A stretch of DNA of 52,690 nucleotides from Actinomycetes bacterium. GTDB taxonomy: Bacteria; Actinomycetota; Acidimicrobiia; Acidimicrobiales; Bog-793. Numbering within the stretch: position 1 is the stretch's first letter; every line of letters starts with the position of its first letter. The notes below the pieces were generated by a model. The model had not been told where the DNA came from. It saw nothing but the letters and a program-made list of their open reading frames with translations, and made no database searches. The stretch lies in assembly GCA_021829645.1 (NCBI GenBank), contig JAKBPI010000013.1, forward strand, positions 1 to 52,690, read 5' to 3'. Below, piece after piece: positions 1 to 52,690 of the stretch. The position numbers were made by a program, and so were the translations under genes.

Positions 1-87
1 ATAATTAGGACACTACATTTACTTTTCCAACACTCCCCAATTCATCTAACAGGACTTTTGAAAAAATGGGATATGAAAATGTGCCGT

Positions 88-648
88 TTATGCTAAAACA
101 ATAGGAGATTTCTGGGAAAGTTGGGTTAAGTTAGGAGGTAGAGGATTCGGGAGCATAACGACCTCTATTTTGCCTACGGCACTATGTAAATCGATAGTTG
201 TTGGTTGTTCAATTATGATTTCAGAGAAGTTAACCACACCGCCGGAGAATTGTGCCTCGTAGAAGTTAACCTCACCACCGGAGAATTGTGCTCCAGAGAA
301 GTTACCGCCATCAAATGTAGCACCGGAGAAATCAAAATTGAATTCTGACCACGATGGTGAAGCATCTTTTTGCAGTCGTTTGACAATCTCTGAGATGATA
401 CTAAGACGTACTTCTTTTTCACCTTCTTTTATTGAAGAGGCTTTTGGATCATATGGCATTCTTATATAAGCGCAAAGTCCGTCTATACACATCTGACGAT
501 TTATTTCAAACTCATCGGCGAGTTGTGCTAAAGCTACAACACCTGCCAACCTTACGGCAGCAACCTCATGACCTAGTTGTTGTGTTACTGCTCCAAATCT
601 AGAAGTAAAATCTTGATTCTCTGCTAGTTTCTGTTGATCTTCTTCCAA
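88..648 (-). pseudogene. Pentapeptide-repeat protein, probably a 5'-truncated relic
   Basis: The frame encodes 186 residues. The middle (about residues 105-145) has pentapeptide-repeat character, with repeated units such as FSGAQFSGGEVNF and FSGGVVNFSE, which would form a right-handed quadrilateral beta-helix. The N-terminal part (RFGAVTQQLGHEVAAVRLAG...) matches the linker seen in larger actinobacterial membrane proteins, where it normally follows two membrane helices. Those helices are absent: an in-frame TAA lies three codons upstream of the only possible start, a TTG at 648, and there is no ribosome binding site. I therefore read it as the C-terminal remnant of a longer gene, although a short functional protein cannot be excluded. 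Confidence 0.55.
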
Positions 649-738
649 TTCGTGTTATCTTTCTACTACATGAGAATATTACGCTAAGTCTTACTATACT
701 GCTAAAACCAGTAACGATACAGAGTCGTCGTTTTGGTA

Positions 739-824
739 TTCATAAAATTTGATAGAGAAGGAAGTGTGTACCACCCTCACTTTTGAACCACCCCTGATTT
801 GATGCACACTCTGTATTTTATGAA
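739..824. repeat. Imperfect inverted repeat in the 649-985 gap
   Basis: The 337-base gap downstream of dabA has no convincing gene. It holds an imperfect inverted repeat: TTCATAAAAT (739-748) pairs with ATTTTATGAA (815-824), and inside it AGTGTG (763-768) pairs with CACACT (805-810). It could be the terminator region of the leftward dab genes, a degraded miniature element or chance in AT-rich DNA. Confidence 0.3.
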
Positions 825-985
825 AGGATAGAGCAATCATTGGGGAGGAATTCAGAAAACACCAAAGCTCCCAAGCATCGTCTGAATCAATGAGTCAGTT
901 GTAAGTGAGAAGGTTTTACAGAAGACATATACAAAAATCGTCTCAAAAGACTTGACAGATTTTTACTTGCCATAAAGTTTTTAAA

Positions 986-3472
986 CTAACTTTTCCAGAA
1001 CTTCCATCTTCCCTCACTGTAGCGAATAACCCAATTCTCACTTTCAACATCTCTGGCGACTAAGTGCATCCATTCGCCATCAAACAACTCTGCCAATAAC
1101 TCATTTCTAGAGATGATTTTGTCAAGCAAGGTCTTTGATGCTTCTACGAGAACCAAGAGACGCATGGGTTCATGATAGGCGTTCCCATTATAGAAAAGCG
1201 ACTGCAGTGGCAAACCTACTTTCAGGTCAAAACCATCGCCTTCTGTCACACCTATTCCCGCCATAATATTGTGAACGGTTTTATCTCCGGCACTAAATTG
1301 CTCTGCATCAACCGTGGAAAAATAGTATTGGGCGTTTATCCAATGTGCAACAGCAACCGGACCACTCAAAATGGACTCCAGCATTGTGCCGCCGGTATCA
1401 TTGCTTGTCTCGTAAGAGTGTAAAAAGCAACGTCCTTCCAGATCGACTCCGGCAGTAAGTGTTCTCGGTGCAATGATGAAAGCAGCATTTCTTGCCGCTC
1501 CCCATTCGGGTCTAATCTCTGCCCAATCGTACGAACGCGAAACGCTTTCTCTCAAAGGATTTTTTTTACTATAACCGGGTAGAGTTGCTATCCTCTCCGC
1601 CACAGCAAGCTGCGCAGCAACTTTCAAATCGTGTCGCAACAAAGCTAGCTTGTCTAAATGTGTGACAGGAATTAAATGGGGATCCAAAATTTCCACCCGG
1701 TCTGTTACGGTATCGTGTTCGGCAGCCACAAAAAGGGTTTCTTCCGGTATAACAATTCCTTTTTCACCAAGTAGTGTACGTACCTCACTACGGTTCAAGA
1801 CAGCTGTAGCCGCTCTGGCGCTGACCCCGCCTCGCTTAGCTCCACAGGCACCACAGTCCAACATCGAAGCATACGGATTATTCTCCGTAGTGCTGCCATG
1901 TCCGCATAGCAAAACAATTTCAGCAAAGTCACTGGTAAGACTAATGCTTAGCAAAAGACTTTCGGCAAAAAGTACCTGATCTTCCACGCTCATTCCCGTC
2001 TCATGCGGACTCATATCGATCACCTTTGCCGAGTCGGGAGCAAATTTTTGATTTAACCATTGCTTCACGCCGGCATAAGTAGAAGGAAACAAGGTTTTTG
2101 TCGCCGTAGCCGGACCCATAAAAAAGCCGCTGATCTCTGCACCGAAAAACGAAGCTATGCTTCCTTTTCTGATAGCACTAAACGAATTGTCGGCAGCAGA
2201 CAGTGCCTGCATGCCACTCAATTGTCTAAGTGCCGTTTGGTATGCCACCTCAATAGGTTTTTCCGTTACCATCACATCAGGATGAGCAAAAACCGGACAC
2301 AAGCTGACGGTTTCCTCTGTGCCCCAAGCCCTAAAACTGATCGGTAGTCCAAAGAATCCGGCAAACCCAAATGTTTCATAAGGACCGATTTTTTCCAAAT
2401 GACGGCGTATTCGTTCAGAACGAACATCGATACAAAAAATAGCCTGAACGGTAGGTGTTACTTTTTCTGCTCTCTTCCTAGGAGCCGACAGAATACTGAG
2501 TAGGTGATCACGATAATGATTCTCATAGGCACGCAGTAACGCTTCTTGTGTTTCTTCCAACGTAAAATTTATATTTTTATTCTCATATAAAGATTTGATG
2601 CTATATGCAATATCCTGACTTATTCTGGAATCTCTTGTGTCCTTGGCTGCCTGTACTTCTGAGATCTTGCTACGGACTTCAAGACTTGGGAAGGCATCGG
2701 ATAAATGAGTAGTGAGTATTTCGACATCGTAAGCAAGGCGAACAGCTAAATAGTCCACAAGCGACAAGGTTGACTTAACTGGGCCATCATTGTGCCACAC
2801 CGAACACCATTTGGCATATCCCGCCCATCCAGGCATTCTGGCGAATTGACGCGACATCTCCTGAACTGTTTCTTCTCCATCAACACCCAACTTAGTCAGA
2901 GATTCCAAAATGGCATCAATTGGTTCTTCAGGTAAATCTGTGAGTCTCTTGCGAGCCGATTTCCCGAACAATCTGCGAAAAGCCGGATCTACGGCCACGA
3001 TATTACGCCAAGCACGATAGAAGCCGTCACCTTGGGTATCGGGTAGGACATCATAGATGTAAGCAGCACACCACTTGGCAACCTCTCTGTCCGTAATGAT
3101 TGCCGTATTGGTACCGTAAAGTAAGTCGTGGCTCTCAGCTACCGTCAGGATGGTAGTATCTGGCTTTTCAACTACTAAAGCCTCAATTAACTCTAATCCC
3201 CCCATAGCGACCCCACAGGCGCTCTTTATGTCCTCATCGTTGATACGTCCATCCATATAAGCCTGGGTCATTATCTCTCGAGAGGGATATCCAGATATGC
3301 CAAAGATTTTTCTTGCATGCAAAATTGCTTCCCGAAATCCCATATTGCGGAGATCCCACAATGGATTTACGGTTATCGCCGTAGAGAGCGGCCAGAGAGG
3401 AGCTATGGGCTTGGCGGCCTCTTTTATTTGTTGGTCCAGGAGTTCTCTTTTTTGTAGCAAATCCAAACTCAA
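986..3472 (-). CDS. dabA: Inorganic-carbon transporter subunit DabA (UPF0753/DUF2309)
   Basis: This 828-residue protein belongs to the DUF2309 family. DabA is the zinc-binding, carbonic-anhydrase-like cytoplasmic subunit of the DAB pump, which accumulates bicarbonate by coupling CO2 hydration to a cation gradient. The expected zinc and active-site positions are present: C347 and D349 in FCIDVRSER, and H525 and C540 in the segment running from CGHGSTTENN to DCGACGAKRGG. These correspond to the Cys-Asp and His-Cys pairs described for Halothiobacillus DabA. The likely start is TTG at 3472, which shares a TTGA overlap with the dabB stop, so the two genes are probably translationally coupled. Length is normal for the family. 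The function is assigned by family and context. Confidence 0.93.
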   Translation of the reverse strand: MSLDLLQKRELLDQQIKEAAKPIAPLWPLSTAITVNPLWDLRNMGFREAILHARKIFGISGYPSREIMTQAYMDGRINDEDIKSACGVAMGGLELIEALVVEKPDTTILTVAESHDLLYGTNTAIITDREVAKWCAAYIYDVLPDTQGDGFYRAWRNIVAVDPAFRRLFGKSARKRLTDLPEEPIDAILESLTKLGVDGEETVQEMSRQFARMPGWAGYAKWCSVWHNDGPVKSTLSLVDYLAVRLAYDVEILTTHLSDAFPSLEVRSKISEVQAAKDTRDSRISQDIAYSIKSLYENKNINFTLEETQEALLRAYENHYRDHLLSILSAPRKRAEKVTPTVQAIFCIDVRSERIRRHLEKIGPYETFGFAGFFGLPISFRAWGTEETVSLCPVFAHPDVMVTEKPIEVAYQTALRQLSGMQALSAADNSFSAIRKGSIASFFGAEISGFFMGPATATKTLFPSTYAGVKQWLNQKFAPDSAKVIDMSPHETGMSVEDQVLFAESLLLSISLTSDFAEIVLLCGHGSTTENNPYASMLDCGACGAKRGGVSARAATAVLNRSEVRTLLGEKGIVIPEETLFVAAEHDTVTDRVEILDPHLIPVTHLDKLALLRHDLKVAAQLAVAERIATLPGYSKKNPLRESVSRSYDWAEIRPEWGAARNAAFIIAPRTLTAGVDLEGRCFLHSYETSNDTGGTMLESILSGPVAVAHWINAQYYFSTVDAEQFSAGDKTVHNIMAGIGVTEGDGFDLKVGLPLQSLFYNGNAYHEPMRLLVLVEASKTLLDKIISRNELLAELFDGEWMHLVARDVESENWVIRYSEGRWKFWKS

Positions 3473-5064
3473 GATGTTACCCCCGAATAAGCAGAAATAA
3501 GCTCACCGGCGTCTTGCTTTTCCTTTTGGATACGGGGAGGCGTGTTCATACCCCTCTTTGCCTGTAGAGCGAATGAGGCAGAACCGGCGTCAAGTAACAA
3601 GACAACAGTTCGTGTCCTCAGAGTAGGGACCCTCATAACGGCGCTTATACCAATCCCGACTATGCCAAAACCTAAAAGCCACCATACATCAAGTGTTCCG
3701 CTACCTGTGACAGGCAAAGAAGGTGTTACCCAACGCCCCAGTCCGTCAATAAGCGCCCCATAAATGGTTCCAAGTAACATAAAGAAGAGAGTCCAAACTA
3801 AAGTCAAGACATACGAAACCCGGTGTCGGCTCCACCATGTCCACACAGCCGAGGCAATGGTAATACTGATGAAAATTATGAGTGGAAAACCTTGGCGGTT
3901 GACCAGACCGCCCAGTGATACGATAATTGCCACAGTAGCGGCCGCAGTGAGCACACTTGTCACCATGCGCACAGGAAGAGGAGCAGAAATAGGGGATAGC
4001 TTTGGTATCATTTTGGAACCTAAGATCTGTGAACCGGAACCAAAAAACAATGTGGCTTTGTACATGGCGTGGCCTATCAAGTGAATCAATGCCGCTAAAT
4101 AGAGTCCCACACTGCATTCGGCAATCATAAAACCCATCTGTGCCATTGTCGAAAATACCAAACTGCCTTTTACATCCGCTTTCTTTGTCATGACGGCATT
4201 GGCGACGGTCGCAGTAAACAACACGACCACAAAAGCTGCCGCCATAGCAAATATCGAATTACCTGTCACAAAACTCAGACGTATGAGGAGAATCCCACCG
4301 CCGTTGACCACTCCGGCATGCAGTAAAGCAGATACTGGAGTGGGTGCGGATATGGTACCGGGTAACCAATTGCCAAACAGTCCCTGAGCGGAACGAGTCA
4401 AAGCTGCGATCACGATCAAAAGAGCAATTATGACAGACAGTACGCCTGAATTTTTGGCGAGAACATGAGATCCCAAAGACGCCAAATCGATATTGCCCAT
4501 ACGTTCGAACATCATGACGGCAGCAACTAAGAGAGCGGAGTCTCCCAACATAAAAGCTTTCATTGTCTTACGGGAGGATTCTTTTGTCCCGGGAAGATCG
4601 GAACGGTAGCGGATAACCCAAACAAATGACATACCGGCAAATATCCAAGCAATAACTAAAACCGTCACTGTTATCGAAGTCGCCACGATAATCATGGACA
4701 ACAGGACGGCATTGGCACCCGTAAAAAACCCCGACGATTTCTTTTCAGCTTGCAGGTAACGCACCGAAAAGCTTTGAATAACGGCACCCGTAATACAAAT
4801 AAAAAGCACTAGAGTAACGGTAAAGCTATTGAGCAGAACTCCCATTTCTGGATGCGTGGAAGTTCCTACTGCGACCATAGTAAATTGGCCTTGGAACGCT
4901 ACCCATAAAACCGAGCAGAACGCAAAAATAACAGCTAGCCAAGCGAATTGTGATGACAACTTGGACTTTTTGACCGCACCAAGGAAAGGAAGTGATGAGA
5001 CGCCGGCACCGCCTACAAGTGCTGCCAACACGCCCAGAAAGCAAAACTCTTTTATGTCGTGCAT
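3469..5064 (-). CDS. dabB: Inorganic-carbon transporter membrane subunit DabB (NuoL/MrpA-like)
   Basis: This 531-residue hydrophobic protein belongs to the proton-conducting membrane family that includes NuoL, NuoM and the Mrp antiporter subunits. Many membrane helices are evident, and family-like segments such as PTPVSALLHAGVVNGGG and IHLIGHAMYKATLFF carry the conserved lysine and histidines of the ion path. Because it immediately precedes and overlaps dabA by four bases, it is the DabB partner rather than a respiratory complex I subunit; no other nuo genes are present. DabB is thought to supply the cation flux that drives DabA. The ATG at 5064 has an AAGGAA ribosome binding site. Confidence 0.93.
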   Translation of the reverse strand: MHDIKEFCFLGVLAALVGGAGVSSLPFLGAVKKSKLSSQFAWLAVIFAFCSVLWVAFQGQFTMVAVGTSTHPEMGVLLNSFTVTLVLFICITGAVIQSFSVRYLQAEKKSSGFFTGANAVLLSMIIVATSITVTVLVIAWIFAGMSFVWVIRYRSDLPGTKESSRKTMKAFMLGDSALLVAAVMMFERMGNIDLASLGSHVLAKNSGVLSVIIALLIVIAALTRSAQGLFGNWLPGTISAPTPVSALLHAGVVNGGGILLIRLSFVTGNSIFAMAAAFVVVLFTATVANAVMTKKADVKGSLVFSTMAQMGFMIAECSVGLYLAALIHLIGHAMYKATLFFGSGSQILGSKMIPKLSPISAPLPVRMVTSVLTAAATVAIIVSLGGLVNRQGFPLIIFISITIASAVWTWWSRHRVSYVLTLVWTLFFMLLGTIYGALIDGLGRWVTPSLPVTGSGTLDVWWLLGFGIVGIGISAVMRVPTLRTRTVVLLLDAGSASFALQAKRGMNTPPRIQKEKQDAGELISAYSGVTS

Positions 5065-5317
5065 GCTGGTATTCCTTGTGTTTTATCAAGTTTACCCATC
5101 ACATAGCCCTCTCATAGTTACGAATATAAAAGTACGAAATCTATAACATGAACTATACTACATGTATTTTTATACCGTCAAGCTTTTTGGAGAATTATTT
5201 TCCGGATAGGTCTGAAATTACGGCATAAGAATAGGTAGGGGAGGGTGGTATGCTAAACCTACAACAATGCATCAAGCAAGTAGATTTTAGTCAGCAACTG
5301 TCAAAAAATCGCTTTAG

Positions 5318-5620
5318 TTAAAGTGAGTTCAATTTGCTTGCCAAAACGCTTAAGAGTTCTCCTACTTGATGATCATGTTCGACAGGATGACGCAAGGGGA
5401 GTGTGGGGTTCAACGCATACCTGTTGCGCCTTCCTTCGCGTGACTTTATAACGTAACCTGCCTCGATCAAATCGGAAACAATGCTTTGTGCAGCACGTTC
5501 TGTTATGCCGACTTGGGATGCTATGTCACGACTTCTGATCGTAGGATCACGAACTATACACAACAACACATGTCCGTGATTGGTAAGGAAAGTCCATGTA
5601 GGCTTTTTGTCGGCACCCAT
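5318..5620 (-). CDS. Small winged-helix transcriptional regulator upstream of dabBA
   Basis: This 100-residue protein is a single winged helix-turn-helix domain of MarR/ArsR-like type. Residues about 25-50 (DPTIRSRDIASQVGITERA) form the helix-turn-helix, and SREGRRNRYALNP forms the wing. There is no ligand-binding domain. It lies 254 bases upstream of dabB on the same strand, so it may regulate the carbon pump. That differs from the LysR-type regulators commonly associated with DAB operons. The function is inferred from position only. Confidence 0.8.
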   Translation of the reverse strand: MGADKKPTWTFLTNHGHVLLCIVRDPTIRSRDIASQVGITERAAQSIVSDLIEAGYVIKSREGRRNRYALNPTLPLRHPVEHDHQVGELLSVLASKLNSL

Positions 5621-5628
5621 GATATCAT
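5619..5628. promoter_or_regulatory. Palindrome over the regulator start codon
   Basis: A perfect 10-bp palindrome, ATGATATCAT, overlaps the ATG of the winged-helix gene. It could be an autoregulatory operator, but a palindrome this short can occur by chance. The rest of the 5629-5918 gap is AT-rich and shows only a repeated CATAATAGC motif near 5782 and 5802. Confidence 0.25.
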
Positions 5629-5918
5629 GATAGCGGATTCATGAAAAAAAAATGAGTTATTACATGTCAATTTAACTCCCTTGTGATCTAAAAAAGTTGT
5701 TTGGCAAAAACAGGGATCCTGTAAACACACACCAGAGATTTTTAATATCGTCTGAAGAGATCAGAGACAAGGCTTATTAGACATAATAGCATTTGAAAGG
5801 CCATAATAGCTATTTTTCAGTTAATCAAAATTGCTCAAGTTCCAGTATTTCATGCTACTCTAAATAGCGGACATCCTCCCATTCCACCCAGAATTTTTAT
5901 ATATTCAAGGAGACCGTA

Positions 5919-7391
5919 ATGCAGACAGGGAACACAGCCGTCAATGACTCAGCTCCGGTTGCCGTAACAATAGCTCGCGGAGACGGTATCGGTCCAGAGA
6001 TCATGGATGCCACACTGAAAATCATCACCGCCGGAGGCGCTAGGCTTGCTTTAGAAGAGATAGAGGTCGGTGAAAAGGTCTACGAGAGAGGGATTACAGC
6101 CGGCATAGAGCCAGGCGCATGGGAGTCACTGCAGCGTACGAGAGTTTTCTTGAAAGCTCCGATTACTACTCCGCAAGGTAAAGGATATAAGAGCCTAAAC
6201 GTTACCATTCGAAAAGCATTCGGATTATTTGCCAACGTCCGACCGTGCCCGTCGTATGCACCTTTTATAGCCACCAAGCATCCGGATATGGACGTTGTAA
6301 TCATCCGGGAAAACGAAGAAGATCTCTATGGTGGGATAGAGCACCGACAGACCAATGACGTGATGCAGTGCTTAAAATTAATTACACGACCGGGTAGCGA
6401 AAAAATAATAAGATACGCTTTCGAATACGCCAGACGCAACAATCGCTCCAAAGTGACATGCTGCACTAAAGACAATATCATGAAGCTGACAGATGGTCTC
6501 TTTCATCAAGTCTTCGACGAAGTAGCGGCTGAATACCCCGACATACGATCAGAACACTACATTATCGACATAGGTACCGCCAGGTTAGCCACTGTACCGG
6601 AGCGTTTTGACACAATAGTCCTGCCAAACCTCTACGGAGATATACTTTCCGACGTCGCCGCAGAAATAGTCGGTTCCGTGGGAACAGCGGGAAGCGCCAA
6701 TATCGGCGATAATATTGCTATGTTCGAGGCTATACACGGATCCGCACCAGATATAGCAGGACAGAATATAGCAAATCCCTCTGGCCTATTATTAGGCGCT
6801 GTACAAATGTTGGTTCACATCGGCCAATCGGAGGCAGCAGAAAGCGTCCATAATGCCTGGCTCAAGACTATTGAGGACGGAATACACACGGCAGATATTT
6901 ACGACCCTTTGGTATCCAAGGAAAAGGTGGGAACCGACCAATTCACGAATGCCGTTATCGCAAGACTCGGCACGACACCCAAACACCTTAAGCCTGTCAG
7001 CTATCACTCATTTACTGAACCAATCAAAATAAAACTTACCCCAAGACATACTGCCAAAAAAGAACTTGTGGGAATAGACGTTTTTATTGACTGGAGAGAC
7101 GGTGTCGAAGAATTAGCCAAGGCATTGAAAGAAAACTCTAACGACAACCTTTCACTCATCATGATCACCAACCGTGGACAAAAAGTATACCCGGGAGGTA
7201 TCCCGGAAACATTCTGTGTGGACCATTGGAGGTGCCGTTTTCAGGCTGCCAGCACAACAGATGTGATAAGTCACACTGAAGTTATAGACTTACTTGCTAA
7301 GTTGGCTGACGCAGGACTTCCGTTTATCAAAACAGAATGTTTATATACATTTGACGGTCAACCCGGCTTCTCCCTTGGACAGGGGCAGTAA
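5919..7391 (+). CDS. icd: Isocitrate dehydrogenase (NADP type, Thermus/Rickettsia-like long form)
   Basis: The 490-residue product is an isocitrate/isopropylmalate dehydrogenase-family enzyme that oxidises isocitrate to 2-oxoglutarate in the TCA cycle. Visible signatures are the N-terminal GDGIGPEIMDA, the substrate-binding run from NVTIRKAFGLFANVRPCPS, the RENEEDLYGGIEH loop, the metal-binding NLYGDILSDVAAEIVGS and the cofactor-binding EAIHGSAPDIAGQNIANPS. The C-terminal 140 residues or so form the extra domain typical of the long Thermus/Rickettsia type, so full length is normal. The ATG at 5919 has a strong AAGGAG ribosome binding site. It is monocistronic, followed by decayed genes. Cofactor preference (NADP versus NAD) is inferred from the subfamily. 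Confidence 0.92.
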   Translation: MQTGNTAVNDSAPVAVTIARGDGIGPEIMDATLKIITAGGARLALEEIEVGEKVYERGITAGIEPGAWESLQRTRVFLKAPITTPQGKGYKSLNVTIRKAFGLFANVRPCPSYAPFIATKHPDMDVVIIRENEEDLYGGIEHRQTNDVMQCLKLITRPGSEKIIRYAFEYARRNNRSKVTCCTKDNIMKLTDGLFHQVFDEVAAEYPDIRSEHYIIDIGTARLATVPERFDTIVLPNLYGDILSDVAAEIVGSVGTAGSANIGDNIAMFEAIHGSAPDIAGQNIANPSGLLLGAVQMLVHIGQSEAAESVHNAWLKTIEDGIHTADIYDPLVSKEKVGTDQFTNAVIARLGTTPKHLKPVSYHSFTEPIKIKLTPRHTAKKELVGIDVFIDWRDGVEELAKALKENSNDNLSLIMITNRGQKVYPGGIPETFCVDHWRCRFQAASTTDVISHTEVIDLLAKLADAGLPFIKTECLYTFDGQPGFSLGQGQ

Positions 7392-7464
7392 GCGGTTCCG
7401 ACGACCAAAAAGTCTTTATCGAGACAATAACCCAATTGCTCTTTAAAAAGTTACATAATATTCA

Positions 7465-7748
7465 TTATCGGCACTTTATGAAAAGAGTCCTTGCTTTCCT
7501 AAAGAGCTCACGATCACCTTCTGCCTGAATAAGCCTACCAACAATTACTAGCCTGACTTTATGACAGATATCCTACGAATTTCTTCAAGTCCAAGTTCAT
7601 CGTCTATGTTGAGTTCTAGATTGGGTAAGCCCTCTTCAAAAAGAGCTTTTAGTTCCTGAGCCAAAATAACAACCATTGAGCGTCTTATGAATTTTGATCC
7701 GTCTAAGGTATTTACCCAAGACTTCTGGGACCAGATGATGCAATGTCT
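7465..7748 (-). pseudogene. Unrecognised frameshifted gene relic
   Basis: Reading leftward from 7748, one frame gives protein-like sequence (WVNTLDGSKFIRRSM, then QELKALFEEGLPNLELNID) that ends at a TAG near 7548. A second frame continues with VRLVIVGRLIQAEGDRELFRKA and stops at 7465-7467. A single frameshift near 7555 would join them into about 95 residues. I do not recognise the family. The charged, amphipathic composition resembles real protein more than random translation. Confidence 0.4.
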
Positions 7749-7821
7749 TTAGATTAGATAGAACACACCAATACTTCACACAAACATATTGAGCCCCCAT
7801 AGTTCATTTGTCAGCCTAATA

Positions 7822-8208
7822 TCAAAGATGTATCTCAGATGTAACCCTGGTATTGAATAGGGATCTCACCAAAAGGCCAACTTGGGTGATTTATTTATCC
7901 AAAATATCGGGTATGTTGTCTGCCTATCGCACAAAGACTATAGCGTCATAAAGCCAAGTTAGACCACCTCGCGGTTATCCTACAACGATTGTAGGATATA
8001 CCTGGGTAATATTTTGTTGCTTGATTCCATTAAAAGCAAAGTTTCTGAGTAGTGTATATATTTCAGAGCATAAGGTTTACCCATTGGGGAGGTAACCGAG
8101 AGGTTCAACACCAATAACCCTTGCGACTCTCAAGGTTCCCATAAAATCTTTTAAAATGGCGTGGTCTGGGTATGACAACTGATCTCCATTGCTAAATGTG
8201 ACTTTTTG
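7822..8208 (-). pseudogene. Unrecognised gene relic with several in-frame stops
   Basis: One continuous leftward frame of 129 codons has protein-like segments (QKVTFSNGDQLSYPDHAILK, MGTLRVARVIGVEPLGYLPN, QVYPTIVVG, PRGGLTWLYDAIVFVR, ADNIPDILDK) interrupted by four stop codons. That pattern is typical of a decayed gene that has gained nonsense mutations without indels. I could not assign a family. It overlaps the 3' end of the HxlR relic in a different frame. Confidence 0.4.
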
Positions 8209-8458
8209 TTACATCTTTTCCAAGTTGATTTGCCTTCTCAATGAGCTTTGGTTTGTCACTTTTGACTTCAGCCACCATTGCTACGGGGTACTCTGAGCCA
8301 GGGTAGTATTTCATTTCCCAATCTATTATTGAGGTAAGTATCTCCATAAGATCAATCCCCTTTTCGGTCAGTTCGTAGCGAAATCTACGACTGTCTTTTG
8401 GGTCTTTGATCTTTAAGACAATAGCAACTTCACTTCTATTTAGCAGGTGAAGTTGCGA
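8192..8458 (-). pseudogene. HxlR-family regulator relic, N-terminus missing
   Basis: The frame encodes 88 residues matching the C-terminal half of HxlR-type winged-helix regulators: VLKIKDPKDSRRFRYELTEK followed by GIDLMEILTSIIDWEMKY. The RYELTEKG wing and the following helix with the conserved Trp are diagnostic of the family. The N-terminal helix-turn-helix is missing, because an in-frame TAG lies at 8459-8461 and the divergent SRPBCC gene begins just beyond. It must be non-functional as a DNA-binding protein. Confidence 0.7.
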
Positions 8459-8487
8459 CTAATAAATACTCGTCCGAGAGGAGCTAA

Positions 8488-8934
8488 ATGCAAAAACCGT
8501 CAAACGGTGATTTAAAAATTCAAAACAAACTTAATGCCAACTCGAAAAGTATTTTTGAGGCCATCAACAATCCCTGTCAATGGTGGAGCGGCAATATTAC
8601 CGGTACGACTGATGAGCTTGGCCAGGAATGGGTTTACAGGTATCAAAATATCCACTACAGCAAACAAAAGGTAGTTGAAATGATCCAAAACAAAAAAGTA
8701 GCATGGGAAGTTACCGATAGCTACATTTCATTTGTGGAAAACAAAGCGGAGTGGAACGGCAGTCGCATTGCTTTCGAAATAGAAAAGAACAACGGCGGTA
8801 CTGTCTTGACTTTTACCCACTTGGGGCTTATGCCGACAGTGGCGTGCTATGAAGACTGTAAGCATGCCTGGGAATTTTACATCAAAGAAAGTCTCCGTAA
8901 CTCGATAGTTTCCCAGCAAGAAGAATGGAATTGA
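8488..8934 (+). CDS. SRPBCC/AHSA1-like domain protein
   Basis: The 148-residue protein is a single SRPBCC (START/Bet v1-like) domain of the AHSA1 subfamily, which binds hydrophobic ligands in a helix-grip cavity. Family signatures are the early SIFEAINNPCQWWSG, the central WEVTDSYISFVENKAEWNGS and the late LTFTHLGLMPTVACYEDCKH with WEFYIKESLRNSI. The start is supported by a GAGAGGAGC ribosome binding site eight bases upstream of the ATG. It stands divergent from a dead HxlR regulator, which may once have controlled it. The substrate is unknown. Confidence 0.85.
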   Translation: MQKPSNGDLKIQNKLNANSKSIFEAINNPCQWWSGNITGTTDELGQEWVYRYQNIHYSKQKVVEMIQNKKVAWEVTDSYISFVENKAEWNGSRIAFEIEKNNGGTVLTFTHLGLMPTVACYEDCKHAWEFYIKESLRNSIVSQQEEWN

Positions 8935-9086
8935 CTCCCAATATACCAACAAAATCACTACTTATTATTACTGATATTTTTCACCAAAAAGAAGAATAGG
9001 TTTCTAAGGATTTAGTAAGCTACTTTCCAGAACCAAAACAAACTGCCGTAAGTATTGAGGGTAAAATTTTACACACAGAAGTACCG

Positions 9087-10832
9087 ATGATAAAAGTCAG
9101 GTTTGACGACTATTTATCCAAGTCGGCATATGGTTTTATAAACCCTGTAGAAGTTCTGGAAACTTACGACTTAGAGAGTGTTAAATCTATTTTTAATAAG
9201 GTTCAAGACTATATAGACCACGACGAATTCTATATTGCCGGCTTCATAAGCTACGAAGCAGCTACTGCCTTTGACACTTCCCTACAAACACAACGATCAT
9301 CAAGCTCTATCCCGTTGGTTTGGTTGACCGTATTTGAACAGGTTGAAAATTTAGAATTTCTGACAAAAAATACAGAGACACCAATATTAAATTGGGAACT
9401 GAATATAACCGAAGAAGAGTATCTAGAAAGTTTCAACTATGTTCAGAATCAGATTACTCAAGGTAATACCTATCAGGTTAATTTAACGTCTCTGTATAAA
9501 TCTAATGATATTACCGACAGTTTTGTTCTATACAGGGATTTGGTATTCGAACAACGAGGATCTTACAACTCATACGTGGATACAGATAAGTTTTCAATAA
9601 TTTCTGTATCTCCGGAACTATTTTTCTCACTTAAAGATAAAAACCTTACAACTAAACCGATGAAGGGAACTATCCAGCGCGGTCGAACTTTACGTGAAGA
9701 TACACGAAACTATAATCTATTGAACAATTCGGCAAAAGACAAAAGCGAAAATCTTATGATAGTAGACTTAATCCGTAATGACTTAGGAAGAATTGCCAAA
9801 TATGGCACCGTGAAAACTCCCGACACTTTCTCCGTTCAACGTCTCAAAACTCTATGGCAAATGACTTCCGAAATTACCTGTGAGCTCAATTCAGAGATGG
9901 GTCTTTTTGAGATTTTTCAGGCACTTTTCCCCTGCGGATCAGTAACAGGTGCCCCAAAGGCTTCCACAATGAAGATAATCAAGGACACAGAACCAGAAGG
10001 GCGAGGACTTTATTGCGGTGCCATTGGGTATATTGTTCCGAAAGATAGTCCTATGGAAAGCAGATTTTCCGTAGCGATTAGGACGGTAGTGTTAGACAAA
10101 AAAACTAACAGTGCATACTATGGATCCGGCGGTGCCATTACGTTTGATTCTGATATGAAATCAGAATTTGCAGAGTTAAAGGCAAAATCAAATATTTTAC
10201 TTCCGAAAAATATGCCGAGTGGATTGTTTGAAACTATGCGATTTGAACTTAGTAAGGGAATTATACACCTAGAAAGACACTTGAAAAGATTAATGTATTC
10301 GCTTGAATACTTCGGAATAGATTTTAAAGAAAGCGCCATAAGAGATTCGATAGACCAATATTGTTGTGAAATGAAAGAAACCATGCGGATACGGTTGGAT
10401 GTAGATAGATACGGCAAACACAAAATGAACGCTCAAAAATTTAACGATACCGACGAAGTGCGCAAAGTAATATTGCATGACGAGCCCATATATTCAAACA
10501 ATATATTCAACTTTCACAAGGTGGCTGACAGATCTTTATTCGAAAATATCAAACGTCATTGGCAAAGCTACAATGATGTGATACTGTACAACGAGCGAGG
10601 TCATGTTACCCAATCTCTTATGGCAAATGTCGTTGTCCTCCTAAATGATAACTGGGTTACCCCTCCTATAGAGTGCGGACTGCTGCCTGGAATTTATAGA
10701 GAAGTACTCTTAGAACGCGGCGACATAATAGAGGGAATTATAACAGTTGAGGATTTTTTTACGGCTGAAGCTATTGCACTTATTAATTCGCTTAGGGGAT
10801 GGAAAAGGGCCGCACGCTCAACCGGAAACTAA
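9087..10832 (+). CDS. pabBC: Aminodeoxychorismate synthase component I fused to aminodeoxychorismate lyase
   Basis: The 581-residue protein is a natural fusion for p-aminobenzoate (folate) synthesis. Residues 1-370 are a chorismate-binding PabB domain with PMKGTIQRGR (the lysine motif), SENLMIVDLIRNDLGRI and PCGSVTGAPKASTMKII. Residues from about 375 are a PabC (branched-chain-aminotransferase fold) lyase with GLFETMRFELSKG, NFHKVADRS (candidate PLP lysine), NERGHVTQSLMANVVV and the terminal INSLRGWKRA. The lyase motif reads TQS where TES is usual. No pabA glutaminase gene is nearby, so amidotransferase activity must come from elsewhere. The ATG at 9087 lacks a clear ribosome binding site but matches the family N-terminus (VRFDDY). 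Confidence 0.92.
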   Translation: MIKVRFDDYLSKSAYGFINPVEVLETYDLESVKSIFNKVQDYIDHDEFYIAGFISYEAATAFDTSLQTQRSSSSIPLVWLTVFEQVENLEFLTKNTETPILNWELNITEEEYLESFNYVQNQITQGNTYQVNLTSLYKSNDITDSFVLYRDLVFEQRGSYNSYVDTDKFSIISVSPELFFSLKDKNLTTKPMKGTIQRGRTLREDTRNYNLLNNSAKDKSENLMIVDLIRNDLGRIAKYGTVKTPDTFSVQRLKTLWQMTSEITCELNSEMGLFEIFQALFPCGSVTGAPKASTMKIIKDTEPEGRGLYCGAIGYIVPKDSPMESRFSVAIRTVVLDKKTNSAYYGSGGAITFDSDMKSEFAELKAKSNILLPKNMPSGLFETMRFELSKGIIHLERHLKRLMYSLEYFGIDFKESAIRDSIDQYCCEMKETMRIRLDVDRYGKHKMNAQKFNDTDEVRKVILHDEPIYSNNIFNFHKVADRSLFENIKRHWQSYNDVILYNERGHVTQSLMANVVVLLNDNWVTPPIECGLLPGIYREVLLERGDIIEGIITVEDFFTAEAIALINSLRGWKRAARSTGN

Positions 10833-10959
10833 TATTAGCTTAATTATACAAATTATCTATTTTGGATAAGCCTTTATTCTTTATTACTAAAAATATCCGG
10901 CAATATTTCTTAACTTATTACATTTATTGTTACCCCTGTATGCCAGAATTAAGTGAGGC

Positions 10960-11150
10960 ACAAAATGTAGTTCGCTATCCCAGAGGGCGAGACAGGAAGT
11001 ACTAAAATATGACCATAACAACTGCAACCCTAAACGCACATTCATCCAGCGGAACTCAACATGTATACCAACAGCACGTGCCCATTGTTGGAGCACCTTT
11101 GCCCACTGTGATTAATCTATTTGACTGCTGTGCTGTTGGTGTAGAAACGA
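10960..11150 (-). pseudogene. Possible TnpB-like transposase C-terminal relic
   Basis: The 10833-11160 gap has no intact gene. One leftward frame reads FYTNSTAVK, stop, INHSGQRCSNNGHVLLVYML, then MCV, stop, GCSCYGH. The spacing of SGQRCSNNGHV and the later Cys pair loosely resembles the C-terminal zinc finger of IS200/IS605-type TnpB (TSqxCsxCGhv...CxxCg). Internal stops and weak similarity make this tentative. Confidence 0.25.
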
Positions 11151-11160
11151 TCGTCCAAGA

Positions 11161-12060
11161 TTAAGCGCTCTCCAGGAAAGTTTCGTATTTACGCTCAAGT
11201 CGTTGTGGATCTGGCCTGCTTGCGCGCGACGTAGGAGGATGGATTTTTTTACCTTGCATCTCCTGTATTCCATGTTTTAGCATAGGACCGTCTATTTCGC
11301 TCAATACTTTTTTAGAAATTTCAATTACCAGATCTGGAGTTATTCCCAAGATATTCCGATCATAGGCGGCGTGGTGAATCTTGCACATTGCCAATCCGTT
11401 TGGCACTATCGGATCACCATCTGGCATACTGTCGGGAATGATATGTGCCGCATCAAGGAGTTCCGGAAGCTTCAATTTGCAAACCGTACATTGATTCTTA
11501 TAAGCGAAAAGGACGCGAGATCGAAAAAATGACTGATGAAGCCTAATTTTTGACATATGAAGTTCATATTTACGTTGGATATTGATAGTGTTAGCAGTAT
11601 CCGAAAGTGTCTGCGTCTCTCCAATGGCAATCATAAATTCTAACTTTGATACGTCTTCACCCACAATATATACGGGAAAATACGGTTGATACATGCCTTT
11701 AGCTATACCGATAAAATACGCAAGCGGCAATTCCGATTTCATCGCCGTACGCAATGCGCGATTATCGGCATGAAGCGGATCCGTTCCTCTATATTTATAA
11801 CGGATTAAACCTGATTTATCCATTGAATCTTCGTAAGGAGGTCTGGAGTTGGGGCTGGTGTATGTTGTCCGTATGGTCAAAGCAGCTCCTAGAAATACGG
11901 GTTTTCTGATACCAGTCTGGACGATCAATTTGATCTGTTCTCCGTCGAAAAAAAAGTTATTTATCTCAGAAGATGATATAACACCTTCGGGGTGTGCCAA
12001 TACCAATTTGTATAAGAACTCAAACATCTTTGAGCGTATATCTTTTTCGATATCAACCAT
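11161..12060 (-). CDS. HNH endonuclease, predicted restriction endonuclease (COG3440-like)
   Basis: The 299-residue protein ends with an HNH nuclease domain at about residues 185-260. CTVCKLKLPELLDAAHIIPD supplies the Cys pair and the catalytic AHI motif, and PNGLAMCKIHHAAYDRNIL supplies the Asn and the metal-binding His residues. The N-terminal half resembles the recognition region of predicted HNH restriction enzymes, with a segment near residue 85 (SGLIRYKYRGTDPLHADNRA) typical of that group. No methyltransferase is adjacent, so this may be an orphan or a modification-dependent enzyme. It could also be a general DNA-processing nuclease. Confidence 0.82.
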   Translation of the reverse strand: MVDIEKDIRSKMFEFLYKLVLAHPEGVISSSEINNFFFDGEQIKLIVQTGIRKPVFLGAALTIRTTYTSPNSRPPYEDSMDKSGLIRYKYRGTDPLHADNRALRTAMKSELPLAYFIGIAKGMYQPYFPVYIVGEDVSKLEFMIAIGETQTLSDTANTINIQRKYELHMSKIRLHQSFFRSRVLFAYKNQCTVCKLKLPELLDAAHIIPDSMPDGDPIVPNGLAMCKIHHAAYDRNILGITPDLVIEISKKVLSEIDGPMLKHGIQEMQGKKIHPPTSRASRPDPQRLERKYETFLESA

Positions 12061-12347
12061 TTGCCTAATTATAACATCCTAAAAGACGAGTTACCATCTA
12101 AGATTTAAACACGAGTAACTTTACTTGATATCTGTTTTTTCGTAATTATTCAATAGAATATGTTGATTTAAAAGCGACAGATGCATGACTACAAATGAGG
12201 GAAGGGAAAATTTTTTGTTATATCAAAAATCAACGTTTCAGTGACGGTCAGATTTGTTGTCGCACCCAAGAAATGGCACTGGCTTTAAAAAGATAACCTA
12301 CAATTCTTGCTTTTTTACAACCACAAATTTTGTAAAAAATCTCAAGG

Positions 12348-13712
12348 TCAATATGTACCGGCGCTTTGCAAGTAATGATGCTTGGCTGCTGAAGAGATAA
12401 AGGTCTCAGCTAGCTCAGGTGTTGATGCCAGGTGCTGATGCAAGTAGCTCGCGAAAACATTACCTTTGATATATCCCTGCCTGCCACTTTGGAACCTGCC
12501 TTCCAGGAAGATATCCTCACCGGTTGGCTCTACTTGGCTGTAATGATACTCATGACCTCTTACCTTTGTATCCCTAGGACCCAGTATTCCTGCCCTAAGC
12601 GTATGTCCGTGACGATATCCCAACGTCGGTCGATTGGTCATAACGGCTTTTGCTTCTTTGATAACACCGGCCATCTGATCTTCACCGATGGATTGGCAGA
12701 GTAACAAATAACCACCGCATTCTGCCCAGACAGGCATGCCGGTAGACACTTTTACTGAAATGTCATCCAACAACTTTTTATTGGCAGAAATTTCTTTTGC
12801 GTATACTTCAGGGAATCCTCCGCCCATATATAAGCCTTGTATATCCGGCAACTCTTCGTCACTCAAAGGATCGAAGTAACAGAGTTCACCGCCGGCTGCC
12901 TCCAGATAAGCCAGGTTTTCTGGGTAGTAAAAATTAAAAGCTTTCCCGGCACATATTCCTATCCGTACTTTTTCAATAAACCGAGGTTCTTTTAAATCAT
13001 GTGCTTTGATCACCGGCGCCAAAGCCGCTATTTGCCATAAAGCCTCTAAGTCCAGAGAGTCCATGACGGTATGGGCAAGCTTATCTATACTCACCAAAAC
13101 GGCTTCTTTTTGTTCAATGGCCGGGGTAAGCCCGAGATGGCGCTCATGCAGTTCAAAATCAGCGTTCTTTTTTATGGCACCCAATACTTTTATATCCAGA
13201 TCCTCTAAAGCTTCCCGCAAAAGAATTTCATGCCCTTCACTTGCTACTTTGTTTAAGATGACTCCAGCCGTATTCAAATCCTTATCCAAAGTTGAAAAAC
13301 CATGCACGACGGCCTTTACGGAACTTGACATCGCAGAACAGTCCACAACCAAGATGACGGGAGCGGACAAAAGTTTAGCCACCGAGGCCGTGGAACCGGA
13401 TGAAGGAGAAAATCCACTGTCATCAAAAAGTCCCATCACGCCTTCTGCCACCAAAATATCGCTGCCTTGAGCCGCTTTGGCAGCTAAGGGTAGTATTGCC
13501 TCTTCCCCCTGCATAAAGACATCCAAGTTCACGGAGCGTTTTCCGGCAGCCAGTTCATGATACGAGGGATCGATGAAATCCGGTCCTATCTTGGCCGGCA
13601 TTACTTTTTTGCCTTTTTTGGCAAAAGCCGCCATGATGGCTATGGAAAGAGTGGTTTTACCTACCCCTGAATGCGTACCGGCAATTACCAACCTGTTTCT
13701 CAATTCAGTCAT
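12348..13712 (-). CDS. cobB: Cobyrinate a,c-diamide synthase
   Basis: The 454-residue protein is of the CobB/CbiA family. It amidates cobyrinate (or hydrogenobyrinate) at the a and c side chains using glutamine and ATP in cobalamin synthesis. The N-terminal ATP-binding domain begins with the P-loop-like AGTHSGVGKTTLSIAIMAAF and has PAKIGPDFIDPSYH. The C-terminal class I glutaminase-like domain contains LYMGGGFPEVYA, the nucleophile Cys in PVWAECGGYLLL and a His in EYHYSQVEP. It diverges from the BtuF-like gene with a 138-base gap. Other cob genes are outside the window. The sequence does not decide between the aerobic and anaerobic routes. Confidence 0.93.
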   Translation of the reverse strand: MTELRNRLVIAGTHSGVGKTTLSIAIMAAFAKKGKKVMPAKIGPDFIDPSYHELAAGKRSVNLDVFMQGEEAILPLAAKAAQGSDILVAEGVMGLFDDSGFSPSSGSTASVAKLLSAPVILVVDCSAMSSSVKAVVHGFSTLDKDLNTAGVILNKVASEGHEILLREALEDLDIKVLGAIKKNADFELHERHLGLTPAIEQKEAVLVSIDKLAHTVMDSLDLEALWQIAALAPVIKAHDLKEPRFIEKVRIGICAGKAFNFYYPENLAYLEAAGGELCYFDPLSDEELPDIQGLYMGGGFPEVYAKEISANKKLLDDISVKVSTGMPVWAECGGYLLLCQSIGEDQMAGVIKEAKAVMTNRPTLGYRHGHTLRAGILGPRDTKVRGHEYHYSQVEPTGEDIFLEGRFQSGRQGYIKGNVFASYLHQHLASTPELAETFISSAAKHHYLQSAGTY

Positions 13713-13850
13713 ACACTATTACCTTATTTATATAGCTCTCCGCTTCCGAGAAGAGTTCCGTATGGATTTTAAGAAGTCTAGTCGGAGCTTGAAACGCTGC
13801 CAGCTGTTATGATAAGTACCCGAAAAGAATTGAGCAATTGAGAGCGCACC

Positions 13851-14735
13851 ATGACAAAAACAATTTTATCCCTGCTGCCTTCGGCCACTGAAATATGTTA
13901 TTTACTTGGCCTTGAAGACTCTCTTGTGGGCGTGACACACGAATGCAATTGGCCCCCTCAAGTCAGCATGAAACCTCAGGTAACCTCTTCTATTATTCCC
14001 AAAAACTCCACACCGGCCGAAATAGATAGAATAGTCAAAACGGCTGCATCCAACAATACCCTCACCCAACAAATCGATTTGGAGACGATCAGAAAACTCC
14101 GGCCCGACATCGTACTAACGCAAGATATTTGCAAAGTCTGTGCCGTACCCAAAGGTCATCTTTCTGTGGCACTGGACTATCTCGGCATCGACGCAGAAGT
14201 CATCTCGTTGGATCCCTTTTCCTTGGAAGATGTCTTTTGGAATATCCTCACTATAGGTAAAGCAACAGACACACCGGAAAAAGCACAGCGTATTACCGAC
14301 AATCTACGGCAAACCCTGGCAGATCTGCAAGCACGACCTCCGGCGGAGCGCAAAAAAGTTTTTCCTTTAGAGTGGGCCAGTCCCCCTTACGGTGCCGGCC
14401 ACTGGGTTCCGGAAATGATAGAAGCAGCGGGAGGCATTGCCGTCGGCTGTGTAAAAAATGCCAATTCCACTAAATTTGACTGGCAGGACGTTGCCTTACT
14501 GGAATTCGATACCGTGCTGTTCATGCCTTGTGGATTCGGTATGGAACAGGCTCTTACCCAAGCAGAAGAAATACAGGGGTTGGCGGTTTTTGCCAATGTC
14601 AGCGAATTCTATGTAGCGAACGCCGGCTGGTATTTTTCCAGACCGGGGCCAAGGTTGATAGAAGGAATACAAGCCCTCCATGCGGTGCTCAGTGGCACAG
14701 AGTGTGATCCGCAAGTGCTAAAACGCCTCAAATGA
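13851..14735 (+). CDS. Cobalamin-binding / BtuF-like periplasmic-binding-fold protein without a signal peptide
   Basis: The 294-residue protein has the class III substrate-binding fold of BtuF and siderophore-binding proteins. Family features are the opening ILSLLPSATEICYLLGLEDS, then GVTHECNWPP, IRKLRPDIVLTQDICKVCAV, PYGAGHWVPEMIEAAGG and the late NAGWYFSRPGPRLIEGIQAL. The N-terminus starts directly with the first beta strand; no signal peptide or lipobox is visible, so it is probably cytoplasmic. Members of this soluble group are annotated as cobalamin-binding proteins. It lies divergent from cobB and overlaps the FhuF-like gene by four bases (ATGA). The ligand could be a corrinoid or an iron chelate. 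Confidence 0.8.
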   Translation: MTKTILSLLPSATEICYLLGLEDSLVGVTHECNWPPQVSMKPQVTSSIIPKNSTPAEIDRIVKTAASNNTLTQQIDLETIRKLRPDIVLTQDICKVCAVPKGHLSVALDYLGIDAEVISLDPFSLEDVFWNILTIGKATDTPEKAQRITDNLRQTLADLQARPPAERKKVFPLEWASPPYGAGHWVPEMIEAAGGIAVGCVKNANSTKFDWQDVALLEFDTVLFMPCGFGMEQALTQAEEIQGLAVFANVSEFYVANAGWYFSRPGPRLIEGIQALHAVLSGTECDPQVLKRLK

Positions 14736-15520
14736 ATCCCGATAGCACATACCGTTTTGAAGAAGATTTTACTTTGTTGAGATCGGCTCTGGACAAGGTA
14801 AGCGAATATCTCCCCTATCTGAAAGCTGACATCACCAGTAGCCCGGCAACTAACTTTATCTCCTGTTCAGCTTTGCTTGATGACCCCGCAACACTCAAAA
14901 AGGTTGTTTTAGAATCCGGGATAAAGATAGGCACCGTCGATGAGAGGGTTGCCTGTTCCCTGTTCTTACTTAGTTACTCTTATCGCCTGTTGGCTATGGG
15001 AATGGCTCCCCTTTTTATAGCAGGGGCAATGCCTGCTTCCGATCCCGAAAACATGTATTTTGACATCACCTCAGGGCGTGTCTCAAAGCTTTGTTACCTG
15101 TCGGCAAAAAGTTATCAAGGCAGCACACAAACACAAGATCTCCGTGCGGCAATTGATAACATTATCGGAGGCCACTTGCATACTCTCACACTGTGCCTCA
15201 AATCCGAATTCGCCATCGGTTCCCGCTTGCTATGGGGAAATATAGCTTCTGCCGCGGCCTCAGTCTTTCGGACCCTGGAGGGTCTTTTTGGTCAAGACTT
15301 TATTGCCTTAGGCGAGCTTTTTTTCACTCTTGTCCCCGATAAAATGAAAAACCAGGGAAGCTTTTATCTTTTATCCCTAGATGAAAGACACGGTTGGTAT
15401 TGGGAAAGAAAAAACTGCTGTCTCTATTATCAGCTGGGAAAAGACAAGTGCAACGATTGCAGCTTAGTTCCACAGCCCATAAGAAGAAAAAAATATCAAG
15501 AAATGCTGGAAGGCAACTAA
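14732..15520 (+). CDS. FhuF-like (2Fe-2S) ferric reductase-type protein
   Basis: The 262-residue protein ends with the characteristic FhuF C-terminal cluster motif: paired cysteines in RKNCCLYYQLG, followed by KCNDCSLVPQPIRRKKY. These four cysteines bind a 2Fe-2S cluster in FhuF-type ferric-siderophore reductases. The central part (ARAAIDNIIGGHLHTL-like, then SEFAIGSRLLWGNIASAAAS) fits the family core, including the conserved LWGN region. The ATG overlaps the stop of the BtuF-like gene, so the pair is translationally coupled. Iron release from an imported chelate is the family role; a redox role linked to corrinoids is an inference from the neighbours. Confidence 0.8.
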   Translation: MNPDSTYRFEEDFTLLRSALDKVSEYLPYLKADITSSPATNFISCSALLDDPATLKKVVLESGIKIGTVDERVACSLFLLSYSYRLLAMGMAPLFIAGAMPASDPENMYFDITSGRVSKLCYLSAKSYQGSTQTQDLRAAIDNIIGGHLHTLTLCLKSEFAIGSRLLWGNIASAAASVFRTLEGLFGQDFIALGELFFTLVPDKMKNQGSFYLLSLDERHGWYWERKNCCLYYQLGKDKCNDCSLVPQPIRRKKYQEMLEGN

Positions 15521-15632
15521 AAACAAATAAGCTCACTATGCCATAAGAAGATAAACAGTGTTTCAAATTCAGTGCGTACCATAACTGACGAAGTATGGGT
15601 AATATATAAATAAAGCTCTACAGGCAGTCGGA

Positions 15633-16763
15633 ATGAAAAAAAGAAGTTTGACACAAAAAATACTTTTGGCTCTTGGCCTTGTCATATTGGTTTTTGTGGC
15701 AGGCGTTAAAATCTATATCTGGCAATGGGACAACCATTCTTCTTCTGTCGGCCATCACTTGGTAAAGAATTTTCTCAATATACAAAAGCAGGCTGTAAAA
15801 CCGACACTTTCCAAGCAGTACAAGACTTCGACTTGCGTAGCCAAGCCTTCTTCGGCATCGAATACTTCTACAGGACTTCTGTTGGCACCTTCCATTTCCC
15901 TTCAAGCACCGGTGATGCAGGGTAACAGCGATGCTATCCTGGCTGTTGCCGTAGGACATGATCCATACTCTGTCTGGCCCGGCAACACAGGAAGAGCCGT
16001 TTTGCAAGCACACGACGTAAGCTACTTCGTCAATATAGACGAACTAAAAGTCGGATCGGAAATTACCTACGAAACCTTTTGCAAAAAATATACTTTCCAA
16101 GTAGTCAGTCATCAAGTAGTCAAGCAGGGAAGTCCGGTATATGACTCCTCCTCTCCTACCATGACTTTGGTGACGTGTTGGCCAACCAATGCCCTTTGGT
16201 TCACTCCTGACAGGTACTTGGTCAATTTAAAAGAAATAAAAGTTACCCCACTCACCGCACAACCTTTCACAGGTAAAGTCAATCCTTTACTTACTGCGAG
16301 CCATCAGCAAAATATTTCCGTCCCGGCACCTTCGGCACTAGTGGCGCAAGGTCTCACTCTCAACCAAAACTCAATTCCCATGGGTAAAATGACGATAAAA
16401 GGCAACCCTAATCCAACCTGGGTAGCTTCACCGGCTGCCCTCGATATAGAAGCAAAAGCATTGGAATCCTATATAGGTGCAGTTAAATCGCTTGAAGAAG
16501 GTCAAATTGCTTGGTGGCATTTGCTTGCGCCAAAGGCTGTGATGCCGACACTCATCGCCAAAAATACTTCCATCTCATATTTAAATGGCCTGGGAGTTAC
16601 AATTTATGCTCATCAGAATCTGGCTTACGCAGTCAAGCTGCAGGCAGATATAAGTATTTCCGGTCAGTCTGCCCCGCGTTCACTCACTGAAACTGTTCTC
16701 ATCGGTATTCACAAGAACCTGATGACCATCAATTCGCTCCAGATAACACCTCTAGCAAATTAA
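15633..16763 (+). CDS. Membrane-anchored sortase (class undetermined)
   Basis: The 376-residue protein has an N-terminal membrane helix (about residues 9-30) followed by a sortase domain at about residues 85-205. The catalytic triad is visible: H127 in VLQAHDVSYF, C182 in TLVTCWPTN and R194 in FTPDRYLVN. Sortases cleave a C-terminal sorting signal and link the protein to the cell wall. The catalytic domain is followed by about 170 residues without a recognised domain, including an NTF2-like-looking stretch near 270-375, which is unusual. A candidate substrate is the surface protein at 44708-46381. The ATG at 15633 has only a weak ribosome binding site. Confidence 0.85.
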   Translation: MKKRSLTQKILLALGLVILVFVAGVKIYIWQWDNHSSSVGHHLVKNFLNIQKQAVKPTLSKQYKTSTCVAKPSSASNTSTGLLLAPSISLQAPVMQGNSDAILAVAVGHDPYSVWPGNTGRAVLQAHDVSYFVNIDELKVGSEITYETFCKKYTFQVVSHQVVKQGSPVYDSSSPTMTLVTCWPTNALWFTPDRYLVNLKEIKVTPLTAQPFTGKVNPLLTASHQQNISVPAPSALVAQGLTLNQNSIPMGKMTIKGNPNPTWVASPAALDIEAKALESYIGAVKSLEEGQIAWWHLLAPKAVMPTLIAKNTSISYLNGLGVTIYAHQNLAYAVKLQADISISGQSAPRSLTETVLIGIHKNLMTINSLQITPLAN

Positions 16764-16899
16764 ATATTTTTGCATGTCTTGATATCAACTGTCATCATTG
16801 TTCGTTTGGCAACAGTGCTTCATTTAAGCAGAAAAGAAGGCTTCTGTGACAGACAAAAAAGAATTACATTTTCCAGACAGGAACACGGATTTATAGAAA

Positions 16900-17219
16900 T
16901 TGACTTCTCAAATCGAACAGTATTTACAAAACGATAAATTTCACACCCAGACAGATAAGGTTGTCGATGGAAACATCGTAATTCGGGCTCAAAAAGGTGG
17001 ATTTTTAGACAAACCAATCACGTCATAGGACACTCCGTATCCGGTAACGAAAACGACTTTACAGTTGCTCCGGGTATTGGGAAATGGCTGGACCACCTAG
17101 GTATTGCCGCAGTTGAAACACTCTTATATTCGACATATTTTTATTAGTTGACGTAGCCAATCGGTATGAACAAAGAGATAGAAGACAAGCTGGCAAAGGC
17201 TGTTGAAGCGATGGTTTAA
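16900..17219 (+). pseudogene. Unrecognised gene relic broken by two frameshifts
   Basis: Three rightward frames carry consecutive protein-like pieces: LTSQIEQYLQNDKFHTQTDK then VVDGNIVIRAQKGGFLDKPI, next GHSVSGNENDFTVAPGIGKW then LDHLGIAAVETLLYS, and finally PIGMNKEIEDKLAKAVEAMV before a TAA. Two indels (near 17025 and 17150) would restore one reading frame of about 105 residues. The family is unknown to me. The remainder of the gap (16764-16899) shows nothing recognisable. Confidence 0.5.
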
Positions 17220-17224
17220 ATACC

Positions 17225-17254
17225 ATACCGGATCACGGCCGCGTGATCCGGTAT
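17225..17254. terminator. Perfect 13-bp hairpin, probable terminator
   Basis: ATACCGGATCACG (17225-17237) and its exact complement (17242-17254) are separated by a GCCG loop. The hairpin lies 15 bases beyond the stop of the leftward CAP-like gene and just after the rightward relic. It has no long T run on either side, so it is a plausible but non-canonical bidirectional terminator. Confidence 0.6.
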
Positions 17255-17268
17255 CACTGTTCGAAAGA

Positions 17269-18063
17269 CTATGGCGCCACCCATATCAGCAAAGCGGCCA
17301 TCGACACGACGGGGCTTCCGTTGACTGTAGATTTAATTGATACGGCATTTATATACAAGGTCGCTCCCGGTACGGGAGGAGTTGAAAGAACCGCTCTTCT
17401 GTGACCGTTGCAGCCGGGCGCCGTAGGAGAAGTGCAGTCTAGGTTTTCCGTGGCAGATCCCATCCATCCGTCTTTATAAACCCAGGCGTTCACTACGGCA
17501 CTAGTCGCTGCCACAGAAGGCGCCCCTACCCCGCTAACTGCACCCCAGATACTATATTCCTCCGGGATGGAACTCCCCACCCGTAGCATGTTAGGGTCGT
17601 TACCCGTCCTAGCCCCCTGTATCACCAAACCGCGCCCTGCTGTTGTGGGGAGACCGGGTGCAAGACCGAATTGTTTCCTGACGGCATTGATAGCATTCAA
17701 TACTTGCATACCTGCGGGACTCAAGTGGTTTTGTGCCCGATCCTCGATTCTTGCAACCAATTGTGGCATTGATGCATCAGCAAGGAGCAATTTTTTCCCT
17801 CTCCTGGCAGGTGTGATATTTTTTCTGGCAAGCTTCTTACCCTCAGGAGAAGTCGTAATACCGCGGGATGAGCCGTTAGCATAAAAGTGTGTTGAGGATG
17901 TCAAGGAATATGCGTCGTGGACTGTAGATGCAGTAGCCGGATTCGCAAAGGCAACAGATCCCATGAGTAGAATTACAGCAAACGAAAAGATAATCGACAA
18001 TTGTTTGCCAGCTATCCTCAATAAGTTTCTAAGATGATTTATAAAGTTTGCTACACTTGTCAT
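17269..18063 (-). CDS. Secreted CAP/SCP-domain-like protein
   Basis: The 264-residue protein has a signal peptide: a basic N-terminus, a hydrophobic run (LSIIFSFAVILLMGSVAF) and a likely cleavage after an Ala-rich site near residue 45. The C-terminal half resembles bacterial CAP (SCP/PR-1) extracellular domains, with QVLNAINAVRKQFGLAP as the first helix and VVNAWVYKDGWMG followed by TENLDCTSPTAPGCNGHRRA as the conserved core carrying His and Cys residues. The two cysteines in DCTSPTAPGC could form a disulfide. A strong AGGAGG ribosome binding site precedes the ATG. The role is unknown; CAP proteins act in the envelope or outside the cell. Confidence 0.72.
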   Translation of the reverse strand: MTSVANFINHLRNLLRIAGKQLSIIFSFAVILLMGSVAFANPATASTVHDAYSLTSSTHFYANGSSRGITTSPEGKKLARKNITPARRGKKLLLADASMPQLVARIEDRAQNHLSPAGMQVLNAINAVRKQFGLAPGLPTTAGRGLVIQGARTGNDPNMLRVGSSIPEEYSIWGAVSGVGAPSVAATSAVVNAWVYKDGWMGSATENLDCTSPTAPGCNGHRRAVLSTPPVPGATLYINAVSIKSTVNGSPVVSMAALLIWVAP

Positions 18064-18168
18064 GAAAGCCCTCCTTGGCGATTGTTGAGTGTTGCCAAAA
18101 GTGAAATTGAGAAAGCGAGAGGAAGTCCTTTGTACAAACGCTCAAAGTGATGTCCATATAAAAAATAG

Positions 18169-18218
18169 CCACATATAGTAGTATAACCACTTATAGTAGT
18201 GATGTAAGCACAATAAGT
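18169..18218. promoter_or_regulatory. Direct-repeat pair in the CAP / 18323 divergent promoter region
   Basis: CCACATATAGTAGT (18169-18182) and CCACTTATAGTAGT (18187-18200) differ at one base and are offset by 18 bp. An inverted, related half-site (CAATAAGTG) follows near 18210. The repeats lie between divergent genes and could be operator sites for one or both. Confidence 0.4.
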
Positions 18219-18322
18219 GATATTTGTAGATTTGGAGCGGTTTTTTGAAATTTCATAAAAAAACTTTGGTAAACATGCATATGCCTAAAATGAAGTCAAT
18301 ATTTTTGAGTAGGTTGTAAACT

Positions 18323-19729
18323 ATGTCTCGTCGCATTGATATCGAAATAACAAGTTTGCGCTCCGATGGGAGCTGGACATGGCGTGCAGCAGGAGCTCTG
18401 CAGCCAAAAGGTGTCGCTGACGCTATACCTTTACCCAGTGACACCAAGCCGGGAAGTGTACTCCGGGCTGAAGTCGACACCGACTTAGACGGTGTTTGGA
18501 TAAGACAACTGCTTCCTGTTAAAACATCTTCCCCAAAGCCAGCAACTTTAGAAATGGCAGCCAAGCAGCAGGATGGTGGTGTCACCGTACAATTGGCCCC
18601 CAAGGGAAGAGATAAGGCTAGGCCGCGTCGCTCCACAGACGAGAGAAGGTCATCAGCAGACAGCTCCGGGCCGGGCAAAACATCCGGCAGACCTCCCCGT
18701 AACGTATCTTCGCGGGAAAGCGCGTCAGATAAACCCAGGAGACGACCACCAAGAGAGACGGAGCTTCGCTCTGCATCGACCGATGCACAAAGCATTGACG
18801 AAGAAAAATCGGTTCGGCAAAAAGAAAAAGGGGCTTCTCGTAAAGCACCGCATACCCCAAGGCAAAAAGCAGTACGTCTTAACCCCCAGCACAAACATTT
18901 GGATGCCCTATATCAGAAACTTTCTGCCGAAGAAATACCGGTCGCAGAAAAGTTAGCTGCCGGCGGTATGCCTAATTTGCGCCGCGCTCTTCAACAGGAG
19001 AAGGACCTTGCCAAGCAAGAAGGTCGGTTAGGACTTTCAGAGGACGCCATATTACAAATAGCAGAAAGAATACATTCCGATGTCAAAGAAGCTGTTTGGA
19101 GGGATAGGGCAGACGCGGCGATTCTGATTTTGGACCATATTTCGCTGCATGACCTACGAGCAGTTGTCTCTCAGGCTGTTCCCAGAGACGACGAAGGACA
19201 CGAATTGTTACAGCGGCTGAGAACATCCCTCTCAGAAAGACTGGAAAAGCTTCGCAATAAGTGGGAAGCCGATATCGCCCACTCTTTGGATACCAATAAA
19301 ACATTACAGGCTTTGCGTCTCTCCGCAAAACCACCGGAGCCGACGGCAAAACTTACTGCGGCTTTGGCAACCAGACTGGCAGAAAACGTAAGCGCTGCTA
19401 TGACCTCTGATATATCACCAGAACGTTGGATAGCGCTTGTAGAAGCCGCCGCCTCATCGCCCATCAAAAGACTTGTTAAACCGATAGGAATCCCCGATCA
19501 CGTTGAGGTCAAAAAAGAAGCTGTCAAAGAATTGGGTAGAATTCCCTCTTTGGCACATCTGCTTGGGGTTGCCATGCCTCCGCCACCCGGACCTCCAAGC
19601 GTTCACCATAACGACCATCACCAAAAATCAGAAAATACCAACGGAGCTCTCCAGGGAACAAAAGCTTCGCAAAATACCGTGGAAGCGGAAAAAGAAGTTA
19701 CGGAGAATTCCACAGGCATTCCGGAATAG
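18323..19729 (+). CDS. Conserved-looking hypothetical protein, basic disordered linker with helical C-terminal half
   Basis: The 468-residue protein has three parts. Residues 1-75 form a compact, beta-rich-looking domain (IDIEITSLRSDGSWTWRAAG, then VLRAEVDTDLDGVWIRQLLP). Residues about 95-185 are a highly basic, Arg/Ser/Pro-rich disordered segment. Residues about 190-425 are predicted helical (PQHKHLDALYQKLSAEEIPV, IAERIHSDVKEAVWRDRADA, LLQRLRTSLSERLEKLRNKW) and end in a Pro-rich tail. The basic linker suggests nucleic acid or ribosome contact. I do not recognise a named family; a similar layout occurs in Acidimicrobiia hypotheticals. It has its own terminator and appears monocistronic. Confidence 0.8.
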   Translation: MSRRIDIEITSLRSDGSWTWRAAGALQPKGVADAIPLPSDTKPGSVLRAEVDTDLDGVWIRQLLPVKTSSPKPATLEMAAKQQDGGVTVQLAPKGRDKARPRRSTDERRSSADSSGPGKTSGRPPRNVSSRESASDKPRRRPPRETELRSASTDAQSIDEEKSVRQKEKGASRKAPHTPRQKAVRLNPQHKHLDALYQKLSAEEIPVAEKLAAGGMPNLRRALQQEKDLAKQEGRLGLSEDAILQIAERIHSDVKEAVWRDRADAAILILDHISLHDLRAVVSQAVPRDDEGHELLQRLRTSLSERLEKLRNKWEADIAHSLDTNKTLQALRLSAKPPEPTAKLTAALATRLAENVSAAMTSDISPERWIALVEAAASSPIKRLVKPIGIPDHVEVKKEAVKELGRIPSLAHLLGVAMPPPPGPPSVHHNDHHQKSENTNGALQGTKASQNTVEAEKEVTENSTGIPE

Positions 19730-19740
19730 AAAAATACTAC

Positions 19741-19781
19741 CGGCAAATACAACACCATTTTGTATGGCGTGGTATTTGCCG
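19741..19781. terminator. Bidirectional hairpin terminator
   Basis: CGGCAAATAC (19741-19750) pairs exactly with GTATTTGCCG (19772-19781), and the inner bases extend the stem imperfectly. It sits between the convergent ends of the gene at 18323 and the GNAT gene, and is followed on the + strand by a T-rich stretch. Confidence 0.7.
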
Positions 19782-19806
19782 TAAAGTGTTTTAAACCAAA
19801 GTATTT

Positions 19807-20328
19807 TTAAACCGTATCAATGTCTTTGAACATCAGTATCGACCTGGCTTTATAGCCATTCGCTTCTAAGAATACTTTGGTCTCCCTTTTTCCGGGCAAA
19901 GCCGGAATATCGATACCGATACAAGATTTTCTAGTAGCCCACTTAGTTATGAGCTGCAAAATAGCGCTGCCTATACCGTGTCCCCGCGAATTTTTTTCTA
20001 CATACAGTAACTCTACATGAGCTATGTTGAAGTTATGGATCTTCACAACCCTAATGAAGGCCACACCGACAGGCGTATCGTTACTGACACCGACAAACCA
20101 GTGATAATTTAACTCATAATTATCATTTTCCAGTTTACCGCTAGAGAGAGCGGTGAGCTCTGGGTCAAGTCCCATACAGCCACTGTCGGGTAAACCGACC
20201 AGTAAGGCTCCTCCCCTTTCGGGGTTCAATTCGTCTACCGCCATACGACAGAGGGTGGAAATAGCCAATACATCTTTTGGTTTTGCCCGTCTTGCTATAA
20301 TATTTGTCGAATTGTCGGAATTGGTCAT
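19807..20328 (-). CDS. GNAT-family N-acetyltransferase
   Basis: This 173-residue single-domain protein shows the GNAT acetyl-CoA-binding motif A: LLYVEKNSRGHGIGSAILQL, with the RGHGIGS pyrophosphate loop at about residues 125-131. The upstream HWFVGVSNDTPVGVAFIRVV fits motif D. It would transfer an acetyl group from acetyl-CoA to an unknown amine. It is the last gene of a three-gene leftward cluster in which each junction is a four-base ATGA overlap. Confidence 0.82.
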   Translation of the reverse strand: MTNSDNSTNIIARRAKPKDVLAISTLCRMAVDELNPERGGALLVGLPDSGCMGLDPELTALSSGKLENDNYELNYHWFVGVSNDTPVGVAFIRVVKIHNFNIAHVELLYVEKNSRGHGIGSAILQLITKWATRKSCIGIDIPALPGKRETKVFLEANGYKARSILMFKDIDTV

Positions 20329-20888
20329 AAGTCACCTTGATTCAAAGATTGCAGCAGATGGTCAATTCTGGCAATAATTGTTCGCCTTGCCCTTTTATGA
20401 AGCTCATAATCGTAGAGCGTTTGTAACTCATTGCGCTCCAAAGAACTCAACTTTTTGATAATTTGACTAGCCGCCAACGTATCGTAGCCACGGATCGGCA
20501 AATCGGATTCCAAAGTGGCGTTTTTCTTATTTGCGATACCAGCATCATTTTGCTCGGCTAAAGCGACGACATCATCAGACAAAGTATTGGAATTGGCTAT
20601 CTCTGTCGTCGAGGTCTTAGGTGTCTCCGGCACGATAGTCTCAACTTGAGACGGAGGCAAAGTAACAGAGGAGATAATCTTACCTGTTTTTCGCTTAGCA
20701 GCTATAACTGCAAACTGGCCTATGAGCTTAGCAGAATTACCTGATGAGGTTAGTTCTTGGGATTTTTGTGATATTTTTGTCGAAACATTATCAGTATATT
20801 TTGTAACAAGTCCAATCGGAGCATAAAATACTACATCCGCAAGCAGTGTCTTGATATCCCGATACCTCATTGCAGGTCTATGGCTCAT
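20325..20888 (-). CDS. Hypothetical protein with conserved helical C-terminus
   Basis: The 187-residue protein has a short N-terminal segment (YRDIKTLLADVVFYAPIGLV) that could lie at a membrane or pack as a helix, then a polar, disordered middle. Its C-terminus (IRGYDTLAASQIIKKLSSLE followed by LQTLYDYELHKRARRTIIARI) resembles a motif found at the ends of many actinobacterial hypotheticals, where a gYd-L-a-qii-kL pattern precedes a YE-xH-kRRTII helix. The function is unknown. Overlapping start and stop codons join it to both neighbours, suggesting that the products act together or are made in fixed ratio. Confidence 0.75.
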   Translation of the reverse strand: MSHRPAMRYRDIKTLLADVVFYAPIGLVTKYTDNVSTKISQKSQELTSSGNSAKLIGQFAVIAAKRKTGKIISSVTLPPSQVETIVPETPKTSTTEIANSNTLSDDVVALAEQNDAGIANKKNATLESDLPIRGYDTLAASQIIKKLSSLERNELQTLYDYELHKRARRTIIARIDHLLQSLNQGDL

Positions 20889-21448
20889 ATGCAGTCCCGG
20901 CAGATTATCCGCTTTTTATCAGCCAACTGTATTTGCTTTTTAACCAAAAAACAAGACTGACAAACGAATTCGTCAGGCTGCTTTGGCAGTACCTGATCCA
21001 GTTCGTCACCTCCGTCATCTTGGGATTCAAAATCATCGTCTTCTGAGTCATCCACGACCAAACGTTCTTTGAGAATTTCGTCCAAGCTGGATTCTTGTTC
21101 TTCTTTTATATCGTCGTCTTCATCATCTTCATCATCTTCCTCATGTGAAGATGTATCCTCATCCTGATTATCGGAAGCCAGAGATCTTTTTTTAGAAGAA
21201 GATTTTCTCTTTGGTATCTCAACATCTACATCTTCTACATCCAGGAGATCGATGTCATCCGCTAAATCAAGGTCATCCACACCATCTATTTCACCTAGAT
21301 CTTCTAAATCTTCCAGTTCGTCTTCGAGATCAATGACATCTATATCTTCTATGTCGTCAAGATCTTCTAAATCTTCCAGTTCGTCTTCGAGATCTAAATT
21401 ATCAATGTCGTCTGAATCATGATTGAGATCGTCATCAAACACGCTCAT
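20885..21448 (-). CDS. Highly acidic protein with C-terminal DUF4193-like zinc ribbon
   Basis: Of 187 residues, the first 150 or so are extremely rich in Asp and Glu. They contain a duplicated block (DLEDELEDLEDLDDIEDIDV, then DLEDELEDLEDLGEIDGVDD) encoded by near-identical DNA at about 21298-21331 and 21359-21392. The last 35 residues (DEFVCQSCFLVKKQIQLAD, then CRDC) form a four-cysteine zinc ribbon like that of actinobacterial DUF4193 proteins, which also carry acidic N-termini. The family function is not established; acidic tails with zinc ribbons are compatible with binding RNA polymerase or a basic partner. It heads the three-gene overlapping cluster. Confidence 0.8.
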   Translation of the reverse strand: MSVFDDDLNHDSDDIDNLDLEDELEDLEDLDDIEDIDVIDLEDELEDLEDLGEIDGVDDLDLADDIDLLDVEDVDVEIPKRKSSSKKRSLASDNQDEDTSSHEEDDEDDEDDDIKEEQESSLDEILKERLVVDDSEDDDFESQDDGGDELDQVLPKQPDEFVCQSCFLVKKQIQLADKKRIICRDCI

Positions 21449-21675
21449 TATATTGTCTCCTACACTACTTTCCGCTAAAAATTGGTATTACATAAGTTTG
21501 ATCAACCAAAACTCCACACCCTATTACCATACGGCAAATATTGGCCTTTCAATCATATTTTTTATAATTTCAAAGCCATTATTGACTACCTGGTTTCAAG
21601 GGTTTCTTAGGGATTTTCTTCAAATTGACATCTGGCGAATTTCCGGATGTGACATGAATGATTTTGAATCATACA

Positions 21676-23319
21676 CTATGTGTTAGGTGTGTTATCAATT
21701 TGGCTTTCCGATCTTTTTTCGGCTTCAAGTCTGCCTATTTTAACTTCTGAAAAATCCACGTACTCGATCGCAGAAGCTATAAGATCATGCCCTGCTTCGT
21801 CTTGAATCAATCTGTGCATCTCTTGAGCTACATATCGATAATTGGGGTGGCCTTGGGGCGATGACCTCAACTCAATAAGATGCATGGCTTCCCGGGCATT
21901 CAGCTCAAGCCTATAGCGAATATTGGTAGCCATAGGTAGAGCATAGATTGCCTGTACAGGGAAAAAATCTCGTAAGGCAACGTGGAGGTCGGCTAAAATT
22001 TGAATCGATTCCAAGTATAAATCGTTCAAGCCTGCTTGTATAATTTCTGGTGGAATATGAAACCCCAATTGCGGATTAGGATCCTGCCACTCTATTGTCA
22101 ACATTCTGTGACGCTGTAGGTCTCTGAAAGCTCCGTAATCCGAGATTACTTCAAAGTTATATGCAGTACTCTCGAAAGCTCGCCCTGGCTTATGACGACG
22201 ATTGGAACGGTCACCGACATAAGACTTAAATATCTGCCTCATTTCCTCTTGGTCGAGAGGCAGTATCGCTCGTATCTCGTCACTGCTCAAATCTGTAGTA
22301 GAAAACAAAATGGCTTCCACTACCCTGTCTTGTCCATCGGGATCATAGCTGACCAAATCCACACTTGGCCGAGAAGTCATGATCACATCGTCACTATAGG
22401 ACTCCGATGGACGATCGCTACCAACAACTTTCCCCACCGCATTTTTAGTTGCACCCCTGCAGTCAGCGATGTAGGTCATCCATACCCCGCCTCTGTCAGC
22501 TCTATCAACCCGAGATAAAAAGTCAGGTATAACTTTCATAAGTTCTGTTTTGACCATCTCTCCGTAAGAGCGGGCTTCCGGAAGATCGCTTGACAGCATG
22601 CGCAAAAGCAATTGTTCGAATGCTTGTCCGCTGGCATATATACCCATATTAGAAACCGTACCTATCGGCAAAATACCTCTCAATAGGTCCAAGGCGAGAG
22701 CCCTTATTGCACGTAATTCAGGCTTCGTGACCGTACTCTCCCCTTCCGGGAAATAAGTACTCAGCAGGTATTCTTCTGCTTTTTTATACAGTTCTCCATA
22801 TATTTCAAAAACGCGATTCATGTCTTGCACATATCGATCTGCCAGAGTAGAATTCATGATATCCGGGTCTTTGTAGTATCGATATTCCCCAGAGGAAAGA
22901 GGCATGTCGTAACGAATATATCTTGTAGATTGCTCAAGATATGACATGAGCCTTCCACGCTCTAAAATCTTTGTCAAGAAATTAGATACCTGCTCACAAG
23001 CCAGATGGACACCGCCAAGTTGTGCAACAGAATCATCACCGTATTCAAAAAATACGGTTTCGTACAATTTTTCTGCTCTTTCGACACCGATCTTTACGGC
23101 AGAAATCTCAGATTCGTCAATAGCTAAATTGTCGGCAAACTCATCTAAAAAAAGCCTTCTCAAGCTTTTTCCTGACCGTGAGTAACGGGCAAAAAGTGCT
23201 CCTTTGACAACTTCTGGTAAGTTGACAAGAGCAAACACTGGCCCTTCCAAATTGGTAAAGTACGGCCTTAACTTACTCTTTTCCTCTTCGGTAAAAAATT
23301 CCGATGCGTACATTGACAT
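21676..23319 (-). CDS. thyX: ThyX-family protein, two-domain form (FAD-dependent thymidylate synthase-like)
   Basis: At 547 residues this is about twice the length of classical ThyX. The first half contains a ThyX signature: R121-G-R123, seven residues, then S131 in RGRLMSYLEQSTRY (consensus RHRxxSxNEQSxRY, with Gly replacing His), preceded by YGDDSVAQLGGVHLACEQ. The second half repeats the fold, with RHRMLTIEW at 403-411 but no matching serine, and with the C-terminal LELNAREAMHLIELRSSPQG resembling the ThyX NxRExxHxxxLR region. ThyX makes dTMP from dUMP using methylene-THF, NADPH and FAD. Whether this form is catalytic cannot be told from the sequence; no thyA is in the window. Confidence 0.8.
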   Translation of the reverse strand: MSMYASEFFTEEEKSKLRPYFTNLEGPVFALVNLPEVVKGALFARYSRSGKSLRRLFLDEFADNLAIDESEISAVKIGVERAEKLYETVFFEYGDDSVAQLGGVHLACEQVSNFLTKILERGRLMSYLEQSTRYIRYDMPLSSGEYRYYKDPDIMNSTLADRYVQDMNRVFEIYGELYKKAEEYLLSTYFPEGESTVTKPELRAIRALALDLLRGILPIGTVSNMGIYASGQAFEQLLLRMLSSDLPEARSYGEMVKTELMKVIPDFLSRVDRADRGGVWMTYIADCRGATKNAVGKVVGSDRPSESYSDDVIMTSRPSVDLVSYDPDGQDRVVEAILFSTTDLSSDEIRAILPLDQEEMRQIFKSYVGDRSNRRHKPGRAFESTAYNFEVISDYGAFRDLQRHRMLTIEWQDPNPQLGFHIPPEIIQAGLNDLYLESIQILADLHVALRDFFPVQAIYALPMATNIRYRLELNAREAMHLIELRSSPQGHPNYRYVAQEMHRLIQDEAGHDLIASAIEYVDFSEVKIGRLEAEKRSESQIDNTPNT

Positions 23320-23395
23320 ACGCCTAGATTAGAACAAAAATAACAGACATGTTATTATCATGATTTACAAATACCATCCCGGGATAAGAATTCAC

Positions 23396-24238
23396 CTAAG
23401 CTACGATTTTTTTACGACGTAAAATAATTTTTCCGATCACAATTGCTACTTCATAAAACACAAGTAACGGAATAGCCATAGCAAACATCGAGAACGGGTC
23501 AGAACTTGGAGTTACGATAGCAGCCACCAAAACGATCAATACTATTGCCGGTCTCCTCCAAGCAGAAAGTCGTTCCGGTGAGATCACCTTAGCCATTTCT
23601 AATGCAACTAAAAAAACAGGGAATTCAAACGTGACTCCAAAAATGGCCATAAGTGCCAAAATCAGAGAGAGATATTTCTGAGGAGTATAGAGGTCCTTTA
23701 TCCCTGGCCCGCTGGCGGAGTTCAAAAACCCCAATGCATGAGGAAAAGTAAGCCAGGCTACGTAAGCCCCAAAAATAAACAGGACGGCAGCGGAAACAGA
23801 AAATGCAACCGCCACATGTCTCTCATTTGATTTTAATCCGGGTGTTACAAAACGCCAAATTTGGTAACAGATTACAGGGAGAGCCAACAAAAATGCTGCA
23901 TAAGCCGACGTATTCAACCTAATAGTAAATCCGTCGAGTGGGCCCTGTACGTATAGTCCGCATCGCTGAACAGAATGAACAATAGTTCTGCAGTAGGGGG
24001 TTTCCAGAAAAGAAAGAATACGCGGATACAAAAAATAAGCGAGAATAGCCATGATGACATAAACCACAACCGAAATGATTAAACGCCACCTCAACTCCGC
24101 CAGATGTTCCCTGATAGTCATGGAATCGGGGTGTTTAAATTTAGAAGAAAATTTGGAGCTCATCTGACGCGATGAATTATCCGGTATGCCCTCCATGAGG
24201 ATATCTTTATCGCTTTTGGTTATTTCGGCATCAGACAT
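23396..24238 (-). CDS. tatC: Twin-arginine translocase subunit TatC
   Basis: The 280-residue protein has six predicted membrane helices and TatC signatures: TIREHLAELRWRLIIS at the N-terminus (the Tat-signal contact region), the FLETPYC loop, and the FEFPVFLVALEMAKVIS segment. TatC recognises RR signal peptides and exports folded proteins with TatA. A 44-residue polar N-terminal extension precedes the core. It lies 23 bases downstream of tatA on the same strand, so the two are co-transcribed. Confidence 0.94.
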   Translation of the reverse strand: MSDAEITKSDKDILMEGIPDNSSRQMSSKFSSKFKHPDSMTIREHLAELRWRLIISVVVYVIMAILAYFLYPRILSFLETPYCRTIVHSVQRCGLYVQGPLDGFTIRLNTSAYAAFLLALPVICYQIWRFVTPGLKSNERHVAVAFSVSAAVLFIFGAYVAWLTFPHALGFLNSASGPGIKDLYTPQKYLSLILALMAIFGVTFEFPVFLVALEMAKVISPERLSAWRRPAIVLIVLVAAIVTPSSDPFSMFAMAIPLLVFYEVAIVIGKIILRRKKIVA

Positions 24239-24261
24239 AAATTACGGTTTTCAATCCCGCC

Positions 24262-24822
24262 TCAATTGGAACTTGGGTCATAGAAGCCACTACCGGCGAT
24301 AAAAATGTTTTCTTCTGTATCTTCAGAAAGATTTTGGTTGTCATCTGAATATAAACTTTCCTTATCGTGATCGCGTATTGGTCTGTTAGCACCGCTGACA
24401 GACTTCACACTTATCAAATCACTTTCAGATGGCTCATTTACCCCCGCACCATTGCCACCCGGAGAAATATCTTGAACCGGACTTATGCTAGCACCGTCAG
24501 GACCCTGCGTGGCCTTATTGATATTATCGCTTGTTCCCCTTTCCTCCTCAAAAAGGAACGACTGAATCGAACCCGTTTTATAAGAAGGGAGTTCAGAGCC
24601 TGTGAAGTCCTTGAATCCGGATTTCAGTTCCCCCAGCGTGCTATCTCGTATTTCGTGCCATTTTTTTACCAGATAGGCGATCTGCTTCGCAATTTGCGGT
24701 AGCTTATCAGGGCCGAAAACTATGACAGCTACTACAAAAACAAAAAGTAATTTTTCCGGATCCAAGCTGCCAAACACCGCACTCAGTATAGCAAAAGAAG
24801 GACTTATGGCGGCTTCCCTCAT
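24262..24822 (-). CDS. tatA: Twin-arginine translocase subunit TatA/TatB
   Basis: The protein has a single N-terminal membrane helix (LLFVFVVAVIVFGPDKLPQI), with the conserved FGPDKLP hinge followed by an amphipathic helix (AKQIAYLVKKWHEIRDS) and a long polar tail of about 110 residues. This is the TatA/TatB layout; the long tail and the KWHEIRDSTLGELKSGF region lean towards TatB. I prefer the ATG at 24822 over an upstream GTG at 24831. It forms an operon with tatC. A second TatA-type gene is probably elsewhere. Confidence 0.88.
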   Translation of the reverse strand: MREAAISPSFAILSAVFGSLDPEKLLFVFVVAVIVFGPDKLPQIAKQIAYLVKKWHEIRDSTLGELKSGFKDFTGSELPSYKTGSIQSFLFEEERGTSDNINKATQGPDGASISPVQDISPGGNGAGVNEPSESDLISVKSVSGANRPIRDHDKESLYSDDNQNLSEDTEENIFIAGSGFYDPSSN

Positions 24823-25019
24823 GTAATACACTTTTTAATATATTGTAAAGACTTACCGGAGAAGCTCTACCAAATATCTAAATTTTTCTACAACTGACTG
24901 ACATGCCGATTTGGTGCGGTTTGGGTCAAATGTGTGAGTTGAAACTCGTTTTGCATGATGCGCCTATCATGTTTTATTCACTAAAAACCGAGAAGAGATT
25001 CGGCACCTTACTTATAGAT

Positions 25020-25054
25020 TTACAGAGTATGTTTTTGAGATACATACTCTGTAA
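25020..25054. terminator. 13-bp hairpin downstream of tRNA-His
   Basis: TTACAGAGTATGT (25020-25032) pairs exactly with ACATACTCTGTAA (25042-25054) around a nine-base loop. It lies 31 bases past the 3' end of the leftward tRNA-His gene, so it is a likely terminator. The rest of the 24832-25085 gap shows nothing recognisable. Confidence 0.5.
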
Positions 25055-25085
25055 CTGTTTAGTCTAGATACTTACAGGGGCGAAA

Positions 25086-25163
25086 TGGGGTGATCGACGG
25101 GATTTGAACCCGCGGCCTCTAGGGCCACAACCTAGCGCTCTAACCAGCTGAGCTACGACCACC
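25086..25163 (-). tRNA. tRNA-His (anticodon GTG)
   Basis: On the minus strand the gene folds as a full cloverleaf: acceptor GTGGTCG with CGATCAC (one G-T pair), anticodon loop TTGTGGC giving anticodon GTG, and T-arm GCGGGTTCAAATCCCGT. The extra 5' G (position -1, base 25163) opposite discriminator C73 marks a histidine tRNA. The CCA end (25088-25086) is encoded. Confidence 0.95.
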
Positions 25164-25248
25164 ATCTTGTGTTTATTATACTAGCAAGTCTTTTATCAAA
25201 TATGGATCCTGACGATCTTTCTGGAAGAAAATATTGACCTTGGCAGTC

Positions 25249-25632
25249 TTAAAATATCTGAGTTTCATCCAAACACACACAAAACTCATTTCCCTCAATG
25301 TCTAGCATAATCTGCCACAATCCGCCTTCGGAACCGGTTTCTATCTCACCCTTACGGGATGCTCCTAACTCAAGAAGTTCGTTTACCTTTGCTTCCAGAT
25401 TCTTTACATAGATGTCTAAGTGGAAAGAATTCTTCCCTTTGGATTTATCAGGCACTTTTTGTATAAATACGACCGGCATTGATTTTTTGGGTGGCACAAG
25501 GTCCAAATAGATGCCGGCGCTATCTAGATCCCCTACTTGATACCCGAGAGCTTTGGACCAAAATTCAGCCATTTTGTAAGTATCTAGCGCATCTATGCCT
25601 ACTTCTATTCTGCAAAAAGGTATGTTTGCCAT
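25249..25632 (-). CDS. VOC-family (glyoxalase/dioxygenase superfamily) protein
   Basis: The 127-residue protein has the paired beta-alpha-beta-beta-beta modules of the vicinal-oxygen-chelate fold: IPFCRIEVGIDALDTYKMAE with FWSKALGYQVG in the first half, and NSFHLDIYVKNLEAKVNELL with LDIEGNEFCVC at the end. The actinobacterial glyoxalase-like group often has these features and can act on unknown small molecules. Candidate metal ligands include the His in SFHLDIYV and the Glu in EGNEFCV. No substrate can be inferred. It stands alone between tRNA-His and a divergent MFS gene. Confidence 0.8.
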   Translation of the reverse strand: MANIPFCRIEVGIDALDTYKMAEFWSKALGYQVGDLDSAGIYLDLVPPKKSMPVVFIQKVPDKSKGKNSFHLDIYVKNLEAKVNELLELGASRKGEIETGSEGGLWQIMLDIEGNEFCVCLDETQIF

Positions 25633-25782
25633 GGCTTTATAAAATACCTGTTGATAGTATCAAGATGATTACCTATACAATTATAGTACAAAAGTAAAAT
25701 TGTAATATAGAGTCAGTTAGCCATCTATTACAAAAGGCTTGCCGTAAAATGATTTTGATATACAACATAAGCGGAGAATTTC

Positions 25783-27381
25783 TTGACAGAACCTGATCTG
25801 CCTATATCTCAACAACCAAGTTTGCCGGGCTACACGACAAGGAAAGCCGTCAACATATCGGTAGTGGCGTCTTGGACACATCGACAATTGGAACATTTCT
25901 TAGGCGGAAAAGAAAGAACACGAATTATAGTTGTTCTGGCTTGTGTCCTCGGTTTGGCAAGCGCCGACACAGCCACCGTAGGAGCATCTGCTGCACAACT
26001 CATTTCCCAACTCCACATCACTAACACAGACATAGGCTTACTGGTAACAGTGCCTTCTCTCCTGGCAGCAGTGGGAAGCTTACCCTTCGGCGTGGCGGCA
26101 GACAGACTCAGAAGAACAAGGATACTGGGACTGGCCGTGCTCCTATGGGGCATCGTCATGGTTTGGAGCGCCACTGTCAACACCTTTGGAGGACTTCTCA
26201 TTACCAGAGTATTTCTGGGATTTATTACAGCAGCCGCTGGGCCTATTACCGCTTCTTTGGTGGGGGATTACTTTCCCGGCACCGAAAGAGGGCGTATTTA
26301 CGGATATATCCTCACAGGAGAACTCCTTGGAGCCGGATTGGGCTTTGAGGTAACCGGAGATATTTCAGTAATCAGCTGGAGAGCGGCTTTTTTTATTTTG
26401 GCAATCCCCGGTTTTATACTGGCCAGATTTTTATTTAAGCTGCCGGAACCAAAACGCGGTCGCAGAATAAGGATACAAAAAAATCCCGTACAACCAGAAA
26501 ACCTCCCGTTTGACTATGCAGAGTACACTGATGAAGCGAGTGCCGGCATGCAGGGTAAGGCGTATGTGCATTCAAATGTGGACCAACACATAGATCAAAA
26601 TGACACCAATACGGATGCGCAAAGACTTGCTCATGAACTAGGCATAGAACCCGAGGCAAGACGTATCCTGCGCAGAGATCCACGCAGATTAAAAATTGTG
26701 TCGGCCACCAAATATGTCATGAGTATACCTACAAATCTCATTCTCATAGCGGCTGGGGCAAGCGGATACTTCTTCCTTGCCGGGGTAGCTACGTTTGGAA
26801 TGGAGTTCGTGACCAAGTGGTATAAAATCAACCAATTCTTTGCGGGTTTACTGATGCTAGTCGTCGGCGCAGGAGCAGTTGCCGGAGTATTGCTGGCCGG
26901 ACGAATAAGTGACACCCTCATTAAACACGGAGTGTTACGAGGTCGTATTTATATTGCCATCGGAGCAGCGGCTCTCACTACTATATGTTTTATTCCTGCC
27001 CTCATCACCAATTCCCCTCTCGCTGCTTTACCATACCTTACCGTAGCGGCTTTTGGACTTTCCGCACAAAACCCCCCTATCGATGCAGCCAGACTCGATA
27101 TAGTGCCTCCGCTGCTTTGGGGGAGAGCCGAAGGAGCACGTACATTTGTGAGAACCGCTGCACAGGCAGTAGCACCGACATTATTCGGATTTGTTTCTGA
27201 ATACATTTTCTCAGGCGGCAGTTCTCATACCGCCGACTCTTTGCGTTGGACTTTCCTGATTATGCTCATTCCGTTGGCGGCAAATGCCCTGATCATGGTC
27301 AAAGCCATCAAATCTTACCCCGTCGACGTCGCCACTGCAGCGGCGTCTTCTGGCACAATACAAAATAAGAATACTAACTGA
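25783..27381 (+). CDS. Major facilitator superfamily transporter
   Basis: The 532-residue protein has about twelve membrane helices. The MFS loop 2-3 motif appears as FGVAADRLRRTRILG, and an early ASADTATVGASAAQL helix resembles spinster-like MFS permeases. A roughly 80-residue polar central loop (about residues 225-305) separates the two halves. The start is a TTG with a GCGGAGAA ribosome binding site; no in-frame ATG lies close by. Its 3' end overlaps the convergent riboflavin kinase gene by eight bases. The substrate is unknown. Confidence 0.85.
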   Translation: MTEPDLPISQQPSLPGYTTRKAVNISVVASWTHRQLEHFLGGKERTRIIVVLACVLGLASADTATVGASAAQLISQLHITNTDIGLLVTVPSLLAAVGSLPFGVAADRLRRTRILGLAVLLWGIVMVWSATVNTFGGLLITRVFLGFITAAAGPITASLVGDYFPGTERGRIYGYILTGELLGAGLGFEVTGDISVISWRAAFFILAIPGFILARFLFKLPEPKRGRRIRIQKNPVQPENLPFDYAEYTDEASAGMQGKAYVHSNVDQHIDQNDTNTDAQRLAHELGIEPEARRILRRDPRRLKIVSATKYVMSIPTNLILIAAGASGYFFLAGVATFGMEFVTKWYKINQFFAGLLMLVVGAGAVAGVLLAGRISDTLIKHGVLRGRIYIAIGAAALTTICFIPALITNSPLAALPYLTVAAFGLSAQNPPIDAARLDIVPPLLWGRAEGARTFVRTAAQAVAPTLFGFVSEYIFSGGSSHTADSLRWTFLIMLIPLAANALIMVKAIKSYPVDVATAAASSGTIQNKNTN

Positions 27382-28087
27382 CCAAAAGACGTCTGCTTAC
27401 GTCTACGTCCTCTTGGATAGCTTCAATCAACTGGGCTATATTTTCGAATTTCTTTTGATGTCTTATAAAGTACCTGACATGCAGACAAATAATCCTGTCA
27501 TAAAGATTCATTTCTGCATCTATCAGATGGGCTTCTATAATTCTGTTTCCTTGGTCATAAAACTGTTCCCTTGTTCCAAGGGAAACCGCTGCCGACAATA
27601 TTTGATCACTCACGCCTCCAACTTGAGCGGCATATACTCCGTCCGACATATTGGATAAGAAATCCTCATTGAAGGAGGTATTCTGCGCCTGGCCAAAGTT
27701 ATGATGTCTGAAGCACTCCAAGACTTCTTTAGTGAGCAATTTAACATTTGCTGCTGTCCCAGATGCCTCAGAAGAATCCGTAGATAGAAATATTTCTGAT
27801 AACAGCCGATGAAGGAACAAAAAAAGTTCCCCAGATGATTTGTCGGCATAGAGATCCTGTGTGTCTAAAATTCGCCTAGTCGCTTCCCTTACAAGGACTT
27901 CTGCCTCAAAAGTAGTGCTTGCCGGAGTAATGTCTTTCATCGCATCCGTCAGGGAAAAAATAAATTTGTCGCTTATGAGTAAGCACTGAGACGGATCTAT
28001 GTTCGCCGTAGGGAAACCCAGTTGTCTTCCGCGACCGTCCCCCTTTACTACCAAACCCAACAAAATTGTGTCTTTGACTTCAAACAT
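27374..28087 (-). CDS. Riboflavin kinase-like protein with a large internal insertion
   Basis: The ends match the riboflavin kinase (RibF C-terminal) fold: LLGLVVKGDGRGRQLGFPTA at the N-terminus, and DGVYAAQVGG, SLGTREQF, IIEAHLI and LYDRIICLHVRYFIRHQKKF at the C-terminus. Between GFPTANID and DGVYAA, where the family normally has about 15 residues, lie about 115 extra residues (roughly 34-150) of helical, acidic character. No FAD synthetase (nucleotidyltransferase) domain is present. The ATG at 28087 has a perfectly placed GGAGG and is preferred over a GTG at 28093. Flavokinase activity (riboflavin to FMN) is likely if the fold tolerates the insert. Confidence 0.72.
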   Translation of the reverse strand: MFEVKDTILLGLVVKGDGRGRQLGFPTANIDPSQCLLISDKFIFSLTDAMKDITPASTTFEAEVLVREATRRILDTQDLYADKSSGELFLFLHRLLSEIFLSTDSSEASGTAANVKLLTKEVLECFRHHNFGQAQNTSFNEDFLSNMSDGVYAAQVGGVSDQILSAAVSLGTREQFYDQGNRIIEAHLIDAEMNLYDRIICLHVRYFIRHQKKFENIAQLIEAIQEDVDVSRRLLVS

Positions 28088-28121
28088 CTGCACCTCCGGC
28101 AGTCAAACACTGTTACAAAGA

Positions 28122-29420
28122 TTACAGTAAATACATTTGAGAGAGTGCAATTAACACGAGTAGAGCCGCCAATACAAAAAAGGGCAACATATAACTTATA
28201 GAAAATAGGGCACCCCCAACCAGTGCCCCCATGCCGGCGAAAAGTGTCCAGAAGGTGGCGGCCATTCCCTGTGCCCTGCCCTGCCACGAAGCAGGAACTG
28301 CATCGGATATCAAAAGCGTGGCAGTCGGCGAAGCCAATACGGCTCCGGTGGCTTCAAAAACCGCCAAACCCACTATGAGGGGTACGAGATGGAGTTCGGG
28401 ATATATAGCGGCAAAGAGACCCGACCAGACGAGGGTGGTTGTCATGAGGAATTTTTTACTCCTGCGTTCGGCTAAATGACCAGCAGGTACGGCTAAAAAA
28501 GCGTAAGGTAAAGCAAAAAGAGTCCATGAAAGTCCTATTTCCAAAGAAGTGGCGTGTCGCAAATGCAAGTAAAGAGCCCAATATGATTCATAAGAGCCCG
28601 GCAAATACCCCAATACCGAAAATGCCAGTAAACCAGCGATGAATCGGGATTTTGATTTCTTATCTAAGAATGGAATTCTTTCATAGCCCGAAAAGCGAAA
28701 GGGGTTCCTCTTCGCAGGGAAGTTTCCCGGGCTCGCTCCGACAACTGCAGGTTTACTTACCTCACTGGACACGTCGTCGCTTACTCTGTCCATTGTGCTT
28801 CTGGGAGCAAAAAGAGACCGTCTGGTATTGGTGCCAAAAAAGTAAAGACCGGATAAGATAGCTGTCAAAATGCCTAGCAGTCCTGCCAATATAAATAAAA
28901 GCCTGAGCGAAGTGGTCCCTACAATGCTACCGACAACAGGACCAAGAGCAGTGGCCATCATTTGAGATCCGTAAATCATACCCAAAGAAGCACCTTTTTG
29001 TCCTTTTCCTGGGGTGACGGAAACGGCTACGATACAGGCAACCGTGACTGCTCCGGCCCCTATACCTTGCAACGAACGAAAAATTACAGCCGGGATAACA
29101 CCGGAAACCGGAGCGAACAAGATACTGGACAAACCAAATATACACAAACCGACGACGATCACCGGTGGCGGGCCTATTCTGTCCACCAACTTACCCACAG
29201 GAATTTGTGTTACAACAGCTCCTATATAGTAAGCCGACATTACAACGCCCACACCAAAACTGCCTGAACCTGATTTACTCAGATAAAGAGGCAGCATCGG
29301 CAATATAGCACTGGCACCCAACCAAAGAGAAAACGTCAACAAGGCTAGCACTAAGCGATTTTTATCGCTACGCCAACCAGTGGCAGGTTGAAAAGCAAAT
29401 AATTCTCTGAGTAAAACCAT
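28122..29420 (-). CDS. Major facilitator superfamily transporter
   Basis: From the ATG at 29420 the product is 432 residues with about twelve membrane helices. The MFS signature is QIPVGKLVDRIGPPPVIVVG in loop 2-3, and the second half carries AVPAGHLAERRSKKFLM. It resembles drug/metabolite efflux members of the superfamily. An upstream TTG would add 35 residues of non-membrane sequence and is unlikely. It lies 35 bases upstream of the riboflavin kinase gene on the same strand, so they may be co-transcribed, although no substrate follows from that. Confidence 0.85.
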   Translation of the reverse strand: MVLLRELFAFQPATGWRSDKNRLVLALLTFSLWLGASAILPMLPLYLSKSGSGSFGVGVVMSAYYIGAVVTQIPVGKLVDRIGPPPVIVVGLCIFGLSSILFAPVSGVIPAVIFRSLQGIGAGAVTVACIVAVSVTPGKGQKGASLGMIYGSQMMATALGPVVGSIVGTTSLRLLFILAGLLGILTAILSGLYFFGTNTRRSLFAPRSTMDRVSDDVSSEVSKPAVVGASPGNFPAKRNPFRFSGYERIPFLDKKSKSRFIAGLLAFSVLGYLPGSYESYWALYLHLRHATSLEIGLSWTLFALPYAFLAVPAGHLAERRSKKFLMTTTLVWSGLFAAIYPELHLVPLIVGLAVFEATGAVLASPTATLLISDAVPASWQGRAQGMAATFWTLFAGMGALVGGALFSISYMLPFFVLAALLVLIALSQMYLL

Positions 29421-29620
29421 AGTGCACCGTATCTTGTCTACATACCATCTACGACCCTGAGGCCATAAGCAATTGAGAGCCTTTGGTCTTCTGGTACGGT
29501 AGACCAAAAGCAGTATGGCTAACAAGTACTACACAGTAACGTGATTATTTGTATCCAAAGTTATAGCCCTGTGACAGGCGTTTTCTCAAAATAAAAGTAG
29601 TAAAGAAGAATCGACGTTTA

Positions 29621-29666
29621 TCTCTCACTGCCAAAAACCTCATCAGGTGTTTTTGGCAGTGAGAGA
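29621..29666. terminator. 18-bp perfect hairpin, terminator of nrdJ
   Basis: TCTCTCACTGCCAAAAAC (29621-29638) pairs exactly with its complement at 29649-29666 around a ten-base loop. It lies 33 bases past the nrdJ stop. The long perfect stem is the strongest hairpin seen in the window. Confidence 0.75.
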
Positions 29667-29699
29667 TTGGATGTCGAATAGGCTGAATAGGCTATACAA

Positions 29700-32522
29700 T
29701 TACGAGCACCCGCTTGTAGCGCCACAACTGGGACAAGCATAGCAAGAGCCGGCTCTTTGCATCACATTGCCACAGGCGTAGCAAAACGGTGCGTCTTTGC
29801 TTTTTTCCGAAACAACCCCAGAAGAGACGGCTGCTTCTTGAGTCTTGGCAACGCTTCCTTCCCTATCTCCGCCTTCACCAAACCTATCGCGTTCCTGCTG
29901 TACAGCGTTGGCTAGTTCTATGTACTCCATACCGGGCAAAGGCTGCTGCGTTCTCTCTCCGGTAGAGAGTATGCCCAGTTCAATCCTTTCATCTTCTGGT
30001 AGGTAATCCAAAGCGAGGCGTCTGAAAATATAATCAACCAAGCTGGAGGCAATTCGCAGATCCTGGTCGTCGGTCATCCCTGCAGGATCAAAGCGCATAT
30101 TTGTATATTTTTTAACAAAAGTAGAAAGCGGTACGCCATGCTGGAGACCCAAACTAACGGCTATAGAAAAGGCGTCCATGATGCCAGACAAAGTCGATCC
30201 CTGCTTCGAGACCTTCATGAATACTTCGCCAGGACGACCGTTGTCATACTCACCCACCGTTACATAACCTTCGCAGTCGGCAACCCGGAAAGCAAACGTA
30301 CTGGAACGTCTCTTTCTCGGAAGTCTTTCGCGGGAAGTTCTGGGGTGAGCAGTAGTCGCCGACTTTGCTTCCGGCTCTTTTACATAGGCATCTTTTGCGG
30401 ATAGACTGTGTGTCGAAATGTCAAGCTTATCTTCTTCCTTTTTGGTCGTAGATAATGGCTGACCGACTTTACAGTTGTCGCGATAGATAGCAACGGCTTT
30501 CAATCCAAGTTTCCAAGCGTCGATATGCAACTGTTCAACGTCTTCCACACTTACGTCTTCCGGCATATTGACGGTCTTGGAGATTGCCCCAGATATGAAA
30601 GGCTGTGCGGCAGCCATCATTTTCACATGACCGGAATAGTGAATGGTGTTATCTCCCATTGAACAGGCAAATACCTTATAGTGCTCAGACTTGAGAAATG
30701 GAGCTCCCATAATGGTTTTTTGTTTGTCTATCCAAGACACTATAGATTCTATTTCCTCAGGAGAGTAACCCAACTTTACCAGAGCACGTGGTACGGTTTG
30801 ATTGACAATTGACATTGTCCCTCCCCCGACCAACTTTTTGGTTTTTACAAGCGCTAAATCGGGCTCAATTCCAGTTGTATCGCAATCCATCAAAAAGGAA
30901 ATGGTACCAGTTGGGGCAAGCACTGTGGCTTGGGCGTTTCTTACTCCGACGACTTCAGCAAGCTCAACGGCGTTGTCAAATGATTCAGCGGCGGCAGCGA
31001 AAAGGTGCGTAGGAACATGCTTCTGATCGATTTTTGCCACTTCTTCTCTGTGCATTTTCAACACTTTGAGCATCGGCTCCCTGTTGAGCGCATAGCCTTC
31101 GAAGGGACCTTTGCGCGAAGCAATCTTTGCGGAGGTGTAGTAAGCATGACCGGTCATAAGCGCTGTTACCGAAGATGTCAGCGCTCTTGCCTCATCTGAA
31201 TCATAAGAAAGACCGAGAGCCATCAACATAGCCCCCAAGTTGGCATAGCCCAAACCAAGCTGTCTAAATTTCTTCGTAGTATCCGTAATCTTTTCCGTGG
31301 GATAGTCGGCATTGCCAACCAAAATTTCCTGTGCACTAAAGACAACTTCTACCGCTGCCTTAAAAGCTTCGGTGTCAAATACACCGTCTGCTTTCAAAAA
31401 GGAAAGCAAGTTAAGACTTGCGAGATTGCATGCGCTGTTATCCAAATGTACGTATTCGCTACAGGGATTGCTGGCACTGATGCGTCCGGTATTGGGAGCT
31501 GTATGCCACTTATTAATTGTCGTATCGAATTGTAACCCCGGGTCCGCACATTCCCACGCAGCTTGAGCGATTTGACGGAAAAGGTCTCTTGCTTTTACTG
31601 TTGCCACAGGCCTTTTGTCTGTTCTGGCAAGCAGATCCCAATTGCCATCGACAGATACCTGTCTCATAAAATCATCGCTTATCCTGACAGAGTTATTGGC
31701 ATTTTGGTACTGAACAGAAAAACTGTCTTTACCGTCTAAATCCATATCAAAGCCGGCTTCTTTCAAAGCCCGTATTTTTCTCTCCTCAAGGGCTTTACAC
31801 CAAATAAATTCCTTTATATCAGGGTGATCTACGTCAAGAACAACCATTTTTGCAGCACGCCTGGTTTTACCGCCGGATTTGATGGTACCAGCGGAAGCAT
31901 CCGCTCCGCGCATAAAACTAACCGGTCCAGACGCCGTTCCGCCGCCTTTGAGGAACTCTTTAGAACTTCTTATTTTTGACAGATTGACACCGGCACCAGA
32001 GCCGCCTTTGAAAATGATACCCTCTTCCGTATACCAATTCAGGATGTCTTTCATGGAATCTTCGACTGCCAAAATGAAACAGGCTGAGGCTTGCTGAGGG
32101 ACGCCTTTTACTCCTATGTTGAACCATACAGGAGAGTTGAAAGCTGCCTTTTGGGTAATTATTAAGTACTTCAATTCATCAGAAAAAGCCATGGCTTCGG
32201 CGTCGCCGGTAAAGTATCCGTCTTTTATTCCCCAGGCCGTAATGGTGTCGACAACCCTGTCAACTACCTGTTTCAGAGAAGTTTCGCGCTCCGGTGTACC
32301 CAGATTACCCCTAAAATACTTTTGTGCCAAAATATTGGTAGCATTCATGCTCCAAAATTTGGGAACCTCCACGTCAAGTTGCTCAAATGCAACTTCGCCT
32401 GTACGATAGTCGGTAATTCTGGAATCGCGTTTCTCCCATTCCACCATTTCATACGGATGTACACCGGCAGTTGTAAAATGCCTGCGTATGCCTATTTCAT
32501 TTCTGTCTTCGGTAAGTGCCAC
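29700..32522 (-). CDS. nrdJ: Adenosylcobalamin-dependent (class II) ribonucleotide reductase
   Basis: The 940-residue enzyme converts ribonucleotides to deoxyribonucleotides using adenosylcobalamin as radical source. Recognisable regions are FKGGSGAGVNLSKIRSSKE, the substrate-site NPCSEYVHLDNSACNLASLN, the glycyl-barrel segment RQLGLGYANLGAMLMALGL and LAPTGTISFLMDCDTTGIEP. A C-terminal domain ends with two CxxC pairs (CYACGNVM, CYACPSCG), as in NrdJ proteins. The start is GTG at 32522 with an AGGAAGGGGA ribosome binding site. It works without oxygen and requires B12, which fits the cobB gene in the same window. No cobalamin riboswitch is visible upstream. Confidence 0.96.
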   Translation of the reverse strand: MALTEDRNEIGIRRHFTTAGVHPYEMVEWEKRDSRITDYRTGEVAFEQLDVEVPKFWSMNATNILAQKYFRGNLGTPERETSLKQVVDRVVDTITAWGIKDGYFTGDAEAMAFSDELKYLIITQKAAFNSPVWFNIGVKGVPQQASACFILAVEDSMKDILNWYTEEGIIFKGGSGAGVNLSKIRSSKEFLKGGGTASGPVSFMRGADASAGTIKSGGKTRRAAKMVVLDVDHPDIKEFIWCKALEERKIRALKEAGFDMDLDGKDSFSVQYQNANNSVRISDDFMRQVSVDGNWDLLARTDKRPVATVKARDLFRQIAQAAWECADPGLQFDTTINKWHTAPNTGRISASNPCSEYVHLDNSACNLASLNLLSFLKADGVFDTEAFKAAVEVVFSAQEILVGNADYPTEKITDTTKKFRQLGLGYANLGAMLMALGLSYDSDEARALTSSVTALMTGHAYYTSAKIASRKGPFEGYALNREPMLKVLKMHREEVAKIDQKHVPTHLFAAAAESFDNAVELAEVVGVRNAQATVLAPTGTISFLMDCDTTGIEPDLALVKTKKLVGGGTMSIVNQTVPRALVKLGYSPEEIESIVSWIDKQKTIMGAPFLKSEHYKVFACSMGDNTIHYSGHVKMMAAAQPFISGAISKTVNMPEDVSVEDVEQLHIDAWKLGLKAVAIYRDNCKVGQPLSTTKKEEDKLDISTHSLSAKDAYVKEPEAKSATTAHPRTSRERLPRKRRSSTFAFRVADCEGYVTVGEYDNGRPGEVFMKVSKQGSTLSGIMDAFSIAVSLGLQHGVPLSTFVKKYTNMRFDPAGMTDDQDLRIASSLVDYIFRRLALDYLPEDERIELGILSTGERTQQPLPGMEYIELANAVQQERDRFGEGGDREGSVAKTQEAAVSSGVVSEKSKDAPFCYACGNVMQRAGSCYACPSCGATSGCS

Positions 32523-32808
32523 TTAGTCCCCTTCCTCTCTTATTTGAATATCAGCCTGGATTCGTACTGCTTATCTTTATCTACTATTTACTTATCTACT
32601 AAATCTCTATAATTTGTATGTACCAAATTGAAGAACATAGGCTAAATTACACGCATGTAATTATCTGTAGTTACCTAGCATAAACTCAATAAAATGTGGT
32701 GTCAATCGAATTATCGGGAAAAATCTATTATTAATTATTTAATTATTTGTTGTAACTCAAGTGTAATAAAGTCATGGGCAGTTCGTGACTTTCCAACGCT
32801 ACAACCCC

Positions 32809-32840
32809 TACCAAAAGGCTACAAATGTTCTCTTTTGGTA
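32809..32840. terminator. Hairpin adjoining the aminotransferase stop codon
   Basis: TACCAAAAG (32809-32817) pairs exactly with CTTTTGGTA (32832-32840), directly beside the TAG of the leftward aminotransferase gene. It is probably its terminator. The remaining gap up to the nrdJ start region (32523-32808) is AT-rich with no gene seen. Confidence 0.5.
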
Positions 32841-34043
32841 CTACGTTCCAAGTTCCGGTAAAGCTTTTTTGATGCTTCTGATCGCCTGACCAATGCGCTG
32901 TTCGTTTTCTATCAACGCAAAACGTACGTATCCGTCTCCGCCTGGCCCAAAACCTACTCCCGGTGAAACGGCTACTTTCGCTTTGGAAACTAAAAGTTTG
33001 GAAAAGTCCAAAGAACCCATGGCGGCATAAGGCTCGGGGATTTTGGCCCAAACGAACATGGTCGCTTTGGGCTTGGCGACATGCCATCCTATTCTCGACA
33101 TTCCGTCACATAGTGCATCGCGTCTTGCTAAGTATATTTCATTAACTGCTTTTGGATAATCAGGGGCCTCGTTCATAGCCACAATCGAAGCTATCTGTAT
33201 CGGCTGAAAAGTTCCATAGTCCAGATAACTCTTTAGTTTAGTAAGAGCTTGCACAACTTGCTTATTCCCCACCAAAAAAGCCACGCGCCAACCGGCCATG
33301 GAGAATGATTTTGTCAGCGAATAAAGCTCGACTGCCACGTCTTTGGCGCCAGGAACCTGCAGAATGGAAGGAGGTGTAAAGCCATCAAAAGAAGTGTCGG
33401 CATAGGCGAAATCATGCACCAGAATAACTTCGTGTTCTTTGGCAAATTCAACCAACCTAGCCATAGTTCCCAGATCAACGCAGGCAGTTGTGGGATTGTG
33501 GGGGAAAGATATGACGACAACTTTCGGCTTTGGCCAAGCAGACTCCCAAGCCTGCATCAAATTGGCAAAAAAAGCTTCCCCGGCGTCGCTTTCGTCTGTC
33601 CCCAAGCCCTCCAAAGGAATCATGCGGACGTCGGCTCCGGCAAACAAGGGAGCGTAAATGTGGATCGGATATGAAGGTGCGGGAACTAAGGCCGTATCAC
33701 CCGGGGCTACCAACACCCACATCAAATGAGAAAAGCCTTCCTTGGCACCTATGGTAGTGAGGACTTCTTGATCCGGATCAAGTTCTACATTAAACCTGCG
33801 CAGATAAAGATCAGCTATGGCAAGTCTGAGCTTTGGTATACCGCGTGACGAAGAGTACCTGTGATTACGTGGGTTTTTGGCTGCTTCTATCAATTTGTCC
33901 ACTGCTACATCAGGAGAAGGTATGTCCGGATTACCAAAAGCTAAATCCACAACATCATCCCCTGCTCGCCTTGCCTGCAATTTAAGCGAGTCTATTTGGG
34001 CAAATACATAAGGTGGTAAACCGGTAATTCTACGAAACTCCAT
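32841..34043 (-). CDS. alaC: AlaC/YfdZ-like class I aminotransferase
   Basis: The 400-residue PLP enzyme is of aminotransferase class I. The PLP lysine is in [20 protein letters not shown], and the substrate and cofactor regions are seen as [39 protein letters not shown] and [13 protein letters not shown]. The N-terminal [17 protein letters not shown] is characteristic of the AlaC (glutamate-pyruvate transaminase) and related LL-diaminopimelate-like group. It would interconvert alanine or a related amino acid with its keto acid. Exact substrates cannot be fixed by sequence. Confidence 0.88.
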
Positions 34044-34185
34044 AATTAATACGTTACCCGCAAACCTAACTTATACGCAGTAAAATGTAGGAGAATTTAG
34101 CCTCATACATATTTTTTACATTACATGTAAATTTATTTTGCATGTAACCCTGGCTAGTAATTGGCGTCGACAAAACAATGGAACA

Positions 34186-34992
34186 CTAATTCGAGCTTTT
34201 GAGTGCAGACAGAAAAGTAATGGCCTCCCGAAGTTCTGATTTTTCGTTTGATCCCAAGTGAAAAACCGCCCACGAAATCCCCAAACGGGACAGCTCACGA
34301 TAGAGCAACTGTCTTTCTGTATCTTCGCGAGGCAGGACACCGGCCCAAGTGAAGTTTTTTGCCTGTGAAAATACATCCGGACTAAATACCGGATTGTCTT
34401 TACTGGTATTAGGCCCTCTTGGAATTGTTGGATCCCATGAGCCGAATTCCACGTAAGCAAATATCTTTTCCCGCAATACATCAGGTGGGGTGTTCCAAAA
34501 ATTTAACTTCGCTCCGACTTCGGTTGCAATGTTATTTGTAGAAGCCAAACCGGCTCCTATCCAAGTCGGCATAGCCGAGGCCAATAAAATAGATGCTATT
34601 TTTTTTAGTGACTTTTGGCGATCCGGAACAGATACTTCCGGTATACCCAAAACTCTATTTTCTAAAATGCTTTTTTTGTCGCCGGTCCCTATACCGGCAA
34701 TGACTCTGTTGTAGCTCAACTCGTTTAACGTTTTCATTTGGGAAATCAATAGATTATCCGGCAATAAACCCACCCTGGCAACAAGGGTACCCAAGGCAAT
34801 CTTTTTAGTCTGCTGGGTTAGCATACCCAAAACCGCTATTGCCGAAATAGCAGGTCTGTCGGGATAGCCTATGGGCCAAATGTGGTCATAAGAAAAAACA
34901 CCATCTAATCCGGTATCTTCTGCCCAAATAGCCGTTTCCACAGCCAAATCCATCTCTTCGGTAAACGTGGGGAGAATGACACCTATTTTCAT
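34186..34992 (-). CDS. Luciferase-like flavin/F420-dependent oxidoreductase
   Basis: The 268-residue protein has the TIM-barrel luciferase-like monooxygenase fold: MKIGVILPTF, the WAEDTGLDGVFSYDHIWPIG active-site region, KKIALGTLVARVGLLPDNLL and VIAGIGTGDKKS. The group includes F420-dependent dehydrogenases in actinobacteria as well as FMN monooxygenases. It is about 50 residues shorter than typical members. The cofactor is not certain. It lies just downstream of an SRPBCC gene on the same strand. Confidence 0.85.
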   Translation of the reverse strand: MKIGVILPTFTEEMDLAVETAIWAEDTGLDGVFSYDHIWPIGYPDRPAISAIAVLGMLTQQTKKIALGTLVARVGLLPDNLLISQMKTLNELSYNRVIAGIGTGDKKSILENRVLGIPEVSVPDRQKSLKKIASILLASAMPTWIGAGLASTNNIATEVGAKLNFWNTPPDVLREKIFAYVEFGSWDPTIPRGPNTSKDNPVFSPDVFSQAKNFTWAGVLPREDTERQLLYRELSRLGISWAVFHLGSNEKSELREAITFLSALKSSN

Positions 34993-35036
34993 TTTAATCC
35001 ACGTGTATATCGCTCAGGGGTAACCCAAACGGACAA

Positions 35037-35480
35037 TTAACGCGTGCGAGATTCAACAACATCCTTTAAATCCCATACCGCCGCGTGGAGAATATGGCTT
35101 TCGATTCTTCTTTTGACAAATCCGGGAATCGGAACTTTGAGGTCGACTTCGAGAGAGTACTTCACAAGGGTGGTATCGACGTCGGTGGCTTTGAATTCAT
35201 AGCTACCGTTTAATTTACTGGTTATATCTCCTTCGCTTTGATACCAAGTCAGAACATTTGGAGCTTGGGAGTAGTTATAGCATAAGATATAGTTGGCACT
35301 TCTGCCAAACGCTCCGGCACGAAAACGAGCAACTAACACCTGATTGGTCTCGTTTCGCTCCAAGATCTCTACCTCACGGATATCTGCGACCCACGAAGGA
35401 TAGCTCTCAATGTCTGTTACAACTGAAAAACAACGTTCGAGGCTTCCGGCGATCACAAGCTCCTCAGAGGCATGCTCCAC
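35037..35480 (-). CDS. SRPBCC-family (polyketide cyclase/COQ10-like) protein
   Basis: The 147-residue protein is a single helix-grip SRPBCC domain: SLERCFSVVTDIESYPSWVA near the start, then EVEILERNETNQVLVARFRA, and a long C-terminal helix (VKRRIESHILHAAVWDLKDV). Actinobacterial homologues are common beside PimB genes and are thought to bind lipids or polyketide-like ligands. The start is GTG with an AGGAG ribosome binding site. The function is inferred from the fold only. Confidence 0.85.
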   Translation of the reverse strand: MEHASEELVIAGSLERCFSVVTDIESYPSWVADIREVEILERNETNQVLVARFRAGAFGRSANYILCYNYSQAPNVLTWYQSEGDITSKLNGSYEFKATDVDTTLVKYSLEVDLKVPIPGFVKRRIESHILHAAVWDLKDVVESRTR

Positions 35481-35653
35481 AAATACTCCTTTCTCTCATC
35501 CGGTAATCAAAAGATCACATCAAAAACTGAAAAGTAAACGATAGAAATTTCATACAGCTTATGCTTCTCGATAGCAATAAAGTAGCACAAGAAAATCTAT
35601 TTGGTGGGACTAAATTTAACTATTCTGTTGCACATATCGCCACACCAAGTTAA

Positions 35654-36787
35654 TTATGTATCTTGCTCAATTTTTTTAATGGCATCCGCTAATTTTGATG
35701 CCAAAATTTTTGTATTCAGCTCTGTCTCAGCCCTGTGACGTGCCGCCTCGGCAAAAGCAAGACGCAGCTTATCGTCGTCCATTAACGTTACTATAGCCTG
35801 TTTGGCCACTGCAACATCCCCGGGGCGATCAAGAATCAAACCTGTTTTTGAATCCAAAACGGCCTCATGACTGCCACCGCTTCTTCCTGCTATCGAAGTA
35901 AGTCCGGCCGCAGCAGCTTCGTTGAATACGATCCCATAGCCCTCTTGCTCCAGACCAAACCATCTATTTCTGCAAAGCATGGCAAAAATATCTGAAGCTC
36001 CTAATAAAAGCTTCAGCTTCTCTTCCGATACCTCTCCCAAAAACTCGACTGGTGCCCGTTTGGCATCCGCAAGCTGTTTTAATCTGCTTTCATCCCTACC
36101 TTTACCGGCAATCACCAAAAAAATATCTCTGCCTTCTCCTGCCAAAGCCGCTACGGCTTCTATCAAAACATCCATGCCTTTTCTGGGCACTAAACGACTT
36201 ATACTGGCTATCGTAAAAGGGGTGTTCGACAATCCCAAAAGCTGACGGGCTTTTTCCTTGTTCATACCTTCAGGGAGTAGAAAACGATTTATATCAATAC
36301 CGGGCAAGATGACGACAGCATCGGAGCGCTCATAGCCAAAAGCCGATTTCACTTCCCGCAAAGCATAATGTCCGGCCGAAAGCACGAATGAGGCTTCTTG
36401 AAGAACTTTTTTTAGCAAGACCTTGACGCCAGGTAAACGCGCCGGCACTGTTATTTCCGCTCCATGTAGAATAACGCCGTAAGGTATACCGAGTTGGGGA
36501 CCCAAAAGACCTACCGGCAAAGCAGGATCCAGAATCACCAACGATGCATCTTTGTCAAGCACGACTTTTTCAATTGCTTTTCTGATTTTTGGAGTAGGAA
36601 GTAACATTTTTTCATCAAGACGATGCACGACAAAATTTTGTTTAGCGTCAAAATCCCTATCCCCCGGATGGGCTATTGTGACGACTTCAAAAGAATCGGG
36701 ATCTAGTTCATTCCACAAATCATACAGATAAGACTGAATACCTCCGCGCTTTGGAGGGAAATCATTGGTGACAAGTATATGAGACAC
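35654..36787 (-). CDS. pimB: PimB-like GT4 mannosyltransferase (phosphatidylinositol mannoside synthesis)
   Basis: This 377-residue GT4 glycosyltransferase opens with ILVTNDFPPKRGGIQSYLYD, typical of the PimB/MgtA group. The nucleotide-sugar site is seen in SISRLVPRKGMDVLIEAVAA, and the GT4 E-x7-E motif in EQEGYGIVFNEAAAAGLTSI. PimB transfers mannose from GDP-mannose to phosphatidylinositol monomannoside at the inner membrane face. The start is GTG with a GGGAG ribosome binding site. Specificity is inferred from the family, since related enzymes use other lipids. Confidence 0.85.
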   Translation of the reverse strand: MSHILVTNDFPPKRGGIQSYLYDLWNELDPDSFEVVTIAHPGDRDFDAKQNFVVHRLDEKMLLPTPKIRKAIEKVVLDKDASLVILDPALPVGLLGPQLGIPYGVILHGAEITVPARLPGVKVLLKKVLQEASFVLSAGHYALREVKSAFGYERSDAVVILPGIDINRFLLPEGMNKEKARQLLGLSNTPFTIASISRLVPRKGMDVLIEAVAALAGEGRDIFLVIAGKGRDESRLKQLADAKRAPVEFLGEVSEEKLKLLLGASDIFAMLCRNRWFGLEQEGYGIVFNEAAAAGLTSIAGRSGGSHEAVLDSKTGLILDRPGDVAVAKQAIVTLMDDDKLRLAFAEAARHRAETELNTKILASKLADAIKKIEQDT

Positions 36788-36948
36788 TTTACAACTCCCG
36801 AGTTATTTAGTATAAAACTACTCTAAAACAAGTCGGTAAAAACTGTTTCGACTTCTATAGAAACAAAAATATTTTCCGCTGCAAAGGAAAAGAGACCAAC
36901 CGCTATAGTAGCAATCGGCCTCTTGGGAACCCGTAACCCGAAATGTCT

Positions 36949-37146
36949 TTATACCGCTTTTTGTTCGTACCTGACTTCCGGAACCAGCCCGACTCCCTGC
37001 AACAGTGTCAGTACCCTGCCTTCTTCTTTGGTAAAACTTACTTTACCCACAGCAGGTCCGACAATAAAACTCACCAGGCAATCGGCACATGCCGTCTCTC
37101 TGTCCTGCGTACAGTCATTGCAATCAAAAACCAAATCTGCCGCCAT
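36949..37146 (-). CDS. Small Cys-rich protein
   Basis: The 65-residue protein carries four or five cysteines in FDCNDCTQDRETACADCLVS, arranged as CxxC...CxxC, suitable for zinc or an iron-sulfur cluster. Similar small proteins with a DDCVV motif occur in Acidimicrobiia genomes. An AAAGGTGAT ribosome binding site precedes the ATG. It lies between pimB and rdgB on the same strand. The function is unknown. Confidence 0.7.
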   Translation of the reverse strand: MAADLVFDCNDCTQDRETACADCLVSFIVGPAVGKVSFTKEEGRVLTLLQGVGLVPEVRYEQKAV

Positions 37147-37210
37147 TTGTCATCACCTTTCTGTCTCTCTTCATACATCACAGCATAAGGGTGTATCAAA
37201 AAAACTGCAC

Positions 37211-37822
37211 TCAAGGCTCCAGACTAAGAATCTGGTCAAAAAGGGCTATAAAAGCTTTCTTTCTGTGCGAGATACTGTCTTTTAGTTCAGGCGACATCTC
37301 GGCAAAAGTTGTTTCATAGCCATCCGGCTTAAATACAGGATCATACCCGAAGCCATTTTGCCCCTTGGAATAAAAAAGTAACTGTCCTTTGATTTCACCC
37401 GTTGCCGACAACTCATCCCCGTCGGGAAAAACCAACAAAGCCTGAGTTATAAAACTGGCTCCCCTATCTTGGAAGTCTCTCATTTCCGATAACAACTTTT
37501 CCACATTTTCTTCATCCGAAGCGTGCTCACCGGCATAGCAGGAAGAGTTAACTCCCGGTAAGCCACCAAGAGAATTCACCAAAAGACCGGAGTCATCGGC
37601 CAATGCAGGCAAATTGGTAGCTTGGGCTATTCTCGAAGCTTTTATTCGGGCGTTTGCCAAAAAGGTGTTGCCGGTTTCCTCTATCTCGCCTACATCACTT
37701 GGTCTGGGGTGAATGTCTATGTTAAGGTCTTTTGCATAATATGTTTCTAAAATATTGAGAATTTCTGTCACTTTATGACTATTAGCGGTAGCAAGTACTA
37801 TTTCGTTTGGACGAAAAATCAA
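37211..37822 (-). CDS. rdgB: XTP/dITP pyrophosphatase (RdgB/HAM1)
   Basis: The 203-residue enzyme hydrolyses non-canonical purine triphosphates (dITP, XTP) to monophosphates, keeping them out of DNA. Signatures are IVLATANSHKVTEI, NTFLANARIKASRIAQ, LALADDSGLLVNSLGGLPGV-like residues (DDSG), GQNGFGYDPVF and SPELKDSISHRKKA. The start is TTG with a GGAG ribosome binding site. It directly follows rph, an arrangement conserved in actinobacteria. Confidence 0.94.
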   Translation of the reverse strand: MIFRPNEIVLATANSHKVTEILNILETYYAKDLNIDIHPRPSDVGEIEETGNTFLANARIKASRIAQATNLPALADDSGLLVNSLGGLPGVNSSCYAGEHASDEENVEKLLSEMRDFQDRGASFITQALLVFPDGDELSATGEIKGQLLFYSKGQNGFGYDPVFKPDGYETTFAEMSPELKDSISHRKKAFIALFDQILSLEP

Positions 37823-37851
37823 GACGATCTCCTTTTCTGAAAAACAAATTG

Positions 37852-38607
37852 CTATTCGCGCAAAAACCCCAATTCCTTTGGCTTAGGCGGGATCAAAAGG
37901 GATTCCGCTTGTATGCCGATAAGTTGCTGAATGCCGCTTGTTGCTATATCCAACATTTCATCCAACTCTTTTTTGGCAAAAGTCTTTCCTTCAGCCGTAC
38001 CCTGTAACTCCACAAAAGCCTCTTCCCCTGTCATTACCACATTCAGATCTACTTCGGCTTTACTGTCTTCCGAATAGTCCAAATCAAGCAGAATTTCTCC
38101 GTCCACAATGCCAATTGAGACAGCGGCCAGAGCTGTTTTTAGGGGGTGTGAGGTCAGCTTTCCGCCCATCACCAACCTGGTGCACAGATCATACAAAGCA
38201 ACATATGACCCAGTAATGGCAGCCGTCCTCGTGCCGCCATCTGCCTGCAAAACATCGCAGTCCACGATAATCTGAGTTTCACCCAAAGCATCCAGGTCAG
38301 TAACAGCTCTTAAGGACCTGCCTATCAGTCTTTGGATTTCCTGCGTACGACCTGATTGTTTTCCGCCAACAGCCTCTCTGTTGATCCTTTCCTGAGACGC
38401 TCCGGGCAACATAGAATATTCGGCGCTTAGCCAACCACGGCCGGTTCCTTTCATCCAACGCGGCACGTCTTTTTGTACAGAACAAGTACAAAGCACTTTT
38501 GTATTGCCCATAGAAATCAACACGGATGCAAGAGGGTTTTCTACAAAATCTCTTATGATCTCGATGTTTCTAAGTGAGGTATTGGCCCTTGCCTGTGCCC
38601 GTGCCAT
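37852..38607 (-). CDS. rph: Ribonuclease PH
   Basis: The 251-residue protein is a phosphate-dependent 3'-5' exoribonuclease that trims tRNA 3' ends. Signatures are ASVLISMGNTKVLCTCSVQ, GRGWLSAEYSMLPGAS, QEIQRLIGRSLRAVTDLDAL, ETQIIVDCDVLQADGGTRTA and LDLDYSEDSKAEVDLNVVMT. The ATG at 38607, with a strong AAGGAGA site, is chosen over one 33 bases upstream. It precedes rdgB with a 29-base gap. Confidence 0.95.
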   Translation of the reverse strand: MARAQARANTSLRNIEIIRDFVENPLASVLISMGNTKVLCTCSVQKDVPRWMKGTGRGWLSAEYSMLPGASQERINREAVGGKQSGRTQEIQRLIGRSLRAVTDLDALGETQIIVDCDVLQADGGTRTAAITGSYVALYDLCTRLVMGGKLTSHPLKTALAAVSIGIVDGEILLDLDYSEDSKAEVDLNVVMTGEEAFVELQGTAEGKTFAKKELDEMLDIATSGIQQLIGIQAESLLIPPKPKELGFLRE

Positions 38608-38935
38608 TGGTATCTCCTTTTGCCTTGAATACTTAAACAATTCTAGTATGTCTTAGAGGCAAAAGCCCATAGAAAAATTTTTTAGGCTTTAGTAAATCAA
38701 CATAGATACAAACCGGCAATTCTATTAACCGCCCGGACACGAGTTACCAGAACACAGGTGCATAGTTGAATACTTAATACATACTAAAAAATAGCTACAA
38801 TATCTGGATATAGTTGAAGTAAGTATTTCTGCATATATTTTGAATACATCCACGATATCGAACTATTACCCAAGAGCGGTATCGCAATAGGAAAAACAGA
38901 TTTTTGTCATCGCAAGAATCAGATGCGTATCTGAA
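38608..38935. other. Intergenic stretch, no gene seen
   Basis: This AT-rich spacer lies between cysM and rph. In mycobacteria this position holds a rhomboid-family gene and murI, but no trace of either is visible here. No hairpin or RNA motif was recognised. Confidence 0.6.
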
Positions 38936-39883
38936 TTAGAAGTAAATTGTCTTCTTTGCTCTCTCAGTCACGACATCAATATCGTCTGTCCAAGCTCCGG
39001 TAGACAGATACTTCCAACCGCCGTCCGGCGATATGACTAAAATAACACCTTTTTCAATTTGTCTGGCACACTTTACGGCTCCCGCCAAAGCGGCTCCCGT
39101 TGAAATCCCGGCAAAAATGCCTATTCCAGCCAGTCTCCTTGACCACTCGATGGAATCCTTCGGACCTACGACTGTTTTCCTGTCTAACAGCTTTTCGCCG
39201 CCGAACTCGGTAAAGATAGGAGGTATGTAACCATCGTCCAAATTTCGTAACCCGTCCACCATTTCACCAGAAGGAGGTTCAACTGCCCATATTTCAATAT
39301 CCGGATTTTTTTCTTTCAGGTAGCTGCCCACCCCTATCAGCGTACCGCTAGTACCCAGACCGGCTATAAAATGTGTAACATCTGGACAATCTCTCCAGAT
39401 CTCTGGACCGGTTGTCAGGATGTGAGCCTTCGGATTCGCTGGGTTGGCATATTGATACAGGAACACCCATTCCGGATGTTCCTTTGCCAATTGGGTCGCC
39501 ATACGTACGGCACCGTTTGAGCCTTCCGATCCGGGTGACTCGATTATTTCAGCTCCGTATATCAAAAGTAGCTGTCTTCGCTCAGGAGAAACATTGCCCG
39601 GCAATACGACTTTCAGATGATAGCCTTTCACTTTTGCCACCAAAGCAAGTCCTATGCCGGTGTTACCCGAAGAAGGTTCCAACAAAGTTGCCCCGGGTTT
39701 CAGTATGCCTTGTTCTTCGGCATCTTCAATGAGAGAAAGAGCCACTCTGTCCTTGATCGAACCGCCTGGATTGCCACCTTCCAGTTTGAGCATAATTTTT
39801 ACTTCCGGGTTTGGACTCAAAGTAGATATGTCCACCACCGGAGTATTGCCGATTAGATCAAGAACGCTTTTGGCTACCGGCAT
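38936..39883 (-). CDS. cysM: Cysteine synthase CysM (O-phosphoserine / CysO-dependent type)
   Basis: The 315-residue PLP enzyme shows the PLP lysine in GGNPGGSIKDRVALSLIEDA, the phosphate-binding region at LEPSSGNTGIGLALVAKVKG and FIAGLGTSGTLIGVGSYLKE, and EIWAVEPPSGEMVDGLRN. It starts three bases after the CysO stop, as in the mycobacterial cysO-cysM pair, where CysM uses O-phosphoserine and CysO thiocarboxylate as sulfur donor. That substrate is inferred from context. Confidence 0.92.
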   Translation of the reverse strand: MPVAKSVLDLIGNTPVVDISTLSPNPEVKIMLKLEGGNPGGSIKDRVALSLIEDAEEQGILKPGATLLEPSSGNTGIGLALVAKVKGYHLKVVLPGNVSPERRQLLLIYGAEIIESPGSEGSNGAVRMATQLAKEHPEWVFLYQYANPANPKAHILTTGPEIWRDCPDVTHFIAGLGTSGTLIGVGSYLKEKNPDIEIWAVEPPSGEMVDGLRNLDDGYIPPIFTEFGGEKLLDRKTVVGPKDSIEWSRRLAGIGIFAGISTGAALAGAVKCARQIEKGVILVISPDGGWKYLSTGAWTDDIDVVTERAKKTIYF

Positions 39884-39886
39884 TTA

Positions 39887-40162
39887 CTACCCTCCTGCTA
39901 CGGCCGGAAGTATGGATATTACACTGCCCTCTTGAACTTTTGTATCAAGTTTATCGAGATAACGAACATCGTCATCGTCTAGGTAAACATTGACAAACTT
40001 ATGGAGGCTACCGTCACCTGTCAAAATTTGCCCCTCCAACCCAGGATAGCCGGCAGCCAAGTTTCTCAAAACTTCTCCTACCGTATCACCTTCTGTCTTT
40101 ACAACAGATTGTCCTTCTGCGGCACTCCTGAGCAAGGTTGGCAATCTTACTTCTATAGCCAC
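39887..40162 (-). CDS. cysO: CysO-like ubiquitin-fold sulfur carrier (MoaD/ThiS family)
   Basis: The 91-residue beta-grasp protein ends in the diagnostic diglycine (ILPAVAGG), which becomes a thiocarboxylate. The body (VEVRLPTLLRSAAEGQS-like start, VGEVLRNLAAGYPGLEGQIL, VNVYLDDDDVRYLDKLDTKV) follows the MoaD/CysO pattern. It is immediately upstream of cysM, so it most likely donates sulfur for cysteine synthesis rather than for molybdopterin. The start is GTG with a GGAGGG site. The 40163-40379 gap upstream shows no gene. Confidence 0.9.
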   Translation of the reverse strand: MAIEVRLPTLLRSAAEGQSVVKTEGDTVGEVLRNLAAGYPGLEGQILTGDGSLHKFVNVYLDDDDVRYLDKLDTKVQEGSVISILPAVAGG

Positions 40163-40379
40163 TATCCCTCCGCTTCATTGTGGAATTAAACTCTTAATTC
40201 CTGACTAACTTAGTCATATTATACCCTAATGCATTCTCTTCCGTGCATAAGAGACGGAACAAGATCAATAAAACAACTAAAGTGCCCAAAGTATATACAA
40301 AGCACCGCAACATAGATGAGAATAGCTAACGCTTGCCATTCCGTACAAGCATACTGTCTTTCAATAAGGCTCCAAGAGA

Positions 40380-41156
40380 TCAAACACTGAGCAGTACCAC
40401 ATGCCATGTACCCACCAGCATGCCTGCCATATTGGCGATCAATACCATCGCCAACGCCGACAATATGAGCACTGCATCATGTTTTTGTACTTTTTGCTCC
40501 CTCGCGGAAGTTCGAGAGACTTTCAAATTAAATCCTCTGGCATCCATTGTCATAGCCAATCTGTTGGCTTTCCTAATCGCCGATACAAAAAGTGCGAATA
40601 CAGAAGTAACGAACAGCACTAACTTCGCAATGGGTCCTCTGCCGTAGTCAATACCTCTTGAACGTCTTGCTCTTATAATGAGTGAAAACTCTTCACTCAA
40701 TAACGGTAGCAACCTAAAAGATGCCAGCGCCGCATAAGCGTACCTTGGCGATATACGGAATTGCTGAACCAAAGAATCTGCCAAATCGACAGGATCGGTA
40801 GAACTGAAAAGCAAAATACCCGGCATAGCGATTGCCACCAGCCTAAGAGATATACCGGCTATAACCAAGGATGAGGCTTTGGAAGCCACGATATTAGCTA
40901 TAGCAACGCTTATGGCAGCCAAAAATAAGGGGTATGTTTTTTTAAAAACCGCCTTGTAAGGAATTGCAAAAACACCAAGGGCAATGCACTCGACTGCAAG
41001 AGCCACCGAAGCACTCGTTATATCGTCACTCACCAAAAGGCCCAAAGCTATCAACAAAGCGGCAAGCAACTTTGCCGCCGGATTGTATTGACCGAGCTTT
41101 CCTTCCAGAAAAAAGATACCTGGCTCAGACATTAGTCTGACCCTTCTCAATGCCAT
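40380..41156 (-). CDS. ykoC: ECF transporter transmembrane subunit (EcfT/YkoC)
   Basis: The 258-residue membrane protein has about five or six helices and the two short Ala-Arg-Gly-type coupling motifs of EcfT: RARRSRGIDYG and TMDARGFNLK, each of which contacts an ATPase. Its start overlaps the ATPase gene by 32 bases. With the TPP-controlled YkoE-like S component upstream, it is the YkoC partner in an energy-coupling-factor transporter for a thiamine-related molecule. Confidence 0.9.
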   Translation of the reverse strand: MALRRVRLMSEPGIFFLEGKLGQYNPAAKLLAALLIALGLLVSDDITSASVALAVECIALGVFAIPYKAVFKKTYPLFLAAISVAIANIVASKASSLVIAGISLRLVAIAMPGILLFSSTDPVDLADSLVQQFRISPRYAYAALASFRLLPLLSEEFSLIIRARRSRGIDYGRGPIAKLVLFVTSVFALFVSAIRKANRLAMTMDARGFNLKVSRTSAREQKVQKHDAVLILSALAMVLIANMAGMLVGTWHVVLLSV

Positions 41157-42657
41157 AGTTGAACTTCTCGTTTAGTTCCGAACGCTTGGCAACAAATAAA
41201 TCTAAGTTGTTTTCACCCACAATGATCCCTTTTGACAGAGAGACTACTCTATCTGCCAAGATACTGGTCAGTTCCACATCATGAGTAATAAGCACCACTG
41301 CTTGGCCGGCGTCTGTTTTCTCTGACAATAACGCAACAAGCTCGTAAAAAGTATTGGCATCCTGCCCAAAAGTAGGTTCGTCCAAAATCAATACTTCTGG
41401 ATCCGCCATTAGAGCAGCAGCCACGGAAAGTCTTCTCTTCTCTCCGCCGGAGAGAGTGAAGGGATTGCAGTCCGCCAAATGTGTCAGCCCAAGTCTGGCC
41501 AAAAGCTCATCCGCTTTTTGTTTGGCGGTATCTGGTTTCATTTTGAGTCTCTTCGGCAAAATGAGTAGCTCTTTTATAACCTTCGAAGTTAGAAATTGGT
41601 GTTCTGGTTCTTGAAACACCATTCCCACATGCTGAACAAGCTCTTTGGCTCTCCAGGAAAAATAGCTTTCCCCGTTTTTGACACCGATAAATTCGACTTG
41701 ACCGTGCGTAGGTTTCAGCAACGACGCCAAGACAAGTGCCAAAGTTGTTTTTCCCGAACCGTTGTTTCCCATGACGGACAACACGTGATGAGATTTTATC
41801 TGCAAAGAAATCTCGCTTACGGCCATACGTGATTGACCCGGATGCTTGGCACTTATCTGACGTGCTTCGAGACATGTCGCCTCTCCAAAGGAAATGGGCC
41901 TTTTCCGCTCTACCAGCTCATCGGGCAAAAAAATACCCGACTTTCTCAAGAAATTGCCGTGCTTGACAAAAACTTCCTCTGGATGACCACTCAGCACAGA
42001 TTCACCTTTGTCCAATAAGACAATCACTTTATCCGCCAACTTGACAAGTTCGGTAAGTCTGTGCTCAATTAACAACACAGTGGCATTTGTTTTTTGATGC
42101 AAATGAAACATGGTCTCTATGACAGACCGTGCACCAAGAGGATCCAGATTGGCTGTTGGTTCGTCAAGCAACCAAATACTCGGCATGGCAGCAAGCAAGT
42201 CCGCTACCACGAGTCTCTGCTGTTCTCCTCCAGAGAGAGCACTTGTGTAATGGGAAATCGGATAAGTCAGTCCTACTTCAGATAATGCAGCATTTACCCT
42301 TGGCCAAATGACGTCCTTTGGTATCCCCATATTCTCCAGACCAAAAGCCACTTCGTCGCCAATACGACTCATAACCAACGAAGTAGTGGGGTCCTGAAAA
42401 ACTATCCCTACATCCGTTTGGGTATCCAACGGATGAAGTCCATTGATCAGTAGCTTTCCTTCTTCTTCCCCAAGGGAATTGGCACTCAACAGGCCGGCAA
42501 GCGCATGCAATAAAGTACTCTTGCCAGATCCGGATGCTCCCAGCAGCAAGACCTTTTCCTGTGCTTCAATTTCTAGATTGAGATGTCTTAAAGCATATTC
42601 TTCTCTGTCAAAGTAACGAAAACCCCAGTCGACAGCTTGTATCAGAGGGCTCGACAC
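41125..42657 (-). CDS. ykoD: ECF transporter fused double ATPase (EcfA-EcfA'/YkoD)
   Basis: The 510-residue protein is two ABC ATPases in tandem. Domain 1 has Walker A LLLGASGSGKSTLLHA, signature LSGGEQQRLVVADLL and Walker B WLLDEPTANLDP. Domain 2 has Walker A VMGNNGSGKTTLALVL, signature LSGGEKRRLSVAAAL and Walker B LILDEPTFGQDA. This is the YkoD arrangement, powering vitamin uptake with YkoC and YkoE. The GTG start lies directly against the ykoE stop (no gap), so the genes are coupled. Confidence 0.93.
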   Translation of the reverse strand: MSSPLIQAVDWGFRYFDREEYALRHLNLEIEAQEKVLLLGASGSGKSTLLHALAGLLSANSLGEEEGKLLINGLHPLDTQTDVGIVFQDPTTSLVMSRIGDEVAFGLENMGIPKDVIWPRVNAALSEVGLTYPISHYTSALSGGEQQRLVVADLLAAMPSIWLLDEPTANLDPLGARSVIETMFHLHQKTNATVLLIEHRLTELVKLADKVIVLLDKGESVLSGHPEEVFVKHGNFLRKSGIFLPDELVERKRPISFGEATCLEARQISAKHPGQSRMAVSEISLQIKSHHVLSVMGNNGSGKTTLALVLASLLKPTHGQVEFIGVKNGESYFSWRAKELVQHVGMVFQEPEHQFLTSKVIKELLILPKRLKMKPDTAKQKADELLARLGLTHLADCNPFTLSGGEKRRLSVAAALMADPEVLILDEPTFGQDANTFYELVALLSEKTDAGQAVVLITHDVELTSILADRVVSLSKGIIVGENNLDLFVAKRSELNEKFNYGIEKGQTNV

Positions 42658-43302
42658 TTAAATACTTGTTTTGACACGCCTAGAAAAACTGCCCAATGCG
42701 CCTGCTCTTTCCAGACCTTTCACCAAAAGCCAGCCAAGTAGTCCGGCGATAACAGCAGAGCTCGTCATAACGATAATGACATAAGTTGCTTTCCAATTGC
42801 CCTGCCAAGCAGAATAATAGTAGTAAAGATCCAGTGAGGACGCGGCCAAACCGGCGGCGGCTCCGGCTATGACAGCAACGGGCAAACGAAAAGCCCGGTA
42901 AAAAAACAGAGCGAAAATTATTTCTGGTGCCAACCCCTGTGCCAACCCGTAGAGAACGACTGATAAACCCCACTGACTCCCCAAAAGAGCTTCCACTATA
43001 GAAGCCAGGAGTTCAGTATAAAAAGCAGCCAACGGCTTTTTAATAATCAGTCCCCCTATCACACCCGGGGCCAGCCATACTCCATACATAACGGCTTGAG
43101 CAGGTGGAAAACCGGCAAAGGCGGCCGATGTCGTGCTCCAAAGTTGATCCCAACCCCAAAACACAGCTCCACCGGCCACAGCTATCACGGAAGCGACCAC
43201 TATATCTATGGTGCGCCATCTGTAGCGGGATGTACTTTTTTTATTAAATCCAGTACCTTGAGGATTTGTTGCTGCGGATAAAATATCAATATTGCTTGCC
43301 AT
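42658..43302 (-). CDS. ykoE: Thiamine/HMP ECF substrate-binding component YkoE
   Basis: The 214-residue membrane protein has about six helices and YkoE-like segments (IDIVVASVIAVAGGAVFWGW, YGVWLAPGVIGGLIIKKPLA, LYGLAQGLAPEIIFALFFYR). YkoE binds hydroxymethylpyrimidine or thiamine and passes it through the YkoC-YkoD module. The assignment is strengthened by the TPP riboswitch directly upstream. A polar tail of about 28 residues precedes the first helix. Confidence 0.92.
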   Translation of the reverse strand: MASNIDILSAATNPQGTGFNKKSTSRYRWRTIDIVVASVIAVAGGAVFWGWDQLWSTTSAAFAGFPPAQAVMYGVWLAPGVIGGLIIKKPLAAFYTELLASIVEALLGSQWGLSVVLYGLAQGLAPEIIFALFFYRAFRLPVAVIAGAAAGLAASSLDLYYYYSAWQGNWKATYVIIVMTSSAVIAGLLGWLLVKGLERAGALGSFSRRVKTSI

Positions 43303-43307
43303 TTTTT

Positions 43308-43386
43308 GACTCCCTTCGCTGGCATTATCCAGATCAGGTCCAAGGGTCTGCAGAAACCTGCACTCTCAGCTAAAAGCTCCCCTGTC
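43308..43386 (-). promoter_or_regulatory. TPP (THI-box) riboswitch
   Basis: On the minus strand the leader contains the conserved TPP aptamer elements in order: CAGGGGAGC, GCTGAGAGTG, ACCCTTGGACCTG and GATCTGGATAATGCCAGCG, closed by GAC/GTC at the base. It ends five bases before the ykoE ATG, and its terminal GGGAG is the ribosome binding site. Control is therefore probably translational: thiamine pyrophosphate binding would hide the ribosome binding site. Confidence 0.95.
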
Positions 43387-43498
43387 CGTGTTATCTTTTA
43401 CCGACAATAGCACATATCGTCAAAACAAAAAGATGCTAAAAATAGAAAACACAAAAAAACAGTAACCACAGTAGTTCCCGGGTAAGAAGAAGCCGCTT

Positions 43499-43927
43499 TT
43501 ATGGTTCTTCGGGCAATATAGGCTCTTCTGCTATTTGCGAGTCAACAATTCTATAAGAACGCATTACCGGGACTTCGTGACGCAACGAAACCAATACATA
43601 ATGCCAGTTTGGATCGGGTGCAAGCTCGACATCCGTAGGAGAGGGATAGGGATCTGTGTGAGTATGAGAGTGAAAAACACCCATAATCTCATACCCGTTT
43701 TGCTCGGCCTGCCTATCAGCGCGTAGGTAGTCTTTGCCATCTATAGAATACAACTTGGCGGATTTGGCAGCATTTTGTGCCAGATAGGCATCAACGACAA
43801 AACCCTTATCTGAAAATCCCAGAAGCAGCCCACATCCTTCATCCGGCAAAGAAGAAAGACACCATGCCATAATCTTGTTTTGTATATCTGCCGGAATTAC
43901 GATACAGCTATCACCCAACTCTGTCAT
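43499..43927 (-). CDS. mec: JAMM/MPN metalloprotease, Mec-like (CysO-cysteine peptidase)
   Basis: The protein (142 residues from the ATG at 43927; a GTG at 43978 would add 17) has the full JAMM motif: Glu in LPDEGCGLLLGF, then HSH, seven residues, Ser, two residues, Asp in HSHTHTDPYPSPTD. In mycobacteria this enzyme removes cysteine from the CysO-Cys adduct. CysO and CysM lie 3.3 kb downstream, separated by the thiamine transporter. It follows smpB on the same strand. Confidence 0.88.
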   Translation of the reverse strand: MTELGDSCIVIPADIQNKIMAWCLSSLPDEGCGLLLGFSDKGFVVDAYLAQNAAKSAKLYSIDGKDYLRADRQAEQNGYEIMGVFHSHTHTDPYPSPTDVELAPDPNWHYVLVSLRHEVPVMRSYRIVDSQIAEEPILPEEP

Positions 43928-44052
43928 TACAGCTATGCCTTCCCATTCCGGTTGCCTGAAATAATAAATCCCTGACACAGATAGCCAAATTCATATCCGG
44001 CACAAAGTATTTGTTGTTCATAATCGGAAAATCGACTTTCATGTCGTTGGAG

Positions 44053-44616
44053 CTAAACATGGGATCTGTACTTTTGGTAAGACCTGAGTGCTCTTTCTGC
44101 TTCCCTGTTGGCCTCTCGTTCCGCAAGAGTTTTTCTTTTGTCATAGATCCTTTTCCCTTTTGCTAAAGCCAGATCTACTTTCACAATTCCGTCCTTGAAA
44201 TAGAGAGAGAGCGGAATTAAAGTAAGAGATTGTTGTGTAACCTTACCAGCTAATTCGTCAATTTGTCTTCTATGGAGAAGAAGTTTGCGTTTGCGGTCAG
44301 CGCTTACATGACCAAAACCGGTAGCATAAGCGTATTCAGAAATATGTGCCCCTAAAAGCCAGACTTCTCCGCCTTCAATTCTGGCATAAGAATCTTGGAG
44401 GTTCGCTCGCCCCTCCCTTAAGGATTTAACTTCTCCACCCCGTAAGGCAATACCGCATTCTATGGTCTGAATTACTTCGTATTCATGTTTTGCCCGCTTA
44501 TTTTGACAAATAATTCTATTGTTGGGATCGTTCTTGATCTTCTTGGATGATTTAGAATTTCTATTTGCCGCGACAATTCCAGAACTTGTCAGATAGTTGG
44601 ATTGCCTTGGTGTCAT
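44053..44616 (-). CDS. smpB: SsrA-binding protein SmpB
   Basis: SmpB binds tmRNA and brings it to stalled ribosomes. The core starts at about residue 35 (CQNKRAKHEYEVIQTIECGI) and contains LRGGEVKSLREGRANLQDSY, GGEVWLLGAHISEYAYATGF and the C-terminal GKRIYDKRKTLAEREANREA. The annotated start gives a basic N-terminal extension of about 34 residues and has no clear ribosome binding site, so a later start is possible, but no ATG is available nearer the core. Its RNA partner ssrA is 2 kb away on the other strand. Confidence 0.94.
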   Translation of the reverse strand: MTPRQSNYLTSSGIVAANRNSKSSKKIKNDPNNRIICQNKRAKHEYEVIQTIECGIALRGGEVKSLREGRANLQDSYARIEGGEVWLLGAHISEYAYATGFGHVSADRKRKLLLHRRQIDELAGKVTQQSLTLIPLSLYFKDGIVKVDLALAKGKRIYDKRKTLAEREANREAERALRSYQKYRSHV

Positions 44617-44707
44617 GTATTCAATTTAGCTGTCAAATCAAATACTTGTTATCTAAACAGGAAAAGACGATAACAAACATTGCCTAAGACACCATATCTA
44701 TCAGCGA

Positions 44708-46381
44708 CTATAGGGATACCCTTTTCCTGCGCCATCCTATGGATACCATGATCAAAGAGATAACCGCCAAGTAAAGCAGGTACATATTGACTCCGGACCA
44801 AGGCTCCCCTGTATGTATCGTCGTGACACTTTTAATGGCCTTTTCAATAGGTTTTTTGTAGACTGCCGTCTTTGCTTTGGTTTTCACTTTTTTCTTTGGG
44901 TGATATTTTTTAGCAACACGCAATTTGGTAATCACCAAGGTTGTGGTGGTTGTAGAAGTCGTGGTGGTCGGGGGTGTGGTGGTCGGGGGTGTGGTGGTGG
45001 TCGTGGTGGTCGGGGGTGTGGTCGAAGTTGTGGTGGTCGTGGTGGTCGAGGTTATGGTGGTGGTCGGGGGTGTGGTAGAAGTCGTGGTGGTCGGGGGTGT
45101 GGTCGAAGTTGTGGTGGTCGTGGTGGTCGAGGTTATGGTGGTGGTCGGGGGTAGCGGAATCGTAATTTTTACTGCGTCAATAACCCCGAATGCTTCCGAG
45201 TTGAGCATTATATACAACATATCAGGATTTTGCCCCACCTCGATGTAACGTGGAGTCAGATAAAAAAGAGGAGAAGCAAAATCAGGGCTGAAGGCAGAAA
45301 TCTCATTTGGACCGGTAATCGGCAGATTCATTATGAAATCTAAAATACCGCTACCGGAAGAATTGGAGTTCAATCCATACAACGCATCTTGAGTAGTCAC
45401 TGCATAGACTTCTTTAGATGTCGGATCATAAGCTAAAACATTTATGTAAACACCGCTATTTTCTATACCTGAACTTGTTATACCCGAGCTGCTGCTTAGG
45501 GTAGGAAGCACTGCTGTTGAACTCACGGTATTGGTAGTGCAATTGAATGCGATAATATCCCCGTTGCCAGCATCGCTTTGAGTAGCCAAATATAAAGTGT
45601 TGCTTGCTGGATCTAGAGCCGCTTGGAAGATACCACTTGAAGTAGTAATGGATTTTTCAGGCTGGTTTGTCAGAGTATTAATCGGGGTAATCTTACCCGA
45701 GTAAGTAATGGCATACAAAGTATTGTTTGCGGAATCAAATATTTCCTTTTCAATACCGATCGATGTCTCAATATTGGATCCTGGCTGGTTTGTCAGAGTA
45801 TTAATCGGGGTAATCACACCCGAGAAACTAGCCGCATACAAAGTATTGTTTGCAGAATCCAGAGCCATCTCCTCGGTATTGCCACTTGAAAGCGTAATGG
45901 GTTTACTTGCTGTTTTAGCCACAGTATTTATCGGATTGATCGTACCATAAAAGGAATTGACATATAAGGTACTGTTCGCCGGATCGAAAAGCCCGCTGTT
46001 GAGACCACTCGACATCTCAATGGGAGTTCCTGGCTCGTTTGTCAGAGTATTAATCGGGGTAACCGTACCGTAGAAAGAAATAGCATATAGTGTGCTGTTG
46101 GTCAGATCAAATGTAAGAGAGTTTAACCCGCTTGAAGCGCTAATAGAAATGCCTGAGGATTTTTTCGCAACATTCCATAGATCCACACTGCTGTTTCCAT
46201 TGATATATAGTTCACCATTGCCCGAGTCATAGAAAGATGCTCCGGGCATTGTAAGCGGTAGTGAATCGTACAACGAGTAGGTTGTGCCGGTTGTAGCTTG
46301 AGCTGAAATCGGAAACAAAATTGATACCAACGGCACCAATAATAAGATCAATGCTGCCAGTGACATCTTTTTATTATTCAT
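44708..46381 (-). CDS. Secreted beta-propeller-like surface protein with Thr/Pro-rich stalk and sorting-signal-like C-terminus
   Basis: From the ATG at 46381 (GGAG site upstream) the product is 557 residues. A signal peptide (MSLAALILLLVPLVSILFPI, cleavage near AQA) leads into at least six repeats of about 43 residues built on NTLYAxxFxGxITPINTLTN, resembling YncE/NHL-type beta-propeller blades. A Thr/Pro low-complexity stalk (about 75 residues of TTTTSTTPP type) follows, then a basic stretch. The end has TIHTGEPWSG, a membrane helix (YLLYLAVISLIMVSIG) and the tail WRRKRVSL. This layout fits wall or membrane anchoring, possibly by the sortase at 15633. The ligand is unknown. Confidence 0.82.
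   Translation of the reverse strand: MNNKKMSLAALILLLVPLVSILFPISAQATTGTTYSLYDSLPLTMPGASFYDSGNGELYINGNSSVDLWNVAKKSSGISISASSGLNSLTFDLTNSTLYAISFYGTVTPINTLTNEPGTPIEMSSGLNSGLFDPANSTLYVNSFYGTINPINTVAKTASKPITLSSGNTEEMALDSANNTLYAASFSGVITPINTLTNQPGSNIETSIGIEKEIFDSANNTLYAITYSGKITPINTLTNQPEKSITTSSGIFQAALDPASNTLYLATQSDAGNGDIIAFNCTTNTVSSTAVLPTLSSSSGITSSGIENSGVYINVLAYDPTSKEVYAVTTQDALYGLNSNSSGSGILDFIMNLPITGPNEISAFSPDFASPLFYLTPRYIEVGQNPDMLYIMLNSEAFGVIDAVKITIPLPPTTTITSTTTTTTTSTTPPTTTTSTTPPTTTITSTTTTTTTSTTPPTTTTTTTPPTTTPPTTTTSTTTTTLVITKLRVAKKYHPKKKVKTKAKTAVYKKPIEKAIKSVTTIHTGEPWSGVNMYLLYLAVISLIMVSIGWRRKRVSL
45001..45152. repeat. 71-bp direct repeat within a G/T-rich low-complexity tract
   Basis: Two identical 71-bp copies (45001-45071 and 45082-45152), made of smaller GTGGTCG-type units, encode the Thr/Pro stalk on the minus strand. 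The G/T-rich tract extends from about 44941. It is a likely site of length variation through slippage. Confidence 0.85.
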
Positions 46382-46681
46382 CGATTTAATCTCCATATAC
46401 CCAACCGCTGATGCCATTTACATCGTTTGGAATTGCCTATTTCATTTCATACTACTTTGGTATATTTTATGAGAATAAATCATATACCATGGAAAGCTTA
46501 AATCGCAGATAAAGCATTTAAGTTTTAGCAATTCTCCCTGTAGGATCACATAAAAAGATATGGGCAGCCATGAAATACGCTTAAGTATTGTTTCAAAAAA
46601 AGCATTAGTTTCCTTTATTAATTGAATTTTCAACTCTTCCGTTAACAAAAATTGCGCTTTCCCATGTAGAGTAGAAAGTAT

Positions 46682-47030
46682 GGGGGTGATAGGTATCGAC
46701 TCTGAATATCAAGATAGTGGAAGCGAGTCGTGGTCCCGGAGCCACGTTAAAGAGCCGGAAAATAAAATAAACGCCGAGCAACCGCTCGCACTTGCTGCTT
46801 AAATAACCAGCAACGCCCAACCGTTCTCAGTCTTATGGAACGAATTTGGGTGTCATAAAGTAGGACTTACGTTATTTGCCCATGTCGCAAGCAAATAACG
46901 GACACTAAAGCGACTAAAAAGACACTATGGCGTCAAAGGCAAGGCGTCTTTTGAAATTAAACCTTTGACTGCACTCGGAGAATAATTATCAAGATGTCAG
47001 AGGACGCGGGTTCAATTCCCGCCACCTCCA
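46682..47030 (+). ncRNA. ssrA: Transfer-messenger RNA (tmRNA)
   Basis: The 5' acceptor strand GGGGGTG (46682-46688) pairs with CACCTCC (47023-47029), followed by discriminator A. The tRNA-like T-arm is GCGGGTTCAATTCCCGC. The tag frame reads GCC GAG CAA CCG CTC GCA CTT GCT GCT TAA, giving AEQPLALAA, with the universal LAA end. CCA is not encoded. The pseudoknot-rich 3' half (46800-46980) contains paired segments such as TTATTTGC/GCAAATAA. At 349 bases it has normal length. Its partner smpB lies about 2 kb away. Confidence 0.95.
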
Positions 47031-47183
47031 CTACAATGCTGTATAAAATACTTTTCTAAGACTGGTTCTATGTCTATCACCATTTTGAAAAATAACGATA
47101 GGTCGGCTTTTGCATAAATAAAATATAAAAAATACGATTGTGCTGTTTACGTGTGGTACAAATCTAAAAGGGCTACAACGCAT

Positions 47184-47789
47184 ATGAGAAAAATTATTGT
47201 CTTATCATTCATCAGCTTAGACGGAGTCATGCAAGCGCCTGGCAGACCAGAAGAAGATACATCCAACGACTTTATACATGGCGGCTGGGTTGCACCGTAT
47301 TTTACTGCATCAGACAATGAGGCCGGTGAGTTTATGGCTAAACAAATGAGACCTGCAGATCTTCTTTTAGGTAGGAAGACATTTGAAATTTTTGCTAATT
47401 ACTGGCCAAATCATACAGATATGTGGCCAAGTATTCAACATGTAACCAAATATGTAATATCAAATACCATCGAGGAAAATAAGACAGATTGGCACAACGT
47501 TATTTTTCTCAAGAATATAGATGATATCAAAAAGCTCAAAAATTCAGATGGTTCTGACTTGCAGGTTCATGGGAGCGGCCAACTAATACAAGCTTTACTC
47601 CAAAATGACCTAGTTGATGAACTATGGCTCAAAACATTTCCCGTTATCCTCGGTCAAGGAAAAAAACTGTTTGATAGTAGCACCATCGCCGCAGCTTTTA
47701 CGCTAACCAATAGTCTGATCACAACAAATGGAGTAATTTTTGCCAACTATATGCGAGCCGGAGATGTTGCTACTGGTGTTATCGGATAA
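47184..47789 (+). CDS. Dihydrofolate reductase-like / RibD C-terminal domain protein
   Basis: The 201-residue protein belongs to the DHFR-fold RibD C-terminal group: IIVLSFISLDGVMQAPG at the start, ADLLLGRKTFEIFANYW in the middle, and VHGSGQLIQALLQNDLVDEL then FPVILGQGKKLFD near the end. These small proteins are common, NADPH-binding by fold, and of unknown substrate. I choose the ATG at 47184, which begins the conserved core, over a GTG 33 bases upstream. The following gap (47790-48029) has no gene. Confidence 0.88.
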   Translation: MRKIIVLSFISLDGVMQAPGRPEEDTSNDFIHGGWVAPYFTASDNEAGEFMAKQMRPADLLLGRKTFEIFANYWPNHTDMWPSIQHVTKYVISNTIEENKTDWHNVIFLKNIDDIKKLKNSDGSDLQVHGSGQLIQALLQNDLVDELWLKTFPVILGQGKKLFDSSTIAAAFTLTNSLITTNGVIFANYMRAGDVATGVIG

Positions 47790-48029
47790 TGATCATACTA
47801 CAATGAAGAATTCCTCTAGGCCTTTACAGCCGGCGAGGACACTAACTGAGATTTACTGATTTGAATACCAAATTCTTTGATAAATATTATCTCTTACCAC
47901 CTAAAATCCGCTATCTGGATTTGTGTCGACCCCGCAATCTTTGTCTAGAAGCTAGCGCGCAATAATCTTGTTGATGCTGTCCCAACCAATTGGATCCTTC
48001 TATAATCTTCGCTCGGCGTATATTGCATC

Positions 48030-48893
48030 TTAGTATCCTAGCTTAAAGCTATTAAAGAAATATTGATAGTTAGGTGCCTGGGTTTTCCCTTGGTTTGAAG
48101 CATATATGCCGTAAATAGTATGATTGGCTATAATTATCCTATTATCTTGATAAACGTAGTGACCTGATAATACGCCGGTCATCGCGTAATCAATTGCCGG
48201 CCACCCGTCAACAGTTATATTTCTCGAATAACTAAGATTTCCATCTTTTAGCTTACTAAGCTGCTGTTGGAGTCCAAGATTTAGCACCAACGTTGCCTCA
48301 TTAGGCGAAAGACTGAATAAATTTGGGTAATGAGCATATACCACAGAGTAAGCCGTATGTGCATTTTGTGATACGAATTCATGAAGAGTGTAAGACATGC
48401 CTTGCGCAGTGACTTTATCAACCTGGGCACCTACTTGGGGAGTAGTTGGAAACATTAAAGTAAAATTGCCTGTCTGATTGCTGAAAGATACCCAGCCTGT
48501 TGGAATACCATTGCTTGAAGTTGCAGTTTGAAAAGACTTTTGGTTATCATTAATCTGTGTTATCCCAACAGCTATCATCCCAGCAGATATTACTATAATA
48601 ATAATTAATATCTTGACCAAGCGTGCTGGACTAAAAGATCTGGCTAGGTACATAGCAGTTTGAATGCCAGTTGTGGTAGTATCAGTCGCTTGACTGTAGT
48701 AGGTGGATTCCCATCGAAAATTATCATCGGGATGATCAGTAACATTTGACTGAACGGTTTGCGAAGTGTATTGCTCCATGGATTCAGGCATTGCTGGCAT
48801 CACGGGACCAAGATTATATTGATTGATAAAGTCTTCAAAACTTGATATGTCTCTATAGCTACTCTCTGAATCAGATGTGTTTTCTGGATACAT
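48030..48893 (-). CDS. Hypothetical single-pass membrane protein
   Basis: The 287-residue protein has a polar, acidic N-terminal segment of about 90 residues, one membrane helix (about 92-113: VKILIIIIVISAGMIAVGI) and an outward domain of about 165 residues. That domain begins WVSFSNQTGNFTLMFPTTPQ, a pattern seen in many actinobacterial extracellular domains, where a W-xxF-xS-xxGxFsvxFP start is followed by a Y-SVVY strand, and ends FFNSFKLGY. The function is unknown. It has its own promoter region and no obvious operon partner. Confidence 0.78.
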   Translation of the reverse strand: MYPENTSDSESSYRDISSFEDFINQYNLGPVMPAMPESMEQYTSQTVQSNVTDHPDDNFRWESTYYSQATDTTTTGIQTAMYLARSFSPARLVKILIIIIVISAGMIAVGITQINDNQKSFQTATSSNGIPTGWVSFSNQTGNFTLMFPTTPQVGAQVDKVTAQGMSYTLHEFVSQNAHTAYSVVYAHYPNLFSLSPNEATLVLNLGLQQQLSKLKDGNLSYSRNITVDGWPAIDYAMTGVLSGHYVYQDNRIIIANHTIYGIYASNQGKTQAPNYQYFFNSFKLGY

Positions 48894-49337
48894 AGGATCT
48901 CACGATAGAAATATTTTTATTATAAGGCAACAATTAAATTAATTTTGCGTCTTTGTATATCGGCTAGACACATTTAAAACTGCGTATAGCATAATAAATA
49001 GTGTCCTAGCAGCAGAAAGAGGACTGTCTTTCGTATTCCAAGCACGCCATAGACAACCAATCTCATTCTTGCCTTAGATTGGCAACCAAAAACGACAAAG
49101 CCATTTAAATTCTAATAGGCAGATATAGACACCGCACAGTTCTCCTACTCCTAAACACAATTTAGAAACCGGAGATAAAATACCTTCATGCGATAGCATT
49201 CTATGACTACTACTGTAGTAATATCATGAATAAATTATATTTTCCGTTTGCAATTTTCCCATCCTTTATAAGATTTCATATTTGGCGTTTTATCTTCTCA
49301 TATTCAAAAACAACTAATGTCTAATGCGGAGGTATAA
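48894..49337. other. Intergenic stretch, including copied fabH leader
   Basis: This 444-base stretch has no gene that I can support. Its last 50 bases or so (from about 49290) resemble the leader of the intact fabH, sharing the sequence ACTAATGTCTA and the GGAGGTATAA ribosome binding site. The rest is AT-rich without recognised motifs. Confidence 0.6.
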
Positions 49338-49435
49338 ATGGGTGCACGAATAACCTGTTGGGGATATAAGTTGCCATAAAAAGTTATCGCCAATGATGAT
49401 CTGGCTCAAAAAATGGACACAGCGACTCATGGATA
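49338..49435 (+). pseudogene. fabH 5'-end duplicate (pseudogene)
   Basis: The first 32 codons copy the start of the intact fabH at 50614: M-G-A-R-I-T-C-W-G-Y-K-L-P, then a TAA stop, then KVIANDDLAQKMDT, against MGAQITGWGYKLPEKVITND in the intact gene. Even the leader with the GGAGGTATAA ribosome binding site is shared. One base has been lost relative to the intact copy near codon 29, and similarity ends abruptly near 49433. It cannot make a functional enzyme. Confidence 0.88.
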
Positions 49436-49729
49436 ATCGATGCCGCTGCTGACCTCGTTGGCACTTAAACCGTGTATGCGGCGCTGGAACTCGGTGTCGA
49501 CCCCAAAAGAATTGCCACAATTGCCGCAGGTCCGAATCCTCCAGGCGGAGCGACTCCCACTGGCGGTGGCAATGCTCCCAAAACTTCGTTCAGTCATATC
49601 ATTGAAGCCATTGTCACAGGGAAACTAAGAGTTCGCATAGCAGCCAGATTTCCCATGGAAAAAATCAGGGAAGCCGTAGCTATGCAACGAGATGGACACG
49701 TACACGGAAAAATTGCCATTGAACTCTAA
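49436..49729 (+). pseudogene. Zinc/quinone-type alcohol dehydrogenase (MDR) C-terminal fragment
   Basis: The frame reads DAADLVGT, stop, TVYAALELGVDPKRIATIAA, followed after a short Gly/Pro-rich stretch by GKLRVRIAARFPMEKIREAV and MQRDGHVHGKIAIEL. This is the C-terminal signature of medium-chain dehydrogenases (fPme-ireAv-xqxxGHvxGKiaIel). The cofactor-binding core and catalytic domain are missing. It is joined directly to the fabH fragment, forming a chimeric relic. Confidence 0.82.
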
Positions 49730-49801
49730 ATACTCTGCGTGAAACAACTTGATAGATGGTCTTTCTATAAACTACTCTTTTAGCATCGTAAATCAGATCT
49801 A

Positions 49802-50458
49802 ATGATAGAAGAGAGGATGGCTGTCATGTCAGGTGTAACACGCTCTTTATTTCATGTCGCCATAAAAGGGTTTCTCGAGACCGTAGACAGTTTAGAACAG
49901 GATCAAATGACTCTTATGGCGCTTGGAAACTTTAGTGTACGAGATCTCTTGGGACATACCAGTCGTGCCCTATCCACGATCGAAGATTACATCGTCCCCT
50001 CTATAATCTCAGTATCACAGATGACGGCCGTTTCCTACTTTACACACGTCTGGAAACCACTTGGAAGTAAAGAAAGAATGCTCCGTGATCAAAATATCGA
50101 AGAACGCGCCCACAGCACAGCTTTGAACTTTTCGGAAGACATGAAAGAAGCATTGCATAACTTGGCTCTACGTGTGGAAAACATTGTAAAAAATGCCAAT
50201 GACGATACAGCAGTCAATACTGCGGCGGGAGAAATGAAGCTAATAGAATACCTCCCAACACGTACATTTGAACTCAGCGTACACACTTTAGATCTGGCAC
50301 GTGCCACCGGAAAGCCCATTCCTGTCTGTCTGAAACCTGCCATAGAGGCAAGCCTGATGCTGGCCTCTAGCTTGGTAATTCAAAACAACGAAGCCTCAGA
50401 GGTACTGCTTGCCCTATGCGGGCGTGATACTCTTCCGACAGGCTATAGTATCGTTTGA
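49802..50458 (+). CDS. Maleylpyruvate isomerase-family (mycothiol-dependent, DinB-like) protein
   Basis: The 218-residue protein resembles the actinobacterial mycothiol-dependent maleylpyruvate isomerase group. Its four-helix DinB-like N-terminal domain includes FSVRDLLGHTSRALSTIEDY (conserved His), and a later segment has PTRTFELSVHTLDLARATGK with the second conserved His and Asp. These residues bind a divalent metal in the family. Internal ATGs at 49817 and 49826 are possible starts; the latter has a GAGAGGA site. Mycothiol dependence is inferred from the family. It lies between the chimeric relic and fabH. Confidence 0.8.
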   Translation: MIEERMAVMSGVTRSLFHVAIKGFLETVDSLEQDQMTLMALGNFSVRDLLGHTSRALSTIEDYIVPSIISVSQMTAVSYFTHVWKPLGSKERMLRDQNIEERAHSTALNFSEDMKEALHNLALRVENIVKNANDDTAVNTAAGEMKLIEYLPTRTFELSVHTLDLARATGKPIPVCLKPAIEASLMLASSLVIQNNEASEVLLALCGRDTLPTGYSIV

Positions 50459-50613
50459 GAGTGCTAAAGTTGCTCATGTATGCGATTTCTCACATTGATC
50501 CTATGTCACATCAAACAAAATCCACAAAGTTAGGTACCTATTATCCCTGAGGTTTTGTCTTTTTACATCTTCGGATATTTATAAAACGACTAATGTCTAG
50601 TAAGGAGGTATAA

Positions 50614-51528
50614 ATGGGTGCACAAATAACTGGTTGGGGATATAAATTACCGGAAAAAGTTATCACCAATGATGATTTGGCCAAGCAAATGGATACAAGT
50701 GATACATGGATCAGGGAGCGAACCGGAATTGCCAAAAGGCACATCGGGGGTACGACTTCCGAACTGGCCATAGAAGCAGGTAAAGCAGCCCTTGCCAAAT
50801 CAGGTACACCCGCTGAAGATATAGGACTTGTTATACTGGCGACAGCCAGTCCGGATCGCCTGATGCCCGCCACCTCAGCCAAAGTCCACGAGCGTCTCGG
50901 TATAAAAGGTGGTGCTTTCGATTGCAATGCCGCATGTGCCGGTTTTATATATGCACTCTTGAGCGCCTATAGTATTGCTGATAAATTCGCTACCAAAGTA
51001 CTTCTTATTGGCTCCGATACCCTGTCACGCTTTATCGACACCGAAGACCGACAAACAGCCGTCTTATTCGGAGACGGGGCCGGAGCTCTTGTTATCGAGC
51101 CCGACGCCAAAGAACTGATACTCGGTTTTGAAGCCGGCACAAACGGAAGCGGTGACAACCTCTTGCATATCGACCATGGTGACAAACTCAAAATGAATGG
51201 TAAAGAGGTTTTCAAACAGGCAGTCAGGAATGACTCTGAGTCCATAAAATTGCTTTTTCAAAAAACCTCTGTTTCCCCGAAAGATATCAAATTATTTGTT
51301 CCGCACCAGGCTAATATACGCATTATCGAAGCGGTAACCTCCAGAATCGATATACCTATGGAAAATACCATGGTAACCATATCTGAGACCGGAAACACCA
51401 CCGCTGCTTCCATTCCTCTTGCTTTGGCCCAGGCTGCCGATGCTGGCAGACTGACTAGGGGGGATTTAGTCCTCTTATCTGGGTTCGGCGCCGGAATGAC
51501 TTGGGCCAGCGTTATATTACGATGGTAA
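50614..51528 (+). CDS. fabH: 3-oxoacyl-ACP synthase III (FabH)
   Basis: The 304-residue condensing enzyme starts fatty-acid synthesis by joining acetyl-CoA (or a branched acyl-CoA) to malonyl-ACP. The Cys-His-Asn triad is visible: C108 in DCNAACAGFIYA, H231 in FVPHQANIRIIEA and N261 in SETGNTTAASIPLA. GFGAGMTWASVIL closes the fold. A strong AAGGAGGT ribosome binding site precedes the ATG. It lies 16 bases upstream of fabG. It is slightly shorter than the usual 315-330 residues. Confidence 0.95.
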   Translation: MGAQITGWGYKLPEKVITNDDLAKQMDTSDTWIRERTGIAKRHIGGTTSELAIEAGKAALAKSGTPAEDIGLVILATASPDRLMPATSAKVHERLGIKGGAFDCNAACAGFIYALLSAYSIADKFATKVLLIGSDTLSRFIDTEDRQTAVLFGDGAGALVIEPDAKELILGFEAGTNGSGDNLLHIDHGDKLKMNGKEVFKQAVRNDSESIKLLFQKTSVSPKDIKLFVPHQANIRIIEAVTSRIDIPMENTMVTISETGNTTAASIPLALAQAADAGRLTRGDLVLLSGFGAGMTWASVILRW

Positions 51529-51544
51529 AAATATTTATAGGAAA

Positions 51545-52321
51545 ATGATGGATACAGAAAAAGAAAACGCAATTAGAAAACCAAGAACTGTCATAGTAAC
51601 GGGGGGCTCCAGAGGAATAGGACTGACTGCCGCTAAGCAATTTCAGCTCCTGGGCGACAAAGTAGTCATAACATACCACAGCACAGAACCGTCTCAGATA
51701 GACACAACGCCGCCCAACGGCATGGAAGGACTTTACGATCTAAAAGCCTTACGCTGTGATATTACCTCCACTCAGGACATTGAAAATCTTTTCAACCAAA
51801 CAGAAGCGGAATTTGGCACTTGTGACGTATTGGTACTGGCAGCCGGTATCAACGACGACAGTCTATTGATTAGAATGTCTGAAGAAAAGTGGTCAAACGT
51901 CATAGATGCGAATCTGACCTCGTGTTACAAAGCAACAAAGCGAGCTTTACCGGCTATGCTAAAAAAAAGATCGGGAAGAATCATACTCATTAGTTCCGCT
52001 GTTGCCATGACGGGCAACCCTGGACAGACAAATTATGCCGCCACAAAGGCTGCCATGATAGGGTTTGGAAGGTCTTTAGCCAGAGAAGTAGCTTCCAGGT
52101 CTATAACTGTAAACATCATCACCCCTGGTCTTGTTGACACAGACATGCTGTCAGCTTTGACAAAAGAGCAATTGGAGGTACTCTCATCCAAAGTGCCGAT
52201 GTCGAGAGTGGGGACAAAAGAAGAAATAGCGGCTGCTATCTGCTTTCTGGCCTCTGATGAAGCTTCCTATATAACGGGAAGCGTTTTAGCCGTAGACGGC
52301 GGACTTGGTATGGGGCACTAG
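51545..52321 (+). CDS. fabG: 3-oxoacyl-ACP reductase (FabG-like SDR)
   Basis: The 258-residue short-chain dehydrogenase has the NADPH-binding TGGSRGIG (19-26), the AAG structural motif at 99-101, N123, the SS pair at 150-151, Y164 and K168 in YAATKAA, and NIITPGLVDTDM. FabG reduces 3-oxoacyl-ACP in fatty-acid elongation, and its position right after fabH supports that role over other SDR activities. The start could be either of two adjacent ATG codons. Confidence 0.92.
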   Translation: MMDTEKENAIRKPRTVIVTGGSRGIGLTAAKQFQLLGDKVVITYHSTEPSQIDTTPPNGMEGLYDLKALRCDITSTQDIENLFNQTEAEFGTCDVLVLAAGINDDSLLIRMSEEKWSNVIDANLTSCYKATKRALPAMLKKRSGRIILISSAVAMTGNPGQTNYAATKAAMIGFGRSLAREVASRSITVNIITPGLVDTDMLSALTKEQLEVLSSKVPMSRVGTKEEIAAAICFLASDEASYITGSVLAVDGGLGMGH

Positions 52322-52690
52322 ACTTGCTTATTCGCAGCCTTTCCTTATTATAATTGAATATAATTGCATTTATGAAATCTTCACATCGGTCTGCCTGCAA
52401 AGACAGGACTGACTTAAGATATAAAGTGTCACCAGAGAAATATTGACTGCACAAATGTGCTTTTAGCTATAACTTGCATATATACACCATTGGGATTTAT
52501 GAAGCAGCTTTTGCATCTTAATTTATGGGTAAAAAGTCAAGAGCAGGACCAAAAAACTCCATAATATCCCGTCTTTGACACCTAAATATTGAAATAATGC
52601 TCATTATGCCTAGTAGAGGTATGTGTTTCACAGTTTTACTGTGATTATTTTACTGGTGGAACAGATTTTTTAGTAGCTGCAATGAGTTTT
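52322..52690. other. Stretch after fabG, no gene seen
   Basis: The last 369 bases are AT-rich. I find no open frame with family similarity, no acpP and no strong terminator; a weak inverted repeat (GTCTGCCTGC...) near 52390 is the only structure noticed. Confidence 0.5.

Follow-up and report, generated by a model that had tools for sequence, protein, structure and literature searches.

The window, the 52,690-nucleotide stretch of actinomycete DNA analysed here, contains an intact fabH gene and, upstream of it, a second copy of the fabH start joined to the 3' end of an MDR dehydrogenase gene. The features of the locus are given below, where G001 denotes a congener, the actinomycete MAG WH2.bin4.

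49274..49337, plus strand: copied fabH leader with ribosome-binding site GGAGG, aligning to the G001 fabH leader from 49274 and to the resident leader from about 49281
49338..49435, plus strand: first 33 codons of fabH as a fragment, carrying TAA as codon 14, the loss of one base around codon 28, and the changes Gly7Cys and Thr18Ala at near-invariant sites
49433..49436, plus strand: join of fabH codon 33 to MDR codon 223 (G001 numbering), placed from the aligned parents
49436..49729, plus strand: 3' end of the MDR dehydrogenase gene, residues 223-319 of the G001 orthologue, PF13602, with TAA at 49466-49468
49802..50458, plus strand: intact isomerase-like gene, mycothiol maleylpyruvate isomerase N-terminal domain, PF11716
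50575..51528, plus strand: resident fabH with its leader, ATG at 50614, 304 aa, PF08541/PF08545
51545..52321, plus strand: fabG-like gene (short-chain 3-oxoacyl-ACP reductase type), PF13561 with E = 3.8e-61, the end of the conserved block

The leader and the first 32-33 codons of fabH are repeated at 49281-49435 with 81-84% DNA identity. Without gaps, positions 49307-49421 match 50583-50697 at 84% over 115 nt, with a spacing of 1276; the gapped local alignment of 49281-49434 with 50554-50711 scores 164, and 300 shuffles reach at most 30. The similarity thus extends far beyond the ribosome-binding site and a few codons, and upholds the sequence-only reading that the leader, ribosome-binding site and first 32 codons of fabH are present twice. 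The fragment is the sole other match to the fabH start in the 2.1-Mb assembly (81%, E = 4.9e-34). The fabH similarity can be followed as far as codons TGG-ATN at 49430-49435 (Trp32-Ile33). How far the repeat reaches to the left cannot be told, since the intact fabH genes of both species are also unalignable further upstream; for the same reason, it is uninformative that fabH intergenic regions show no homology to the DNA ahead of the fragment.

The leader includes a conserved ATGTCT...GGAGGTA stretch, found at 50593-50613 and at 49317-49337. In G001 it reads on into fabH without a stop and in the same frame (MSNAEVQ-MGAR). Both leader copies of the window run into TAA just before the fabH ATG, which leaves a six-codon upstream reading frame containing the ribosome-binding site.

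Beyond the fabH fragment, the sequence matches PF13602 (ADH_zinc_N_2; E = 9e-08). This MDR tail, the last 97 codons of the gene, has 71% amino acid identity to residues 223-319 of the intact 319-aa MDR dehydrogenase of G001. If the missing base is counted in, the join keeps the reading frame, and the two parents appear to overlap there by two bases (CA). Each half carries a nonsense codon: TAA at 49377-49379, at the position of fabH Glu14, and TAA at 49466-49468 in the MDR tail. One base has been lost near fabH codon 28, and both parent genes are truncated. Of about 112 loci, 108 have Gly at FabH residue 7 and 106 have Thr at residue 18; the fragment encodes Cys and Ala at these sites.

The locus therefore bears both marks of a pseudogene, namely homology to functional genes (81-84% in DNA for the fabH part, 71% in amino acids for the MDR part) and disabling changes (two TAA codons, the one-base loss and the truncated parents). 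From its sequence, 49281-49729 is a chimeric dead gene that is predicted to yield no enzyme. The repeat, the PF13602 match and the alignment to the G001 MDR gene all bear out the earlier description of a chimeric pseudogene made of a fabH start and an MDR tail. Its account of the damage was right about the one-base loss and counted one nonsense codon where there are two.

A search of relatives for an MDR gene upstream of fabH found an intact one in G001, where the order is MDR (319 aa), isomerase-like gene, fabH, fabG. The FabH product of the window is 91% identical to that of G001, the isomerase-like gene has a 55% identical orthologue at the same place, and the fabG-like gene occupies the same position. 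The isomerase-like gene starts 72 nt after the fragment and matches PF11716 at E = 0.0002 with 22.5 bits, just under the cut-off of 24.2. The left flank (smpB, a repeat-rich protein and tmRNA) is also common to both genomes. In a second congener, G002, MDR lies near a contig end, fabH is cut by the start of another contig so that its start is missing from the assembly, and the isomerase homologue is at a different place. The gene-order comparison covers these two congeners, of which G001 alone is informative, so that the order is not fully polarised. Because the MDR tail itself is present in the window, the ancestor of the window had MDR at this place, and the G001 order thus indicates that both the MDR tail and the isomerase-like gene still stand where they did ancestrally. 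The proposal that the intervening gene was acquired together with a copied promoter does not survive this comparison: MDR, the isomerase-like gene and fabH stand in the same order in G001, which practically rules out such an acquisition.

The tract from the tmRNA gene to the chimera (46682-49273) differs wholly in content between the window and G001. The window has a RibD_C-domain gene at 47151-47789 and an unknown protein at 48030-48893 (minus strand); G001 has epimerase and TetR genes beside MDR, both missing from the window. The protein at 48030-48893 is predicted to have 287 aa and one hydrophobic stretch, with no Pfam match and no homologue in the 19 relatives searched. The tmRNA gene itself (46682-47031, tag AEQPLALAA) is 90.6% identical to that of G001, and no repeat of its 3' end was found as a sign of an integrated element. 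A repeat protein with a long Thr/Pro-rich stretch (44708-46417, minus strand) adjoins smpB and tmRNA, and its repeats vary in G001 too.

The age of the fabH fragment can be estimated from a three-way comparison over 49307-49434, in which the fragment sides with G001 against the resident fabH at 12 sites, with the resident fabH against G001 at 9, and stands alone at 8. Because of the 12 against 9 informative sites, the fragment seems to have left the resident lineage near the species split. An exact binomial limit places the separation no later than 32% along the branch that follows the split (54% with adjacent sites merged), and for a date 80% along that branch P = 1e-7 (1e-4 with merged sites), these being values from 32 codons with synonymous sites near saturation, simple models and one informative congener. 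At all three informative amino acid sites that separate its own FabH from that of G001 (4, 24 and 25), the fragment carries the G001 residue. A failed transfer is recognised by a copy closest to the gene of another lineage; here the relationship is a three-way star, with 12 sites shared with G001 and 9 with its own fabH. A closer source was sought among 35 genomes of the family, its own included, and no donor was found, only G001.

Relative to the resident fabH, the fragment has 10 changes at 17 synonymous and 6 at 73 nonsynonymous sites, and a model of a copy without any period of constraint fits significantly worse (2dlnL = 9.6). The copy-specific changes (4 synonymous and 3-4 nonsynonymous) do not reject neutrality alone (P 0.04-0.14); the dating therefore rests on the three-way sites and on the MDR tail.

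The MDR tail has a dN/dS (omega) of 0.11 against G001, to be compared with working-gene values of 0.05 for fabG, 0.18 for the isomerase-like gene and 0.175 for MDR between G001 and G002. Its lineage-specific amino acid changes, six against five with G002 as outgroup, show no excess, and the unconstrained fraction of the branch is estimated at 0, with a 95% limit of 0.12-0.20. Because the tail shows no relaxed constraint, MDR was apparently whole until recently. On these sequence comparisons the join appears young and the fabH fragment old, the two halves of the chimera differing in age. The many substitutions had been taken as the sign of an old event; in each half most of them are synonymous, and the greater part therefore precedes the join. 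The interpretation first put forward was thus correct in kind and wrong in timing.

The locus is probably the remnant of a second, diverged fabH that lay upstream of MDR and was fused to it by a later deletion. The lineage of the window would have carried this second fabH, either an old paralogue or a gene from a relative, which had diverged from the resident gene about as far as the species split. It would once have been whole, and both it and MDR would have been under selection until late. A deletion by illegitimate recombination would then have removed the rest of the second fabH together with MDR codons 1-222, joining codon 33 to codon 223. The joined product would have decayed afterwards, gaining two nonsense codons, a shift of frame and amino acid replacements at conserved sites. 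No whole second fabH was found beside MDR in the relatives compared. MDR residues 1-222 and the remainder of the second fabH are absent from the assembly, which holds only distant homologues (33-36% identity) and is a draft of 55 contigs, 94% complete, with gaps in which the lost pieces could sit.

Illegitimate recombination in bacteria makes deletion or insertion junctions. The junction in the window resembles these in that unrelated coding sequences are joined with at most about two shared bases. It differs in that the event is deduced here from a locus with no known donor or intact predecessor, and in that the junction has since decayed by at least one base.

A one-step history would be a partial tandem duplication of a segment with MDR codon 223 at one end and fabH codon 33 at the other, the isomerase-like gene included, placed head to tail, with the upstream MDR and the first isomerase copy deleted later. 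Compared with G001, the segments run fabH start, MDR tail, isomerase-like gene, fabH, as is usual at a head-to-tail junction. However, this history needs both fragments to have been unselected at once, and the fabH fragment is old whereas the MDR tail lost its constraint recently; the distance between copy and parent does not fit the age of the junction. The first isomerase or MDR copy has also left no trace upstream, where nothing above chance was found between 46400 and 49340. Such a duplication is possible but unlikely. The partial tandem duplication with a deletion suggested by the sequence-only reading thus holds for the segment order and fails as a single event, because the two pieces have different ages.

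The two-step deletion history is compatible with a further suggestion, that the copied leader is a working promoter which now drives the isomerase-like gene, left without the MDR start upstream of it. The leader, ribosome-binding site and spacing are well conserved, and the isomerase-like gene is intact and lies close behind the fragment. Translation of the fragment, however, would end at codon 14, which would tend to hinder downstream expression. A promoter scan, of a type that is weak in this group, gave no promoter-like match in the leader and a regional count not above that of shuffles. Present promoter activity of this kind is unlikely. If true, promoter capture would tie the isomerase-like gene to the control of fatty-acid synthesis. 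It is quite unlikely that the locus records either the trace of a once-selected fusion gene or promoter capture by the extra fabH leader over the isomerase-like gene.

An assembly artefact, with a false junction near 49433 between pieces that belong to two different strains or species of the metagenome, would be in keeping with a draft genome of 55 contigs and with a fabH fragment that resembles the version of another species. It is very unlikely: disabling changes flank the join on both sides, which is unexpected if two healthy genes were joined; the MDR tail is in its ancestral place; and a repeat identity of 81-84% should be too low to confuse an assembler. Least probable is the reading that residues 1-33 of FabH and 223-319 of MDR formed a long-lived fusion protein that was itself selected and died recently. 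The in-frame join and the mostly synonymous change in both halves would agree with it. However, an in-frame join has a one-in-three chance, and a product that lacks the active site of FabH, the GroES-like domain of MDR and most of the Rossmann fold has no plausible activity.

The chimera is a case of ordinary bacterial gene decay and belongs to an already known kind of pseudogene. Duplication and failed horizontal transfer are sources of prokaryotic pseudogenes (Genome Biol. 2004, PMC522871). Like the pseudogenes described there, the fragment is a truncated copy with stops and a frameshift that adjoins an intact homologue and resembles the gene of a related species. Unlike them, it has been joined to a resident gene's tail, and transfer is only one option for its origin.

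The wider importance of the locus is small. It offers a clear case of a chimeric dead gene with halves of different age, and shows that a date read from the number of substitutions in a fragment can be wrong for the breakage of the gene. For this genus, it marks the tract from tmRNA to fabH as a site of gene turnover.
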